Shown: positions 1 through 51,992 of the stretch, in pieces
Numbering within the stretch: position 1 is the first letter of the stretch
How the letters are laid out: each line of letters starts with the position of its first letter
Virus record (IMG/VR): IMGVR_UViG_3300048586_000159
Coordinates: 1-51,992 of that record
Source: a virus
Reading direction: 5' to 3' (one strand)
DNA: 51,992 bases
Program-made: the position numbers and the translations under genes
Notes under the pieces: model-generated
What the model was told of the DNA's origin: nothing
Database searches by the model: none
The model's input: only the letters and a program-made list of their open reading frames with translations

Positions 1-646
1 GACGTTCGACCGCGCGCGGCGACAGGATGATGACGCCATGCGCGCCCTCGCCGCCGAGAACCTTCTGCCAGGAGAAGGTGACGACATCGAGCTTTGCGAA
101 ATCGAGGTTCTGCGCGAAGGCCGCCGAGGTCGCGTCGCAGATCGTGAGGCCCTTGCGGTCCGCCGGGATGAAATCGGCATTGGCGACGCGCACGCCAGAG
201 GTCGTGCCGTTCCAGGTGAAGACCACGTCACGGTCGAAATCGATCGTGGAAAGGTCGGGAAGAAGGCCGTAGTCGGCGGTGATCTTGCGGGTGTCGGGAA
301 GCTTCAGTTCCTTGACGACATCCGAAACCCAGCCCGAACCGAAGCTTTCCCAGGCTACCATGTCGACGCCGCGCGGGCCGAGCAGCGACCACAGCGCCAT
401 CTCGACGGCGCCGGTATCGGAGGCCGGCACGATGCCGATGCGGTAATCCGCAGGCACTTCCAAGACTTCACGGGTGAGATCGATGGCCTGCTTGAGCTTG
501 GTCTTGCCGATCTTGGCGCGGTGCGAACGACCGAGCGGAGCATCGGAAAGCGCTTCGAGCGACCAGTTGGGGCGCTTCGAGCAAGGGCCAGAAGAAAAAT
601 GGGTATTGTTCGGACGCACGTCCGGCGGTGTGACGGTCTTCGTCAT
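1..646 (-). CDS. serC: Phosphoserine aminotransferase (SerC), 5' part; 3' end outside window
   Basis: Pyridoxal-phosphate enzyme that converts 3-phosphohydroxypyruvate and glutamate to phosphoserine in serine biosynthesis. About 215 codons are visible from the ATG at 646-644; full proteins in Rhizobiales are roughly 390 aa. The N-terminal part reads [13 protein letters not shown], and near the window edge the segment [13 protein letters not shown] matches the SerC region carrying the PLP-binding lysine. A GGAAGG Shine-Dalgarno lies nine bases upstream, inside the second leader hairpin. The gene is host chromosomal: the prophage starts only 28 bp upstream of its start codon, yet the coding sequence and the start-proximal leader are untouched. 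Its transcription in this lysogen must start in phage DNA (see the promoter at 703-731). Confidence 0.96.
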
Positions 647-702
647 GATCGCTATCCTTCCAGATAGATAGCTCCTCGTTGGGGAGGAGTGTCCCGCCGC
701 CG
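647..702 (-). promoter_or_regulatory. Structured serC leader RNA (serC-motif-like), containing attL
   Basis: On the minus strand two stem-loops follow each other without a gap: CTCCTC-cccaac-GAGGAG (672-689) and CTATC...GATAG (652-671). The second includes the GGAAGG ribosome-binding site, so folding could control translation. Position, gene and layout fit the 'serC motif', a conserved candidate cis-regulatory RNA described upstream of serC in Alphaproteobacteria. I recognise it by pattern and have not run a covariance model. The loop of the first hairpin lies within the 29-bp att repeat. Confidence 0.7.
674..702. repeat. attL: 29-bp direct repeat, left end of prophage
   Basis: Identical over 29 bp to 51252-51280, with the flanking bases diverging at once. 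The repeat covers the start of the serC leader, including most of its first hairpin, CCTC-cccaac-GAGG in the minus reading. A short dyad with a 6-7 base centre is the usual shape of a tyrosine-recombinase core, normally supplied by a tRNA anticodon arm. Here the leader hairpin appears to supply it. Confidence 0.93.
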
Positions 703-731
703 GATATATGGAAATGCTGGAAATCTGGCAA
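703..731 (-). promoter_or_regulatory. Phage-arm promoter that now drives serC
   Basis: On the minus strand TTGCCA (731-726), a 17-base spacer and TATATC (708-703) lie immediately upstream of the att core. The host sequence beyond attR has TTGACT, a 17-base spacer and TATTCA at exactly the same distance from the core. The phage arm therefore appears to replace the serC promoter. Seen: hexamers, spacing and identical offset. Inferred: activity and control. Confidence 0.65.
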
Positions 732-877
732 TAGGGAAAATGAGATGGTCGCGAGATTATGCAGGTTCATGCAGAACGATGCGGGAACGCCTTCACTGAA
801 GTGACACGCGATTGACACAGCAGCGTTCTTGATGCGTTCGCCCTTGACTCTTCCCATCACTCTGCCACCCTCGCCCC

Positions 878-1180
878 ATGACAGAACCCTACCAGCCCCG
901 CTACCAATGGCGTCAGACACAGCTTGACGAGCACGACCCTCCGACCGATCTCGACTGGTGCGGCTTCGACGACGTGACCTATATCGGCAGGATCAGGAAA
1001 GAGACATCTGGCCCGACAAAGGGGAAGTGGCAGTGGGCGGCGGCGTATCCCCGCGATCTGCGTGACAAGAGGATACTGCCGAACACCGGCTTTGTGGACA
1101 CGGCGAGGATTGCCACGCAGATGGTGGAAGAATTCTGGGATAGGTGCTTGAAGAGAATTGAGGTTAACCGCGCCGACTGA
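878..1180 (+). CDS. Hypothetical 100-aa protein next to attL
   Basis: Soluble, rich in Trp, Tyr and charged residues (starts MTEPYQPRYQW), with no membrane segment or recognised motif. It is transcribed opposite to the lysis and structural genes and lies alone between attL and the leftward operon's end, a position typical of lysogen-expressed cargo genes. Its 3' end overlaps the 3' end of the convergent gene at 1164-1487 by 17 bp. No good Shine-Dalgarno precedes the ATG, so leaderless translation is possible; a TTGACT at 844-849 is a weak -35 candidate. Function unknown. Confidence 0.6.
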   Translation: MTEPYQPRYQWRQTQLDEHDPPTDLDWCGFDDVTYIGRIRKETSGPTKGKWQWAAAYPRDLRDKRILPNTGFVDTARIATQMVEEFWDRCLKRIEVNRAD

Positions 1181-1487
1181 TCTCCCGCTGAATCCGCAGC
1201 TCCTCACGAATTTGACTCAGCTCGATCGCCATATGGCTTTCCGTCTTGGACATTTCCTCTCCCACTTCGACCAGGCTGATCATTACCGCAACGAGCTTCC
1301 CGACTTCATCGGAGAGGCGATTCAGCGCTGACGGATCGACAATGACGGCCGCGACCTGTGCTTTGTCAGAAGACGCTACAGTCTTCTGCCCCGCCCACAG
1401 GCCAAACCGCTGTACGGCGAAGATGACCGCAAGCGTCACGCCAAAGGTGATCAGCACGGTAGGCGGCAGGTCAGCCAGCTTTTCCAT
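1164..1487 (-). CDS. Small membrane-anchored protein of the lysis region
   Basis: 107 aa with one N-terminal transmembrane segment (about residues 9-29, VLITFGVTLAVIFAV) followed by a soluble helical, probably coiled-coil tail. It overlaps the preceding four-helix membrane protein gene by 17 bp and has a GGAGAG ribosome-binding site. It is the last gene of the leftward structural transcript. Topology and location suggest a lysis accessory protein or an additional holin/antiholin component, but I recognise no family. Confidence 0.7.
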   Translation of the reverse strand: MEKLADLPPTVLITFGVTLAVIFAVQRFGLWAGQKTVASSDKAQVAAVIVDPSALNRLSDEVGKLVAVMISLVEVGEEMSKTESHMAIELSQIREELRIQREISRRG

Positions 1488-1926
1488 GGATGCTCTCTCC
1501 CTGATCGCGAGCGGCGCGGTGGATATTGACTAGTTCGCCGACCGCAAACAGCGGATAGATGGCGAGCCAGGTGCTCACGAGATTGGAAGATGCGTATCCG
1601 TAGGTGATGCCAACCCAGATCATGCAGCCGATGCCGGCCGATATTTGCCGAATGTGCGGCGTGACGTCCTTGCGGGCGCCGTTGACCACGAGACCCGCTA
1701 ACCGAAGAAAGCCGAGCATGACCATAATCCAGCCAAGCACGTCCTCGTTCTGGAAAATCTGCCGAAAGCCCGACCAGGCAGGCTGATCGAAGATGCGATC
1801 CGGGATGAGCAGGACCCAACCCCACAAAGCGGTGTGCGCGGCCATGAACCATTCTGTCATTCTTGGGCCAAATCTATGTCTAATCTTGATCCATAAGCCA
1901 GCGCCGGAGTATTCTTCACCAGCCAT
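1471..1926 (-). CDS. Putative holin-like multi-pass membrane protein
   Basis: 151 aa from the ATG at 1926 (MAGEEYSGAGLW); an ATG at 1971 would add 15 residues but would overlap the divergent HNH gene start, so I prefer the shorter form. Four hydrophobic segments are visible, around TALWGWVLLIP, VLGWIMVMLGFLRLAGLVV, IGCMIWVGITYGY and WLAIYPLFAVGEL. The C-terminus is basic. It lies next to the spanin pair and endolysin, so a holin role is likely. This is inferred from topology and context, not from a family match. Confidence 0.65.
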   Translation of the reverse strand: MAGEEYSGAGLWIKIRHRFGPRMTEWFMAAHTALWGWVLLIPDRIFDQPAWSGFRQIFQNEDVLGWIMVMLGFLRLAGLVVNGARKDVTPHIRQISAGIGCMIWVGITYGYASSNLVSTWLAIYPLFAVGELVNIHRAARDQGESIHGKAG

Positions 1927-1955
1927 TGTTTGCGCCCTTTTAAAGGAGAAATCGG

Positions 1956-2504
1956 TTGTCAGAGTTGTCATATTCTCTTGCTTTGCGCGTCCTTAAATAT
2001 GAGGCGGAAACCGGATGTCTTTATTGGCGAGAACGCCCAGCGGAGATGTTCTCGACGCCAGAAGCGGCGCATCTTTGGAATAGCCGTTATGCTGGTGAGA
2101 TGGCCTTCACCCATGTTGACAAGGACGGGTACAAGGTCGGCACGCTTTTCGGGAAATCCTACAAGGCTCATAGGCTGATCTGGCTCATGGAGACAGGAGC
2201 ATGGCCGAAATGGAGAATTGACCACCTAGACGGAAATCGCGCCAACAATCGCATTCCGAACCTTCGAGACGTCCGATGGGGCGTCAATTGCCGAAACCGA
2301 TCAATGGGAAGTAAGAACACAAGCGGTGTCGTCGGGGTACGTTGGGACCCGCAATCCAGCAAATGGCAAGCCTATATCAAGGTAGAACGGAAGCTTGTCC
2401 AATTGGGGAAGTTCACAGAAAAGAACGCTGCGATTGAAGCGCGACAAACTGCTGTTCGCCGCTTCGATTTTACAGAACGTCACGGCATGCCGTCCCGCGT
2501 CTAG
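1956..2504 (+). CDS. HNH homing endonuclease with AP2-like DNA-binding domain
   Basis: 182 aa from a TTG at 1956 preceded by AAGGAG seven bases upstream. Residues about 45-110 form an HNH nuclease core (AHRLIWLMETGAWP, then IDHLDGNRANNRIPNLR with the His-Asp and Asn pattern). The C-terminal part (NTSGVVGVRWDPQSSKWQA) is the AP2/ERF-like domain common in phage free-standing endonucleases. It is on the plus strand inside the minus-strand lysis module, between the holin-like and spanin genes. It resembles the endonuclease at 24437-24958 in architecture but lacks that gene's hairpin leader. Confidence 0.88.
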   Translation: MSELSYSLALRVLKYEAETGCLYWRERPAEMFSTPEAAHLWNSRYAGEMAFTHVDKDGYKVGTLFGKSYKAHRLIWLMETGAWPKWRIDHLDGNRANNRIPNLRDVRWGVNCRNRSMGSKNTSGVVGVRWDPQSSKWQAYIKVERKLVQLGKFTEKNAAIEARQTAVRRFDFTERHGMPSRV

Positions 2505-2558
2505 CGTCATCACGGTGCGTGATGCGTATCCAGAGGCCGGGTGCGCCTATTTGCTCCG

Positions 2559-2777
2559 TCACTTCGCACACCCTGCCTGCGCCCGGCAGGTCCGATTGTG
2601 CGCTGCAACCCCATCGGCAAACGGCCGGTCGTTCGCGACAATGTATGCGCGCGTCCCCGGCGACGGCCGCAGCATCGCAAAGCCAGCCCCATCAGCGACA
2701 GGCGTTTTCGTCTGGCACCCAGAAGCCCCCAAGCTCAGAACACAAAGAAGCGTCGTCCATTTTGCGAATTTCAGCAT
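2559..2777 (-). CDS. Rz1-like outer-membrane spanin lipoprotein
   Basis: 72 aa starting at MLKFAKWTTLL. The signal peptide ends in the lipobox LGASGC, after which the mature protein is short and Pro/Arg-containing with two further Cys residues near the C-terminus. Its first part overlaps the end of the upstream small membrane protein (2692-2955) in another frame, the classic arrangement of Rz/Rz1 spanin pairs. A longer reading from 2831 would hide the lipobox internally, so the inner start with AGGAAAGGG upstream is preferred. Role: joining with the inner-membrane spanin to disrupt the outer membrane at lysis. Confidence 0.75.
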   Translation of the reverse strand: MLKFAKWTTLLCVLSLGASGCQTKTPVADGAGFAMLRPSPGTRAYIVANDRPFADGVAAHNRTCRAQAGCAK

Positions 2778-2955
2778 CGGTTCCGGCCCTTTCCTGCATG
2801 GCCTCAATTGATCGGGCCATAATGGCCGCACGTTCAGCCGCGGCGCCCTCGTAGCGCGCTTGAGGTTGCCAGACGGCCATGGACATGAGAGAAGCGGCAG
2901 CGAAGCCCAGCGCGGCCCCTGCTGCCATTTTGACGGCGTCGAGGATCCCGATCAT
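2692..2955 (-). CDS. Rz-like inner-membrane spanin
   Basis: 87 aa: an N-terminal transmembrane helix (about 8-28, AAGAALGFAAASLMSMAV) and a periplasmic helical tail rich in Ala, Glu and Arg, ending with a two-cysteine motif. It starts in an ATGA overlap with the endolysin gene, and its 3' third carries the lipoprotein gene in another frame. Size, topology, overlap and neighbours support an i-spanin; sequence alone would not. Confidence 0.7.
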   Translation of the reverse strand: MIGILDAVKMAAGAALGFAAASLMSMAVWQPQARYEGAAAERAAIMARSIEAMQERAGTDAEIRKMDDASLCSELGGFWVPDENACR

Positions 2956-3608
2956 GATGGCGAAACCCGGCTCTTAATGAAGAGATAGGCGCCGACCGCG
3001 AAGGCAATCACGAGGATCACAGCCAGGGCGTATTGCAGCGGCCCGTCCCCGGTGAAGGCGAAGCCGAGCGACGAAACAATCCCCGCGCCCCAAGAGATGT
3101 TTTCCTTTGTGGCAATGGCCGGGGCGGTTGGCTTGGCCTCGACAAAGTTGGACGAGACGAAATCGCCCTTCGCCCAGAGGCCTGCCTCTGCCGATCGGCG
3201 GTTGACGAGACCCTGCACGCGCTTGCCGCCTGCGTTTACCCACTTCATCAGCTCGACCGGCACAGCATCGTATTGCCGAGCGTTCAGCTTCTTCAGCAGC
3301 GTGGACTTGTGAAGGGCCCCGGTGTTGAAGTCGAACGAGACGAGGGTGGCAAACTGGTTTTCGGTCAGCGGGACTTTCACAAGCCGGTCAACCCGCTCCT
3401 CGAAAACGCGGAGGTCAGCACGCAGAATTTGCTCTGCTTGATCCTCGCTAATAACCATCCCCTTGTAGACTTCAGGGGCTCCTGCTGCAGAAGTATGTCC
3501 GTATCCAATGGTCCACGGCTCACCTGCGAAGTTTCGATAAGCCTTTAGCTTCAGCCCTTCCCACTGCTTGATAAGCTGCAGCTCCGCCGCGTTAATGCGT
3601 CTGGTCAT
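2952..3608 (-). CDS. Endolysin, GH24 lysozyme-like, with C-terminal membrane anchor
   Basis: 218 aa. The N-terminal 150 residues are a T4/P21-type lysozyme: the motif EGLKLKAYRN...PWTIGYGHT carries the catalytic Glu (E17) and Thr (T33). The position of the usual catalytic Asp is Asn (N26), an oddity. After a linker (about 155-188) a hydrophobic helix spans about 191-212 and ends in a basic tail, so the enzyme is probably tethered to the inner membrane. There is no N-terminal signal or SAR domain. It is translationally coupled to the spanin genes. Cuts peptidoglycan glycan strands. Confidence 0.9.
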   Translation of the reverse strand: MTRRINAAELQLIKQWEGLKLKAYRNFAGEPWTIGYGHTSAAGAPEVYKGMVISEDQAEQILRADLRVFEERVDRLVKVPLTENQFATLVSFDFNTGALHKSTLLKKLNARQYDAVPVELMKWVNAGGKRVQGLVNRRSAEAGLWAKGDFVSSNFVEAKPTAPAIATKENISWGAGIVSSLGFAFTGDGPLQYALAVILVIAFAVGAYLFIKSRVSPS

Positions 3609-3656
3609 TGTCGTTCTCCATGTTCGGGTAATGTTGAAAAGGCAGAGCGATCAGCC

Positions 3657-4670
3657 CTACCCTCGATAGTCAGCACCAATGATGGTCAAGCCTGCGATCT
3701 CCGGCACGGCCTGCTGCAGCCAGGTGTTTCCGTTGGTGCTGTAGGCCAGCCGATCGTTGCCATAAAACGCCAGCGTCTTGTCAGCACCGGCAACCACGCG
3801 GCGGATATCCGCTCGCGCGCCGGATGCCCAATAATCGCTGCTATGCGCGCTCCAGCTTGTCAGTGTGGTCGAGCTAAGCCAGTCAGTAGCGCCGCCGGCA
3901 TACCATCGCCCCGAAACATGAAACACGAAGGTGAGGAACCCTGTCGTGCCGCTCGTGCGTGCCGTCCAGGTCGCGCCATCGGCGGAGCCAGAGACAATGC
4001 GACCATTGGAGCCGACCAGTACAAAGCCGGTCGAGATCGCCGCGACTGCATTGGCGGTGCTGCCGGAAAGCTGTCCGTTGCGCGCCGTAAACGCCGTTCG
4101 CGGATCAACGGAGGACACGACGGCATTGCCGACGACCACGATCGCCGTCGCATTTGCCGCAGCCCCATTCACAACTGTCAGCCCGGTCGCGGCGCCCAGC
4201 TCCCACGTTTCGCCATTGTCGTCGGAAACGATCGTCTCGCCGCTCTCCAGGAAGGCGACCAGGTCATTGCCGAACTCGACGATGGCTGCGAAGCCGCGAT
4301 TGTCAGCCGGCGCATCGAGAGGATGCGCATGCAGCTGGAAGTCCCATCCATCATCCGTCGAGACCAGGATCGCGCGAGAATTGGTGCCATCCGTATCGAA
4401 ATACTTCAGGGCGTAAAACGTCCGGCCGCTTTTCGTCTCGACATGGGCGCCGCCGAGGTTGCGGAAGAAGATGCCTTTCGAGGCAAGCTGCGGCAATGCC
4501 CCCCGCACCTCGCGCACGTCGTAATCGAGACCATTGGCGCTGGTGATGACGACGAGCTGCGACCGCGCATTTGGCACGCTGCCGATGGCGAGCGTCGCGA
4601 ATGCCACATAGGCTCCTGGTTGACGGTCGAGACCGTCACGGCCGAACTGGACAGTGGGAAAGATCGTCAT
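3657..4670 (-). CDS. Tail fibre/tip protein with BNR-like beta-propeller repeats
   Basis: 337 aa with repeated short segments of the Asp-box type (VSTDDGWDF, VSDDNGETWEL, YSTNGNTWL) characteristic of sialidase/BNR beta-propellers. Such folds in phage tips bind or process surface glycans. It is the last structural gene and is coupled by an ATGA overlap to the preceding tail protein gene (4667-5296). A receptor-binding role is inferred from fold and position; I see no catalytic set that would prove an enzyme. Confidence 0.7.
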   Translation of the reverse strand: MTIFPTVQFGRDGLDRQPGAYVAFATLAIGSVPNARSQLVVITSANGLDYDVREVRGALPQLASKGIFFRNLGGAHVETKSGRTFYALKYFDTDGTNSRAILVSTDDGWDFQLHAHPLDAPADNRGFAAIVEFGNDLVAFLESGETIVSDDNGETWELGAATGLTVVNGAAANATAIVVVGNAVVSSVDPRTAFTARNGQLSGSTANAVAAISTGFVLVGSNGRIVSGSADGATWTARTSGTTGFLTFVFHVSGRWYAGGATDWLSSTTLTSWSAHSSDYWASGARADIRRVVAGADKTLAFYGNDRLAYSTNGNTWLQQAVPEIAGLTIIGADYRG

Positions 4671-5296
4671 GCCGAGCTACCGCCAAACTGCAGATGAATT
4701 TTCCCGTCATCGGCTGTGATGTAGCTGATGTATGAGATTGCATTTGCGGTGGTGGGCCAATAGGGCTGCCCGCCAATCCAGACATAGTCACTCCCCCACG
4801 TGGTGATAGTCCTGCCACCCGTCGCGTCCTGAACAACACGCAACAAGCCGCTTTTGCCAGCGATCTTGTTTGTCGGGTTGGCAATTGTGCGCCCTGCCCC
4901 GCCAAGCGTCACACGGAAGTTGATCCCGGCCGCCATGTTCCAGTTGATGGTTGCTGCGTCAGCCAGCGCGACGAACTGGTTTGCCTCGTAGATACGGCGG
5001 ATAGAGAGATACTGCGCCGAGAGTCCTGCTCGAATGTTCTCGATTGCCGATTCAGTTCCAGATCCAGAGGATGCGCTTTCGGCATCCGCTGCCACCTGAA
5101 CCGCCAAAACGTCGAGATACTCGCCTGCGAGCTTGACGAATTGTGCGAGGTCAACAACGGCATCAAGACCAAGCGGGAACAGTGTGCGGTGCCCACCCTG
5201 CCCTAGCCCGTATTGATTTGACTCCGCATCGAAAGGATCGCTGTTCAACGCGGCAGCAAGGGCGGCTTCATCCGCGGGGAATGTAGGCATAGGCAT
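4667..5296 (-). CDS. Tail fibre-like structural protein
   Basis: 209 aa. Residues 1-110 are helical; the C-terminal domain contains SGLLRVVQDATGGRTITTWG, a motif also present near the C-terminus of the protein encoded at 9103-10119 (CKQDATGGRTLAFG). This shared module is common in phage tail fibre ends. Start and stop overlap its neighbours by one and four bases, so it belongs to one translated block with the tail-tip genes. Likely part of the host-recognition apparatus. Confidence 0.65.
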   Translation of the reverse strand: MPMPTFPADEAALAAALNSDPFDAESNQYGLGQGGHRTLFPLGLDAVVDLAQFVKLAGEYLDVLAVQVAADAESASSGSGTESAIENIRAGLSAQYLSIRRIYEANQFVALADAATINWNMAAGINFRVTLGGAGRTIANPTNKIAGKSGLLRVVQDATGGRTITTWGSDYVWIGGQPYWPTTANAISYISYITADDGKIHLQFGGSSA

Positions 5297-6177
5297 CAGC
5301 GGATTTCCTTCAGTTCGACGGCCATCGAGTGATAGTCGGTGTCGTAACCGTACATGACGGTTTCAAGCGGGTTCAGTTGGCGGAGACGGGCGGGAAAATT
5401 GCGTTGGGAGGCATAGAGGACGTCGTCAGGGTCTCCGATGACGAAGATTTCCTTCCAGATGCCGGCGCGGCGAGTAAGCTCCAGCGCTTTAGCGAACCCC
5501 TCTTGATCATTGAGGTACTGGAGCTGGAACCGCATTACGCGTACCGGCTCCCGCGGATCAAAATACTCAGCGCCGGACAGAGCGGTATCAACCCCGGTCG
5601 CATCCTCGTACCCGAGGTCAGAACCATAGGGCGGGTTGTATGTCGGGCGCAGGAAGGTGTCGCCAAGGAACAGGCGACCGATCTGGACAAAGCCAGCGTC
5701 GTTGGAAGGATCGAAGACGGTCACGCGCCAGTACCGGGCGATGATGTTCTGCGGGAACAGTTGGACCGAAATTGGGGTCTGCCCCTGCGTATCTTCGGCC
5801 GTGTAGGAGCCTAGCCAATAATTGTCGTTTTCCCATTCCAGAGCGTTGATGTCCCAATCGCCACCGGCCAAAGCGCCATATGCGTCGTAAGTCTGATCGA
5901 GGACATGAGTGCTAAAATCCTCCGCATTGCTCGCCTCGATCTTGATCCGAGCGGACACCGTGAAGTTATGCGCGATAAATGCAAAGAGCCGGATCGGCCA
6001 GGTGCGACCGAAGTCGATAGTGAACGTGGTGTTTTCCGAGGAAAGCCCAATCGATCTCGCAACCTGGGCGAACGGACGTGTTTTCAGATTGTCCAGCGGC
6101 TGGGCTTCAACCCACGCGCCGCCTGAATACGAAGCCGTGTCGCTCCGGTTCGGATAGATCAGCGTCAGATTACCCAC
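5296..6177 (-). CDS. Tail tip/baseplate protein with discoidin-like region
   Basis: 293 aa, beta-rich. The middle part (TIDFGRTWPIRLFAFIAHN to ARYWRVTVFDPSNDAGFVQI) looks like a discoidin / F5-8-type carbohydrate-binding jelly roll. The C-terminal part (RVMRFQLQYLNDQEGFAKA...KEIFVIGDPDD) resembles the distal-tail/minor tail proteins of rhizobial siphophages. It lies directly after the large hub-like protein gene. Function inferred from context. Confidence 0.65.
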   Translation of the reverse strand: MGNLTLIYPNRSDTASYSGGAWVEAQPLDNLKTRPFAQVARSIGLSSENTTFTIDFGRTWPIRLFAFIAHNFTVSARIKIEASNAEDFSTHVLDQTYDAYGALAGGDWDINALEWENDNYWLGSYTAEDTQGQTPISVQLFPQNIIARYWRVTVFDPSNDAGFVQIGRLFLGDTFLRPTYNPPYGSDLGYEDATGVDTALSGAEYFDPREPVRVMRFQLQYLNDQEGFAKALELTRRAGIWKEIFVIGDPDDVLYASQRNFPARLRQLNPLETVMYGYDTDYHSMAVELKEIR

Positions 6178-6181
6178 TGCG

Positions 6182-8086
6182 TTAACCCCATAGGTCCAGA
6201 GTTGTGATGCCCGTCTGCAGGTTTTCGGTGATGCCGATCACGGTGAAGCTCTTGCCTTCATTGAGGCCGAACCGGTCAACCTGGAGAGCGACCACGTCGC
6301 CGAGGTCCACTTGCTCGACCAGGTAGGACTTCACCGGCACAAGAAAACGATCACGCTTGACGGAGTGCATCGCAAGTCGGCGCTCTGCCTCTGCGGCCGC
6401 GTCCGCCTCGTTAAGGAGGTACGTCTCGAACGTGAGTTCCGGCGACAGCTTATGCACCGCCTTCACGTCCTCGTCTTCAGCAATGGCAGAGCGCCATTCC
6501 TGCTCGGCAAAGGCTTTGAAGGACTCTGGCGCAGAATTATCTAGCTCGCTCCGGCGCATTACCACCCAGTTGCGGCGGTACTTTACTGTTACCTTCCAAG
6601 CCGGGACCCCTTTACCCTCATCGCCAGTTGCCAACAGTTGGAAACCGCGGCCAGACGTCTCGAGGATTTCCGCTCTCGTCAGCGTAATCCGCGGCGGTAC
6701 CATGGGCGTCTCCACGCGGAACATGCGGAAGACACCAAGGCGATCAGGCGAGATAGTTGCCCCGATAGAGCCAAGAACTGCAGCGACAGCATCAAGTGCC
6801 GTCACTTCGTCGGTGCCTGTCCAATAGCCCACGGGAGCCGGGTTGGTTGCATCGAGATCAGAGACGTCTTCAGAGAGGAAAGACGCGCCTTCGACCAATC
6901 CCATTCTGGTCAACATCCGTTTGGCCGTCTGTGCGGCTGTACGGGCTGCTGTGTCGATTCCTTCAAGTGGTGCGGCAGTTACCTGCCCTTCCGGAGTGGA
7001 ACCAAGCCCGATCTGCCCTTTTGCGAGGCAGGTGGCATATTGTCCAGAGGGTATGGAAGCGGCCACAAGCAAGGCCGTGGTTGCGTAGTCGATACCGGAT
7101 GGCGTCAACGCAACGCCCATGTCTCTGACTTCGGCAACCCCCTGAAGCCCGTTCTGCCCCAAGTCATAGATGAGATCGAACTGGTTGCTCATTACCGCCT
7201 CGACGCTCGCAGGAGCGCCCCAGGCAGTGGGCTTCTGCAGCCCCTTCAGATCGTCAGGCGTGCCCTCTGCCTCATCCATGCCGCCCGCTGTCGTGGTTCC
7301 GGCATAGGTGACGGTCTGGATCGGCTTAGAGATCTCAGCCAACCTGTCGCGGATGCGGATGGTGGCCTTCTCCCACGAAAGCTCCACCTGTTCCGTCGTG
7401 CCTGTAAAGACAAGCTCGGCATCTTCGAGTTTCGGGTTGATACGCGGGACAGACTTCACCCTTAACTCGTAGCCGTCGAAGGCATAGTTTCGAAGGTAAT
7501 CGAGCGACCCGTCCATGTTGACGAGCTCAATCAGGCCGGCGCCGACAGATACTTCCCCGGAGGTGGTGCCGGTGGAAAATAGGGACCGTTCGTAGTTCCC
7601 GGGCACCTTCACCCGCTCGGCATAGTGAGCATTGGAGGGAGTATCGGCTGGCAATGAATTGAAGCCGTGGGTGCTGAAATAGAATGATACCGGATCGCCG
7701 GTCACAGGGTCTGCGCCGTTCAACTCCACTAGGTAGGAAATGCCTGCCGACAAATCCCGTGGGATGATAACGATTGTGCCTTCGCTGTTACCAGACCCTG
7801 AGAACGCGTCCGAGCCGCTTTCTCGAGCGACAAGCTGACCGCGAGCGCCTTGGCCGGTAAAGACATCCGCGCCGCTTTCCTGTGCCGCAAAACTGCCTGA
7901 GACAACACTCGACAGGCTGAAGCTTGCAACATCAGTCCCGGCCTCAATTGCGGCAAGAGCGGCGAGAGCGATAGGCGAGCCGCTCCCGTAGAAGCCGTCG
8001 CTGCCCGTCTCGATCGCCCTTAGCCGATTGCTGTCGCCCGCGACCTGGAAGCCGGGCGATTGAAACGCGCCGCGTTGAAAGGCCAT
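6182..8086 (-). CDS. Large tail hub/minor tail protein
   Basis: 634 aa. The first ~110 residues hold four imperfect repeats with the pattern A-x-E-(S/T)-G-(S/A/T)-D-x-F, starting near AIETGSDGF, AIEAGTDVA, AQESGADVF and ARESGSDAF. The rest is a beta-rich domain with structural hub features (TGTTEQVELSWEKATIRIRD; C-terminal VDLGDVVALQVDRFGLN). Position between fibre genes and the distal-tail-like gene fits a tail hub or tip protein. No enzymatic motif was recognised. Confidence 0.65.
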   Translation of the reverse strand: MAFQRGAFQSPGFQVAGDSNRLRAIETGSDGFYGSGSPIALAALAAIEAGTDVASFSLSSVVSGSFAAQESGADVFTGQGARGQLVARESGSDAFSGSGNSEGTIVIIPRDLSAGISYLVELNGADPVTGDPVSFYFSTHGFNSLPADTPSNAHYAERVKVPGNYERSLFSTGTTSGEVSVGAGLIELVNMDGSLDYLRNYAFDGYELRVKSVPRINPKLEDAELVFTGTTEQVELSWEKATIRIRDRLAEISKPIQTVTYAGTTTAGGMDEAEGTPDDLKGLQKPTAWGAPASVEAVMSNQFDLIYDLGQNGLQGVAEVRDMGVALTPSGIDYATTALLVAASIPSGQYATCLAKGQIGLGSTPEGQVTAAPLEGIDTAARTAAQTAKRMLTRMGLVEGASFLSEDVSDLDATNPAPVGYWTGTDEVTALDAVAAVLGSIGATISPDRLGVFRMFRVETPMVPPRITLTRAEILETSGRGFQLLATGDEGKGVPAWKVTVKYRRNWVVMRRSELDNSAPESFKAFAEQEWRSAIAEDEDVKAVHKLSPELTFETYLLNEADAAAEAERRLAMHSVKRDRFLVPVKSYLVEQVDLGDVVALQVDRFGLNEGKSFTVIGITENLQTGITTLDLWG

Positions 8087-8094
8087 GATTGATC

Positions 8095-8574
8095 CTAGAG
8101 TTCAGAGGCCCAGATCCAGAGCGCATCGACTTGAGCGGATGGCAGCGAGAATGCCGCAGCTATGGCCTCGACAAGAGGATGATCGCGACGATAGCCATTG
8201 GCATAGCGCCACTCGATCAGCGCCATCGCGCCGTCTTCCTCGGCTGCGAGCAAGGTCTCGACGTCAACTTCCGAGATGTCAATCGAGGCCAGCGCCAGCC
8301 GGATCTGTCGGGCTGTCAGCGTGGGAAGCTCGACTGTGGCGGGCTCCAGGTCCTGCACGAAGCGAACGACGCCCTCCACACGCTCGACACGGGTCGCAGT
8401 GACAGCCATGTCGTCAGGGACCGGACCAGCAGATGCTGGACGACAAAGATCGAGAGCTGCCAGTTCGGGATCGGAGAGCCTCTGCGCGTCAAAGGGATTG
8501 AGCAGGCTGCCATTGGCCAGACGCTCTCCGTTCCAGCGCTCGAAAACGCCGGGTGATGTCTCGCGATAGATCAT
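8095..8574 (-). CDS. Tail-associated protein with LTARQIRLAL C-terminal domain
   Basis: 159 aa. The C-terminal half (LTARQIRLALASIDI, ALIEWRYANGYRRDHPLV, AFSLPSAQVDALWIWA) is a helical domain I know from many rhizobial and other alphaproteobacterial prophage tail proteins, usually annotated as DUF4376-like or tail-associated. The N-terminus (MIYRETSPGVFERW) may fold separately. It may be a chaperone or connector for the neighbouring fibres. Confidence 0.55.
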   Translation of the reverse strand: MIYRETSPGVFERWNGERLANGSLLNPFDAQRLSDPELAALDLCRPASAGPVPDDMAVTATRVERVEGVVRFVQDLEPATVELPTLTARQIRLALASIDISEVDVETLLAAEEDGAMALIEWRYANGYRRDHPLVEAIAAAFSLPSAQVDALWIWASEL

Positions 8575-8581
8575 AGCTTCC

Positions 8582-9103
8582 TCACGCTAGTAGCAATCGG
8601 CGCACCGGCCATACCTGATATGCATTGGTCTTTCCGACATTGCCGCTCTCGTCGATGTCCAGCCTCTGGAAATAGGCATTGGTGGAGCTAACCTGTTCCG
8701 AAGTCCAGAAACGCTGCAGACCGGAGGGCGATCCAGGACTGCCAGCAATGTATCCGTCGTAAACAAGCTCTGCCTCCACCCTGGACGGCATAAACCAGTC
8801 GGTGAAACCCTCGGCGCTTAGCCCCCGAACGTATTCTGCCGCTGGATGACTGCTATTGTTCATCGCCTCGGTATTCGCAAAGCCATTACTCGAAGAAATG
8901 CCACTGGTTGATGTGCCGCTCGTCTTCCATGCCTTTTTCGTCACATAAGCCAGCGGTGACATGAACAAGGCATAAGTTTCAGCGCCGAGAGAGAAAGTGC
9001 CCGCGAAATATCCGCCTTGAGATCCGACATAAGTGCCGACCGGTGTCGATGGATCAAACTTACTTTCGCGACCAAGCAGCATGGATCCTGAAACTATCGA
9101 CAT
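8582..9103 (-). CDS. Tail protein with DUF1566/Lcl-type C-type-lectin-like fold
   Basis: 173 aa. The stretch GFTDWFMPSRVEAELVYD, then FWTSEQVSSTNAYFQRLD and a final QVWPVRR, matches the conserved pattern of DUF1566/Lcl C-terminal domains, related to the formylglycine-enzyme/C-type-lectin fold used as a ligand-binding scaffold. In a tail-fibre cluster this suggests the receptor-binding tip. Start and stop abut the fibre gene (9103) and the 8095 gene. No reverse transcriptase or template repeat is present. Confidence 0.6.
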   Translation of the reverse strand: MSIVSGSMLLGRESKFDPSTPVGTYVGSQGGYFAGTFSLGAETYALFMSPLAYVTKKAWKTSGTSTSGISSSNGFANTEAMNNSSHPAAEYVRGLSAEGFTDWFMPSRVEAELVYDGYIAGSPGSPSGLQRFWTSEQVSSTNAYFQRLDIDESGNVGKTNAYQVWPVRRLLLA

Positions 9104-10119
9104 CAGACCCCCACTGACGAAAGCGCGAAATCAATTTCGGTGGCTGACCTCACATCGAAATCGATCCTGAACAAGGCGTTGGCGCCTGCCGGAACAGAGG
9201 GCGCAACAGCCGCCCCGATTGGCTTCCAGGCCGAACCAAAGGCAAGAGTTCTACCGCCCGTCGCATCTTGCTTGCAGAGCAGCTTACCCGTGAAGCCGAC
9301 CATGCTCGCTATGTCAGATGGATTGGCGAGCGTGGCGTTATGCCCGAGCGTCAGGGTTGCGCGGTTCCCTTCCCAGTTGCCAAGGGTCGGCGTGATCGTC
9401 GTACCGCTCGTCAGCACTGTTCCGGTTCCGGAAAGCTGCGCTCCGGTCCAGCTTTGATCAGCATTCAGCTTTGCCGTCGCCGCATCATAGGCCTGAACAT
9501 TTGTCCCGATCACCAGGCCAAGCAGGACCCGCATCGCAGCATAATCAGCAGCATTGACCAGCGATCGACCGTTGGCCGTGAAGCCAGAAATATCGGTAGT
9601 GGCGATGGCAAGCGCCGTTTTCAGTGCGGCTGCTGTAATCGTGCCGGTCAGTCCCGCCACAGCCAGCACGACGTCGGTCGGCGTGCGCAGCTCTTTCCAG
9701 TTGCCGAGCGTGGATGCCGGCGACGCCGCAAGCACGAAAGTCTTGTTCAAATCCGTCCGGATCGCGATATCGCCGGGCTGCGCAGTCAGCGCCAGCATGG
9801 CCGACTGGCTGGCCACCTCGAACGCCTCGGTCAATGCCAGGGCCGGGATCACAGACGTATCGAGCTTGCCGCCGCCATCGAGAACCGGGATGTTGCCGGC
9901 AGCCGTCCCTTTGATAAGGTCAAGGAAGGTTGCGACCTGAGACGCCGTCAATTCCTCGACAGCGCCGGCACCTGAAGACACCCGACCGAGCAGCCGCGCC
10001 GTCGCCATGGTCAGGTCATGGTCGTCATTCCAGTCGCTCGGCAGGATTTCGCCGGCAGCAGCCGCCGCCGGATCGTCCGGAATGCTGGAAACCTTCTGAT
10101 GCTTGAACGCGATCGCCAT
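9103..10119 (-). CDS. Tail fibre protein
   Basis: 338 aa with typical phage fibre phrases: an N-terminal AAAAAGEILPSDWNDDHDLTM, a collagen-like-free shaft (TAAGNIPVLDGGGKLDTSVIP, a common fibre motif), and a C-terminal domain with KQDATGGRTLAFGSAWKP shared with the 4667-5296 product. Starts with ATG at 10119, 11 bp after the preceding gene. It probably forms the trimeric fibre to which the neighbouring lectin-like protein attaches. Confidence 0.75.
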   Translation of the reverse strand: MAIAFKHQKVSSIPDDPAAAAAGEILPSDWNDDHDLTMATARLLGRVSSGAGAVEELTASQVATFLDLIKGTAAGNIPVLDGGGKLDTSVIPALALTEAFEVASQSAMLALTAQPGDIAIRTDLNKTFVLAASPASTLGNWKELRTPTDVVLAVAGLTGTITAAALKTALAIATTDISGFTANGRSLVNAADYAAMRVLLGLVIGTNVQAYDAATAKLNADQSWTGAQLSGTGTVLTSGTTITPTLGNWEGNRATLTLGHNATLANPSDIASMVGFTGKLLCKQDATGGRTLAFGSAWKPIGAAVAPSVPAGANALFRIDFDVRSATEIDFALSSVGV

Positions 10120-10130
10120 GGGATGTCACC

Positions 10131-10520
10131 TCAGCTCGGATCAGGCGCGTGCTGGAAGGTCGCGCTGTCGATCACGACAGGCTGCCCGTTCGAAATCGAC
10201 GTGTTGATCAGTTCGAGATCAGCCCCTGAGTCCGGCAGGCCGACCGTCAGCCCGGAGATCCGCACCGTGCCGCCGCTGTCCTTGATCCGTGCCTTGGTCG
10301 CGGTCGTGCCGGAGCCTGACGCGACAAGTCCATTCACCGTGTCGCTATCGAACACAAGCGTCCAGACATCAGCGGATACGGTCCCGCCATCCGCGGAAAG
10401 CCCAAAGATGGCAAGCACGACGTTCGACGCTGACTGCAGTTCCAAGGTGCCATTGGCAACAGCATCGCGCGTGGCGGTCATGCGAGCGGTTTTCACCGTC
10501 GCGTCGTAGATGACAGGCAT
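10131..10520 (-). CDS. Small beta-rich tail protein
   Basis: 129 aa, beta-rich, Ser/Thr/Gly-rich (SADGGTVSADVWTLVFDSD), no Cys and no membrane segment. It lies between the tape measure and the fibre gene. It could be a tail-tip or decoration protein; I do not recognise a family. Confidence 0.6.
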   Translation of the reverse strand: MPVIYDATVKTARMTATRDAVANGTLELQSASNVVLAIFGLSADGGTVSADVWTLVFDSDTVNGLVASGSGTTATKARIKDSGGTVRISGLTVGLPDSGADLELINTSISNGQPVVIDSATFQHAPDPS

Positions 10521-10535
10521 GTCTAATTTCTCCGA

Positions 10536-13500
10536 TTACCGGGCATTGGCCCGCTTCAACTCACCGCCGACGTCGGCAAGGTTGGCATTGGTCTTTTTCT
10601 GCTCTTCGATCTGCTGAGAGCCGGCCATCGCGACGGTCTGCTTGAGGCTGCGCAATTCGGCACGCATCTCGGCATTGTCCTGACGAAGCCCTTTCACCTC
10701 GGCGAGCAGGTCGCTGTTCCCATTCGCAGGCTGGAGCATCGCCCGCGTCTGGCTGGCACTCCAGATCCGAGACGGGCCCGTTGCCTCAAGCTCTGGCCCA
10801 CGCTCACCAACAATACGGAGACCGCCGCTGTGAAGCCCGCCATTGGCGAAAGCACCAACAGACTTGGCATAGGCGAGATCTGCCTCGATCTGCTCCATCG
10901 ATTTGCCCGTAGACCGCCAATATTGAGCGGATGCGGTATCGACACCACGACCGAATATCTTCCGGTAAAGCGGATCCAGCTCCATCGTGTATTTCTGGAG
11001 CTTGAAGTCTTCCTCGATCGCAGACACCGGCTTGCCACTCTTCACAAGAGCCTGGACGCTTGCCTGCGTCGGAGTGATGCCGAGGATCTGCTTATATGCC
11101 GAGACGATCTGAGCTTCCCGGCTGTTACCAATGCCAGCAATCACATTGTCGAGGCTTACACCGCTGTTCAGCTGCGACTGCCAATAGGCCATGCCGGCAG
11201 CTTCAGGATCGCGACCGAGCGAGTTCTGATATGCTGCCGTGATGCTCTCCCGACCATTTGCCGCCATCGCTGCCAGCTGGACGCGCAGGGCCTCCATCGT
11301 CGTGCCGTTGATTGCGTTGTACTGATCGAGCGCATCCTTCACCGACAGAACGCTATCGTTGACGGAAATGATGCCATCAACTGAGGCGTTCAGCGCCTTC
11401 AACTGCTGTTCGGCAGTGTTCATGTTCTCCTGGCTGAGCCCCTGGGTTTTCTCAAGTGTGCGGTCTACCTCTTTCCAGATTTCGAAGTAGGCTTCCGAGG
11501 ACGCATAGTAGGATCGGGCCTCATCGAGATAAGCCTGGCTGATCTGTGTCAGCTGGCCCATAGCCTCTTCGTCGCCGGCACCAGCCTTCGCAGCGAGATC
11601 GCGAAACTGCTTTGCAGCCTCGTCCAGACGCTCCTTCGGACCCAATGGCGACGTGTCGTTGATCTTCATCGCCTCGCGGAACTGCTTGATCGAGGTGATG
11701 AAGTTCTTCGTCCGGTCAATCACCTCATTGATCGCCGCAGCTTCCTTATCGTAAGCCGCCTGCAGCTGCGAGGTCGCCTCAGTTAAAGTGAGAGCATCTG
11801 CGGCGATCCCATTGAACATGAAACGAAGTTCAGGGAATGCATCCGAGAGAAGGGCAAGCTCCTCCTTGCTCAAGTTTGCGGTGCTGGCGATATCCTTGAT
11901 GCTGAGAGACAGCTCTCGCAGCGCCAGTGACCCATCCATACCGAGAGCAGACGCATCACGCAGGCGCTCTTGATAGACAGCCTGGGCGTCTGCAATCTCA
12001 TTCAGATAACCGAAGTCCGAGAGGTCATTGATCGAGGAATTCAGCGTCTTGCTGAATGTGTCACGCAGCTTCGCCATCGCAACGCCGAGCGCACCATCAA
12101 TCGCATCAGCGGCCATCTTCGCGGACATACCCAACTCTTCAAGAGTTTGCTGAAGGGTCGCCGATAGCCCGTCAAGCCGGAGCATTTCCTCCTGCATGGC
12201 CGAAAGCTTCTCAGTCCCAGATACGGTTGCCAAGGCCATCTTCTGAGCCGCACGCTCGGCCTCTGCAACGCGCTCTGCAAGCATCTGCGGCGTCAAGGCG
12301 CGGTTGTGCTTCAGCTGAAGGTCGCCGAAGTCCTGGACGTCCGCGATGAAGTCCTTCAGCTCCTGGCGCAGTTCCTCCATCTCGCGCTTGCCCTGCACGA
12401 ATGCACTGTCAGACCCAAAGCCGGCGCTGTAAGCCTCCAGCATGCCGGGCAGTACAGCGATGAAATCGCGCTCCACGATCAGGAAGAACTTATTGAAGTT
12501 GTCCTGCAGCTTCCTGATCAGATCGTTATCGTCAGCCTTCTTTGCCAGGTCGGACAGCTTGTGGGTTTCATCTTGGAACTCATAAACGCTGCGAGTTACA
12601 TCGCCATAGCCTCTACCCTCGCCGATCGCGAACATCTGGTTGATCGCGGCTTGGTTCTCTGCAAGCGTCTGCTTCGCCGCATCTCGGGCCTTCTGCTCTT
12701 CCTTCTTCTTCTGCTTGTTGCCGAAAATCCCTCCGATAACCCCGGCGATGCCGCCGATGACAGCGCCAATGGGACCACCTGCCATAAATCCAGAGATGGC
12801 TCCCCCGATCCCGCCCATAATAGGGCTCTGCGTCTGCTGACCGATCCCGAAACCGCCAAGAGCGGCGCCAATCCCTTGCTGCAGCGTTCCAGTCGACATG
12901 CCGGCCTGAGGCGCAGCGGGGCTGGCTGGAGGCGCGCTCAGGTTCGCAGTGGCAGCTTTCTTAAGGCCTTCCGAGACGCCTACCTCGGCTCCGACAGAAA
13001 CATCGGTCTTGATGTTGCCGAGCGCATTGGTGGCCTTTTGGACATACTGCTCGGTAGTGTTGAACCCATCGCTCCGGTTCCTTGCAACCGACAGAGGCTG
13101 ACCGGAAAACCAGACAGACGCTGCATCCGAAAAGTTGCCGAACTTGTCCAGCGACTTGCCGAACTGTTGATAGAACACGCGGTCCTGAAGGCCCTTGTCC
13201 TGAAGGAAGTCCTTCACCGACACAGACTGTCCAAGCAGTTCCTTCGTCCACGATGGGATGTTGTTGCCCATGACCTGATAAGCGCCGTATGCACGGTCGC
13301 CGCTCTTGGTTACCGGCCCCATCGCACCGTAGTTACCTTGATAGGAACCACTCTCGATTTTGCGAATAGCAGCAGCATAGTTGCCGATGGAAGACGCAAC
13401 CGTCCCTGTCGTTTTGGTGACCGCTCCTCCGACCTTTTCCATCGCCTGGACAAGCGGCTCTGCAGGGATCTTCGCCGCAGCCGTATCGATCGCCTTGTTC

Positions 13501-15923
13501 TGCTGTTGGGTCATTTTCCGGCTGGTGAAGATATCGCCGACGAAGTCGCCGATCTGGTCGAGGAAGCCAGAGCCGCCCGTAGATTTCCCGATGCCGCCGG
13601 ACAGAAGACCTTCGAACGCCTTCTGGATATTGGCCTCACCAATCTTTGCGAACCCGTTGAGCAGACGGTTGAAGAAGTCATCGGCGCCCTTTATCGGGCT
13701 GGAAAAAAGGCCAGCGAAAATTCCCGCGAGTTCCGTCGCAAGCTTCTTCTGCTCCTCAAGCTGCTCATTAATTCGGATGCCGTCAGCAATGCGCTGCCCC
13801 TCAGACGAGTTTATGTCGAGACCCAGGCGGCGGATGGTCGAGTAGACTTCCTGCTCTTCCCTGGTGCGGCCCATCTGTTCGCGCTCGAACAAGATGTCAT
13901 CCATGGCGCGAGCAGCGGCGATCTGCTCAGCGTAGCGGCCCATCTCCTCCGACTTCTGACGGATGGCGTCAATCTCCTGTTGATCAATGTCACGACCGGT
14001 GCGGGCTGACTCCTCGCGCAGCTTGGCCAGCTCAGCGTATTCGAACTGAAGCTTCGCTACTTCGCCAGCGGTCTTGCCGATAAGCTCCATCTCTTCCTGG
14101 GCGCCGCGGATAGCTTCCTCACGCTCGCGCGCCCGATCGATCGCGGATTCCCTCGCCTGCTGGTCGAGCCGCTCGCGCTCCTGCCGTTCCGCAACAGCAA
14201 TCTCGCGGCGGCGCTCTTCCCCCTCAACAGGGTTCCGGGCGCGCGCTACATCGCCAGCGGCGGCAATGCGCTCCTGATCCGTGAGAGCCTGAACCTGCTT
14301 GGTCTGCGCATCAAGAATGCGGTTCTCCAGTTCCCACTGGCGTTCGCGCTCCTGATAGTAGGACTGGCCGGTATCGTTGCGCTCCGAGGCCAGGCGGTCG
14401 CGAACCTGCTCAGTCGCGCGGAAGCGCGCGCGCTCCATTTCCTTGAGTGCCTCGGTGACCTTGTTGATGTTCTGGCCGAGGACGATTGCCTCGTCGGCGA
14501 TCTTCTGCAGGCTGGGATCCTGTGCCCCGATGCGGGAGACCTCGCGATTAAACTCGACAACGCCATTCTTGCCTTCGGAAAATTCCAGCATCAGCTTGTT
14601 GATCGCGTCGCTGAAGGGCGCAAATTTCCCGCTGACGGTGGTGGCAGATTCACCGATCGCCAGCACGGCGTCGGCCGTGGCACGCAACTCCGTCGGGTTC
14701 TCGCTCGTGTTGAGCAGAGTGGAGAAGATCGTCTCGACGTTTTGCCGGAAGCTATCGAGGTCGCCGTCGCCCCGGCGCACGCTCTCCAGGAAGGAATCCA
14801 CCGCGGCCTTGAACTTGATCTGGTCGCCGGTGAGATTGCGCAGCATGTCGAGGCTCGCACCGGTCCCGCCGAGCATATTGCTCAGCCAGCCGTCGCCCGA
14901 AAGGCTCTGCGCCATAACCTGCTGCTGCATCTTCAGGACGTTGCGGAGCGTCTCGGCATCGTTCCGGATCGAGGCGAAAGAGAATGCTTCTCCCCCGGCA
15001 CTGGCCAGGTTCTCGGCCGCCGCGGCTGCTTCGCCATAGAGTTTCGTTAGGTGCCCGACCGTCTTGGTGTGGTTCTCCAGAGCGTCGTCGAGCTTGTCCG
15101 CATCGTCCTTGGCCGAGAAGAGCCACTGCAGTGCAGCCGCACCCACGGCAATGAGCGCGATGGTGAGGAGCGACGTCATGCTGAGGAGCGAACCGAAGCC
15201 GCCAATCAGGCCAGCCAGCGGCCGATCCATGCTGTTCAGCACGGAAGCAAGCTGCGTGCCCTGCTGGAGCGCAATCTGCAACGGGTTCATGCCCATGGCG
15301 GCGGTGACGCCGATGTCCTGGAACTGCGCGGCGATATTCGCGGTCTCGAAGCCCCGGGCGCCGGCTACGCTGCGTTCGGCGGCGGCAACCTGGCGTAGGG
15401 AGGTAGCGCGACCCTTGAGCGAGGCAATGGACGCAAGGGTGGCCTGCCGCTCTCGGCGGATCGCTGCCGTCATCTCGCTTGCGCTGATTGCGCCGACAGA
15501 GTGCGCCTCACGGATTTCCGCCTGCGCCGTCTTGTACTGCTGGATGGTCGCGAACAGCGGGTTGAACTTCCCGCGCAGCCGGTCAAGCTCGGCGCCGTAG
15601 GCAGCGATGTCCTGTCCACGGCCGAATGAGGAGGAGAGCCGGCGCTCTGCTTCGGTCAGCTTGTTGATCGCGGCGACATGCCGATTGATGGCGCCCACAG
15701 CATTATCGTTGGCATGCACCGTGCCGTTGATCGCGGCTTCCATCTGCTTCGTGGCAGAGGATACCGCGGCCATCTTCTTCCCGGCGCGGTCAGCGGCATT
15801 GCCCGTTTCATTGACGGCGCGCTCTACCTTGACCGCAGACGCGGTAAGACGGTCGAGATCAGAGGCGGCTTGCGCAGCTGGGCTGCTGTCGATCGCCAGA
15901 CCGAGCGTTGCGAGATCCGTCAT
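10536..15923 (-). CDS. Tail tape measure protein with embedded lytic transglycosylase-like domain
   Basis: 1795 aa from MTDLATLGLAIDSSPAAQAA; an upstream in-frame extension to 16046 is rejected because it overlaps a divergent lipoprotein gene. The N-terminal ~300 residues are the lambda-type tape measure domain with hydrophobic stretches (LLTIALIAVGAAALQWLF). A long coiled-coil region follows. Around residues 850-980 is a lysozyme/transglycosylase-like domain: AIRKIESGSYQGNYGAMG with candidate catalytic E857. After it come a Gly-rich hydrophobic stretch (GGPIGAVIGGIAGVIGGIFG) and a C-terminal part with DUF4214-like repeats (YQNSLGRDPEAAGMAYW, YRKIFGRGVDTASAQYW). It sets tail length and probably opens peptidoglycan during DNA entry. 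Confidence 0.95.
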   Translation of the reverse strand: MTDLATLGLAIDSSPAAQAASDLDRLTASAVKVERAVNETGNAADRAGKKMAAVSSATKQMEAAINGTVHANDNAVGAINRHVAAINKLTEAERRLSSSFGRGQDIAAYGAELDRLRGKFNPLFATIQQYKTAQAEIREAHSVGAISASEMTAAIRRERQATLASIASLKGRATSLRQVAAAERSVAGARGFETANIAAQFQDIGVTAAMGMNPLQIALQQGTQLASVLNSMDRPLAGLIGGFGSLLSMTSLLTIALIAVGAAALQWLFSAKDDADKLDDALENHTKTVGHLTKLYGEAAAAAENLASAGGEAFSFASIRNDAETLRNVLKMQQQVMAQSLSGDGWLSNMLGGTGASLDMLRNLTGDQIKFKAAVDSFLESVRRGDGDLDSFRQNVETIFSTLLNTSENPTELRATADAVLAIGESATTVSGKFAPFSDAINKLMLEFSEGKNGVVEFNREVSRIGAQDPSLQKIADEAIVLGQNINKVTEALKEMERARFRATEQVRDRLASERNDTGQSYYQERERQWELENRILDAQTKQVQALTDQERIAAAGDVARARNPVEGEERRREIAVAERQERERLDQQARESAIDRAREREEAIRGAQEEMELIGKTAGEVAKLQFEYAELAKLREESARTGRDIDQQEIDAIRQKSEEMGRYAEQIAAARAMDDILFEREQMGRTREEQEVYSTIRRLGLDINSSEGQRIADGIRINEQLEEQKKLATELAGIFAGLFSSPIKGADDFFNRLLNGFAKIGEANIQKAFEGLLSGGIGKSTGGSGFLDQIGDFVGDIFTSRKMTQQQNKAIDTAAAKIPAEPLVQAMEKVGGAVTKTTGTVASSIGNYAAAIRKIESGSYQGNYGAMGPVTKSGDRAYGAYQVMGNNIPSWTKELLGQSVSVKDFLQDKGLQDRVFYQQFGKSLDKFGNFSDAASVWFSGQPLSVARNRSDGFNTTEQYVQKATNALGNIKTDVSVGAEVGVSEGLKKAATANLSAPPASPAAPQAGMSTGTLQQGIGAALGGFGIGQQTQSPIMGGIGGAISGFMAGGPIGAVIGGIAGVIGGIFGNKQKKKEEQKARDAAKQTLAENQAAINQMFAIGEGRGYGDVTRSVYEFQDETHKLSDLAKKADDNDLIRKLQDNFNKFFLIVERDFIAVLPGMLEAYSAGFGSDSAFVQGKREMEELRQELKDFIADVQDFGDLQLKHNRALTPQMLAERVAEAERAAQKMALATVSGTEKLSAMQEEMLRLDGLSATLQQTLEELGMSAKMAADAIDGALGVAMAKLRDTFSKTLNSSINDLSDFGYLNEIADAQAVYQERLRDASALGMDGSLALRELSLSIKDIASTANLSKEELALLSDAFPELRFMFNGIAADALTLTEATSQLQAAYDKEAAAINEVIDRTKNFITSIKQFREAMKINDTSPLGPKERLDEAAKQFRDLAAKAGAGDEEAMGQLTQISQAYLDEARSYYASSEAYFEIWKEVDRTLEKTQGLSQENMNTAEQQLKALNASVDGIISVNDSVLSVKDALDQYNAINGTTMEALRVQLAAMAANGRESITAAYQNSLGRDPEAAGMAYWQSQLNSGVSLDNVIAGIGNSREAQIVSAYKQILGITPTQASVQALVKSGKPVSAIEEDFKLQKYTMELDPLYRKIFGRGVDTASAQYWRSTGKSMEQIEADLAYAKSVGAFANGGLHSGGLRIVGERGPELEATGPSRIWSASQTRAMLQPANGNSDLLAEVKGLRQDNAEMRAELRSLKQTVAMAGSQQIEEQKKTNANLADVGGELKRANAR

Positions 15924-15985
15924 GGGTGGCTTTACCTTTTGAGGCGGCGTGGGATATCGTCGCGACCGATCAGATGGAGGACACG

Positions 15986-16294
15986 ATGAAAAAGATGGTT
16001 GCTGGTGCGCTGGCGCTTGGAATGCTTGCCGGATGCACAACAACAAGCCCTGAAGCCGAAGCGGTGCAGGTAGTCGGCAGCCCTCAGGCAGTGGCCGGAT
16101 GCCAATTCATCAAGAGCGTTCGTGGCGATCAGAACATGATGGGTGGCTATATGCTGCAGGGAGCCGCCTACCATGACGCCATGAACCAGTTGAAGCGCCG
16201 GACGGTCGAAGCCGGCGGCAACCGCGTCTACATGGTCAATTCGAACACGGGAATGGCTGGTTCGAATGTGATCGGTGACGCCTACAAGTGCTGA
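15986..16294 (+). CDS. DUF4156-like lipoprotein (cargo gene)
   Basis: 102 aa starting MKKMVAGALALGMLAGC: signal peptide with lipobox LAGC. The mature part (VAGCQFIKSVRG...AMNQLKRRTVEAGGNRVYM) matches the DUF4156 family of bacterial lipoproteins. A perfect GGAGG lies six bases before the ATG. It sits on the plus strand between the minus-strand GT chaperone and tape-measure genes, which are normally adjacent in lambda-like phages, and is followed by its own hairpin terminator. This is the layout of a 'moron' expressed in the lysogen. An envelope role such as superinfection exclusion is a guess. Confidence 0.85.
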   Translation: MKKMVAGALALGMLAGCTTTSPEAEAVQVVGSPQAVAGCQFIKSVRGDQNMMGGYMLQGAAYHDAMNQLKRRTVEAGGNRVYMVNSNTGMAGSNVIGDAYKC

Positions 16295-16295
16295 G

Positions 16296-16323
16296 GAAGG
16301 CGATCAACCCGCCTTCTTCTTCG
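16296..16323 (+). terminator. Terminator of the lipoprotein gene
   Basis: GAAGGCG (16296-16302), 7-base loop, CGCCTTC (16310-16316), then TTCTTCTT-type pyrimidine tract. It starts just after the lipoprotein stop codon and overlaps the 3' end of the opposing GT gene. It would isolate the cargo gene from the opposing structural transcript. Confidence 0.5.
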
Positions 16324-17100
16324 GCGCTTTCGCAGCCAACCCCTTCAGGAGACCGGACACCCCGGCTCCATCCTTGGCACTGACCAGCACATCCGGATCT
16401 CGCTCTTTCGCCCCCTTGCCGCCCTTAGGCCGCTTGGTGCTCAAAGCAATGTCATCCAACCTTCGGATGGCCCTTGCCTCCCACGGCGCAATCTCAGCCC
16501 CTGTCAGCCGGGCGTAGGCTTCGATCTCCTGGTAGCTGATGGGATTGGCTTGCATTCCCACCTGTCGCGTCCGGTCGAGGTCCATGAACCAGTTCCAGAC
16601 GTCGACGGCTTCCGGGGGAACATCTAGATCGATGGTTGCCCTCTTTGGGCCGAAGGCGACCCCCGCATAAGCGCAGAGGTCGTCCACGATGTCCTCGATC
16701 AGTCCTTCAGAAAATTTGCGCGGTCACCCACGAATGCGTCCACCTGCTCCTTCATCCAGGGAAGGCGCTGATAGACAATCACTGCGTTCGCGGCGTTGCA
16801 GTCCAGATCCTGACCATCGAGCTTGATGCCCGACCAGGACAGGGTGCAGAAGGCGAGCAGCTGGAGGCCCTGCTCTTCCAGTTCCTCGGCGGTCATGGTC
16901 TGGCGACGGCCACCCTTGAGCCGCTTGTTCATTTCCACGCGCTGGCGCTTCTTCACCTTTTCCGAGTCTTGCCCGATCAGCGTGATCGTGATCGGCTTGC
17001 CGGCATCATCCTTCAGGACGGTGCCTTCCACGGGGTGAAGCACTTCCATAACCGCGCCTTCGTTGGCGGCCTTGGTAATATCGAGAGTTGCGAGATCCAT
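16304..17100 (-). CDS. Tail assembly chaperone GT fusion made by -1 frameshift
   Basis: Reading starts at 17100 as protein G (130 codons through the slippery site), slips -1 at A-AAT-TTT (16717-16711) and continues in the overlapping frame to the stop at 16304, giving about 265 aa. After the slip the frame reads SEGLIEDIVDDLCAYAGVAFG and ends in a Lys-rich tail (KAPKKKAG). This is the lambda G/GT arrangement, in which the T part binds the tape measure and tail tube. A GTG at 16687 could start the T part separately, but the in-frame slippery heptamer makes fusion the better reading. Confidence 0.75.
16699..17100 (-). CDS. Tail assembly chaperone G
   Basis: 133 aa (MDLATLDITKAANEGAVMEV), charged and without membrane segments. 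It lies between tail tube and tape measure, where lambda-like phages keep gpG. The main product stops at the TGA at 16701-16699, just past the slippery heptamer. Contains a conserved-looking beta segment (DDAGKPITITLIGQDSEK), a basic helix and TLSWSGIKLDGQ. It chaperones the tape measure during tail assembly together with GT. Confidence 0.8.
   Translation of the reverse strand: MDLATLDITKAANEGAVMEVLHPVEGTVLKDDAGKPITITLIGQDSEKVKKRQRVEMNKRLKGGRRQTMTAEELEEQGLQLLAFCTLSWSGIKLDGQDLDCNAANAVIVYQRLPWMKEQVDAFVGDRANFLKD
16711..16717 (-). other. Programmed -1 frameshift site, A AAT TTT
   Basis: The heptamer fits X-XXY-YYZ in the reading frame of gene G (gcA AAT TTT ctg) and lies four codons before the G stop codon. 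The -1 frame stays open for 135 further codons. Seen directly; slippage itself is inferred from the lambda G/GT precedent. Confidence 0.75.
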
Positions 17101-17124
17101 TGTCGTTTCCTTTGTCGGTAGGTC

Positions 17125-17158
17125 GCGGCGGGGAAAGCCGACAATCCTCCCCCGCCGC
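17125..17158 (-). terminator. Strong GC hairpin upstream of gene G
   Basis: Nine perfect base pairs, GCGGCGGGG and CCCCGCCGC, around a 16-base loop, between the HNH gene stop and gene G. No T-tract follows, so it is more likely an attenuating or mRNA-stabilising hairpin behind the highly expressed tail tube region than a full terminator. Confidence 0.4.
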
Positions 17159-17208
17159 TAGGCCATGGCTGTTCGTTCCGGTTGTCGGGCCGGATATCAA
17201 CGGCGAGG

Positions 17209-17796
17209 CTAGTCCAGCCAAGCCCAGCATTCTCTTCGTTGCGTTCGAGTGATCGTGGAATGGGAAACACCAAAACGCTCCGCCATCTGACGGGTACTAA
17301 GGCTCTGCGAAGACCTGCGGATTTCCCGCACGTCATCTTCAGTAAGTTTGGAGTGCTTCAACGCCGTGCCGCGCAGGAGCGTACCGTGCTCCACTTTGTC
17401 GGCGTGGTTTTCAATCGTGGTCGCCCATCGCAAGTGCTTTGGGTTCACACATCCTTCGTCGCCTTTCCCACAGGAATGCGCTGCTTCGTGCTTGGGCGAC
17501 GGCGCTGGACCGTGAGCCATCTCGCACATCATTCTGGCTGCTGTAGTGGACTGACCATTGGGCTTCTTTAACGCCCCGTAGCCGCTGACCGTTCTACCAA
17601 ACGGCCATTGAAGGCAACCATCGCCATGGTAAGAAACGTTTTCCTCAAGCCACTTTACCAAAGTGCCATTGGCTGGCTTGTGCACAATGTTGCAGTCTCC
17701 GTATCGCTGCCAGCGACGGTAGTGCATCCCGCACCATCCGCGCTTTTCAGCGGGCTTGCAGCAATTGTGAATCGAGCATAGACGGGCATTAGCCAT
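17209..17796 (-). CDS. HNH homing endonuclease, zinc-finger type (cassette 1)
   Basis: 195 aa from MANARLCSIHNCC; an ATG 12 bp upstream is less well placed relative to GGAGG. The N-terminus has a zinc-finger-like module (CSIHNCCKPAEKRGWCGMHY). The HNH core is AHSCGKGDEGCVNPKHLRWA, and the C-terminus is a helix-turn-helix (LTEDDVREIRR...MAERFGVSHSTITR) ending in W-A-W-L-D. It sits between tail tube and gene G. The leader and hairpin upstream are shared with three other HNH genes here, and it is a clear paralogue of the gene at 19352. Confidence 0.9.
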   Translation of the reverse strand: MANARLCSIHNCCKPAEKRGWCGMHYRRWQRYGDCNIVHKPANGTLVKWLEENVSYHGDGCLQWPFGRTVSGYGALKKPNGQSTTAARMMCEMAHGPAPSPKHEAAHSCGKGDEGCVNPKHLRWATTIENHADKVEHGTLLRGTALKHSKLTEDDVREIRRSSQSLSTRQMAERFGVSHSTITRTQRRECWAWLD

Positions 17797-17868
17797 TTCG
17801 ACCTCCACAACAGGTTGGCTTGGTTAGAGCCCGTCGAGAGGTGAGATGCTCGACGGGCTTGCTTTTTA
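17797..17868 (-). repeat. HNH cassette leader module, copy 1
   Basis: In the minus reading: A-rich stretch, 11-bp hairpin AGCCCGTCGAG / CTCGACGGGCT (17828-17859) with loop CATCTCACCT, then CTAACCAAGCC, AACCTGT, GGAGG and ATGGCT. The same order occurs at three other HNH genes. No T-tract follows the stem in the direction of the genes; the T-rich side is on the plus strand. Confidence 0.75.
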
Positions 17869-17896
17869 TACCTGATGGGTGGAAGTAGAGGAAGCC

Positions 17897-18382
17897 TTAC
17901 GGCGTAAGATCAGCCGAAGGAGCCTCAATAATTGCGGTATCGATCCCCAAATTGAAAGTAGATTTTACCACATTATCCACACTCCCGTAGTTGTCGCGGG
18001 CCGACATGATTTTGGCGCCGAAGTAGTAGACGCTGTCGGAGTAGTCGGCGGATGGAGCGTCAGCCGCCTCGATCTTGATCGGGTAGCTGAACTTCGTCTT
18101 CTCCGCTGCCTTGAGAGCAACCTGACCAGCATCGAGCGGATCACGGCCGCATACAAGCGAGAGAGTGCCAGCGTCACGGACGCCCTTCAGGTGGCGTGTG
18201 CGACCGTCGCCGACAGACGAGAACGTGACGTCAGAGCTTTCGTCCCCGAACTCCCCCATGTCTTCCACTTCGCCGACTTCAATCCAAGTCAGCGCAGCGT
18301 ATTCAGAGGCAGTGTCGAGGGTCGAAACCCAAGGAGTGGAGCAGATAAAGACCTTGCTCTCAGATGCAGTTGTGATTGCCAT
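17897..18382 (-). CDS. Major tail (tube) protein
   Basis: 161 aa, compact beta-rich protein (MAITTASESKVFICSTPW; GVRDAGTLSLVCGRDPLDAGQ) of the phage tail tube type. It lies between the tail terminator region and the G/GT chaperones as expected. Codon use changes sharply near the end: the last 29 codons have G/C in third position in only 12 cases, against 20 of 21 just before (hand count). The change sits right before an HNH cassette, suggesting that this end was replaced. Confidence 0.88.
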   Translation of the reverse strand: MAITTASESKVFICSTPWVSTLDTASEYAALTWIEVGEVEDMGEFGDESSDVTFSSVGDGRTRHLKGVRDAGTLSLVCGRDPLDAGQVALKAAEKTKFSYPIKIEAADAPSADYSDSVYYFGAKIMSARDNYGSVDNVVKSTFNLGIDTAIIEAPSADLTP

Positions 18383-18394
18383 GTGGGGTTCTCC

Positions 18395-18679
18395 TTAATG
18401 GCTGTTTGAAGAAGAGCCCTCATCGGGCGGGTTAACCGGGTTCACCGGATCTTTTGCTGCCTCTTTCGGCTTCGCTTTGCCGGGTAGAGCGCGCATTTCG
18501 GAAATGTCCGCGACTGGCACCCCGAGAGCCTCGTAGGCCTTGGCGATGTGCGGGTAATGGCCCTCGATGAAGACCTTCGATGCCCCCTCCTCGGGTTTGA
18601 GGAAGTGCCGAGGGTTCCGCACGGTTCTGCCTTCCGCATTGGCCGGAACCGAGCGGGCATAGACGATCTGCTTAGACAT
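18395..18679 (-). CDS. Hypothetical phage protein, 94 aa
   Basis: Starts MSKQIVYARSVPANAEGR. A small folded N-terminal part (FLKPEEGASKVFIEGHYPHIAKAYEALG) is followed by a Pro/Asn/Ser-rich tail. It lies between tail terminator and tail tube and is probably a minor tail or assembly protein. No family recognised. Confidence 0.7.
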   Translation of the reverse strand: MSKQIVYARSVPANAEGRTVRNPRHFLKPEEGASKVFIEGHYPHIAKAYEALGVPVADISEMRALPGKAKPKEAAKDPVNPVNPPDEGSSSNSH

Positions 18680-18686
18680 GATGTCC

Positions 18687-19109
18687 TCACTGGTTAAAGG
18701 ATACGTATTCGACGGACACGGGCACCTGGACGTAGCCCACGTCCTGCAGCGGTGATGCTACGTATGGCTTGCGGCCGATCTTCACCTTGATGCCCTGTCC
18801 TTGGAGGACGGTGCCCTTGGCGAAATGCTTGATGATGCGGTCGGCCACGTCGAGCGGCTTCGTGATCCCGGCCCCGGCCTTCCACCAGACCGAAATCTGT
18901 AGGATGCCTATGTGCTGCTGATGCCCCGAGCCCACTGTCCGCGTGATTGTGCGGTTGGGAACGAAAGTGGCTTGCAGGTAGCTATCCGGCTTCGTGCCGC
19001 CATTGGGAGGGAAGTTTACCCCAGGATATGCGATCGGAAGTGCCGGAGTGAGCGCCGCCAGCTTGCCGAGGAGCAAATCCATGATGATTGCGTCCGTGCC
19101 TACGGCCAT
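18687..19109 (-). CDS. Tail terminator-like protein
   Basis: 140 aa from MAVGTDAIIMDLLLGKLAAL with GGAACC upstream; a longer reading to 19151 has a poorer start. Alpha-beta protein (ISVWWKAGAGITKPLDVADR; VQVPVSVEYVSFNQ at the end) resembling the gpU/DUF4128-type tail terminators that cap the tail tube. Its order upstream of the tube gene fits. Confidence 0.75.
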   Translation of the reverse strand: MAVGTDAIIMDLLLGKLAALTPALPIAYPGVNFPPNGGTKPDSYLQATFVPNRTITRTVGSGHQQHIGILQISVWWKAGAGITKPLDVADRIIKHFAKGTVLQGQGIKVKIGRKPYVASPLQDVGYVQVPVSVEYVSFNQ

Positions 19110-19122
19110 GCTACCGGTTCCT

Positions 19123-19320
19123 ATGCCTTCAAAGCCGCCGCTCACACGCAACGAGGTTTACGATCTCATCCACGATCTGTGGGTGAGAGCCGCACGCGAG
19201 CGAGGGGCTGATGAATACAGCGAGAACACCCTGAAGGCGGTCCGCGTGTCGTTGTTTATGCTAAGCGCTGCATTGCTCAAGAAGACCGATGACGACGCTA
19301 CAGCCCAAACCGAGCTTTGA
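19123..19320 (+). CDS. Small plus-strand hypothetical protein
   Basis: 65 aa (MPSKPPLTRNEVYDLIHDLW...) with codon choice like a real gene: a helical, charged protein. It is antisense to the structural genes, in the 190-bp gap between the tail terminator start and the displaced gp10 remnant, and its last codons overlap that remnant. No clear ribosome-binding site. It could be a small cargo gene; it could also be chance. Confidence 0.35.
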   Translation: MPSKPPLTRNEVYDLIHDLWVRAARERGADEYSENTLKAVRVSLFMLSAALLKKTDDDATAQTEL

Positions 19321-19348
19321 CCTCTGCGGCCTTAGCCGAGACGATCTG
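19298..19348 (-). pseudogene. Displaced original 3' end of the gp10-like gene
   Basis: Sixteen codons plus TAG, encoding QIVSAKAAEVKARFGL, directly behind the HNH stop codon. The intact gene (20374-20829) ends in QIVSAQAASVKQRFGL. Thirteen of 16 residues agree, but 10 of those 13 use different codons. The remnant has no start and is cut off from the rest of the gene by the HNH cassette. It marks the insertion point and shows that the cassette supplied a new gene end. Confidence 0.85.
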
Positions 19349-19351
19349 CGA

Positions 19352-20284
19352 CTAAATCAACCAACCCCACCGCCGCCCTCTTGCAATGTCAGATACAGTT
19401 ACGCGGCTAACACCAAATCGATTTGCGATCTTACGCTGCGTCTCATGTCCAAGAAGCTTACGAATGGCGATAACATCGTCCTCGGTGAGTTTAGCCTGAC
19501 CATTTCGGGATCCTTTGTTTTCCGTACCATGAATTACTCGGTCATCCGCGTTTCCTTGAGTGGTATCCCACCGCAAATGATGTGGGTTAACGCACCCTAA
19601 ATGACCTTGCCCGCAGTTATGCGCCGCTTGATGCGTTGGCGATGGTGGATCCCCGTGCACCAGTTCGCACATCACTCTGTGAGCATAGCGCTCGCCACCG
19701 TCTGACCCACGAAGCTTTCCATACCCGCGACCGCCGCGCTTGGGTTCGTGCCTTGCGAATGGCCAGATCAAACAATCATCAGTATCCGCGTGATCAGCAT
19801 GACTCCTGAGCCATAAATCAGGCTCTCCTTTCGACGTTGCCCCCGCAGTTGCGTCACCGTACCGCAGCCACCGTTCATAATGATCACGACAGTAGCCTCG
19901 CACATGCGCTGGCGCATTGCAGGCGTCGATGCTGCACAGGCCGGAATTCTCGGCGTAATATTTCCCGCCTAGTGGATTGCCGTGATTTCTGAAGCGCTGG
20001 TAGTGCGGGTTGCAAAATCCCTTATGCTTGACCGGACGCTCACACCCGTCAACGGCGCAAGGAACGTCTTTTGGTTGATAATGCGCTCCTCCATTAGGCG
20101 AACCGTGCCTTAGAAGCCGCAGATAGTGCGCGTGGCAAAGACCCTTAGTTCTGGCCTTTTCTAGGCAACCATCTGTCGAACATAAGGGCATTTCACGAAG
20201 GGCATGATAGTGCGTAACGCACCACCCTCGGGCTAAAACAGGCTTGCAGCAACCATCAATTTTACATAGGGAATTAGTAGCCAT
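19352..20284 (-). CDS. HNH homing endonuclease with multiple zinc-finger-like repeats (cassette 2)
   Basis: 310 aa from MATNSLCKIDGCC with GGAGG upstream. The N-terminal ~150 residues carry four Cys/His repeats of the form C-x3-(G/A)C...(G/Y)-(W/L/F/Y)C-x2-HY (KIDGCC, STDGCLEKARTKGLCHAHY, AVDGCERPVKHKGFCNPHY, SIDACNAPAHVRGYCRDHY), probably DNA-binding fingers. The HNH core is HNCGQGHLGCVNPHHLRWDT. A C-terminal HTH (LTEDDVIAIRKLLG...IANRFGVSRVTVSDI) ends in W-G-W-L-I. It follows the gp10-like gene and is followed by that gene's displaced old 3' end. Confidence 0.92.
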   Translation of the reverse strand: MATNSLCKIDGCCKPVLARGWCVTHYHALREMPLCSTDGCLEKARTKGLCHAHYLRLLRHGSPNGGAHYQPKDVPCAVDGCERPVKHKGFCNPHYQRFRNHGNPLGGKYYAENSGLCSIDACNAPAHVRGYCRDHYERWLRYGDATAGATSKGEPDLWLRSHADHADTDDCLIWPFARHEPKRGGRGYGKLRGSDGGERYAHRVMCELVHGDPPSPTHQAAHNCGQGHLGCVNPHHLRWDTTQGNADDRVIHGTENKGSRNGQAKLTEDDVIAIRKLLGHETQRKIANRFGVSRVTVSDIARGRRWGWLI

Positions 20285-20356
20285 TTCGACCTCCGAACAG
20301 GTTGGCTTGGTTAGGGCCTCGCGGTGTTGACGCACCGTTTGAGGCCCGTTTATTTT
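20285..20356 (-). repeat. HNH cassette leader module, copy 2
   Basis: Same order as copy 1: A/T-rich start, two-part hairpin (outer GGGCCTC/GAGGCCC 20314-20320 with 20341-20347, inner CGGTG/CACCG), then TAACCAAGCC, AACCTGT, GGAGGTCGAA, ATGGCT. The stem sequence differs from copy 1 while leader and layout are kept. Confidence 0.75.
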
Positions 20357-20373
20357 ACGAAACAATCCCCTTA

Positions 20374-20829
20374 TTACAAGCCGAAACGCTGCTTCACACT
20401 AGCGGCCTGAGCCGAAACTATTTGCTGCCATCTCTGCGCAACGAGCGTCACCCACGGTCGCGGTGCCATATCCTGGGTGCCGAAGTGGACGTAGGCCCCA
20501 TATTCGGCCGTGTAGCCGAGATAAATCGTATCCCCCAGCTCAGCATCGCTGATGATCAATTCGGTCTGGCTGAAGTCCGGAGTGACTGTCACGCCCGGGT
20601 TAGACCGGTTCAAGGTGGGCATGCTGGCATTCGAAGCCATGATCGAGTCCCGGAGGAACTGGGTTCGCTTGTAGTTCGGGCTCTCCGGTGTCTCGTAGAT
20701 CATGCTCCCGAGCTGCTCATCCAGTTGCTTCACAAGCTCCTGAAGGCTCTCCTGAAAGACCGCCTCTTCGGCTTCCTTCACTCGATTGACGAAATTCCCG
20801 ATGGTTGCGGAGAACGAGAGCTTAGCCAT
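20374..20829 (-). CDS. HK97 gp10-like head-tail/tail completion protein
   Basis: 151 aa. The segment TIYLGYTAEYGAYVHFGTQDMAPRPWV is the hallmark of the HK97 gp10 family of neck/tail-completion proteins (Y-A...HFG...P-R-P). The final 16 residues are protein-similar to the fossil end at 19298-19348 but encoded with other codons, so the current end was probably brought by the HNH cassette. The stop of this gene lies 16 bp from the cassette's A-rich leader start. Confidence 0.88.
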   Translation of the reverse strand: MAKLSFSATIGNFVNRVKEAEEAVFQESLQELVKQLDEQLGSMIYETPESPNYKRTQFLRDSIMASNASMPTLNRSNPGVTVTPDFSQTELIISDAELGDTIYLGYTAEYGAYVHFGTQDMAPRPWVTLVAQRWQQIVSAQAASVKQRFGL

Positions 20830-21869
20830 CAGGTCGATGTCCTAGCCCGATATCGCCGCAAACCAGCCGCGATATAGTTGATTGTATAGATCGCCTGGCA
20901 TTTGCAGCCGATCTTATGGGCAGCTGGCGCGTTCGGATCATGAGGATGCATGAGCATGGTCCCATCCGGCGCGATGAACGGCTGATCCATCCTGACCGAC
21001 TGTCCTGCCATTGCGATATGCTGGATGCGCGGGTTTTCCGAACCGTTGTGCTTCCATGTCTTCGTCACGTCCTGAACAGCAATCTTGCCCGCCTCGATCT
21101 GCTGCCGGATTGCGTTGTCCCGAGCCGAGAACAGTGCGGTACGGGTTTCCTGAAGGCCGATGGTGTCGCCCCGCAGCTTCAGGTTCTTGTCGGACAGGCG
21201 GCCGATGATCTTCGAGGCCATAGCCTCATCAACCGGCGTCCCTTCCCGAATGGCCTTCAAGACAGTGCGGTCGTAGCGCTTGTCGCGCATCTTCATCGCG
21301 AGGTAGCGCTGCATTCCCTCGACGTTGCCCTCTAGGAGGCTTCCGCGTGCTCGTTCGATAAACTCCACCTGCCGAGCAGTAAGGCCGATCACGCCGCCTT
21401 CTCTGCGTCCGGTTACCCTGTTGACCCTGCCCACCACATCAAGGGCAGTCTTCGTCGGGTTCTGCCCGCGCGACAGGCCGCTCTCGAACGCGATGCGCAG
21501 CGCCTCGCGCTGATCCTCGACAATGTTCGTGACTAGCGTGGCTGCCTGGGTCCGCAGGATGCTCTCAGCGATCAGGTTGCGGACGCCGAACTGAAACAGC
21601 ACCCGCGTCCCGTCTGGAGCAACCAACTGAGGCAGGCTCTGCACCATGTTGATGCCGCCAGCGTTGAACGCTTCCTGCAATGCCAACTCAAGGGCCGCGA
21701 AAGCCTCCGGTTCAAACTGGATTGCCCGAACTGCGGCGGCAACGTCTCCGCGATCCAGCGCGGTAACAACCGTCTTGAGCACGATGTTGCTCTTGATCGC
21801 CTCGATGCTATCCAGAAAGGCAGCGGCCACGATAGGATCGTATTTGGCAAGCAGTTCGTCAAAGGTCAT
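20829..21869 (-). CDS. MuF-like minor head protein
   Basis: 346 aa from the ATG at 21869 (an in-frame TTG precedes it). Long helical N-terminus (QVEFIERARGSLLEGNVEGM) and a C-terminal MuF-type domain: TKTWKHNGSENPRIQHIAMA, then FIAPDGTMLMHPHDPNAPAA and a final CKCQAIY in place of the usual NCRC. Such proteins sit near the portal inside the head. Its place after the capsid genes, not next to the portal, is somewhat unusual. Confidence 0.85.
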   Translation of the reverse strand: MTFDELLAKYDPIVAAAFLDSIEAIKSNIVLKTVVTALDRGDVAAAVRAIQFEPEAFAALELALQEAFNAGGINMVQSLPQLVAPDGTRVLFQFGVRNLIAESILRTQAATLVTNIVEDQREALRIAFESGLSRGQNPTKTALDVVGRVNRVTGRREGGVIGLTARQVEFIERARGSLLEGNVEGMQRYLAMKMRDKRYDRTVLKAIREGTPVDEAMASKIIGRLSDKNLKLRGDTIGLQETRTALFSARDNAIRQQIEAGKIAVQDVTKTWKHNGSENPRIQHIAMAGQSVRMDQPFIAPDGTMLMHPHDPNAPAAHKIGCKCQAIYTINYIAAGLRRYRARTST

Positions 21870-21872
21870 CAA

Positions 21873-21995
21873 TCACCCAATCAGCCAGCCTGCAGTTTTC
21901 CACCCGAGATGCGCGAACAGTCCCATAACGAAAGCAATCATCGCCCCGCGCACCATGAGGCGGGCCGATGTGCGGGGATGGAGGTTGTCGTTCAT
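21873..21995 (-). CDS. Small membrane protein, 40 aa
   Basis: ATG at 21995, TGA at 21873-21875: basic N-terminus (MNDNLHPRTSARLMVRG) and one hydrophobic helix (AMIAFVMGLFAHLGW). It lies between a terminator and the MuF-like gene, four bases before that gene's ATG, suggesting coupling. Function unknown. Confidence 0.55.
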   Translation of the reverse strand: MNDNLHPRTSARLMVRGAMIAFVMGLFAHLGWKTAGWLIG

Positions 21996-22005
21996 GCTGA
22001 TCCCA

Positions 22006-22031
22006 TAAGAAAAGGCCCACCGAAGCGAGCC
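22006..22031 (-). terminator. Intrinsic terminator behind the decayed HNH gene
   Basis: Minus strand: GGCTCGC, TTCG tetraloop, GTGGGCC (two G-U pairs), followed by TTTTCTTATG. A clear Rho-independent terminator or attenuator inside the structural operon, after the head-completion gene/HNH remnant and before the small membrane protein. Confidence 0.75.
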
Positions 22032-22057
22032 TGACTAGTGTTCGATGACGAAGGCGG

Positions 22058-22711
22058 CTACCCAAGCCACCTCCATGTCTTCTGGTTAGCAACGACAAAG
22101 GCCGTCTGATAATGGATGCCAAACCGCTGAGCCATTTCAGCGTAAGGTACTCGTCCCTTATTCTCCCGCATCCATCGGACGTCATCCTCTGAGAGCTTCG
22201 AGCAATGGATGCCATCACCTTTAGGCATCGTCCCATGGTCATACTTGTCCATGTGGTTGGGCGACCTCTAAGGCTGCATCTGGAGCGCAGCCATGCGCCA
22301 ACTCGCACATAACGCGATGAGCGCCCGTCTGCCTGCCTTGGTAGGTGACTGCTCCATACCCGCCGACTGCCCCGCCATAAGGCCACAGCAAGCAGTCATC
22401 GCCATCGTGGGTGACGTGGTCCTCTATCCAAGCAATCAATGCCCCCGGTGAGGCCCGCCCACCAAGTGGCTCCCCATGGGCGCGTAGGCGCTGATAATGC
22501 CGACTGCGGCATGCCTCCCGTTGCCTACTGCGACCTTAACCGTGAACGTGCGGCTTTTTTGCTTACGCGCTGTTAGGATCTTCGGAACTTTGGGTCTTGG
22601 CCTGTTGGGACCGGAAGGCCGCCAGCTTCTTATCCGGCCGAGACTGCTGGCCTCATACCCATCATAACCCTCTACAGGGCGCCATTCTTCTGCTAGAGCG
22701 TGATCAGCCAT
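22058..22711 (-). pseudogene. Decayed HNH homing endonuclease (cassette 3), frameshifted and lacking the HNH core
   Basis: Three fragments in different frames. 22711-22436 starts MADHALAEEWRPVEGYDGYE, a NUMOD4-type start. 22439-22239 continues with IEDHVTHDGDDCLLWPYGG...RVMCELAHG, matching the middle of cassettes 1 and 2. 22252-22058 has MDKYDHGTMPKGDGIHCSKL and a HTH ending W-R-W-L-G. At the join of the last two, the Cys/His HNH core seen in the paralogues (NCG...GCVNP.HLRW) is missing. So the gene is a chimera of two endonuclease types, inactive by frameshift and deletion. Confidence 0.8.
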
Positions 22712-22783
22712 CTCTACCTCCTTACAGGTGGGGCTTGGTGAGAACCCGTCGAGAGGTGAGATGCTCGGCGGGTTCGCTTTTTA
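22712..22783 (-). repeat. HNH cassette leader module, copy 3
   Basis: Hairpin GAACCCG(C)CGAG / CTCGACGGGTTC (22742-22775) with loop CATCTCACCT, identical to the loop of copy 1; then CTCACCAAGCC, CACCTGT, AAGGAGGTAGAG and ATGGCT. The leader part matches copy 4 more closely, so the module itself looks recombined. Confidence 0.75.
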
Positions 22784-22791
22784 TAGCCGAT

Positions 22792-23193
22792 CTACGAAAT
22801 CAAATCCAACTCATAAAGCACCGGAACCCCTGCGGGACTCAACGGCTTTACATTGAGCAGCTCCACCCACGCGCTACTCTCGCTGGCTTCCTCAGCAGTG
22901 ATGCCAAGCGCAACCTTGTAGCTCTTGAGCGGGACGGCATCAGGATCGGCCGTCACGGTCAGCATGTGCTTGGTCTGCCCTATCAGCGTGCCGGACTGAT
23001 CCCGAATCTCTTGGTAGCCCTCCACGCAATGGAGTGTCTTGTATGTCGGCGGCTCCTCAACCGGGTCATAGGGCGGCCCGGTGATCGCGCCGGGGATGCG
23101 CAGCGTCACGGGGTAGCCATCAGCCTGAGATACGTCGCCGATGGAGCGGATTGCCTCGTCAACCTCGGCAGCTATGGCGCGCCAGTCTTCCAT
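22792..23193 (-). CDS. Head-completion / head-tail joining protein
   Basis: 133 aa (MEDWRAIAAEVDEAIRSIGD), beta-rich, with a conserved-looking VEGYQEIRDQSGTLIGQTKHML. It overlaps the upstream gene as TGATG. Position between the DnaT-like adaptor and the gp10-like gene fits a stopper-type joining protein. The last ~20 codons are AT-richer in third position than the rest and lie directly before an HNH cassette leader. Confidence 0.7.
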   Translation of the reverse strand: MEDWRAIAAEVDEAIRSIGDVSQADGYPVTLRIPGAITGPPYDPVEEPPTYKTLHCVEGYQEIRDQSGTLIGQTKHMLTVTADPDAVPLKSYKVALGITAEEASESSAWVELLNVKPLSPAGVPVLYELDLIS

Positions 23194-23690
23194 CACGCCC
23201 TCGCGAGGAACTGAGTTGCACCGCGTGCACTGATCAGCCCCGACAGGACGCGCTCTACTTCGGTCAGCGTCGGCGCCATGTCCTCGGTGGTGGCAAACGA
23301 CCGCAGGGGCGTCCAGACGATGCCCTTGACGGCGGTGAGCACCTTCGACTGGCCAAGGACGATATCCGGCGACAGGCTGCCGGGCTTCACGAGTTCGCGG
23401 AGTGCGGCGGCATAGGTGGCGCGCTCGACTTCGTCTGGCACATCTTCCGAAGCGATTGCATTGCCCTCAGCGTCGAATGCATCAATGCGGGGCCAATCTC
23501 GGGCCTGCGAGCGCCCTCCCGTTCTCTGGCCCGGCCAGCGGCTGCGGTAGACGCCATCCAGCCATTCGGAGGAGCGTAGAAGAGCCGCCTCGCGCTTTTC
23601 GTCATCAACGCCGGCAGCGGACCAAGCCGCATTCCCGCGAGCTTCGTGATAGACGAGCGCCGCAGCGAGAGACCCGTAAATGTCCGCCAT
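23193..23690 (-). CDS. DnaT-like head-tail adaptor protein
   Basis: 165 aa (MADIYGSLAAALVYHEARGN; RSSEWLDGVYRSRWPG; ATYAAALRELVKPGSLSP). This matches phage proteins usually annotated 'putative DnaT-like ssDNA-binding protein', which sit at the head-tail adaptor position of siphophages. I take adaptor as the likely role. Coupled to both neighbours. Confidence 0.75.
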   Translation of the reverse strand: MADIYGSLAAALVYHEARGNAAWSAAGVDDEKREAALLRSSEWLDGVYRSRWPGQRTGGRSQARDWPRIDAFDAEGNAIASEDVPDEVERATYAAALRELVKPGSLSPDIVLGQSKVLTAVKGIVWTPLRSFATTEDMAPTLTEVERVLSGLISARGATQFLARA

Positions 23691-23920
23691 CAGCCTTCGT
23701 CTCCCGCATAGTCGCCGTTCAGCAGCTTGCGCTTGAAGGTCTCTAGCAGCCAGAGAACATCGCCGCCGTCTTTCAACCCGAGGGTCGCGCGGGCATCAAG
23801 GTTCCCGTCCTTGTCCCAGCCGATGAGGATTACCTGATCGTAGGTGCCGATTGCCTGTTCGAGCACGTTGTCCGCGCTTTTGGCTGCATCAGCAGGATAG
23901 AACATCACGATATCCGCCAC
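23690..23920 (-). CDS. Hypothetical phage structural-region protein, 76 aa
   Basis: GTG start at 23920 with GAGGA seven bases upstream (reads VADIVMFYPADAAKSADN); the longer reading would run into the preceding gene. Small alpha-beta protein (DQVILIGWDKDGNLDARATL), ending in an acidic tail. It lies between the HeH/LEM-domain gene and the adaptor. No family recognised. Confidence 0.65.
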   Translation of the reverse strand: MADIVMFYPADAAKSADNVLEQAIGTYDQVILIGWDKDGNLDARATLGLKDGGDVLWLLETFKRKLLNGDYAGDEG

Positions 23921-23930
23921 GGCTGGTTCC

Positions 23931-24371
23931 TCAGTTCTGGTTCTGCTCGCGGTGAAGGTCGCGCAGCGCCGCAAGGTCTTCCAGCGGTTCGCGCGGGTCG
24001 AATTCGACGTTCATGGCGGTCAGGTCGGCCTCGATCTCTCGGCGGGTTGCGCCATTGCCCGCCGTCTCGTCCTGGCGGGCGTTATGCTCAGCGTTCAGCT
24101 TGTTGAACTGCTCGACGAGCTTTTCGCGGCCGAGCTTGTGGTGAGGTGCCTTGCCGGTCGCTGCTTCGATGGCGGCACGAAGCTGCTCATCGGAGAATTG
24201 ATCGCCGCTTTCCGTTCCGAGGCAACTGGCCGCCGTCTCGGTTACCACGGCCGGCTGCCCGTCCGGATCGAACCGCGCGTCGAGGATCTTGTAGCCGGCG
24301 GCCCGCAGTTCAGCCTTCCGTTTCGGCGACACCGGATGCGGCTCGTAGGCGATCTTTCGTTCATTCGTCAT
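23931..24371 (-). CDS. Protein with HeH/LEM-like helical domains
   Basis: 146 aa. Two short helix-extended-helix units are visible: SDEQLRAAIEAATGKAPHHK...LVEQFNKL and REIEADLTAMNVEFDPREPLEDL. Such domains occur in phage head-region proteins and may bind nucleic acid. It follows a strong terminator behind the capsid/HNH region. Confidence 0.65.
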   Translation of the reverse strand: MTNERKIAYEPHPVSPKRKAELRAAGYKILDARFDPDGQPAVVTETAASCLGTESGDQFSDEQLRAAIEAATGKAPHHKLGREKLVEQFNKLNAEHNARQDETAGNGATRREIEADLTAMNVEFDPREPLEDLAALRDLHREQNQN

Positions 24372-24387
24372 GGGATTTGCTCCATAG

Positions 24388-24412
24388 AAAAAGCCGCCTT
24401 GGAGGGCGGCTA
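24388..24412 (-). terminator. Intrinsic terminator behind the capsid gene region
   Basis: Minus strand GCCGCC, short loop, GGCGGC, then TTTTTCT. Perfect short GC stem with a T-tract. Before the HNH insertion it would have followed the major capsid gene directly, a usual place for partial termination that favours capsid expression. Confidence 0.8.
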
Positions 24413-24436
24413 AAGAATGATGTTTTCCTGTTCCGG

Positions 24437-24958
24437 TTATGCTGGGCGGAAGAACTGCCCGTGGTGCTTGACTGCGAAAGCATCTCTCGCACGGGCCGCC
24501 TCTTCGGCTGTGTCAAAAAGTCCGAGGTTCACTCGTCTTCCGCCCGCCCTTGCTCTGGCCAACCATTTCCCTGATCGGCGGTCGAAATTGACGCCCTTGA
24601 ACCCGCTGGTGTTGCTGCTCTTTAGGGGGAGGTTCGCGTTATTCTCGCGCGGTGTGGCTAAGCGAAGGTTCGCGAACCTGTTGTCCCGCTTGTTGAGATT
24701 GACGTGGTCGATCTGCTGTTTCGGCCATTTGCCTGTCATGTAAAACCATGCAAGCCGATGCGCATAATATCGATGCCCGTAAACGCTTACGCGCCAATAC
24801 CCATGGACGCCAAAGCCGCCTGCATCTGTACCGGCAACTCGCCTATGTGAATTTGTTATCAGCCACCGAAACTCGCCGCCAATTGGATCGTACTCAAGAG
24901 CTTCTTTCAGCTTCGATTGCGTAAGATCGCGCGGGGCGATAATCTCGCATTCAGCCAT
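24437..24958 (-). CDS. HNH homing endonuclease with AP2-like domain (cassette 4)
   Basis: 173 aa, MAECEIIAPRDLTQSKL, with AAGGAGG upstream. The HNH core runs YYAHRLAWFYMTGKWPK, IDHVNLNKRDNRFANLRLAT; the C-terminal NTSGFKGVNFDRRSGKW is AP2-like. It is a relative of the plus-strand gene at 1956. It lies between the major capsid gene and its terminator, behind the common hairpin-leader module. Confidence 0.92.
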   Translation of the reverse strand: MAECEIIAPRDLTQSKLKEALEYDPIGGEFRWLITNSHRRVAGTDAGGFGVHGYWRVSVYGHRYYAHRLAWFYMTGKWPKQQIDHVNLNKRDNRFANLRLATPRENNANLPLKSSNTSGFKGVNFDRRSGKWLARARAGGRRVNLGLFDTAEEAARARDAFAVKHHGQFFRPA

Positions 24959-25033
24959 CTCGACCTCCTTACAGGTGGGGCTTGGTAAGAATGGCCGGAT
25001 GTGTTGGTAGCACTCCGGCCATTCGTTATTTCT
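24959..25033 (-). repeat. HNH cassette leader module, copy 4
   Basis: Hairpin AATGGCCGGA / TCCGGCCATT (24990-25023, 10 bp), then CTTACCAAGCC, CCACCTGT, AAGGAGGTCGAG, ATGGCT. The stem differs completely from copies 1-3 but the order and the leader are conserved, although the downstream endonuclease is of another type. Confidence 0.75.
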
Positions 25034-25038
25034 ACAGC

Positions 25039-26007
25039 TTATTTGGTGACATCGCCAATCGTAATCACCCCAGCCGAATGTTTAATAGAACTTGCTACGA
25101 GGTCCCAGTTGGCCCCCGTAGCAAGCTCCGCGTCGGTCGGCGACTTGCCACCGGAACCTTCATCCCATGTGAAGCCCTTGAGGCCGAGGCCGAAGGTGTA
25201 GTCCACCTGCAGGGTCGTCTCGATGCGGGTCTGACCGTTCTTCGTCTCTATGTTCGAGATGATGTCACGGCTGTCCGAGACGGTGGCGGCGTTCGCCACC
25301 AGCGACAGCACCTTGAGCTTGTTCGGCGTGCCGGCCTCGTACAGGGCGGGCGCGTCGGTGACGACGACCATCTTGCCGAGGATATCGACCACGCGAACGT
25401 TGGCGGCCTGGAACAGGGTCTGCGCATTGGCGAGGTTCAGGCCGATCAGCTTGTGATAGGCCGTACCATTCATCACCTGCGTGATGAGATTGCCGGAATG
25501 GTCGCCGAACTTGGCGTGGGCATCGTTCATGGTGATGTAGCTGACGCCGGCCGTGGCCGACACGTCATTCGTGGCCGCGGCCTGATTGCTGATCGCGGCC
25601 ACCAGCGCGGCAATGGCGCTGTTGAGCTGATCGCGAAGCAGCGCCTCGGCGAAATTGCGGGAGGCAACCTCGACGCCCTCGGCCGTCGGCTTGTCCAGCC
25701 AGGTCATCTGCGAAGGCTCATAGCGCACCGGGCCGAAGCCGCCCGCGACCTTGACCGAGGAGTGCTTGAGCTGCGTCAGGTCGGTTGCCGAAGCGCTGGC
25801 CTGAGCAGCATAGCGGTCAACGCGACGCTGAGCCGAGTGGATGGCGGCGTAGAACGATTCCTGGAGGAAGTCGCCTTCGAAACCTTCCGTGGTCAGGCGG
25901 ATCGCGCCGCCGGATGCCGCGTTGAACTTGTCGACCATCTGCGCAAGCGTCTCGATGGTGGCGGGCATGAAGTACTTGTTGAAGACCTGCATCTGCGAAA
26001 GAGACAT
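25039..26007 (-). CDS. Major capsid protein
   Basis: 322 aa (MSLSQMQVFNKYFMPATIET). Matches major capsid proteins of alphaproteobacterial siphophages in length, in sequence style (VAGGFGPVRYEPSQMTWLDK; VVDILGKMVVVTDAPALY) and in lying directly after the scaffold gene. The last ~16 codons switch to AT-rich third positions (7 of 16 G/C by hand count), in contrast to the G/C-rich body, just before an HNH cassette. The 5' leader holds a 7-bp hairpin. Confidence 0.93.
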   Translation of the reverse strand: MSLSQMQVFNKYFMPATIETLAQMVDKFNAASGGAIRLTTEGFEGDFLQESFYAAIHSAQRRVDRYAAQASASATDLTQLKHSSVKVAGGFGPVRYEPSQMTWLDKPTAEGVEVASRNFAEALLRDQLNSAIAALVAAISNQAAATNDVSATAGVSYITMNDAHAKFGDHSGNLITQVMNGTAYHKLIGLNLANAQTLFQAANVRVVDILGKMVVVTDAPALYEAGTPNKLKVLSLVANAATVSDSRDIISNIETKNGQTRIETTLQVDYTFGLGLKGFTWDEGSGGKSPTDAELATGANWDLVASSIKHSAGVITIGDVTK

Positions 26008-26050
26008 GGTCGGTTCCTTTCCGTTTTCCGTGATGGGTGGGGTGTGGTTG

Positions 26051-26071
26051 CGGGCATTGCCCAGATGCCCG
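26051..26071 (-). promoter_or_regulatory. Hairpin in the capsid gene leader
   Basis: CGGGCAT, 7-base loop, ATGCCCG, about 45 bases upstream of the capsid start in the 120-bp scaffold-capsid gap. No T-tract, so more likely an mRNA-processing or stabilising element than a terminator. Confidence 0.4.
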
Positions 26072-26127
26072 TCACCTCGTTGAGATCACGGGAGGTCGCG
26101 CCGCGCGGCGCGGGTGGTCAGGAGCAG

Positions 26128-26850
26128 TTATGCCCCGGCGCTGAGTTCGGGGAACTTCGCCGAGATGGCGGCGGCGCGGGCCTTGGCGTCTCCGCCGAAG
26201 TCACCCTTCACCGCTTGCTGCTGATGGCCGTTGTCGTTGCCCTTGGCGTTGTCGCCCTTGGCCGGTGCGACGAAGGGTTTGCCCTCGTCACCTGCGGCCC
26301 AGCGTTTGACAGCTTCCGCGATACCCATGGGCCCGAGGCCGATATCCATGGAGGCTTCGTCCGTATCCATGGCAACACGCGGCTCCAGAAGAGCGCGAGC
26401 GGCCTTGACGAACGATGGCTCCTTGATGCCAGAGGCGGAAAGAGCGTCGGTGAGCGCGGCATTGACCGCGGCCTTCTTGCCCTTGGTGACCTCGCCCTCG
26501 TACTTGCCCTTCCAGTCGTCGCGCTCGCCTTCGAGGGTTTTGCGAAGCTCGACCAGCTGGCGCTGGTGCGCCGCGTCGTCGGTCTTGCCTTCCTTCAGCT
26601 TCTTCCACGTCTCCTGGTCGAAGTCCTCGGGAGCGGCCTTCTTCTTCGCGTCGGCCAGATCGTTCTTGGCGGTCGCGAGATCGGCCTTGGTGCGGTCATA
26701 AGCGTTGGCGAGGGGGAGAACATCGCGATGGCCGCGAACGCTATCGGCGTCGGTATCCAGATGGAACTTGCCATCCGTGTGTTCGACATAGAGGGATTTC
26801 AGGGCCTCGTCGACATTGTAGATCGAGTCCAGAACGAGCTTCAGGGCCAT
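26128..26850 (-). CDS. Scaffold protein
   Basis: 240 aa (MALKLVLDSIYNVDEALKSL). Long charged coiled coil in the middle (ANAYDRTKADLATAKNDLAD; RKTLEGERDDWKGKYEGEV) and a Gly/Asp/Gln-rich C-terminus, the usual make-up of phage capsid scaffolds. It lies between portal and capsid genes. No protease signature, so scaffold removal would need another activity. Confidence 0.88.
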   Translation of the reverse strand: MALKLVLDSIYNVDEALKSLYVEHTDGKFHLDTDADSVRGHRDVLPLANAYDRTKADLATAKNDLADAKKKAAPEDFDQETWKKLKEGKTDDAAHQRQLVELRKTLEGERDDWKGKYEGEVTKGKKAAVNAALTDALSASGIKEPSFVKAARALLEPRVAMDTDEASMDIGLGPMGIAEAVKRWAAGDEGKPFVAPAKGDNAKGNDNGHQQQAVKGDFGGDAKARAAAISAKFPELSAGA

Positions 26851-26897
26851 TGGCCTTATCTCCTGTTGGTGGTGGGTAGGTCGGGTTCCGACCGGGC

Positions 26898-28250
26898 TTA
26901 GACGAGCGCCGCAGCGGCTTCGTCTTCTCCGCCCTCAGGGTCGATGAGGGCGTATTCCTGTTCCGCGTCACGCTCGGGCGAGAATATCCCGCCGGCCTGT
27001 CCGCGTTCGTAGAAGGTCTCCCAGGACATGCCGTTCTGGCTGTAGACGCTGAAGAGCTGCGCGAAGTCCGCCGGCGACATGGTGCTGTCGAGCAGATCCT
27101 TTGGCGGGACCACGACGATATCGTTCTCGTCGAGCCCCTTCATTCGGGCCGCCGCCTTCAATCCGCGCTCAAGCAGCGCGGCCGAGACCTGCGATACGCT
27201 CATGAGGTTGGCTGTCTCGCTCGCGAACCGAAGCTTGCGGGCCTCCCCGCTCTCCTGCGTGGACTTCTCCTGTTCGAACATTCGGGCGCCGGCCATGACG
27301 GCGGCTTCCTTCTGCTTTTCGATTGCCGCCTCGTGAGCTTCGATGCCAGAGCATGTCGGCGAGACGTATTTCAGATCAGGCGTAACAGTGTCGTTGCCCA
27401 TCATCTGGTGCACGACGCCAGCGCCAACGGTCTTAGGTGCCTCGCCGTTGATGGCGACAAGGGTCTCCTGCCCACTCATGAAGAGCTGCCAGCGCCAATC
27501 GGCTGAAAGCTGGTAGGAGTTGATGATGGCGTTCGCGATGCCGATCAACGGCGGGGTTTCGACCGCCGGCACCACATCACGAGCATTGCCGACATAGAAC
27601 GGCACGAAGTTGAGCCGGCCGTCACCCAGAGCGACGGGCTCGGTCTTGGTGATGGTGCCGAGGTCTTCGCCCTCATAGACGGACGAGACATAGAAGCCGT
27701 CAATCAGTTCCAGCACGCGGAACTTCGGATTATCCTTCCACTCGAATCCGACTCGGCGTTTGCCGCTCTCATCAAGGACGAAGAAGTCTCGGTCCCAGTT
27801 GATGATGCTGTCGCCGGCATAGCCCGCGAGATACGGTTCGCCACCGCCAACCGGAGCCGTCGTCAAAACGCCGTAGCGGCCCAGCCAGAGCAGATATCGC
27901 GTAATGCGGCGGTGAAAGGCCTCAAGGCTCATGCCATCGCCGTCGGCATTCTCCCAGATCGACGCCAGACCATCTGGAATGGTGATCTGCGTCTCCTTGG
28001 AGTGGATGATGCCGATCATCGCCGCGACCGACGGCGAAAGCAGTTCCGGCACAATGGCGCGAAGCTTGTACGCCTTTTCGTACGCCTCCTGGCCGCCGTC
28101 GGGCATACCCTTGAAGCCAGAGGGCATCGGCAGATAGGCCACGCCCTTCTGCTTCACTGCACGCTGACCCTGCATGGCGTCCCGCATGAGACACCAGTCG
28201 GCAAGGCGATCCGCCGTCAAATCCGGGTGCTTTGTCTTCACATCGAACAT
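26898..28250 (-). CDS. Portal protein (DUF4055 family)
   Basis: 450 aa from MFDVKTKHPDLTADRLADW; a longer reading is rejected because this ATG overlaps the terminase stop (TAATG). Segments such as YLPMPSGFKGMPDGGQEAYE and TRYLLWLGRYGVLTTAP are typical of the DUF4055 portal family. Dodecameric DNA entry channel of the head; order TerS-TerL-portal-scaffold-capsid is canonical. Confidence 0.93.
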   Translation of the reverse strand: MFDVKTKHPDLTADRLADWCLMRDAMQGQRAVKQKGVAYLPMPSGFKGMPDGGQEAYEKAYKLRAIVPELLSPSVAAMIGIIHSKETQITIPDGLASIWENADGDGMSLEAFHRRITRYLLWLGRYGVLTTAPVGGGEPYLAGYAGDSIINWDRDFFVLDESGKRRVGFEWKDNPKFRVLELIDGFYVSSVYEGEDLGTITKTEPVALGDGRLNFVPFYVGNARDVVPAVETPPLIGIANAIINSYQLSADWRWQLFMSGQETLVAINGEAPKTVGAGVVHQMMGNDTVTPDLKYVSPTCSGIEAHEAAIEKQKEAAVMAGARMFEQEKSTQESGEARKLRFASETANLMSVSQVSAALLERGLKAAARMKGLDENDIVVVPPKDLLDSTMSPADFAQLFSVYSQNGMSWETFYERGQAGGIFSPERDAEQEYALIDPEGGEDEAAAALV

Positions 28251-29725
28251 TAATAAAGACCCGTAACTGCCGTCGTTGCCGTTGATGGTTGCCGTTTCGT
28301 CGTCAGTTCCGTGAACGCGCGCGATGCAGCGTCGATCTGGTCCTTCCACTTGCCCATCGGGAAGCCCTCAGCCTCGGAAAGGAATGCCTCGTTCCATTTG
28401 CCTTCGAGCAGGAAGACGTTCCCGGCTTCAGCCTGCGCAGCGAGTGGGAGGGCTCTCGTTTCCTTGTCGCCCGTCTCTGGGCTGAAATGGTAATCGAAGC
28501 CGACGAGCACATGGCGCAGGATGTGTTGCGCCTGCGCCTTACCGGCTTGCCCTGGGTCTTGCGGGTACGAGCCGCGCACCTGACCGTGAGTTGCCTTGTC
28601 TTGCTCCGCCGTGGCTTTCAGCAGCCGCTCGACACCCATAGGGCCAAGCTGCTCACGGACGGCGTTTGCGATGATGAACCGGCCATCAGGCGCCAGAGCC
28701 ATCAATATGCCGGCAGTTGCCGCGGCTTCCTCGTCCTCGGTCGCTGCCAAGTCCCAGCCCCGAACGAACCGGCAGCCGGTTGGTAGCGCCCTGACAGTTC
28801 CGAACCACGACCGCTTGAACAGGCCGCCGCCGCGCGGGACCGGCCGCTGTTGCAACTGACCGGCCGAGGCGTAGCTTCCAAGCGTTCGCTCCAGAAGCTC
28901 GACCTGGGATTTCGGGAAGCGCTCTGGGAAGAGCAATTCCCCATCGGTCTGCCGCGGGTCCTTGAAGTATGGCGTCACGCACCGACGCTCGGCTTCAAAG
29001 CGCATCGGCAACATGAGGTGGACGTAAGGCAGGCCCTTCGTGATGATCAGTCCCGACGTGTCTCGCTCATGCAGGCGCTGCATGATGACGACAATCGCAG
29101 AATCCTCATTGTTCACTCGGGTCGGAAGCGCCTCAAGAAAGGTACGCTCCGCCGCCAGAAGTTCGGCCTCGCTGTTCGCATCGTCTGCAGACAGCGGGTC
29201 GTCGAGGATAACCCGATCTCCGCGCGAGCCGGTCATGCTCTGGAAGGCCATCGCCTCGCGAAAGCCGGTCTTGTCGTTCTCGAACTTCGTCTTTGCGTTC
29301 TGGTCTGTCGTCAGCGCCGTTGGCCAGCGCGTCTGATACCATTCCGATTGGATGAGGCGCCGGCACTTCAGGTTGTCGCGGATCGCGAGGTCCTGCTTGT
29401 GCGCCGTCGAAAGGAACCGCTTTTCCGGCTGCCCGAGCGGACCCCACTCCCATGCCGGCCAGATGACGCCCGTCAAAAGCGACTTCATGGTGCCAGGCGG
29501 CACGTTCATGAGGAGGTGCTTGACCTCCCCGCGGCTCACGGCCTCGAGGTGATGGCAGATCGCATCAAGCGCCCATCCCCACTTCAGGGGTGTCGCAGGT
29601 TCAAGGATATGCCATGCACGCTTGGCGAACTCTGCAAGGGACCTTTTGCAGGCTCGCCGCTCAATTTCCCTTTCTATTTCGCTCAGCGGCGGCAGCGAGA
29701 GTTCGATACGCTTCGATTTCATCAT
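28250..29725 (-). CDS. terL: Terminase large subunit
   Basis: 491 aa. ATPase with a Walker A-like loop VPPGTMKS (about 75-82) and Walker B RVILDDP (171-177), followed by an RNase H-like nuclease with RGWDLAATED (Asp ~325) and a late acidic motif in KWKDQIDAASRAF. Starts with two tandem ATGs inside the small terminase gene, overlapping it by 65 bp. Cuts and packages DNA into the prohead. Confidence 0.97.
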   Translation of the reverse strand: MMKSKRIELSLPPLSEIEREIERRACKRSLAEFAKRAWHILEPATPLKWGWALDAICHHLEAVSRGEVKHLLMNVPPGTMKSLLTGVIWPAWEWGPLGQPEKRFLSTAHKQDLAIRDNLKCRRLIQSEWYQTRWPTALTTDQNAKTKFENDKTGFREAMAFQSMTGSRGDRVILDDPLSADDANSEAELLAAERTFLEALPTRVNNEDSAIVVIMQRLHERDTSGLIITKGLPYVHLMLPMRFEAERRCVTPYFKDPRQTDGELLFPERFPKSQVELLERTLGSYASAGQLQQRPVPRGGGLFKRSWFGTVRALPTGCRFVRGWDLAATEDEEAAATAGILMALAPDGRFIIANAVREQLGPMGVERLLKATAEQDKATHGQVRGSYPQDPGQAGKAQAQHILRHVLVGFDYHFSPETGDKETRALPLAAQAEAGNVFLLEGKWNEAFLSEAEGFPMGKWKDQIDAASRAFTELTTKRQPSTATTAVTGLY

Positions 29726-30176
29726 CGCTCATCGCCGCCAAATCGAAAGCCGCCGGCTTCGGGCTCATGCTCCCATCGCTTGAGGTGTGATCATGCTTTT
29801 GCCGGTTGGTGTAGCTATCACCTACCTCTTTCGCAGCCTGCTCCAGAAGGTTGGAGGCCAGCACCATGTTCCCCTGCGTCTCCGCCTTGTCTGCCATGCG
29901 CTGGAGAGCGCGAAGACGAACGGCGCGGTGACTGATGGCGATGGTGGACGTGTCTTCCAGAAACGACTTGCGTGTTTCGTCGAACAGCACCCGCCAGCGC
30001 TCGCCCAACTTGGCGCCGGCCTTCTTGGTCGGATCGTGGCTCTCGCACAGCTGCTTGCTGATCTCGATGCCATACTCGCGCTTGACCGCAGCCACGACGA
30101 CAGCGAGCCCGTCAAAGCAGGCAAGGCTCTGGATGATGAAGGCCTTCACCTCATCGGATAGCTTCGGACCTGCCAT
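29661..30176 (-). CDS. terS: Terminase small subunit (DUF2280)
   Basis: 171 aa, MAGPKLSDEVKAFIIQSLAC. The N-terminal HTH-like region and the middle (RRVLF-type segment WRVLFDETRKSFLED; NLLEQAAKEVGDSYTNR) match the DUF2280 family of phage small terminases. It recognises the packaging site and recruits TerL, whose gene it overlaps. Confidence 0.9.
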   Translation of the reverse strand: MAGPKLSDEVKAFIIQSLACFDGLAVVVAAVKREYGIEISKQLCESHDPTKKAGAKLGERWRVLFDETRKSFLEDTSTIAISHRAVRLRALQRMADKAETQGNMVLASNLLEQAAKEVGDSYTNRQKHDHTSSDGSMSPKPAAFDLAAMSDDEIEAYRTLAAAAERNRKGN

Positions 30177-30203
30177 GGATTGCGTCTAACCTCGTCTAGA
30201 CGT

Positions 30204-30833
30204 TCACGCCGCCTTTGAGAGGCAGACCCCGCATGCATGGGCGATGCTGGCGTGGCCGATCTCCGGCTTACCCTTGGCAGCATCGACGAACTCGCGAACG
30301 TGCGCGGCATCGGCACCATAGCGGCGGACGATGCTGGTGAATTCCTGAACGTCATGCCCCCGGATGCACCACACCGGGCGGCCGGTTGAGGCGTTGAACT
30401 TCGGCGCGCCGTAGATATCCCTGTCCTGGGCGGCGTGGAGCAATTCATGCTCAACAAGCGCGCACCACTCGATATCGCTGCACTGCTCGGCATATCCAGC
30501 ATCGAAGGTCAGGATGAAATCGGGTATGGACCCGAACCACTGCTCGACCTGAATGCGAGCCTTTGCCTTCGACCACTTGCCCATTGCCATGGGATCGCCG
30601 GTCTCGCATTGCCCGACGATGGCTCTCCCGTTCTTGCTGTTCGAGACGTTGGTCCACAGGGCGCCAATGTTGGCTTGCTCGAGGTGCCCGTGCTCCGAGT
30701 TCCAAAGTGGTGCGCCTTCCCGCACGAATGTTGCCATCGCCCATTCGACGACTTCGGGAGCCGGGATGAACTGGTCGCCATGCTCGACATCGAAGATGAT
30801 TCCCGGCGGTCGAGGGCGCTCAATTTCGGCCAT
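30204..30833 (-). CDS. Putative phage metallopeptidase
   Basis: 209 aa from MAEIERPRPPGIIF with GGAG seven bases upstream; 11 further residues upstream are possible. Contains the zinc-protease motif HELLH (about 129-133) in CALVEHELLHAAQDRDIYG, matching the 'putative phage metallopeptidase' family found beside terminase genes. Substrate unknown. It may act on host proteins or in head maturation. Confidence 0.85.
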   Translation of the reverse strand: MAEIERPRPPGIIFDVEHGDQFIPAPEVVEWAMATFVREGAPLWNSEHGHLEQANIGALWTNVSNSKNGRAIVGQCETGDPMAMGKWSKAKARIQVEQWFGSIPDFILTFDAGYAEQCSDIEWCALVEHELLHAAQDRDIYGAPKFNASTGRPVWCIRGHDVQEFTSIVRRYGADAAHVREFVDAAKGKPEIGHASIAHACGVCLSKAA

Positions 30834-30975
30834 TTCAATCTCCGGTGGGTAGAAACCCCGTGTCAAAGGCCATTTTTGACCGCGCTTACCATGTATGGTT
30901 CAACCTGCGGTCATCATGGATAGCGGATGTTCCTATCTCTGGCCTCAGCTGAGGACACAGATCGGAGCATCTGAG

Positions 30976-30998
30976 AAGCCGGACCTAAGCCCGGCTCT
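30976..30998 (-). terminator. Weak hairpin terminator candidate
   Basis: AGCCGG / CCGGCT stem (30977-30982 with 30991-30996) with a short pyrimidine tail TTCTC on the minus strand, just downstream of the secreted-protein gene. It lies in the 183-bp gap before the metallopeptidase gene; that gap also holds a small dyad ACCAT-gt-ATGGT (30888-30899). Confidence 0.35.
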
Positions 30999-31016
30999 CG
31001 TTTCAGGCATGCGGGA

Positions 31017-31325
31017 TCAGCAGCGACTTCGGACCTCGATGAGGTTCAGGCGGGTGCCGGACGCATCGGCGATGTTCACGCGCGCATCGGTCGGGAACGA
31101 ACTTCGCCCGGTGGCGACGGCGCTGATGATGGCGGCCGGGGCTTCGCAGGTCAGCGCGACGTGATCGTCATAGACCTGCAGGATGGTCGGGGCATCGAGG
31201 CTGGCCTTGACGGCTTCATAGATGCCGGGATCGGTCGGCGTGGCCGCGGTCGCGGGCGCCGAGATCGTGAAGGCCATGGCCGCAAGGGCGAGGCCCGCAT
31301 AGATCAGACTTCGGATCATGCGCAT
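31017..31325 (-). CDS. Small exported protein
   Basis: 102 aa with a clear signal peptide (MRMIRSLIYAGLALAAMAF...APATAA) and a mature part of about 73 residues with two Cys (LTCEAPAA and the final SRC) that could form a disulphide. It lies upstream of the terminase operon among small unknown genes. A periplasmic cargo protein; function unknown. Confidence 0.7.
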   Translation of the reverse strand: MRMIRSLIYAGLALAAMAFTISAPATAATPTDPGIYEAVKASLDAPTILQVYDDHVALTCEAPAAIISAVATGRSSFPTDARVNIADASGTRLNLIEVRSRC

Positions 31326-31355
31326 GCTGGTTCCTTTCTGCTGGGGTGGAGGTGT

Positions 31356-31517
31356 TCAGCGGAGTGGACTACCCATGAGATTTTTCCTCACCAAGTAGTC
31401 CAGCGCTTTCTCTCGTGTTTCCTGACGCTTAGGCAGTTGCCGGCACAGCATGCGGACAAGCATGGCTAAATCGTCCACCGTGCGTTCGACTTCTGTCTTG
31501 GGCTCAAGGTCGATCAT
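31356..31517 (-). CDS. Small hypothetical protein, 53 aa
   Basis: ATG at 31517 directly after the upstream stop (TGA-ATG). Charged helical protein, MIDLEPKTEVERTVDDLAM ... YLVRKNLMGSPLR. Tight coupling to the 75-aa gene supports it being real. No family recognised. Confidence 0.55.
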   Translation of the reverse strand: MIDLEPKTEVERTVDDLAMLVRMLCRQLPKRQETREKALDYLVRKNLMGSPLR

Positions 31518-31745
31518 TCAGGTCGCCGGCGTGAAGTCGAGATAGTATTCACCGCCGACGACGAAGCCCTTGGCGGCCTCCGGGTTGATGGTGCCGATCT
31601 CGACCTTGCCCCACGGCGTCCACTTGAAGAACTCGTCGTTCTCCTTGCTGCCGGTGGTGACAGGCTCGAACGAAAGGCTGAACCCTGCCGAATTCTCGTT
31701 CCGCTGGGTCAGCTTGAACTTTGCTCTGCATACGGGTGCGCTCAT
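31518..31745 (-). CDS. Conserved-looking phage protein, 75 aa
   Basis: MSAPVCRAKFKLTQRNENSA...FKWTPWGKVEIGTINPEAAKGF, a small beta-type protein with a good AAGGAG site. It is the first gene of the leftward late region; the segment upstream (31746-31878) has no gene and may hold the late promoter, though I cannot point to convincing hexamers. Function unknown. Confidence 0.65.
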   Translation of the reverse strand: MSAPVCRAKFKLTQRNENSAGFSLSFEPVTTGSKENDEFFKWTPWGKVEIGTINPEAAKGFVVGGEYYLDFTPAT

Positions 31746-31875
31746 GCGTCTTCTCCTTGTTGAGCCCGGATACCGCCGGGCGCGGATAGCTTTGCCGCCA
31801 CAGGAGCGTCACTGTTCCTGTCTTCCAAGCGCCGGTGCCATTGTCCTGCTTATCCGGGGCGGACTTCCTGAATGC

Positions 31876-31906
31876 GAAAGCCCGCCACCAGTGAAGGCGA
31901 CGGGCT
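31876..31906 (-). terminator. Terminator between the 32-38 kb block and the late operon
   Basis: Minus strand: AGCCCG...CGGGCT outer stem with further pairing CGCC/GGTG inside, followed by TTTCGCATT. It would stop leftward transcripts from the structured gap 31907-32229. Confidence 0.55.
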
Positions 31907-32229
31907 ATTATCGGCTGGCGAAACTATAAAGCTGGCGTGCAGATTATAGTAACGGGTGCCTTTGGTTTAAAGTTGACGGCTCCAGCGATATCGCCCGCCA
32001 CGGTCTTGCCGCGTATGGGGTCGGGAAGGATACCAGCATTTGAGGCATATCTGCCTGCGGGTGTTTGCATGCGCCGCGAAGGTCATGAGCCAGTGGCGCA
32101 AGCGGTATCCCGAACCAGCTTCCCGATGGGCTTTGGAATGGCAGAGGTTCGGATCACGGTTCCGATCCTCCTCAGCGTGACATGAGCCTTTGGCGCCATT
32201 CCAAACTGTTGAGGCTATGCCTCGGAATC
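31907..32229 (-). other. Non-coding gap with an 11-bp inverted repeat; possible small RNA
   Basis: No convincing gene on either strand; the open frames are short and lack support. The arms TTTGGAATGGC (32132-32142) and GCCATTCCAAA (32195-32205) pair perfectly over 11 bp, and between them GGATC/GATCC can form an inner stem. The segment lies between two leftward terminators (32230-32259 and 31876-31906), so a separate short leftward transcript is possible. Function unknown. Confidence 0.4.
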
Positions 32230-32259
32230 AAAAAAAGCAGGAATGTGCGAACACGTCCC
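32230..32259 (-). terminator. Terminator of the 32-38 kb leftward block
   Basis: Minus strand stem GGGA-c-GTGT, loop TCGC, ACAT-TCCT (one bulge and two G-U pairs), then GCTTTTTTTG. It lies 25 bp after the stop codon of the gene ending at 32284. Confidence 0.75.
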
Positions 32260-32283
32260 GACTTTGATATTTCGGAAGATACA

Positions 32284-32877
32284 TCACGCCGCTGATTTGC
32301 GCAAGTGCTTAGCAACGTGGAGCGCGTCCAATCCCCTGCGAAGCCACAACATTTGGAGTTCCGGCATAAGACGGAGCGTTTCTATGTCAAGGAGACAGAC
32401 ATTGCGGACGGTTGTCTTGACCTGTGGCCCGTCTTCGCAACGGAGCAAGACGCCCTCAAGCTCCATCATGCGGTTGGACGCGCGCCGGGCGGCATCCGCC
32501 CTGGATTGCGTCACGTCACCTTCGGATCCACGAACGCCGCCGACAGACTGCGCCCGGGCTGATGGGAACGGGATGCCGGTCAGCCGATAATAACGCGCCA
32601 TGTCCTCGGCGTATTCGTTGCCCGCCTCAAGCTGGTGCTGGGTAATGTTCCCGTCGAGGAAGATCCGCCCGAGGGTGTAGCCCGCCAGGGCGTTGTTCTC
32701 GTTGAGGCCGTGAATTCTCCCTCGGGCGATGATTGCGACGGACGTGGCGTCCTGCTCGCTTTCCCGCTGCGACCAATCCTGCTTGATCTTGCCGCAGGGA
32801 TGACGCTCCGCGCCGGCCTTGCGTGGCCGACCTCTGGAAATTCGCTTCTTCTTCAGTTTCGCCGCCTTACTTGCCAT
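32284..32877 (-). CDS. Basic protein of unknown function; candidate late regulator
   Basis: 197 aa from MASKAAKLKKKRISRGRPRK: a strongly basic AT-hook-like start (RGRPRK), then a helical body (GYTLGRIFLDGNITQHQLEA; ARYYRLTGIPFPSARAQS). The C-terminal segment NVCLLDIETLRLMPELQMLW may be a second helical unit. It is the last gene before the terminator separating early from late genes, where phages often keep a late activator or antiterminator. That role is inferred from position only. Confidence 0.7.
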   Translation of the reverse strand: MASKAAKLKKKRISRGRPRKAGAERHPCGKIKQDWSQRESEQDATSVAIIARGRIHGLNENNALAGYTLGRIFLDGNITQHQLEAGNEYAEDMARYYRLTGIPFPSARAQSVGGVRGSEGDVTQSRADAARRASNRMMELEGVLLRCEDGPQVKTTVRNVCLLDIETLRLMPELQMLWLRRGLDALHVAKHLRKSAA

Positions 32878-32902
32878 TGTGGTGTTCCTCGTGTTGCCGC
32901 CA

Positions 32903-33130
32903 TTACGTCCGCAGCGCCTTGAGCGCCGCCAGTTCATTTTCCAGCTCCTCGATCCTGCACTCGACCTGAGGTTTCGCCGTCTTGAAGCAATCGCCGTCGA
33001 AGTGGCAGACACCATCTTCGGCGCAGTGGCCGCCGGCGTGCTGGCACTTCATCATCGCCTTCGCAAAACGCTCGTGGTGCAGTTCGGTGTCTGCAATTGG
33101 CCGCAACCATTCCTCGCGCGCCCATGCCAT
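32903..33130 (-). CDS. Small Cys-rich protein with coiled-coil end
   Basis: 75 aa from MAWAREEWLRPIADTEL (GGAGG eight bases upstream). A Cys/His cluster (CQHAGGHCAEDGVCHFDGDC) looks metal-binding, followed by a short coiled coil (CRIEELENELAALKAL). It overlaps nothing but is only a few bases from the GcrA-like stop. Unknown function. Confidence 0.65.
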   Translation of the reverse strand: MAWAREEWLRPIADTELHHERFAKAMMKCQHAGGHCAEDGVCHFDGDCFKTAKPQVECRIEELENELAALKALRT

Positions 33131-33132
33131 CC

Positions 33133-33471
33133 TCACCCCTCCTTGCCGTTGAGGATCGAGACGCGGGGCATGGAATGCACCTCGCCCGATACGTGGTGGC
33201 GCTCGACGGAGCGGATGCCGAAGCTATGGACACGCTTGCTAGGTGGCCGCTGGACCGGCTCGACGGCGCGCGGCTCCTCCTTGATGGTGATTGCCTGCTC
33301 CCTCGCCCACACCCGCGCCGGGAAAAGATCACGATGCATGCTGGCCGTGCCCGACATGCTTCCCCTGGTGACGCCGACCAGTTCAGCAATTTTCGAAGCA
33401 GACAGCCCCTGATCCCAAAGCCTGGATGCTTCGTTCAATCTTTCCTCGGTCCATATGATGCGGTTAGCCAA
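33133..33471 (-). CDS. GcrA-like transcription regulator
   Basis: 112 aa from a TTG start with GGAGG six bases upstream (reads LANRIIWTEERL). Residues 6-50, WTEERLNEASRLWDQGLSAS then KIAELVGVTRGSMSG, match the N-terminal GcrA domain (W-T-x-E-R-...L-W...G-L-S-A-S-x-I-A). GcrA is the alphaproteobacterial cell-cycle factor that binds sigma70 and methylated GANTC promoters. The rest is basic and poorly conserved. It overlaps the end of the DnaA-like gene. Likely redirects host or phage promoters. Confidence 0.75.
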   Translation of the reverse strand: MANRIIWTEERLNEASRLWDQGLSASKIAELVGVTRGSMSGTASMHRDLFPARVWAREQAITIKEEPRAVEPVQRPPSKRVHSFGIRSVERHHVSGEVHSMPRVSILNGKEG

Positions 33472-33985
33472 GGCGGGCCTCCATCTTTCGGACCGCGAAA
33501 AGGATGGTCGTATGATCGCGGCCGCCGAAGATTGCGCCGAGCTGCGGGAAAGATAGATCGGGCCGCGCCCTGTGGACGGCCAAGATGCAGGTATGCCGCG
33601 CCTCGACGATCGGGATAGACCGGCCCGGCCCCATGACCTGCGCATACGTGATGCCTGGGAAGTCCCGCAGAACATCGGTGATGATTTCCTTCGTCGGGCG
33701 ACGGGAACCGGAAACATCGTTGCCGGCGGTAAGGCCGTTGATGGCCTGCTCATGGGCGCGGATGATGCTATCTTTCTCATCAAGCCGCTCCTGCAAGGAT
33801 CGTGTTTCGGCCCGGAGTGCGATTACCTGTGCTGACAGGCGGGTGATTTCGTCTTGGAGACTTTTGCGCTCGGCGGCGTTGACGAAGTTCCGTCCGCCTC
33901 CCATGAGGGCTTCCCGGCGCGCCTTTCCCTCCGCGAGATATGCCGCTACGTCAGCGACCGGCTTAGCTGAAATCTGGATGTTCAT
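33464..33985 (-). CDS. Protein with DnaA domain IV only
   Basis: 173 aa from MNIQISAKPVADVAAYL. Residues 45-85 are a coiled coil (LQDEITRLSAQVIALRAETR). The C-terminal 75 residues match the DnaA DNA-binding domain (ILAVHRARPDLSFPQLGAIF, then GGRDHTTILFAVRKME). The AAA+ ATPase domain is absent. It could bind DnaA boxes in phage or host origin DNA, as a replication factor or a competitor of host DnaA. ATGA overlap with the upstream gene. Confidence 0.88.
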   Translation of the reverse strand: MNIQISAKPVADVAAYLAEGKARREALMGGGRNFVNAAERKSLQDEITRLSAQVIALRAETRSLQERLDEKDSIIRAHEQAINGLTAGNDVSGSRRPTKEIITDVLRDFPGITYAQVMGPGRSIPIVEARHTCILAVHRARPDLSFPQLGAIFGGRDHTTILFAVRKMEARLG

Positions 33986-34629
33986 GACCGTTTCCCCTTC
34001 ACGAGCCGGGTTTCTGGGAGCTTCGAGACGTGCGGACGGCGAACGCGCAGCTTGTCCATCTCTGCTTGGGTCTCGGGCGATGTGCCGATATGGGCGCGGC
34101 CTGTGACCGGCAGAGGCGCGCCGGCCTTTGCCGCGGCGAGCAGGACGCAAACCCGAGCTCGAACAGCAGGATCGGCGCGTTCCACGACGATTGCAGCTCG
34201 GCGTGCCTCGTCCTCGGCACGCTCGAAGAGCCGCTCCGCCTCGTTGCGAAGGCTGTTCTTCTCGCCAATGAACGGCGCGATGATAGACCTGGCATGGCGC
34301 GCAAACTCGGCGCACGTTGGCATGAACTGGCCGGTATGGTTCTCGACGCGGCCGGCAAGGAAATCGTTGGTCGCTTCGGAGACAGCCCATTCCGGCAGAT
34401 CGGCGCAAGCCGTCCTGAATTCCTTGGCGAAGTCGGCCATCTCCACGTCGGGCTGAGGACGCAACTGGCCGCGGAGCCGAACCGCCGCATCGCGCAGTGC
34501 CCCGGTATCGCAGCGGCGCAAGAGAGCGTCGATCTCGGAAACCCGGATGCTGATTTCCCGCGCTCTGCGACGGTAACGTTCGGGAAGGCGCTCGAAGATA
34601 TCGGCAGGGACTAGATCACCCATTGGCAA
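33982..34629 (-). CDS. Replication-region protein of unknown function
   Basis: 215 aa (MPMGDLVPADIFERLPERYR), all-helical and charged (PEWAVSEATNDFLAGRVENH; EAERLFERAEDEARRAAIVV). It lies between the DUF1376-like and the DnaA-like genes with overlaps at both ends, so it works in the same process, possibly as a helicase-loading or initiator partner. That is inferred from context. Confidence 0.7.
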   Translation of the reverse strand: MPMGDLVPADIFERLPERYRRRAREISIRVSEIDALLRRCDTGALRDAAVRLRGQLRPQPDVEMADFAKEFRTACADLPEWAVSEATNDFLAGRVENHTGQFMPTCAEFARHARSIIAPFIGEKNSLRNEAERLFERAEDEARRAAIVVERADPAVRARVCVLLAAAKAGAPLPVTGRAHIGTSPETQAEMDKLRVRRPHVSKLPETRLVKGKRS

Positions 34630-35143
34630 ATGCCTCCTTCAATTCGCAAATGTCAGATTTTTTTTGCGCTTTAGCGCGGGGAGAAAAAACGTTAGTTTTT
34701 TCGTTCTGGCTTCTAGCTTCTGGCTTCTGGGGTTTATCTGGACCGTTATCCGGTAGGTTATCCGAACCAGAATTTCCCTTTCCATTTGAAAGGGTTGGAT
34801 TGCCGCCCTTACCGCCATTTCTTCGAGCAATCGCGCTCTTCTTCTCGTCACGGATCATTCGCCGCGAGTAGATCACTCCATCTTTCGTGCGGGAGAAGAC
34901 CCCGGCCGTCTCCAGTTCGCCGAGCAAGTCGGTGATCTGATCGGACGGGGCTCCTGCCAACACGGCGATCTGCGTGTCTGTCGGGGATTTGCCGTTGACG
35001 AGAAGGTGGCCGTAGGGGGCTGCCTCATGCATCAGCGCGAGGAGTTCGATCCAAAGGCCGCGAGCGGCCATGGAGCACATGCGCAGCTTCGGGTCGCCGC
35101 GCCAATCAAGAGGATAAAACTTGAGCCAGGGGTTCTTGCTCAC
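34616..35143 (-). CDS. DUF1376-like phage replication protein
   Basis: 175 aa from a GTG start (VSKNPWLKFYPLDWRGDPKL) overlapping the upstream stop. The start WLKFYPLDWRGDPKLRMCS and the ARGLWIELLALMHEAAPYG segment are typical of DUF1376-type winged-helix proteins found in phage replication modules. The C-terminus is low complexity (GNSGSDNLPDNGPDKPQKP). Probably binds origin DNA. Confidence 0.78.
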   Translation of the reverse strand: MSKNPWLKFYPLDWRGDPKLRMCSMAARGLWIELLALMHEAAPYGHLLVNGKSPTDTQIAVLAGAPSDQITDLLGELETAGVFSRTKDGVIYSRRMIRDEKKSAIARRNGGKGGNPTLSNGKGNSGSDNLPDNGPDKPQKPEARSQNEKTNVFSPRAKAQKKSDICELKEAFANG

Positions 35144-35712
35144 TTTCGCAAGCCCCTCTGAGCCCATTCGTGAACCTGAGAGGCGCATCCCCAAGGATCA
35201 CGCCAAAGCTCAGAACCAGTGAATCTGAATACATCGAACCCAAGGGCTGATAACTCCCTGTCGCGCGACCTATCCTTAGCCGCCTGCTCCTTGGTCCTCT
35301 CGTGGAAGTCGTGTCCATCACACTCTATGACGAGCCGCCGCCATCGGGGCTGCCCAACGACCGGCTCGGCAAGTTCCGAATAGACAGTGCCCTCGCTATA
35401 TGCGCTAAGGACGAAATCAACTCGATAGCGGCCTATTTGGACCTGACGTTCAAGAATCGGCTGAAGCTCGTTAAAGAATTTGTTCCCTATTTCCTTCAGC
35501 CTAATCTTTTCCGCGAGGTCCGAAGGCAGCAATATCGGATCGTAATAAGTCGACGGACCGTAAGAAAATCGGCAGGCAAGCGCGGCATGCAAAAGCCGCT
35601 CGATCTCGCTGTCACCTTGAGCCCAATATAGATCAGCAAAGCGGTCTTCGATAAACTCGATCGTCTGACGACGCAGGAGCTCGAAGCCCATAGCAGGCAA
35701 TGGCTTCCTCAT
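35140..35712 (-). CDS. DUF559/Vsr-like endonuclease
   Basis: 190 aa. Core RLVIECDGHDFHERTKEQAA followed by RDRELSALGFDVFRFTGSEL is the E-x-D-G-x-x-H...R-D pattern of the DUF559/Vsr PD-(D/E)XK-like fold. The N-terminal half is unfamiliar. Starts in an ATGA overlap with the DUF1064 gene. Possibly DNA repair or mobile-element defence within the phage. Confidence 0.75.
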   Translation of the reverse strand: MRKPLPAMGFELLRRQTIEFIEDRFADLYWAQGDSEIERLLHAALACRFSYGPSTYYDPILLPSDLAEKIRLKEIGNKFFNELQPILERQVQIGRYRVDFVLSAYSEGTVYSELAEPVVGQPRWRRLVIECDGHDFHERTKEQAAKDRSRDRELSALGFDVFRFTGSELWRDPWGCASQVHEWAQRGLRK

Positions 35713-36083
35713 TTCACCACCTCAACATTAATTCCGTACAGCGCCTTGACGTGCTTCTTCGCCCGCCTGAATTCCCGTGTTTCAACGCCCTTCACGTCGA
35801 TGACGCGGAAGCGATCTTCACGGGCATCCCAGAAGGCGAAATCGGCTGTGTATTTGCCGATGAACTCTCCATTGACGATCAGAGGGAATTCCGGCTGGCA
35901 GGCGAGCGCATAGATTTCGCCGGCACGGAGGCGGATGCGGAGACTGGCGAGATACTTCCTCTCCGCCTTGCTATCGATCCGCTTGCCGTCCTCTACCGAG
36001 GCAACCGCCCCGAACTTGTTTTCGCGGGAATGGGCACCGGATCGCATCCGGCGGAATTCGGCGGCTGACATACGGTCACTCAT
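35709..36083 (-). CDS. DUF1064 predicted nuclease
   Basis: 124 aa: NKFGAVASVEDGKRIDSKAE, then YTADFAFWD and RVIDVKGVETREF give the D-x(n)-D-x-K pattern of DUF1064, a family of phage PD-(D/E)XK proteins thought to resolve or process recombination intermediates. Overlaps neighbours by four bases on both sides. Confidence 0.85.
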   Translation of the reverse strand: MSDRMSAAEFRRMRSGAHSRENKFGAVASVEDGKRIDSKAERKYLASLRIRLRAGEIYALACQPEFPLIVNGEFIGKYTADFAFWDAREDRFRVIDVKGVETREFRRAKKHVKALYGINVEVVK

Positions 36084-36295
36084 GCCGCCACCCCACTCTT
36101 GTCACGAACGGACTGCTGGTGCTCCCGATGCCAAGCCTTGTGGGCCTCGTAGGCTGCGCGAGCGTCACTCAGGGCGTTGTAGACCTCGCCCTCGGTGCAT
36201 CCCATGATCTGGGCAATCTCTGCCGTGTCGTGCTGGCGGTCTCTGCCGTTGAACAACTGGCCGATCTTGATGAGGGCTTCCTGTCCGAAGGTCAT
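36080..36295 (-). CDS. Small HTH-like protein
   Basis: 71 aa (MTFGQEALIKIGQLFNGRDR). DTAEIAQIMGCTEGEVYNAL looks like a sigma-type helix-turn-helix. ATGA overlaps with methyltransferase and DUF1064 genes. Probably a DNA-binding accessory. Confidence 0.68.
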   Translation of the reverse strand: MTFGQEALIKIGQLFNGRDRQHDTAEIAQIMGCTEGEVYNALSDARAAYEAHKAWHREHQQSVRDKSGVAA

Positions 36296-37659
36296 AGGCC
36301 TAGCTCCCCCTGCCGCGCGTCCTTACGGTCGAGCATGCGGAGAACGGTTTCGCCGCTCCATGCCTTGTCCCAAACAAAGAACCCGTTGAGCATCGGCGGC
36401 GCGCCCTGCCCTGTGAAATCGATCTTCCAGCGCAGCAGATAGACGCGGGCCGGCGGGAACTTCGCCCAGAACGGAGCGAGACCTCCAGCGCCGGGGAAGC
36501 TCCAGTTCATCAGCAGCGCCATGTATTCGACGCCGAGCGTGTCGAGGGCGTGGTAAAGCCAGCGGGCCTTACCGTTGCCCCATCCGCATTCCTGAAACGG
36601 TGGGTTTGTCACGATGGCGCCACAAGGAGCGACGGGGAAATCATAGAAGGACCGGATATCAGCGCCGCAACCTCGGTCGACAAGATCGGAGGCGCGGACG
36701 GTCAGCCCGACCGATTCCATTTCCCGCACCATTGCGCCATCGCCGGCCGCCGGTTCCCAGATAGCCTTGCAGTCGAATGCGATAAAGGTCTCGACTTCGA
36801 AGTCTTGGCGTTGACCATGGGCCGTCAGGGCCGTCAGGGCCGTCGAAACGTCGATCGCTCCGCTCGTGTTGCCGCCGCCAAATGCGAGCAAACCGCCATC
36901 TAGGTCGAAGTCGGTTCCGAGCCCACCACCGCCTGAAGGGCGGCTTGCAATTGTTGGGGCAACTCTTTTCCCCGGTTCCCGGCGCGGCGCAGGATCCCCG
37001 CGCATGCCTTGGGGCTCAAGTAGTACTGCTGCGGCACGTCGCCAGTCTCCAAGATATCCGACAACGAACACACGCCGTCGTCTCTGAGGGACAGCCCGTC
37101 CAAAGCCGTCCACTCGGACATATTGAGCGTCAAGAACTCGGTAGGCGAACCCATACCCGCATTCCCGAACGAATGAGAGAAAGGTCGCAAAATCGCTTTC
37201 TTCAATCCATTCGTCTCCGGCTTCTCTTCCTTCAAGACCGGGTCGAACACCGCCTTCACCGTCCTCTTCATCCGTGACAGAGGAAACGACACCGGGGACG
37301 TTTTCCCAGACGATCCAGCGGGCGCGCAAGCGCCTAGCCAGGCTGAGATACTCAAGGGCGAGGTTACCGCGCGGGTCATCCAGTCCGAGACGCTTTCCTG
37401 CGACCGAGAAAGACTGGCAGGGTGTTCCTCCCACAAGAAGGTCGATTGGGCCTGCATCTGCGCCGATCTGCGTGAAGTCGCCATGGTTAGGAATTCCATT
37501 CTTCGCCAGCGGTTCGCCGGGCATGTTTGATCCGTAGTGATGGGCGAGCACCGCAGAGGGAAACGCCTCAATCTCGCTAAAGAATGCCGGCGTCCATCCA
37601 AGCGGATGCCAAGCCATGGTCGCAGCCTCGATGCCAGAGCAGACGGAACCGTATCGCAT
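36292..37659 (-). CDS. Fused DNA methyltransferase: cytosine-C5 domain plus NPPF (adenine-type) domain
   Basis: 455 aa. Residues 1-~205 carry C5-methyltransferase motifs: I (SVCSGIEAATMAW), IV with catalytic Cys (GGTPCQSF, C81), VI (WENVPG), VIII (PQRRRRVFVVG). The target-recognition part (TIASRPSGGGGLGTDFDLDG) breaks off near residue 290, where motifs IX and X should follow. Instead a second SAM domain begins: IWEPAAGDGAMVREMESVGL (motif I) and VTNPPF (motif IV of amino-methyltransferases). So the chain is an in-frame chimera. Near the junction is a triple 9-bp repeat (codons Thr-Ala-Leu). Starts in TGATG overlap with an upstream small frame. Confidence 0.85.
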   Translation of the reverse strand: MRYGSVCSGIEAATMAWHPLGWTPAFFSEIEAFPSAVLAHHYGSNMPGEPLAKNGIPNHGDFTQIGADAGPIDLLVGGTPCQSFSVAGKRLGLDDPRGNLALEYLSLARRLRARWIVWENVPGVVSSVTDEEDGEGGVRPGLEGREAGDEWIEESDFATFLSFVRECGYGFAYRVLDAQYVRVDGFGRAVPQRRRRVFVVGYLGDWRRAAAVLLEPQGMRGDPAPRREPGKRVAPTIASRPSGGGGLGTDFDLDGGLLAFGGGNTSGAIDVSTALTALTAHGQRQDFEVETFIAFDCKAIWEPAAGDGAMVREMESVGLTVRASDLVDRGCGADIRSFYDFPVAPCGAIVTNPPFQECGWGNGKARWLYHALDTLGVEYMALLMNWSFPGAGGLAPFWAKFPPARVYLLRWKIDFTGQGAPPMLNGFFVWDKAWSGETVLRMLDRKDARQGELGL

Positions 37660-37805
37660 CACTCGCCCTCCCCGACTTCAGTTTTGGCTTCTGGTTCGCG
37701 CGGCTTCTGCCTTTTCAGCAGACGACGAACCCATGCTTTGAACCGGCTGAGGCCGCTCGCCAGCAACAAAATCAGCAAGGCGAACAAGCGCCGAATTGCT
37801 CTCGC
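37659..37805 (-). CDS. Small basic membrane protein, overlapping another gene
   Basis: 48 aa from MARAIRRLFALLILLLASGL: one hydrophobic helix, then a very basic and an acidic tail. Its stop overlaps the methyltransferase start (TGATG), and GGAGCG precedes its ATG, but it lies mostly inside the 37678-38067 gene in another frame. Real or chance is open. Confidence 0.35.
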   Translation of the reverse strand, partial: ARAIRRLFALLILLLASGLSRFKAWVRRLLKRQKPREPEAKTEVGEGE

Positions 37806-38067
37806 CATGGCGCGAACGCTCCTCTTCGTACAGCGCATCGATACGTCCGCCCGCGCGCTGGAATGCTTCAAGAATTGAGGCCCATGTGCTGAGCTTCATG
37901 TCAGGGATTTCGCGGTGACGAAGACGAAGAAGGGTAGTCGCCGGAGCGCCCCACTTGGTCTGGGCGCGTCTGGCAGCAGCTTCTTGCGTGTCTCCAAGGC
38001 CGCGATACTCGCGGCGCAGGAGCCATTCGCTCATCGCTTTTGCATCTTTGACGTACGCGACACTCAT
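37678..38067 (-). CDS. Conserved phage regulator-like protein, 129 aa
   Basis: Starts MSVAYVKDAKAMSEWLLRRE. The segments GDTQEAAARRAQTKWGAPAT and RHREIPDMKLSTWASILEAF resemble an HTH protein common in rhizobial prophages. First gene of the leftward methyltransferase-replication block; the 83-bp divergent gap upstream (38068-38150) should hold its promoter. Function not known. Confidence 0.7.
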   Translation of the reverse strand: MSVAYVKDAKAMSEWLLRREYRGLGDTQEAAARRAQTKWGAPATTLLRLRHREIPDMKLSTWASILEAFQRAGGRIDALYEEERSRHGESNSALVRLADFVAGERPQPVQSMGSSSAEKAEAARTRSQN

Positions 38068-38150
38068 TTTGTCTTCCACGACATTAGTTTTGTTCCGCAA
38101 GACGTTCGCTCCATGTCAGTTTCGACTTGCTACAGACGAAGGGAGACACA

Positions 38151-38480
38151 GTGAAACGACCTTCAAAATTCAGTGGGAACGACGGGGATCAGGGGCTACA
38201 TGCGGTTCCCGATCACCCCGCCGTTCCGCCCGCCGCATCCGGCGAGACGATAATTCCATTCCCTCGCAGCGCCGCCGCATTGTCTGCTGAGGGTTCAGAG
38301 GGCGCCGGGGTATCCTCGGCTTCGGCGTCCTCGTTCGTTCAAATCGGCATTCCCGCGCGCGCAGTCGTGATGCGCATCAAGCAAGGGCTTCCGAGAATTC
38401 GAGTGGAGCGCGCGGCCGAGGGGGACTTCGCCGCGCGCTCCGATCAGTCAGCGGCTTGGGAGGATGAGGAGCGGCGCTGA
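38151..38480 (+). CDS. Hypothetical plus-strand protein between two leftward operons
   Basis: 109 aa from a GTG with GGGAG upstream (VKRPSKFSGNDGDQGLHAVP). Low-complexity, Ala/Ser/Pro-rich middle and an ordered segment FVQIGIPARAVVMRIKQGLP. Divergent from 38067, convergent with 38494. Possibly a lysogen-expressed or regulatory gene. Confidence 0.5.
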   Translation: MKRPSKFSGNDGDQGLHAVPDHPAVPPAASGETIIPFPRSAAALSAEGSEGAGVSSASASSFVQIGIPARAVVMRIKQGLPRIRVERAAEGDFAARSDQSAAWEDEERR

Positions 38481-38493
38481 CCGATTCCGTTGA

Positions 38494-38616
38494 TCACTGA
38501 TCCCTCCACCAGTCGGGAGCCATGCGGTCTTCACCTCGGCGCAGGAGTGCGTATGCCAAGGCCGTTACGCCGCAGAGGATCGTGAAGCCGATGATGCCGT
38601 AGATGAGCAAAGTCAT
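38494..38616 (-). CDS. Small membrane protein, 40 aa
   Basis: MTLLIYGIIGFTILCGVTAL, one transmembrane helix followed by a charged, Trp-containing tail (MAPDWWRDQ). GGAGGAAGG precedes it. Last gene of the leftward early operon, in ATGA overlap with the 43-aa gene. Confidence 0.65.
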   Translation of the reverse strand: MTLLIYGIIGFTILCGVTALAYALLRRGEDRMAPDWWRDQ

Positions 38617-38744
38617 GCTGCCTTCCTCCTCGGACGGGATTGATGGGAACGGACGAACGGAAGCGCGCCGGGAGTTGCCTCGACGGCGAACTGCGCCTGC
38701 AGGTCCTCTTCGTGGGTGTGTTCCGTTTCGGGGCCGCGCGTCAT
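38613..38744 (-). CDS. Small hypothetical protein, 43 aa
   Basis: MTRGPETEHTHEEDLQAQFA...RRKAA. It starts in a TGATG overlap with the GapR-ParB gene and ends in an ATGA overlap with the next gene, so it is very likely translated. No family recognised. Confidence 0.6.
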   Translation of the reverse strand: MTRGPETEHTHEEDLQAQFAVEATPGALPFVRSHQSRPRRKAA

Positions 38745-39997
38745 CACTCCGCAGCCTCCAAAGCTTCGGCCAGCCCGAAAGCAGCCATGATGTCGTCGGC
38801 ACGGTGCGGGATTTCCTTCGCCAGATCGGCGGCGATCTTCTTTTCCTGTGCCGGGGTGAAATTCCGGGCGGTGCGCTGCCACTCGATCACGTCGAGGAGT
38901 TCGTCGTCGCCGTCGTATTCCATGACGGGGTAGTTCTGGCCGAGAGACCGGGCGATGGTGTACCGAGCCCATCCGTCGAGGATGACGTTGCCCTGCCGGA
39001 TTATCGGGACCTGCACGCGGTTGTCGATGATGTTCCGCTCCAGCGCGGCCCGCTGATCCTTCGAAGGCTCAGGGAAGCAATGGGCGAACGACGAACGCTT
39101 CACGCCGGTCGGCGGGCAGTATTCCATCGTGACGGCATTGGCGGGGAGAGCCGCAAATGCATCGCCCTCCCCGGTGTTCGGGTTCCTGTCGAATTCGACC
39201 TCGCGCTTCGCGATGCTCGTTACATGATCGCCTCCTGCGTTGGCGGCGGCGCGATCCTCGCGCTCGGCGCTGGGGAATCCTTCCTCTGCCTCTTCGGGCG
39301 AAATTGTTGCGGTCTCTCCCGCCGTCACGGTTTCGATCCCGTCCGTCTGGCTCTCAGGGGTGCGGCCAGCTGCCTGCCCGTGGCTCCTACCATGCTCGCT
39401 CGAGGCGATAGCCTGATGCTCACCACGGGTTGGTTCCAGAGCATCAGACAGTTCAGTTGCCGTTCCCGGCTGATCGGTATCCGGGCGCGAAGCGTCACCG
39501 CCGAGGCGGTCGGTTTCACGGGGCGCACCCCCTTCCCGGATAATTTGACCCTGTTCCGCAGCAACAGGTTCGCGCAAATCATTCCCGGCGACCTCTGCGG
39601 CTGCCTCCGGTTCAGCTTCTTCCGCCGTTACCGGCGCTGTTCTGATGTCTTCGTGCTTGGTGAGGATGGAAAGGCCACCGTCGGAACGGCGATTTTCCTC
39701 AATGTTTTCTCGTGCGTATGCGCAGGATGCGCGCGGGGCTTCCAGCGCTGCGAGATAGGTATCGACGAGAGCTTCATGCTCGGCGTCGGCCGGGTCGGCC
39801 TCGTCCATCTTCACCTTGAGGCGGAACGCGGCGCGCATCGCCTTCGTGTCGTGGCCGAATGCCTTCTGCTCGGCGAACAATTCCTTGAGGTCGTCGCCGA
39901 TGCGAGCCTTTTCCTCTTCGAGGTTCTTCCAGCGCTGGAAAGCGGATCGGATCTGATCGTCGGGGATGGTGTTGGTAGTCATGCGGCCGGAGGTCAT
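38744..39997 (-). CDS. GapR-ParB fusion protein
   Basis: 417 aa. Residues ~12-88 match GapR/DUF2312 (WKNLEEEKARIGDDLKELFA, then HDTKAMRAAFRLK and DTYLAALEA), the alphaproteobacterial nucleoid protein that binds overtwisted DNA. Residues ~90-280 are an acidic, low-complexity linker. The C-terminal ~120 residues are a ParB/Srx-like domain (VQVPIIRQGNVILDGWARYT; EWQRTARNFTPAQEKKIAAD). GGAGG lies eight bases before the ATG, which overlaps the upstream stop. The role may be partition, replication or chromosome targeting; unknown. Confidence 0.82.
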   Translation of the reverse strand: MTSGRMTTNTIPDDQIRSAFQRWKNLEEEKARIGDDLKELFAEQKAFGHDTKAMRAAFRLKVKMDEADPADAEHEALVDTYLAALEAPRASCAYARENIEENRRSDGGLSILTKHEDIRTAPVTAEEAEPEAAAEVAGNDLREPVAAEQGQIIREGGAPRETDRLGGDASRPDTDQPGTATELSDALEPTRGEHQAIASSEHGRSHGQAAGRTPESQTDGIETVTAGETATISPEEAEEGFPSAEREDRAAANAGGDHVTSIAKREVEFDRNPNTGEGDAFAALPANAVTMEYCPPTGVKRSSFAHCFPEPSKDQRAALERNIIDNRVQVPIIRQGNVILDGWARYTIARSLGQNYPVMEYDGDDELLDVIEWQRTARNFTPAQEKKIAADLAKEIPHRADDIMAAFGLAEALEAAE

Positions 39998-41007
39998 GGA
40001 TGAACCTCCGCAACTTCTTCCACAGCATCAGCCGTCAGATCGGTGAAAATTGCAGCAGGTGCAGCTTGAAGGAAAAGCAATTTTGCCTCCCTACTCGCGT
40101 GGTTCCAGGCCCGACAAAGCCGGTCAATCTTCTGGCGCCTCACCTTCGGATTTGTGGAGCTGATCTTGCGGTTTTCGTTCTTGTGCTCAGTGGCATATTC
40201 CGGGAATCCAAGGGCCTCCAACTGGCGGACGCGTTCGCGAGAGATACGGAAAAGCTTGCCAACCTCAGAGAGGTTGAGACCCTTCTCGCGAAGAGTTTTC
40301 ATTTTTTCGTTTCGAGGAAGGTCGCCGGACATGATTGCTGCGATGCAGGACGCCCGTTCCGTTGCCTTGCGGTCCTTTGCCACGGCTTCACGAATTTCCT
40401 CGGTGGCAATCTTAGAATTGATCGCCTCGAGGAAGGCGCTCTCGCCGCGCTCAACCAGGATTGGATGAAGCTCCGTATGCTTCCTCACCAGCCTCGTCAT
40501 AAACCCCTTGCGATGGAGATTGCAGGCATGGATCCGCAATCGGATCGTCTGCACCGTTCTGTCGAGAACGGAAGAGATCGCCTCAACCGGGTAATAGCCG
40601 AGGTACATACGGCGAAGTGTGTCGATATCAGCGTCAGTCCACGCCGCGACACCATAGCCACGGTTTCGCACCTGCTCAGATGGCGTTGCCCACCGGCAGT
40701 TTCCCGGCTCGTAATTCCCATCGTTGTCGATCCGGTCAATGGAGTGACGGCCCGAAGGGCGGGGGCCAACATCGCGATAGAAATTTTCGAAGTCGGCTTT
40801 CCAGCTATCGCAGACTCGAATGCCGCGACCACCGTAACGCGGGTAAGACTTTTGGTTGGCGTTGCTGCACCGCGCAATCATCGAGGTCCAGATGCGGTAC
40901 TCCGGCATCTTGGATCGGCGCTCGCCCTCAATGAGCTTCTTCGCCGACACCCGGCGACGGCGATAAACTGTCTCGTACTTCTCAACTTGATCAACATGGA
41001 TAGTCAT
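39994..41007 (-). CDS. Chimera: HNH-type domain inside a HTH regulator
   Basis: 337 aa. Residues ~35-115 form an HNH/AP2-type endonuclease domain (YPRYGGRGIRVCDSWKADF; SIDRIDNDGNYEPGNCRWAT). Two HTH regions follow: a MarR/SANT-like one (AAWTDADIDTLRRMYLGYYP) and a sigma region 4-like one (LNLSEVGKLFRISRERVRQL). Second gene of the leftward early operon, ATGA-coupled to the Cro-like gene and to GapR-ParB, and thus placed like a phage regulator. The endonuclease domain may have been captured for DNA binding. Confidence 0.75.
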   Translation of the reverse strand: MTIHVDQVEKYETVYRRRRVSAKKLIEGERRSKMPEYRIWTSMIARCSNANQKSYPRYGGRGIRVCDSWKADFENFYRDVGPRPSGRHSIDRIDNDGNYEPGNCRWATPSEQVRNRGYGVAAWTDADIDTLRRMYLGYYPVEAISSVLDRTVQTIRLRIHACNLHRKGFMTRLVRKHTELHPILVERGESAFLEAINSKIATEEIREAVAKDRKATERASCIAAIMSGDLPRNEKMKTLREKGLNLSEVGKLFRISRERVRQLEALGFPEYATEHKNENRKISSTNPKVRRQKIDRLCRAWNHASREAKLLFLQAAPAAIFTDLTADAVEEVAEVHP

Positions 41008-41222
41008 TGGGCGGCCTCCGAGAGAGGGCGTGCGCCGAAAATGTCAGGCCGAAGCAAATGGCGCGACACGCCTGTGATTTTTTCGACCTCCAGCACCCGC
41101 CTCGGCGGAACCTTGTCCCACTGGAGAACGGCGGACGGGGTTACTTTGAGCTTGCGCGCCAATTCGCTGGCGCTGCCTGCCTGCTTGAAAACGAGTGTCA
41201 TGGGGAGGGCTTCGGTGCTCAT
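41004..41222 (-). CDS. Cro/YdaS-like repressor
   Basis: 72 aa, or 65 aa from the Met at 41201. SASELARKLKVTPSAVLQWD is a helix-turn-helix with the YdaS/Cro pattern. Divergent from the CI-like gene. The promoter at 41228-41257 places the transcription start at about 41221, so translation is either leaderless from 41222 or starts at 41201. Controls the switch to lytic growth. Confidence 0.85.
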   Translation of the reverse strand: MSTEALPMTLVFKQAGSASELARKLKVTPSAVLQWDKVPPRRVLEVEKITGVSRHLLRPDIFGARPLSEAAQ

Positions 41223-41227
41223 AGCAG

Positions 41228-41257
41228 ATTATAAGCACACCTAGAAAATCCATTCAA
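41228..41257 (-). promoter_or_regulatory. Leftward early promoter with operator in the spacer
   Basis: Minus strand TTGAAT (41257-41252), 18-base spacer, TATAAT (41233-41228). The spacer contains TTTTCTAGGTGTGCT (41248-41234), which recurs with two changes in the spacer of the rightward promoter at 42353-42382. Probable CI/Cro operator. Confidence 0.75.
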
Positions 41258-41275
41258 GCAAAACTTTTATAGACC

Positions 41276-41998
41276 ATGAAGGCCCCGATAATTCACATGC
41301 TCGCCATGGACAAAGAGGAAAAAGCCAAGCTCGTCGGTGACGCTATTCGGCGGGCTCGCAAGCAGCGCGGCAAAGTTTTGCGCGAGGTCGCCGCCTATCT
41401 GGGCGTTCACACCGCAGCGATCGGCAACTACGAGAGCGGCAAGAACCTCCCCTCGACCGCAAACCTCTTGAAACTTTCTGAGTTCTTTTCAATCGACCCG
41501 TCTGCGCTGAGCAGAGGGGAAGTTGTAAGCGTGAGCGAGGAGCCGCTTGCGGACGCCGAGAAGGTAACCGACCTCGCCCCCATTCCCGTTGGGCCGAACG
41601 ATGTCGAATTGCTAGGCACCACGGCCGGCGGCGACGATGGTGATTTCCGGTTCAACGGTGAAAATCAGGGCTACGTCCGCCGGCCGCCAGGCTTGGCTAA
41701 TATTCGCAAGGCCTTTGCGCTTCACGTCATCAGCGAGAGCATGGTACCCAGATACATGCCGGGCGAACTGATCTATGTCGGCGGCCGCGAACCAGTGCCC
41801 GGAGATCATGTCGTAATCGACCTTTTCCCTGAAAACGAGGGAGAAGTGGGCAAATCCTATATCAAGTATTTTGTACGGCGCACCGGCTCCGACTTGATCG
41901 TCAGCCAATACAATCCACCGAAAGAGCTTACGTTCAACCGCTACGCCGTAAAGGCGCTATGGCGCGTGATACCTCTGGCAGAACTTCTCGGCTATTGA
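41276..41998 (+). CDS. CI/LexA-like phage repressor (S24 autoprotease)
   Basis: 240 aa. N-terminal HTH (LREVAAYLGVHTAAIGNYES), linker with a candidate Ala-Gly cleavage site (A117-G118 in GTTAGG), and an S24 peptidase domain with catalytic Ser in SESMVPRYMPGE (S155) and Lys in SYIKYFVRR (K197). Host RecA-stimulated self-cleavage would induce the prophage. Met8 or Met11 are alternative starts. Its 3' end overlaps the convergent zinc-ribbon gene by 65 bp. Confidence 0.93.
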   Translation: MKAPIIHMLAMDKEEKAKLVGDAIRRARKQRGKVLREVAAYLGVHTAAIGNYESGKNLPSTANLLKLSEFFSIDPSALSRGEVVSVSEEPLADAEKVTDLAPIPVGPNDVELLGTTAGGDDGDFRFNGENQGYVRRPPGLANIRKAFALHVISESMVPRYMPGELIYVGGREPVPGDHVVIDLFPENEGEVGKSYIKYFVRRTGSDLIVSQYNPPKELTFNRYAVKALWRVIPLAELLGY

Positions 41999-42260
41999 GG
42001 ACGTGCGCCTCAGCCCGCAGGCGAACGCCTTCACTGACGAACATCGCCTGTACCGAGATATTTTTTCCCGGTAAACCGTCTTCCTGACACGACGAGCACG
42101 TGAGACGCGCGGACAACGCCGGCAATGGCGTCCGAGCCGTAACGCCAGAGAAACGCGTCAAGTCGCCCGCTTTCCACCAGCGGGACCGGCCACAATCCGA
42201 ACACTCTACAGAAACGGACGCCACGTCTCCCAATAGTGACTCATGCGTCGGCAACGCCAT
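41934..42260 (-). CDS. Zinc-ribbon-like small protein
   Basis: 108 aa from MALPTHESLLGDVASVSVEC (six more residues possible). Two CxxC pairs, VECSDCGRSRWW and LTCSSCQEDG, suggest a zinc ribbon. It lies convergent to and partly overlapping the repressor gene, opposite to the rightward early operon. Similar small zinc-ribbon proteins are frequent in rhizobial genomes. Function unknown. Confidence 0.6.
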   Translation of the reverse strand: MALPTHESLLGDVASVSVECSDCGRSRWWKAGDLTRFSGVTARTPLPALSARLTCSSCQEDGLPGKNISVQAMFVSEGVRLRAEAHVLNSREVLPEVSRAIAPLRRSG

Positions 42261-42325
42261 CGCTTTCTCCTTGTTCACGTCTTGTTCTCATAATTGATTC
42301 TTTTTCCGAAAGAGTCGAGTCGCAT

Positions 42326-42340
42326 TTTTCTAGCTTGGCT
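42326..42340 (+). promoter_or_regulatory. Second copy of the operator motif
   Basis: TTTTCTAGCTTGGCT, 36 bases upstream of the copy at 42362-42376. No good -35/-10 pair surrounds it, so it may act as an additional repressor site for cooperative binding. Confidence 0.55.
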
Positions 42341-42352
42341 TTAAAGATTTGC

Positions 42353-42382
42353 TTGAAAGCGTTTTCTAGCTATGCTTATATC
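42353..42382 (+). promoter_or_regulatory. Rightward early promoter with operator in the spacer
   Basis: TTGAAA (42353-42358), 18-base spacer, TATATC (42377-42382). The spacer holds TTTTCTAGCTATGCT (42362-42376). Layout and motif mirror the Cro promoter. It should drive the operon from 42428 to int and beyond. Confidence 0.75.
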
Positions 42383-42427
42383 TCCTCATCACCTCCCGAC
42401 CACCGGGAAAGACGAGGAGCAAGGGAA

Positions 42428-42601
42428 ATGGACCATCTCGATCACCAGCGCGCAGTCCTGAAACTCAAGTACGTGCCGTTCAATCACCCGGCCATCGACT
42501 GGCACTGCCGCGAAGGCAATCGGAAGGTCAACGAGCGTTTTGCTCGCGAGGGCTATCCGGGCCGCGACACCGGTTACGACCCCATCATGTCCGACGCCTG
42601 A
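42428..42601 (+). CDS. Small hypothetical protein, 57 aa
   Basis: First gene of the rightward operon, MDHLDHQRAVLKLKYVPFNH ... YDPIMSDA, with AGGAG upstream. Compact, charged, one Cys. No family recognised. The 100-bp gap behind it holds only a 20-codon frame (42642) that I do not call. Confidence 0.6.
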   Translation: MDHLDHQRAVLKLKYVPFNHPAIDWHCREGNRKVNERFAREGYPGRDTGYDPIMSDA

Positions 42602-42708
42602 TCCCCTTCGGCATCCCGCACACAGCGGCGGGATATCGAAATGGATCCTCCCAGCACGCAAGACGGTTCGCCTGATCTGCTGGGTTTCCAATCAAGGGGA
42701 TGAAGCCA

Positions 42709-43041
42709 ATGCCCACATTCAGCATGGAATACGACTTCGATGAATTCGAGCTTTGCCCCGGCATCTTCGCGGCGGGCACGGCGACCTTCGTCGAGGACGG
42801 CGACGGCGAGTTCTACGTCTCGCAGATCGTCATCGGCGGGAAGCGGTTCACCCGCAACGGCTATGGCTCGGAACGGTTCTTCACCACCACGAACAAGAAC
42901 ATCTTCCTGCTGATAGCGGAGCACTTCGAGAACGATGCTCGGGCGCAGCTCGCGTTTGCCGAGGCTCTGGCCGAAGGCTCTGGCGGTAACCCCGATCGCG
43001 CGTTCGACATTCGCCGCGATGAGCAGATGGCGGTGCTGTGA
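42709..43041 (+). CDS. Hypothetical early protein, 110 aa
   Basis: MPTFSMEYDFDEFELCPGIF; the ATG nine bases earlier is too close to the AAGGGG site. An N-terminal beta domain (FYVSQIVIGGKRFTRN) and a helical end (FENDARAQLAFAEALAEG). Ends in TGATG overlap with the next gene. Unknown role in the early operon. Confidence 0.65.
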   Translation: MPTFSMEYDFDEFELCPGIFAAGTATFVEDGDGEFYVSQIVIGGKRFTRNGYGSERFFTTTNKNIFLLIAEHFENDARAQLAFAEALAEGSGGNPDRAFDIRRDEQMAVL

Positions 43042-43376
43042 TGGGGAGCACATTTCGCACAGAGCAGGACATCGCCATCAGTGGTTGGGAATGCGGCACT
43101 GAGATCGAACTCAAGATGGTTGTCGTCTTCACCGTTCACCCCAGCCGAAAGGCCACTGAGATCGACCCACCAGAAGAAGCCACTGTCGAGATCGACAAGG
43201 TCCGGTTCTTCGATGGCAAGGACGAACTCACCCTGCCGTGGTCGATCGAAGACCGCTTCACCAGCGCCGAAGGCTTCAAGGACTGGCTTATGGGCGAGGC
43301 CCGTGACCAGCACGAGGCAGCGCTTGATCAGAAGGCGGAAGCTCGACGCGAGCAGATTATGGAGGATCGCGCATGA
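43041..43376 (+). CDS. Early protein, paralogue A
   Basis: 111 aa. ISGWECGTEIELKMVVVF, HPSRKATEIDPPEEA and FFDGKDELTLPWSIEDRF are nearly repeated in the product of 46889-47218. Beta-rich domain with a helical charged tail. Two copies of one gene within 4 kb of the same operon point to duplication. Unknown function. Confidence 0.72.
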   Translation: MGSTFRTEQDIAISGWECGTEIELKMVVVFTVHPSRKATEIDPPEEATVEIDKVRFFDGKDELTLPWSIEDRFTSAEGFKDWLMGEARDQHEAALDQKAEARREQIMEDRA

Positions 43377-43633
43377 GCACCGTTCTACCGACCAAGCCCG
43401 GATACTACTGGGCGAAGTGGCAGATCGCCACCGACGAGACCCATGAGGGTAACGACCTGACCCCGGCCGCATGCTGGGAGATTGTTCAGGTGAACGACAA
43501 CAACGGTGAAGGGGTCGAGGCACTGAGCGTGTCCGTTCCCAGCGTCCGTGAAGTGCAGTGGCCCGACTGCTTTGTCTGGGGCGCTTTCGTTGCCGAGCTT
43601 AATCGTCCGGTGAAGGTGCAAGCCCATGCGTGA
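43373..43633 (+). CDS. Hypothetical early protein, 86 aa
   Basis: MSTVLPTKPGYYWAKWQIAT...CWEIVQVNDNNGEGVEALSV. The start KPGYYWAKW is a common phage small-protein motif (DUF551-like in style). Overlaps both neighbours. Unknown function. Confidence 0.65.
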   Translation: MSTVLPTKPGYYWAKWQIATDETHEGNDLTPAACWEIVQVNDNNGEGVEALSVSVPSVREVQWPDCFVWGAFVAELNRPVKVQAHA

Positions 43634-43832
43634 TCGCTGCGACCTCAACACCCACGCCGAATGCTCCTGCATCGCCTCCAACGTCCCCTGCAAGGTTCAG
43701 ACGTACCAGATCCTTGAGGAAGCGAACACTGGCGCTGCCAAGCACGGCAGCGCCTGCCTGATCCTCCTCTCCATCATTGTTTTCGCAATTGTCGTCGGCC
43801 TCGGCGCGCAGGTCGCGCCCGCCGCTATCTAA
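43626..43832 (+). CDS. Small membrane protein, 68 aa
   Basis: Cys-rich N-terminus (CDLNTHAECSCIASNVPC) and one transmembrane helix near the C-terminus (CLILLSIIVFAIVVGLGAQV). Overlaps the preceding gene by eight bases. Unknown; superinfection or membrane functions are possible. Confidence 0.6.
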   Translation: MRDRCDLNTHAECSCIASNVPCKVQTYQILEEANTGAAKHGSACLILLSIIVFAIVVGLGAQVAPAAI

Positions 43833-43842
43833 GGGGAATGTC

Positions 43843-44913
43843 GTGTCCGAATCCACCGATCTGATCATCTCTCTGCCTTCGGTCCCGAGCGTTGCGACGT
43901 TCACCGACGAGGCTGAGTTCGACAAGCTCTATGATGCGATCCTGAAAAAGGTCGATGAGCATAAACCTGACGTGTCAACGAAGAAGGGCCGCGACGAAAT
44001 CAAGTCGCTCGCCTTCAAGATCGCGAAAACGAAGGTGGCGCTGGACAAGCAGGGCCTCGCTCTCACCGGCGAGTGGCGCGAGAACACCAAGAAGGTGAAC
44101 GCAACCCGCACGAAGATCGAAGAGCGCCTTGAAGCCCTCCAGACGACCGTACGCAAGCCGCTTACCGAGTGGGAGGCCGCGGAGAACGCGCGCATCGACA
44201 AACATAAGGATGCGCTCGACATTCTCCTGTCCCATATCACAACGTCGCTAGGCCAACCTTCGGCCAACTTGAAGGCCGCACTCGCGAGCGTCGAGGAAAC
44301 CGTCGTCGATGCTTCATGGGAGGAGTTCGAAGACCGCGCCGCCCTTGCGAAGCAGGACGCAATCGTTGCCCTCCAGAGGTTGATCGAGACCGCCGAGAAG
44401 CAGGAGGCAGACGCCGCCGAGCTGGCCGCGCTGCGCGCCGCTCAGGCCGAACGCGACAGGCAGGACGCCGAGCGCCGCGCCGCCGAGGAAGCCGCCCGAG
44501 CCGAAGCCGAACGCGCCGAGCAGGAACGCCGTGCGGAGGAACAGCGAAAAGCGGACATTGCGAAGGCTGCCACCGAAGCGGCGGAACGCGCCGAGCGTGA
44601 TGCAGCTGAACGCGTGGCGGCCGCCGAGCGGGAAGCAGCAGAGGCCAAGGAGCGCGCAGAACGTGAGATCGAGGAGGCCAAAGCCAAGGCGCTTGCCGAT
44701 GCTCAGGCCCGTGAACAGGCAGAAGCAGCGGCTCGCGCCGCCGAAGAGGCTGAACAGCGCCGCCGCGAAGCCGACAAGGAACATCGCAAGACGGTCAACA
44801 ACGCCATCGTCGCCGAACTCGTCGAATGCTCCGGCATCACGGCCGAGCAGGCGCAGGCCATCGTCGGTCACCTCGTCCGTGGCCTCGTCCCCAACGTCAC
44901 GCTGAACTACTGA
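43843..44913 (+). CDS. Long coiled-coil protein of the recombination module
   Basis: 356 aa from a GTG with AAGGGG upstream (VSESTDLIISLPSVPSVATF). The middle ~150 residues are an Ala/Glu/Arg-rich coiled coil. The C-terminal NNAIVAELVECSGITAEQAQ then GHLVRGLVPNVTLNY is a small domain seen in other phage proteins beside annealing proteins. It is 13 bp upstream of the ERF gene and probably assists it. Confidence 0.72.
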   Translation: MSESTDLIISLPSVPSVATFTDEAEFDKLYDAILKKVDEHKPDVSTKKGRDEIKSLAFKIAKTKVALDKQGLALTGEWRENTKKVNATRTKIEERLEALQTTVRKPLTEWEAAENARIDKHKDALDILLSHITTSLGQPSANLKAALASVEETVVDASWEEFEDRAALAKQDAIVALQRLIETAEKQEADAAELAALRAAQAERDRQDAERRAAEEAARAEAERAEQERRAEEQRKADIAKAATEAAERAERDAAERVAAAEREAAEAKERAEREIEEAKAKALADAQAREQAEAAARAAEEAEQRRREADKEHRKTVNNAIVAELVECSGITAEQAQAIVGHLVRGLVPNVTLNY

Positions 44914-44926
44914 GGAGAAAATCGCC

Positions 44927-45718
44927 ATGGCGCAGGCTCTTGAAATTCAGGCAGCATCCGAAATTCCGATGGTCGCCGACCGGCCCGACCGTGAGGCCAT
45001 CACGCCCATGATCATGCTTGATCAGGCCATCGCGCGCGGCGCTGATATCAACGTCCTTGAGAAGTTGATGGGGCTGCAAGAGCGCTGGGAGGCCAATCAG
45101 GCGCGCAAAGCGTTCGATGCGGCAATGGCGGATGCCAAGGCGAAAATCCCGCCGATCCTGAAAAACCGCAAGGTCGATTTCACGTCACAGAAGGGCCGGA
45201 CGAACTATCGACATGAAGACCTCGGTGAGATCGCCAAGACAGTTGACCCGATCCTTGCCGAGTTCGGCCTTTCCTACCGTTTCAACACCGAGACGGTAGG
45301 CGGAACGGTCAGCGTGACGTGCATCGTATCGCACCGTGACGGACACTCCGAGCGCAACACCCTTTCGGGCGCGCACGACCAGTCCGGAAACAAGAACAGC
45401 ATCCAGGCGGTCGGATCCACAATCACCTATTTGCAGCGCTACACGCTGAAAGCCGCGCTCGGCCTTGCCGCATCGAATGACGATGACGGCGCAAAGGCCG
45501 ACAATACCGCCAAGGATGACGAGGTCATCACGGAAGCCCAAGCTTCTGTCGTTCGGGAGCTTGTCGAAAAGGCACAGCTCGAAATCGATCAGTTCTGCGG
45601 GCACTGGAAAATCGAGGCTTTGCCCGACATCCCCATGAGCAAATTCAACGACGTTGTCGCGTCACTTCGCCGCCGCATCGCGTACCTCGCAGAGCAGGAG
45701 GCCAAGAACAATGGATAA
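44927..45718 (+). CDS. ERF-family single-strand annealing protein
   Basis: 263 aa. The ERF core is visible as FDAAMADAKAKIPPILKNRK, YRHEDLGEIAKTVDPILAEF, GLSYRF and the late segment AVGSTITYLQRYTLKAALGL. ERF proteins anneal single strands for phage recombination and circularisation. Followed by, and overlapping, the YqaJ exonuclease gene with which it forms a two-part recombinase. Confidence 0.95.
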   Translation: MAQALEIQAASEIPMVADRPDREAITPMIMLDQAIARGADINVLEKLMGLQERWEANQARKAFDAAMADAKAKIPPILKNRKVDFTSQKGRTNYRHEDLGEIAKTVDPILAEFGLSYRFNTETVGGTVSVTCIVSHRDGHSERNTLSGAHDQSGNKNSIQAVGSTITYLQRYTLKAALGLAASNDDDGAKADNTAKDDEVITEAQASVVRELVEKAQLEIDQFCGHWKIEALPDIPMSKFNDVVASLRRRIAYLAEQEAKNNG

Positions 45719-46373
45719 CATCGAGCAAGGCAGCATCGAATGGCTGAAACTTCGGGCCGGCAAGGTTACGGCCTCCCGCGTTGCCGATGTGATCGCCAAG
45801 ACCAAGACTGGCGTATCCGCCTCCCGCGCCAAGTACGCGGGTGAGTTGATAGCTGAGCGTCTTACTGGCGCTCCGGCAGAGCGCTACAGCAATGCCGCAA
45901 TGGCTTGGGGCACTGAGATGGAGCCCGAAGCCCGAAGCGCCTACGAGTATAACCGAGTCGCTGCTGTCGAGCAGGTCGCGTTCGTCCTGCACCCGACCAT
46001 CGGCGACAGCGGCGCATCCCCTGACGGCCTCGTCGGCGATGACGGCCTTGTCGAGATCAAGTGCCCCGAGACCCACACCCATATCGAAACGCTCCTCGGC
46101 CAAGCCGTGCCGGCCAAGTACGTCACGCAGATGCAGTGGCAAATGGCATGCACCGGCCGGGCGTGGTGCGATTTCGTCTCCTACGATCCTCGCCTGCCCG
46201 AGCCGATGCGGTTCTTCTGCAAGCGTGTCATGCGCGACGATGCTCTTATCGCCGAACTGGAAACCGAAGTCATCGCCTTCCTGAACGATGTTCGCGGAAC
46301 TGTCGCGAAATTGCAGCGTATCTATGATCCTCAGCCGATCGATGCGACCGCTGCGCTTTTAATGGCGGGATGA
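45711..46373 (+). CDS. YqaJ-type exonuclease
   Basis: 220 aa from MDNIEQGSIEWLKLRAGKVT; the ATG overlaps the ERF stop by eight bases. Lambda-exonuclease fold motifs: GKVTASRVADV, then SPDGLVG, VEIKCPE (D...E-x-K active site) and TQMQWQMACTG. Resects double-stranded ends 5'-3' to load the ERF protein. Confidence 0.95.
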   Translation: MDNIEQGSIEWLKLRAGKVTASRVADVIAKTKTGVSASRAKYAGELIAERLTGAPAERYSNAAMAWGTEMEPEARSAYEYNRVAAVEQVAFVLHPTIGDSGASPDGLVGDDGLVEIKCPETHTHIETLLGQAVPAKYVTQMQWQMACTGRAWCDFVSYDPRLPEPMRFFCKRVMRDDALIAELETEVIAFLNDVRGTVAKLQRIYDPQPIDATAALLMAG

Positions 46374-46376
46374 CCG

Positions 46377-46892
46377 ATGACGACCGCACCTCTCCCGCTC
46401 AGATACGAAGGCGATGGCGAATTCCGCGTCATGTCCAACTACTGGATGGCGAAGGCTGATAAAGTTTTTGTCGTCGGCGAGACCTATCGCATGGTGGAGC
46501 ATCACGACCGCTCCACCAACAGCCACAACCACTATTTCGCATCGCTCAAGAACGGCTTCGACAGCCTGCCGGATCATCTGCGCGATGAGTATCCGACAGT
46601 AGAGCATTTGCGCAAAAAGGCGCTGATCCGCAAAGGCTATTGCAGCCACAATGACCATGTTTGCGCCAGTAAGGCCGAGGCGCAGAGGCTACGAGCCTTC
46701 ATAAAGCCCATGGACGAATACGCGATTGTCGAGGCGGTGGAGTGCGTTGTCCGCGTCTACACCGCGAAAAGCCAGTCCATGAAGGCCATGGGCAATCGAG
46801 ATTTCCAGCAATCCAAGAGCGATGTGCTCGATTTTGTTGACGACCTTCTCGGCGTTGAGCGCGGCGCGACCGCGAGATCGGAGGCAGCATGA
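46377..46892 (+). CDS. Conserved phage protein (DUF1367-like)
   Basis: 171 aa: FRVMSNYWMAKADKVFVVGE, VEHHDRSTNSHNHYFASLKN, TVEHLRKKALIRKGYCSHND. This style of protein is widespread beside phage recombination genes; DUF1367/NinX-like annotation is my best guess. Function unknown. Confidence 0.7.
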   Translation: MTTAPLPLRYEGDGEFRVMSNYWMAKADKVFVVGETYRMVEHHDRSTNSHNHYFASLKNGFDSLPDHLRDEYPTVEHLRKKALIRKGYCSHNDHVCASKAEAQRLRAFIKPMDEYAIVEAVECVVRVYTAKSQSMKAMGNRDFQQSKSDVLDFVDDLLGVERGATARSEAA

Positions 46893-47218
46893 CCCGCCAG
46901 TATTGTGCAGAGCAAGTTGTCGCAATCTCTGGATGGGAATGCGGCACCGAAATCGAACTGACGATGGTCGTCACCTTCACGGTCCACCCGTACCGCCCGG
47001 CGACTGAAATCGACCCGCCGGAAGAGGCGAGCGCGGAAGTCGTCCGCATTCGATGGTTTGACGGCAAGGATGAATTGACCCTGCCATGGTCGATTGGCGA
47101 CCGCTTTGCCAGCGAAGACGGTTTCAAGGAATGGCTTCTGGCCGAGGCGAGCGATCAGATTGTTGCCGCCGAGGAAGATGCGGCCGATGCGAAGCGGGAA
47201 AAGCGAGGTGGAGCATGA
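46889..47218 (+). CDS. Early protein, paralogue B
   Basis: 109 aa. ISGWECGTEIELTMVVTF, HPYRPATEIDPPEEA and FDGKDELTLPWSIGDRF match paralogue A (43041-43376) closely. ATGA overlap with both neighbours. Kept intact in both copies, so both are likely expressed. Confidence 0.72.
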   Translation: MTRQYCAEQVVAISGWECGTEIELTMVVTFTVHPYRPATEIDPPEEASAEVVRIRWFDGKDELTLPWSIGDRFASEDGFKEWLLAEASDQIVAAEEDAADAKREKRGGA

Positions 47219-47433
47219 CAAAACCTGTCACCGTCAAGGGCTATACCCGAAACGCCGAGAAGACGCCTGATCCGTTTGCCGACGTGGCCGATCTTGTTGA
47301 TTCCGAAACAGAAGGTGTTGCGGATAGCGACGAGTTTCAAATGCATTTCCACGATTACCTCATGGCCTCGTGGAAGCTCTCCATATTCCGCCGCGCCCGC
47401 GCACTCCTCGGAGGTGAAAATGCAGGTAACTGA
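47215..47433 (+). CDS. Hypothetical early protein, 72 aa
   Basis: MTKPVTVKGYTRNAEKTPDP...FHDYLMASWKLSIFRRARAL. ATGA coupling to paralogue B. Small acidic protein with a basic C-terminal helix. Unknown function. Confidence 0.62.
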   Translation: MTKPVTVKGYTRNAEKTPDPFADVADLVDSETEGVADSDEFQMHFHDYLMASWKLSIFRRARALLGGENAGN

Positions 47434-48226
47434 CGAAATGGTGGAAGAGGGAGCAAAAGCCCTTGGCGGGGGAGATTGGCAATCATGCGTAAACGATCGC
47501 CCGATGTGGCGCGAAGATGCACGTCGTGTCCTCACCGCAGCCCTTTCAGATAAGCAGGCGGGAGAGGTGAAGGACGAAGATGCTTGGCTCGGGCTATCGA
47601 CCGTTTCGAGCGAGGATCTTCAGGAGGCGCTTGACCTTCTTCCGTCAGTGTTGCGCCCCTCGATGAGCAACCGCATTGTTGCTGCCATCACAGAGCAGGC
47701 CAGCATTATTGATCGTTTCAAGCGAACGTCGCGCGCTCGCCGGCTTTCTTTTGAAGCCGCCCGCTCCGCCCTTGTCGATGTGCCGGTGGTAGAGCCGGTG
47801 GCGTGGCTCCCGGCCGATGATGCCCCCCGCGGCGTCTATGCGTTGATCAAGCATCGTTCGGGGCAACTCGACCTTTGCTACAAGACCGACAACGGCGAGC
47901 CGTTCCTTGAGACGTGGCGATATGCCGGAACCGCCAAGCGCGGGGAGCAAGCACCTTGGCCGGAGAGCTACATTCCGGTTTCGGAATTGCGCACCTCCCC
48001 ACCCCTCTACCGAGAAGGAGAGGACAGCGCGGAGGTGATGTACGCTGAGCGCTTGGCGACAGCCCTTCATGAAAAACACTATGCGGCGTCTGCACCGGAT
48101 TGGAAGCCGCTTCATGGTGACCTAATCGGCCTTCTCACCCAGATTGACAACATGACTGCCGGCCTATCGCTCGCCGCCACGCGCAGCGGTTCCGCCACTA
48201 CATCTTCCGGAGGCGAACATGAATGA
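47420..48226 (+). CDS. Hypothetical early protein, 268 aa
   Basis: MQVTDEMVEEGAKALGGGDW (a start common in phage proteins that end in the same EALA-type helical region), then a middle domain with VAWLPADDAPRGVYALIKHR and a charged C-terminus. GGAGG five bases before the ATG. Overlaps both neighbours. No function assigned. Confidence 0.65.
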   Translation: MQVTDEMVEEGAKALGGGDWQSCVNDRPMWREDARRVLTAALSDKQAGEVKDEDAWLGLSTVSSEDLQEALDLLPSVLRPSMSNRIVAAITEQASIIDRFKRTSRARRLSFEAARSALVDVPVVEPVAWLPADDAPRGVYALIKHRSGQLDLCYKTDNGEPFLETWRYAGTAKRGEQAPWPESYIPVSELRTSPPLYREGEDSAEVMYAERLATALHEKHYAASAPDWKPLHGDLIGLLTQIDNMTAGLSLAATRSGSATTSSGGEHE

Positions 48227-48740
48227 TCTTCCGCGCGGCATCATCAAGCATACGCAACTCCTGCTGCACGATCCCGACAATGGGGTATACGGCGACTGCT
48301 GGCGCGCGACCGTGGCTTCTCTGCTGCGCTTGCCCATAGAGGCCGTACCCCATGTGTGCAATGGCCCTGACGACGGGAAAGCCAGCGATCGCATGCGCGC
48401 TTTCCTCGACAGCCAGAATTGTGCGCTCATCCAGATACCGTTCAACGGTGAAATGTCGCTGGAACAGGTCTTGGAATACGTCGGATCTGTCTCGGTATCC
48501 GGCGGCATGCACTGGTGCCTCATGGGCACGAGCCGCACCGGCTGCAACCACGTCGTCATCTGTAAGGGCGGGGAGATCGTGCACGACCCGTCGATAACGC
48601 AGAGCGGCATCATCGGCCCGGCCAATGACGGCCTGTGGTGGGCCGAGTGGGTCGTGCAGCGGGCCGCGTGCGACGCGCTCTCCACCCCCACGGAAGCATC
48701 TGGAACCTCCGCTATCCGCCAGAGAGGAGAGAGCGAATGA
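48219..48740 (+). CDS. Papain-like cysteine-peptidase-fold protein
   Basis: 173 aa. YGDCWRATVASLLRLPIEAV has the D-C-x-R/Q...A start of C39/papain-like peptidases, and CNHVVICKGGEIVHDPS supplies the His-Asp end. The family occurs in several phage early operons without known targets. The Cys-His-Asp layout suggests a protease, deaminase or transglutaminase-type activity on a host protein; inference only. Confidence 0.65.
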   Translation: MNDLPRGIIKHTQLLLHDPDNGVYGDCWRATVASLLRLPIEAVPHVCNGPDDGKASDRMRAFLDSQNCALIQIPFNGEMSLEQVLEYVGSVSVSGGMHWCLMGTSRTGCNHVVICKGGEIVHDPSITQSGIIGPANDGLWWAEWVVQRAACDALSTPTEASGTSAIRQRGESE

Positions 48741-49072
48741 GGGTTGAGCGCGAGAACCGGAATCCAGAGATTACTTCGCACATGGCGACCTTTATCAAGC
48801 AGCGGCGCAAGGAGCTTCGGCTGTCACTCGATGATGTCGCAAAGCGCATGGGTGGCTCCAAGGCTCACATCTGGCAGCTTGAGACCGGAGGGTCAAAGAA
48901 TCCGTCTCTCTGGATGATCCTTGGCATCTGCGAGGCCTTGCACTGTTCTCTGAACGCGCTGATCGGCCGGGACATTGCCCAGCCCATCTACACCGAATCC
49001 GAAATGGCCTTGATAGACGCCCACCGTGAGATATTCGGCCTCAACGCACTGGATAAGGAGCGGGGAGAATGA
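48737..49072 (+). CDS. XRE-family HTH regulator
   Basis: 111 aa from MRVERENRNPEITSHM. HTH: LRLSLDDVAKRMGGSKAHIW, then a short C-terminal domain (EMALIDAHREIFGLNALDKE). Lies in the rightward operon before xis-int. Probably a regulator of the early operon or of integration. Confidence 0.82.
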   Translation: MRVERENRNPEITSHMATFIKQRRKELRLSLDDVAKRMGGSKAHIWQLETGGSKNPSLWMILGICEALHCSLNALIGRDIAQPIYTESEMALIDAHREIFGLNALDKERGE

Positions 49073-49386
49073 GCCCGGCAACCTTCACCGGATACATCAT
49101 CGCCGCGCAAGATTGGCCCGATGACGTGAAACTCGCGATGGGCAAGAGTACCCTTGCAACAACCACGGCCGATGCTTGGCGGCGGCATGTCGGGCACGAG
49201 AAGGCAGCGAGCCGCGATTTCCCGGCCTACGTCCAGCGCTGGAGCGACATGGGTTACAAGCCCTTCCGCGTCACGCTGGCACTCGACAACTTACCAGACC
49301 AGTCGGAAGCTGTGGCCGAAATTCTGCGCAAGCAGGCATCCCGTTCGGCCCTTCGCCCCGCACGAAGGAAGGAGTCGCGAGAATGA
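49069..49386 (+). CDS. Hypothetical protein, 105 aa
   Basis: MSPATFTGYIIAAQDWPDDV...TADAWRRHVGHEKAASRDF, helical. ATGA-type overlap with both the HTH gene and the xis-like gene. Possibly an accessory of excision. No family recognised. Confidence 0.62.
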   Translation: MSPATFTGYIIAAQDWPDDVKLAMGKSTLATTTADAWRRHVGHEKAASRDFPAYVQRWSDMGYKPFRVTLALDNLPDQSEAVAEILRKQASRSALRPARRKESRE

Positions 49387-49733
49387 CGGCGCTACCGAAT
49401 GTTTTCACACCTGAACAGGTTGCCTCTCACGTCGGCTGGTCTCCCCGCAAGCTGAGGGAGTTTGCCAGAGAGATTGGAGCGTGTAGGATTTTGGGAAACC
49501 GTATGGTTCTCACGCAGTCCGACATTGACGCAATTCTGGAAGCCAGCAGACCATGCCCCTCACCCTCTACAAGCGCCCCGGCGGGAAAATCTACCACTAT
49601 CGCGGCACTATCAACGGGCAAAGGCTACGCGGGTCTACTGGAACTGCGAAGAAAGCAGTCGCAGAGCGCTTCATCAGTCAGCTCGAAGAAAAGCAGTGGA
49701 AAGGTGATCTTGATGGGCCGGGAGCCATCCTGA
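49383..49733 (+). CDS. xis: Excisionase-like HTH protein
   Basis: 116 aa. FTPEQVASHVGWSPRKLREF is a MerR/excisionase-type winged HTH (residues 8-52: ACRILGNRMVLTQSDIDAIL). The last ~60 residues are read from the integrase 5' region in another frame, a 181-bp overlap. Position right before int supports a directionality factor. Confidence 0.72.
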   Translation: MTALPNVFTPEQVASHVGWSPRKLREFAREIGACRILGNRMVLTQSDIDAILEASRPCPSPSTSAPAGKSTTIAALSTGKGYAGLLELRRKQSQSASSVSSKKSSGKVILMGREPS

Positions 49734-50563
49734 GATTTTCCGACGCCGCGATGCATTATCGACAGGCGCAACGATCTCATCGGTTTTTACCGCTTGTCGA
49801 GGACTACTGGAAAGACACCCTCGTCAAGGAAATATCATCTGGCGCAGTCCGCAAGGCCGCAATGGCGCTGTATCCCAACGCATCTGGCGCAACACGCAAT
49901 CGGCATGTCATCGTCCCCACGCAGGCCGTCATAAATCACGCCGCATCCCTTGAGTTGTGCCAGCGTCTGAAGGTCGAGAGGTTCCCCGAAAATTACAAGG
50001 TCAAAACTCCCGTCACATGGGAATGGGTATGCGCATTTATGGCGGCGTCGAATCCACACTTGGGGGCCTTGGCATGCTTCATGTTCCTAACGGGGGCAAG
50101 GATTAGCGAAGCACTGGATCTTCAATGGGCCGATGTCGATCTCGCCAAAAGACGGTCCATCATCCGGCAAACCAAGATTGGCAGCGAGAGAAACGCTCAC
50201 CTGCCTGTCGCCCTGGTTACGGCCATAGCGAACATAGAAGGCGACAGAAACCCCGCGGCATCTGTCTTCAAATATTCAACACGCAACACATGCGCGCCTC
50301 AATGGAAGAAGGCATGCAAGCGCGCCGGAATACCGTTTCGCAGCTTTCATTGCTGCCGGCACGGCTTCGCTACCGCGCTTCTTCACAAGGGCGTGGACCC
50401 GATTACCGTGGCAAAACTTGGGGGGTGGAAATCTGCGCAGCACGTCTTCGAGACCTATGGTCACGCTATGACTGACGACACCCTGGCAGATAAGATTGCT
50501 GACACGCTACAGACACAGGCCAGCGAAGAAATAATAGATTATGATAGGGAATCAAAAGCTTAG
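49553..50563 (+). CDS. int: Tyrosine-recombinase integrase
   Basis: 336 aa. Catalytic residues: R183 (TGARISEAL), K208, H266-x-x-R269 (FHCCRHGFATALL), W292 (GGWKS) and Y302 (ETYGH). The N-terminus is a short SAM-like/arm-binding region. It sits about 690 bp from attR with one HNH gene between. It would act on the core in the serC leader. Confidence 0.95.
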   Translation: MPLTLYKRPGGKIYHYRGTINGQRLRGSTGTAKKAVAERFISQLEEKQWKGDLDGPGAILRFSDAAMHYRQAQRSHRFLPLVEDYWKDTLVKEISSGAVRKAAMALYPNASGATRNRHVIVPTQAVINHAASLELCQRLKVERFPENYKVKTPVTWEWVCAFMAASNPHLGALACFMFLTGARISEALDLQWADVDLAKRRSIIRQTKIGSERNAHLPVALVTAIANIEGDRNPAASVFKYSTRNTCAPQWKKACKRAGIPFRSFHCCRHGFATALLHKGVDPITVAKLGGWKSAQHVFETYGHAMTDDTLADKIADTLQTQASEEIIDYDRESKA

Positions 50564-50572
50564 GGGTTGCAG

Positions 50573-51244
50573 ATGCACCGCGAAACGATCAAATCACTAA
50601 AAGCAAGGTCTGTTGATCTACGGTCGCTATCTCTACTGCTTGACTGCGCGGAAGATCATGTTTCCGGCCTCTTGTCCGGGTCTGTTTCTCCATCATCTAG
50701 AGAACGGGCCATACTGCGGCTTTGTGCCAATGTTGTAGATACGAGGCTGAAAAACATCCTCTCAGAGTTCGAGGAAGAGAACGGGTGGAGGATAATCCCA
50801 GGGTTTTCCGCCTACGAAATAAGCCGCAGTGCACAAGTGCGTAGGAGAAAGTCGGGCCATGGGTCTCTGCCAGGACTTGTCCTGAAGCCCCGCTTCAGAG
50901 GAAAGCATCTAGTCGTAAACCTTGCGTCAGATGATCGGGGAATACGATCAGTCTTCGTGCATCAGCTTATGTGCGCAACGTTTCACGGCCCGCAACCAAG
51001 CCCTAGGCACATGGTCTGCCACAAGAACGATGTCGGCGACGATAACAGGCCAGAGAACCTTTATTGGGGAACGGCTGCTGATAACCGGCGCGACATGGAG
51101 AGAAACGGGCTTGTTGCGTTTATTGACACACAGGAGACACAAAGGGCGATAAGAGAGGGTGGAAAACCCCTCCAGGAACTTAGGAAAAGAAAAAAGAAAT
51201 CAATGCTTTATAGGCTTGATAGGATGGCAAAAATGGGGACTTAA
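50573..51244 (+). CDS. NUMOD4-HNH endonuclease at the right end
   Basis: 223 aa; AGGGG lies six bases before the ATG (an in-frame TTG six bases earlier is less likely). GWRIIPGFSAYEISRSAQVR is NUMOD4, and the HNH core is HMVCHKNDVGDDNRPENLYW. The C-terminus is very basic (ELRKRKKKSMLYRLDRMAK). The sequence is AT-richer than its neighbours, suggesting recent arrival. It ends seven bases before the attR repeat. The host serC promoter beyond attR now reads antisense into its 3' end. Confidence 0.88.
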   Translation: MHRETIKSLKARSVDLRSLSLLLDCAEDHVSGLLSGSVSPSSRERAILRLCANVVDTRLKNILSEFEEENGWRIIPGFSAYEISRSAQVRRRKSGHGSLPGLVLKPRFRGKHLVVNLASDDRGIRSVFVHQLMCATFHGPQPSPRHMVCHKNDVGDDNRPENLYWGTAADNRRDMERNGLVAFIDTQETQRAIREGGKPLQELRKRKKKSMLYRLDRMAKMGT

Positions 51245-51251
51245 AATGCAC

Positions 51252-51280
51252 CCTCGTTGGGGAGGAGTGTCCCGCCGCCG
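51252..51280. repeat. attR: 29-bp direct repeat, right end of prophage
   Basis: Identical to 674-702. On the minus strand it is preceded by the host hexamers TATTCA and TTGACT. Beyond the core the leader's first hairpin loses its outer pairs here and runs into phage DNA. Confidence 0.93.
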
Positions 51281-51309
51281 TGAATATGGGAGAGGCCTTC
51301 TCCAGTCAA
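51281..51309 (-). promoter_or_regulatory. Original host serC promoter, now separated from serC
   Basis: Minus strand TTGACT (51309-51304), 17-base spacer, TATTCA (51286-51281), directly abutting the att core. Before integration this pair would have started the serC leader. It now points into the right end of the prophage. Confidence 0.65.
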
Positions 51310-51351
51310 GAAGAATATGTCGCTATCGAAAAATAATCCGGCGCAATGGAA

Positions 51352-51379
51352 ACGGCGCGCCGGTTGCCCGACGCGCCGT
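51352..51379 (-). terminator. Hairpin behind the outer-membrane protein gene
   Basis: ACGGCGCG / CGCGCCGT, 8 perfect pairs around a 12-base loop, 22 bp after the stop codon. Only a weak T-rich stretch follows further on. Likely 3' end of the host gene's transcript. Confidence 0.45.
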
Positions 51380-51401
51380 GAAAGAACCCGATAGCGCGCC
51401 C

Positions 51402-51992
51402 CTACCAGAGCGGGACACGCAGGCCGACGCGGAATTCGTGCTTCTGGATGCCGCGGTCGCGGACATCCATGCCACCCGCCCCCGAGCGGAAGGCGTCGCC
51501 GCCGGCAATGTCGGAGAAACGGTAGCCAAAGTCGAGCTTGATGTTGGAGGCAAGGTCCATGGACGCACCGGCCATCAGGGCATAGGTGAAGCGCAGGCCA
51601 TCCTGCCCCGCAAGCCGCACTCCGGGGCAACCCGCCCCGCCGCAGGCGGCGTCGCGCCAGTCGAGATAGGTCGCCCCCAGCCCCACGCCGACATAGGGCG
51701 TGAAGCCGGCGAGCGTGCCGAGATCGACATAGCCATTGGCCATCACGCCGGCGGCGGAATAATCGGCCTTGAAGGCGCAAGGCCCGCCGGCACAGGCGGC
51801 GCTGCCGCGAAAATCGTCCTTGGAATAATCGACGGTTACGTCGGCGCGCGCCAGATCGTTGAACTGGTAGCCGAGGCCAAGGCCATAGGAGAGCGGCCGG
51901 GAGAAACGGCGCTCGTCGAATTCCTGCGTTGCGCCGGCTTGCGTGATGCGCGGCCGCCCGCCCTTGATCCAGCCGGAATAGCCGAGGTCGCC
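51402..51992 (-). CDS. Outer-membrane beta-barrel protein, 3' part; 5' end outside window
   Basis: About 196 codons to the stop. Alternating beta-strand pattern with aromatic ends (GYQFNDLARADVTVDYSKDD; FTPYVGVGLGATYLDW; FRVGLRVPLW as C-terminal strand ending in the typical Trp region) of small rhizobial Omp25/porin-like proteins. An extracellular-loop Cys pattern (ACAGGPCAF; ACGGAGCPG) may form disulphides. Host chromosomal, transcribed toward serC. Confidence 0.82.
   Translation of the reverse strand, partial: GDLGYSGWIKGGRPRITQAGATQEFDERRFSRPLSYGLGLGYQFNDLARADVTVDYSKDDFRGSAACAGGPCAFKADYSAAGVMANGYVDLGTLAGFTPYVGVGLGATYLDWRDAACGGAGCPGVRLAGQDGLRFTYALMAGASMDLASNIKLDFGYRFSDIAGGDAFRSGAGGMDVRDRGIQKHEFRVGLRVPLW

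What the first reader, a model, noticed from the sequence alone, without database searches (positions are those of the whole stretch)
19298..20430. HNH cassette that replaces and recodes the 3' end of the gene it invades
Behind the HNH stop lies an orphan 16-codon gene end (QIVSAKAAEVKARFGL) that corresponds to the end of the gp10-like gene on the other side of the cassette (QIVSAQAASVKQRFGL). Thirteen of 16 residues agree, but 10 of those 13 use another codon. The simplest reading is that the cassette inserted near the 3' end, brought its own recoded end to keep the essential gene intact and cleavage-resistant, and pushed the old end downstream. This is the logic of a natural gene drive with a rescue segment; a similar event is known from a fungal mitochondrial atp6 gene.
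Basis: partly seen in the sequence, partly recalled or inferred. Interest (0 to 1): 0.88.

Follow-up and report, generated by a model that had tools for sequence, protein, structure and literature searches.

The report
Phage homing cassette that swaps gene ends
A selfish DNA-cutting gene in a phage has inserted next to a head-tail gene and given it a substitute last stretch, leaving the gene's old ending stranded behind the insert; similar swaps at either end of other genes recur in related phages, which suggests a natural counterpart of 'home-and-rescue' gene drives.

Summary
Behind the HNH stop lies an orphan gene end that matches the end of the gp10-like gene in 13 of 16 residues, 10 of them with another codon. 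The orphan is the native end in its native place: a cassette-free relative runs from this gene straight into the neighbour that the orphan still touches, and the orphan is closer in DNA to orthologous ends than the gene's present end is. 'Recoding' is ordinary divergence between phage lineages. About ten HNH cassettes among some 180 examined show the same arrangement, at 3' or 5' ends and in both orientations. Rhizobium phage RHph_Y25, against its cassette-free relatives RHph_N2 and RHph_Y1_10, shows at nucleotide level that the stranded end is the native one, with the switch to native DNA inside the orphan. Best reading: HNH homing cassettes that insert together with a foreign gene end, as yeast WHO elements and fungal mitochondrial mobile ORFs do. 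I found no report of this in phages (open-access literature only). Cleavage, resistance of the new end and active homing are inferred, not shown. The cassettes also share a two-hairpin leader without an Rfam match.

The parts
20425..20829 (-). body of the gp10-like gene (tail completion / Neck1, HK97 gp10-like connector)
   Evidence: ORF 20374-20829; PHROG 169 tail completion or Neck1 protein, NCBIfam HK97-gp10 below cut-off; 60-70% identical relatives
20374..20424 (-). present (substitute) end of the gp10-like gene, QIVSAQAASVKQRFGL-stop
   Evidence: lower third-position GC and rare codons than the body; less like orthologous ends than the orphan is
20281..20358 (-). cassette leader: -10-like box 20348-20358, hairpin 20314-20347 abutting CTAACC, hairpin with ribosome-binding site 20281-20303
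   Evidence: shared by many HNH cassettes; arm-swapping test; coordinates
19352..20284 (-). HNH endonuclease gene, 310 aa: four zinc-knuckle-like modules, HNH_3 domain, C-terminal helix-turn-helix region
   Evidence: Pfam HNH_3 E 0.00089, below curated cut-off; several PHROG HNH families; alignment A5; model pLDDT 84.6
19298..19351 (-). orphan: displaced native end of the gp10-like gene, S-QIVSAKAAEVKARFGL-stop
19126..19320 (+). small convergent ORF overlapping the orphan; its homologue in cassette-free L002 overlaps the gene end
18687..19124 (-). tail terminator gene, next gene in the native order
   Evidence: Pfam Phage_tail_terminator_5 E 1.9e-30; PHROG 179

Best explanation
An HNH homing cassette (leader plus HNH gene) of Rhizobiales phages entered the 3' end of the gp10-like connector gene together with a piece of the same gene from another phage lineage. 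The gene is now a chimera: resident body plus foreign end. The resident end was cut off and remains behind the HNH stop, still touching its old neighbour. Proposed mechanism (inferred): the HNH protein cuts near the gene end in cassette-free phages during co-infection; repair from the cassette-bearing genome uses the homologous gene body on one side and the orphan end on the other, so the recipient receives a divergent, presumably uncuttable end together with the HNH gene. Shown: the chimeric arrangement, the native origin of the orphan, recurrence in other phages, one present/absent pair. Not shown: cleavage, resistance, transfer.
For: Orphan is native by position and by DNA similarity. Differences between the two ends are mostly silent, so both evolved as coding sequence in separate lineages. 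Ten cassettes with the same arrangement at 3' or 5' ends, in either orientation, against controls. RHph_Y25 versus RHph_N2 and RHph_Y1_10: orphan DNA identical to the native end except for seven mismatches in its first bases, then 1-4 further mismatches in about 1.5 kb, which places the switch point inside the orphan as expected for a homology arm. Same anatomy in WHO elements and mitochondrial mobile ORFs (PMC7282813; PMC3630166). HNH reading frame intact with conserved motif residues.
Against: No cutting site is known and no close relative of the window phage with or without this cassette was found. Most HNH cassettes of the family (about 95%) show no stranded end. In RHph_Y25 about 650 bases of the RHph_N2 arrangement are also missing, and the gene with the new end is a neighbour of the gene whose end is stranded, so that event was larger than a simple end swap. 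Geometry varies between cases.
Confidence: 0.7

Rival explanations
1. Ordinary phage mosaicism: two related phages recombined near a gene boundary, one of them already carrying an HNH gene there. The duplicated end is a by-product of an unequal exchange, and the HNH protein played no part.
For: These phages are highly mosaic; RHph_Y25 and RHph_N2 differ in many blocks, and the Y25 event replaced more than a gene end.
Against: Strict matches across HNH genes are enriched over control intervals (4/178 vs 1/1116), and the copies lie at the HNH gene boundaries. Mosaicism alone does not predict this.
Confidence: 0.22
2. Target-site duplication on insertion of the cassette, followed by drift of the unused copy.
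For: A duplicated stretch flanks the insertion.
Against: A drifting non-coding copy would not keep 13 of 16 residues while changing 10 of 13 codons, nor match orthologous ends better than the used copy does. In RHph_Y25 the orphan is the unchanged native sequence.
Confidence: 0.03
3. Remnant of an intron or split gene in which the orphan is the downstream exon.
For: HNH genes are common in phage introns (general knowledge).
Against: No intron family in the Rfam scan of the window. The gene has its own complete end and stop upstream, so nothing needs splicing. Related cassettes lie between genes or antisense to them.
Confidence: 0.03

Closest known systems
WHO elements of Torulaspora and Lachancea yeasts (Coughlan et al. 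2020, PMC7282813)
   Same: Endonuclease gene next to a full-length chimeric host gene whose 3' end came with the element; old 3' end pushed behind the endonuclease gene and proposed as second homology arm; resistance through allelic sequence differences.
   Different: Yeast nuclear FBA1 and intein-zinc-finger endonucleases of the HO/VDE kind there; phage genes and HNH proteins here; 5' ends and several target genes here. Allele-specific cutting was shown there, not here.
Mobile ORFs with hybrid genes in fungal mitochondria (Allomyces atp6; Glomus atp6, atp9, cox2, nad3; PMC3630166)
   Same: Inserted foreign C-terminal part in frame with the native gene, endonuclease ORF, displaced native C-terminal part; the two copies differ mostly silently (63.5% DNA, 91% protein identity in Glomus atp6).
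   Different: LAGLIDADG or GIY-YIG endonucleases in mitochondrial DNA; no HNH, no phage leader.
Free-standing phage homing endonuclease genes (T4 seg and mob genes, PMC2988022; Skunavirus HNH genes, PMC12724721)
   Same: Stand-alone endonuclease genes near gene boundaries, co-conversion of flanks, recipients protected by donor sequence; T4-type genes also have hairpins over the ribosome-binding site.
   Different: Passages read there do not describe a stranded native gene end or a substitute end.
Synthetic home-and-rescue gene drives (HomeR, PMC7968924; abstract seen)
   Same: Logic: the drive cuts an essential gene and carries a version of it that keeps it working.
   Different: Engineered CRISPR system; here the divergence is natural and the drive is inferred.

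Membership tests
WHO element | Full-length chimeric host gene, endonuclease gene, displaced gene fragment in this order | tested here: met
WHO element | Intein-like HO/VDE endonuclease fused to a zinc finger, targeting FBA1 | tested here: not met
   HNH protein of other families and a phage connector gene. Works like a WHO element, is not one.
WHO element | Allele-specific cutting of the host gene | not testable with these tools
   needs the purified protein
Fungal mitochondrial mobile ORF hybrid gene | Substitute end in frame with the gene and displaced native end behind the endonuclease ORF | tested here: met
   definition from PMC3630166
Fungal mitochondrial mobile ORF hybrid gene | LAGLIDADG or GIY-YIG endonuclease in mitochondrial DNA | tested here: not met
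   HNH family, virus record
Free-standing phage HNH homing endonuclease gene | HNH motif in an intact open reading frame outside introns | tested here: met
Free-standing phage HNH homing endonuclease gene | Presence/absence difference between otherwise near-identical genomes | tested here: inconclusive
   met for the RHph_Y25 cassette; no near-identical relative found for the window cassette
Free-standing phage HNH homing endonuclease gene | DNA cutting and biased inheritance | not testable with these tools
   needs enzyme assays and crosses
Group I intron with HNH gene | Intron RNA around the HNH gene and an interrupted host gene | tested here: not met
   no intron family in Rfam scan; host gene complete upstream

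The most novel reading that the evidence does not exclude
Rhizobiales phages carry a phage counterpart of the WHO class of homing element: HNH cassettes that home into either end of structural and replication genes, bring a divergent uncuttable gene end as rescue, and use the stranded native end as second homology arm. Variable numbers of zinc-knuckle modules may set the target, and a shared two-hairpin leader may control expression.
Probability: 0.42. Interest if true: 0.8.

Novelty: new variant of a known kind. Interest (0 to 1): 0.68.

Why it matters
It would extend a homing architecture known from yeasts and fungal mitochondria to phages and HNH enzymes, and to 5' as well as 3' gene ends. 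It offers a concrete reason why phage genes can change abruptly near their ends beside HNH genes, and a natural system of rescue-type gene drive that can be tested directly in laboratory crosses of Rhizobium phages.

Tried and rejected
Special recoding: rejected, codon sharing is ordinary. Target-site duplication and intron remnant: rejected (see rivals). A generic score scan of HNH flanks was too noisy alone (z >= 4: 14/183 vs 8/179 controls); replaced by strict ungapped matches with controls and inspection of reading frames. Apparent duplications in L163 and L278 are neighbouring HNH cassettes, the one in L137 is spurious. Megablast and blastn of the window region against phages: no match. 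HNH relatives in 298 bacterial genomes of one order: only 4 genomes. PDB profile search: none; Foldseek: only weak matches, I-PpoI first at E 0.058. RNAalifold on the unadjusted leader alignment recovered 6 pairs, all with two-sided changes; an arm-swapping test was used instead. The HNH cassette at 17209-17793 showed no stranded end. Literature searches for phage cases of substituted gene ends: none found, in an open-access library only.

Full report
Observation. The window is a virus record. Its structural genes lie on the minus strand: portal, major head protein, MuF-like head protein, gp10-like connector, tail terminator, major tail protein. Between the gp10-like gene (20374-20829) and the tail terminator gene lies an HNH gene (19352-20284). 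Directly behind its stop, 19298-19351 reads SQIVSAKAAEVKARFGL-stop, against QIVSAQAASVKQRFGL-stop at the end of the gp10-like gene: 13/16 residues, 3 of 13 codons shared, 65% DNA identity.

Which end is native. Relatives of the gp10-like gene were collected from viral contigs and bacterial genomes (Shinella, Aquamicrobium, Mesorhizobium and others). The close relatives (about 60-70% identical) carry no HNH gene behind this gene. In L002 the gene end abuts a small convergent ORF; its homologue in the window (19126-19320, +) overlaps the orphan, not the gene's present end. The orphan is more like 34 orthologous ends (mean 0.63) than the present end is (0.54; orthologues are not independent). The present end has lower third-position GC than the body and carries codons that are rare at those positions in relatives, such as AGA and ATA. 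So the orphan is most likely the native end and the gene's present end the newcomer.

Is it recoded? The two ends differ as orthologous ends of different phages do: codon sharing among 213 pairs of orthologous ends averages 0.43 (SD 0.17), and 13% are as low as 3/13. Divergence suffices. Because changes are mostly silent, both copies evolved as coding sequence and were brought together afterwards.

Recurrence. About 180-190 HNH genes of the same broad family were examined for a divergent copy of one gene piece on both sides. Besides the window, verified by reading frames: L129, where a primase-like gene is bracketed by two HNH cassettes, one at each end; L263, Rhizobium phage RHph_Y25; L282 and L229; L201; L296 and L293; L113. 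They comprise sense and antisense HNH genes and 3' and 5' ends. In the clearest cases the stranded copy remains joined to its native neighbour; in the two sense 5' cases it is fused to the start of the HNH gene. Pooled, 98 of 150 residues and 46 of those 98 codons agree. Strict matches (at least 10 of 14 residues) occur at 4/178 HNH genes versus 1/1116 control intervals. The weaker cases rest on frame and position rather than score, and a looser score gave little excess over controls.

Present/absent pair. RHph_N2 and RHph_Y1_10 lack the RHph_Y25 cassette (EVC10_028). Over 1534 bases on the downstream side RHph_Y25 differs from RHph_N2 at 5 and from RHph_Y1_10 at 7 positions, three of them within the orphan. 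The native gene end in both, and more distantly in RHph_I1_23, is ...DPSAQREWERQRKERGE-stop; the Y25 orphan is identical in DNA from GAGTGGGAG onward, while seven mismatches cluster in its first 18 or so bases. On the other side of the HNH gene Y25 has a divergent version (...DPNAQREWQRQRKDG-stop; 83% DNA identity over 71 positions). The switch to native DNA therefore lies inside the orphan, as expected if the orphan served as a homology arm. Caveat: about 650 bases of the RHph_N2 arrangement, including one small gene, are also missing in Y25, and the gene that now carries the new end is a neighbour of the one whose end is stranded.

Cassette anatomy. Many cassettes share a leader: a -10-like box, a long hairpin ending at CTAACC, and a second hairpin holding the ribosome-binding site. 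Outer-stem arms match within a leader far more often than between leaders (41/73 vs 12% with 6/6 pairs) with many different stems, and 41 of 42 leaders can form the second hairpin. Rfam has no match at gathering score. The window HNH protein has four zinc-knuckle-like modules before its HNH domain; relatives have fewer. The structure model is confident (pLDDT 84.6), with I-PpoI as a weak best solved match.

Mechanism. Most likely an HNH homing cassette that travels with a gene end. Shown: chimeric gene, displaced native end, recurrence, one present/absent pair. Inferred: cutting near the native end, resistance of the substitute end, copying through gene body and orphan as the two arms. This is the model proposed for WHO elements (PMC7282813), where the endonuclease cuts FBA1 allele-specifically; the mitochondrial hybrid genes (PMC3630166) show the same anatomy. 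The phage cassettes are not WHO elements (different endonuclease family) but appear to work like them. The main rival is plain mosaicism with the HNH gene as passenger (0.22).

Novelty. The T4 and Skunavirus passages read and keyword searches gave no phage report of stranded native ends with substituted ends; the library is open-access only, so this does not prove absence. I file it as a new variant of a known kind.

Noticed in passing
window 20281-20358 (-) and 17813-17870 (-); leaders listed: HNH cassettes of Rhizobiales phages share a leader with a -10-like box, a covarying hairpin abutting CTAACC and a covarying hairpin over the ribosome-binding site; no Rfam family matches at gathering score.
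   Followed up: partly
window 22058-22711 (-): Decayed HNH gene in pieces over several frames (N-terminal part EEWRPVEGYDGYEASSLGRIRSW, HNH part, C-terminal helix-turn-helix) with the same ribosome-binding-site leader.
   Followed up: partly
window 24437-24958 (-): A further HNH_3 plus AP2 gene between the major head protein gene and the next gene; no stranded end detected.
   Followed up: partly
L129 2725-5180: A primase-like gene bracketed by two HNH cassettes, each with a second divergent copy of the adjoining gene end.
   Followed up: partly
window 19352-20284 (-); relatives in alignments A2 and A5: The number of zinc-knuckle-like modules in front of the HNH domain varies (four in the window protein, one or two in others), which may set target choice.
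   Followed up: no
window 647-699 (-): serC leader RNA (Rfam RF00517, 68.4 bits) near the left end of the record; may mark host DNA at the edge of a prophage.
   Followed up: no
L067 4340-5300, L029 3000-4030, L056 3000-4030: Other HNH cassettes at the gp10-like/tail terminator and MuF-like/gp10-like junctions, with the HNH stop overlapping or close to the next start codon and no stranded end.
   Followed up: partly
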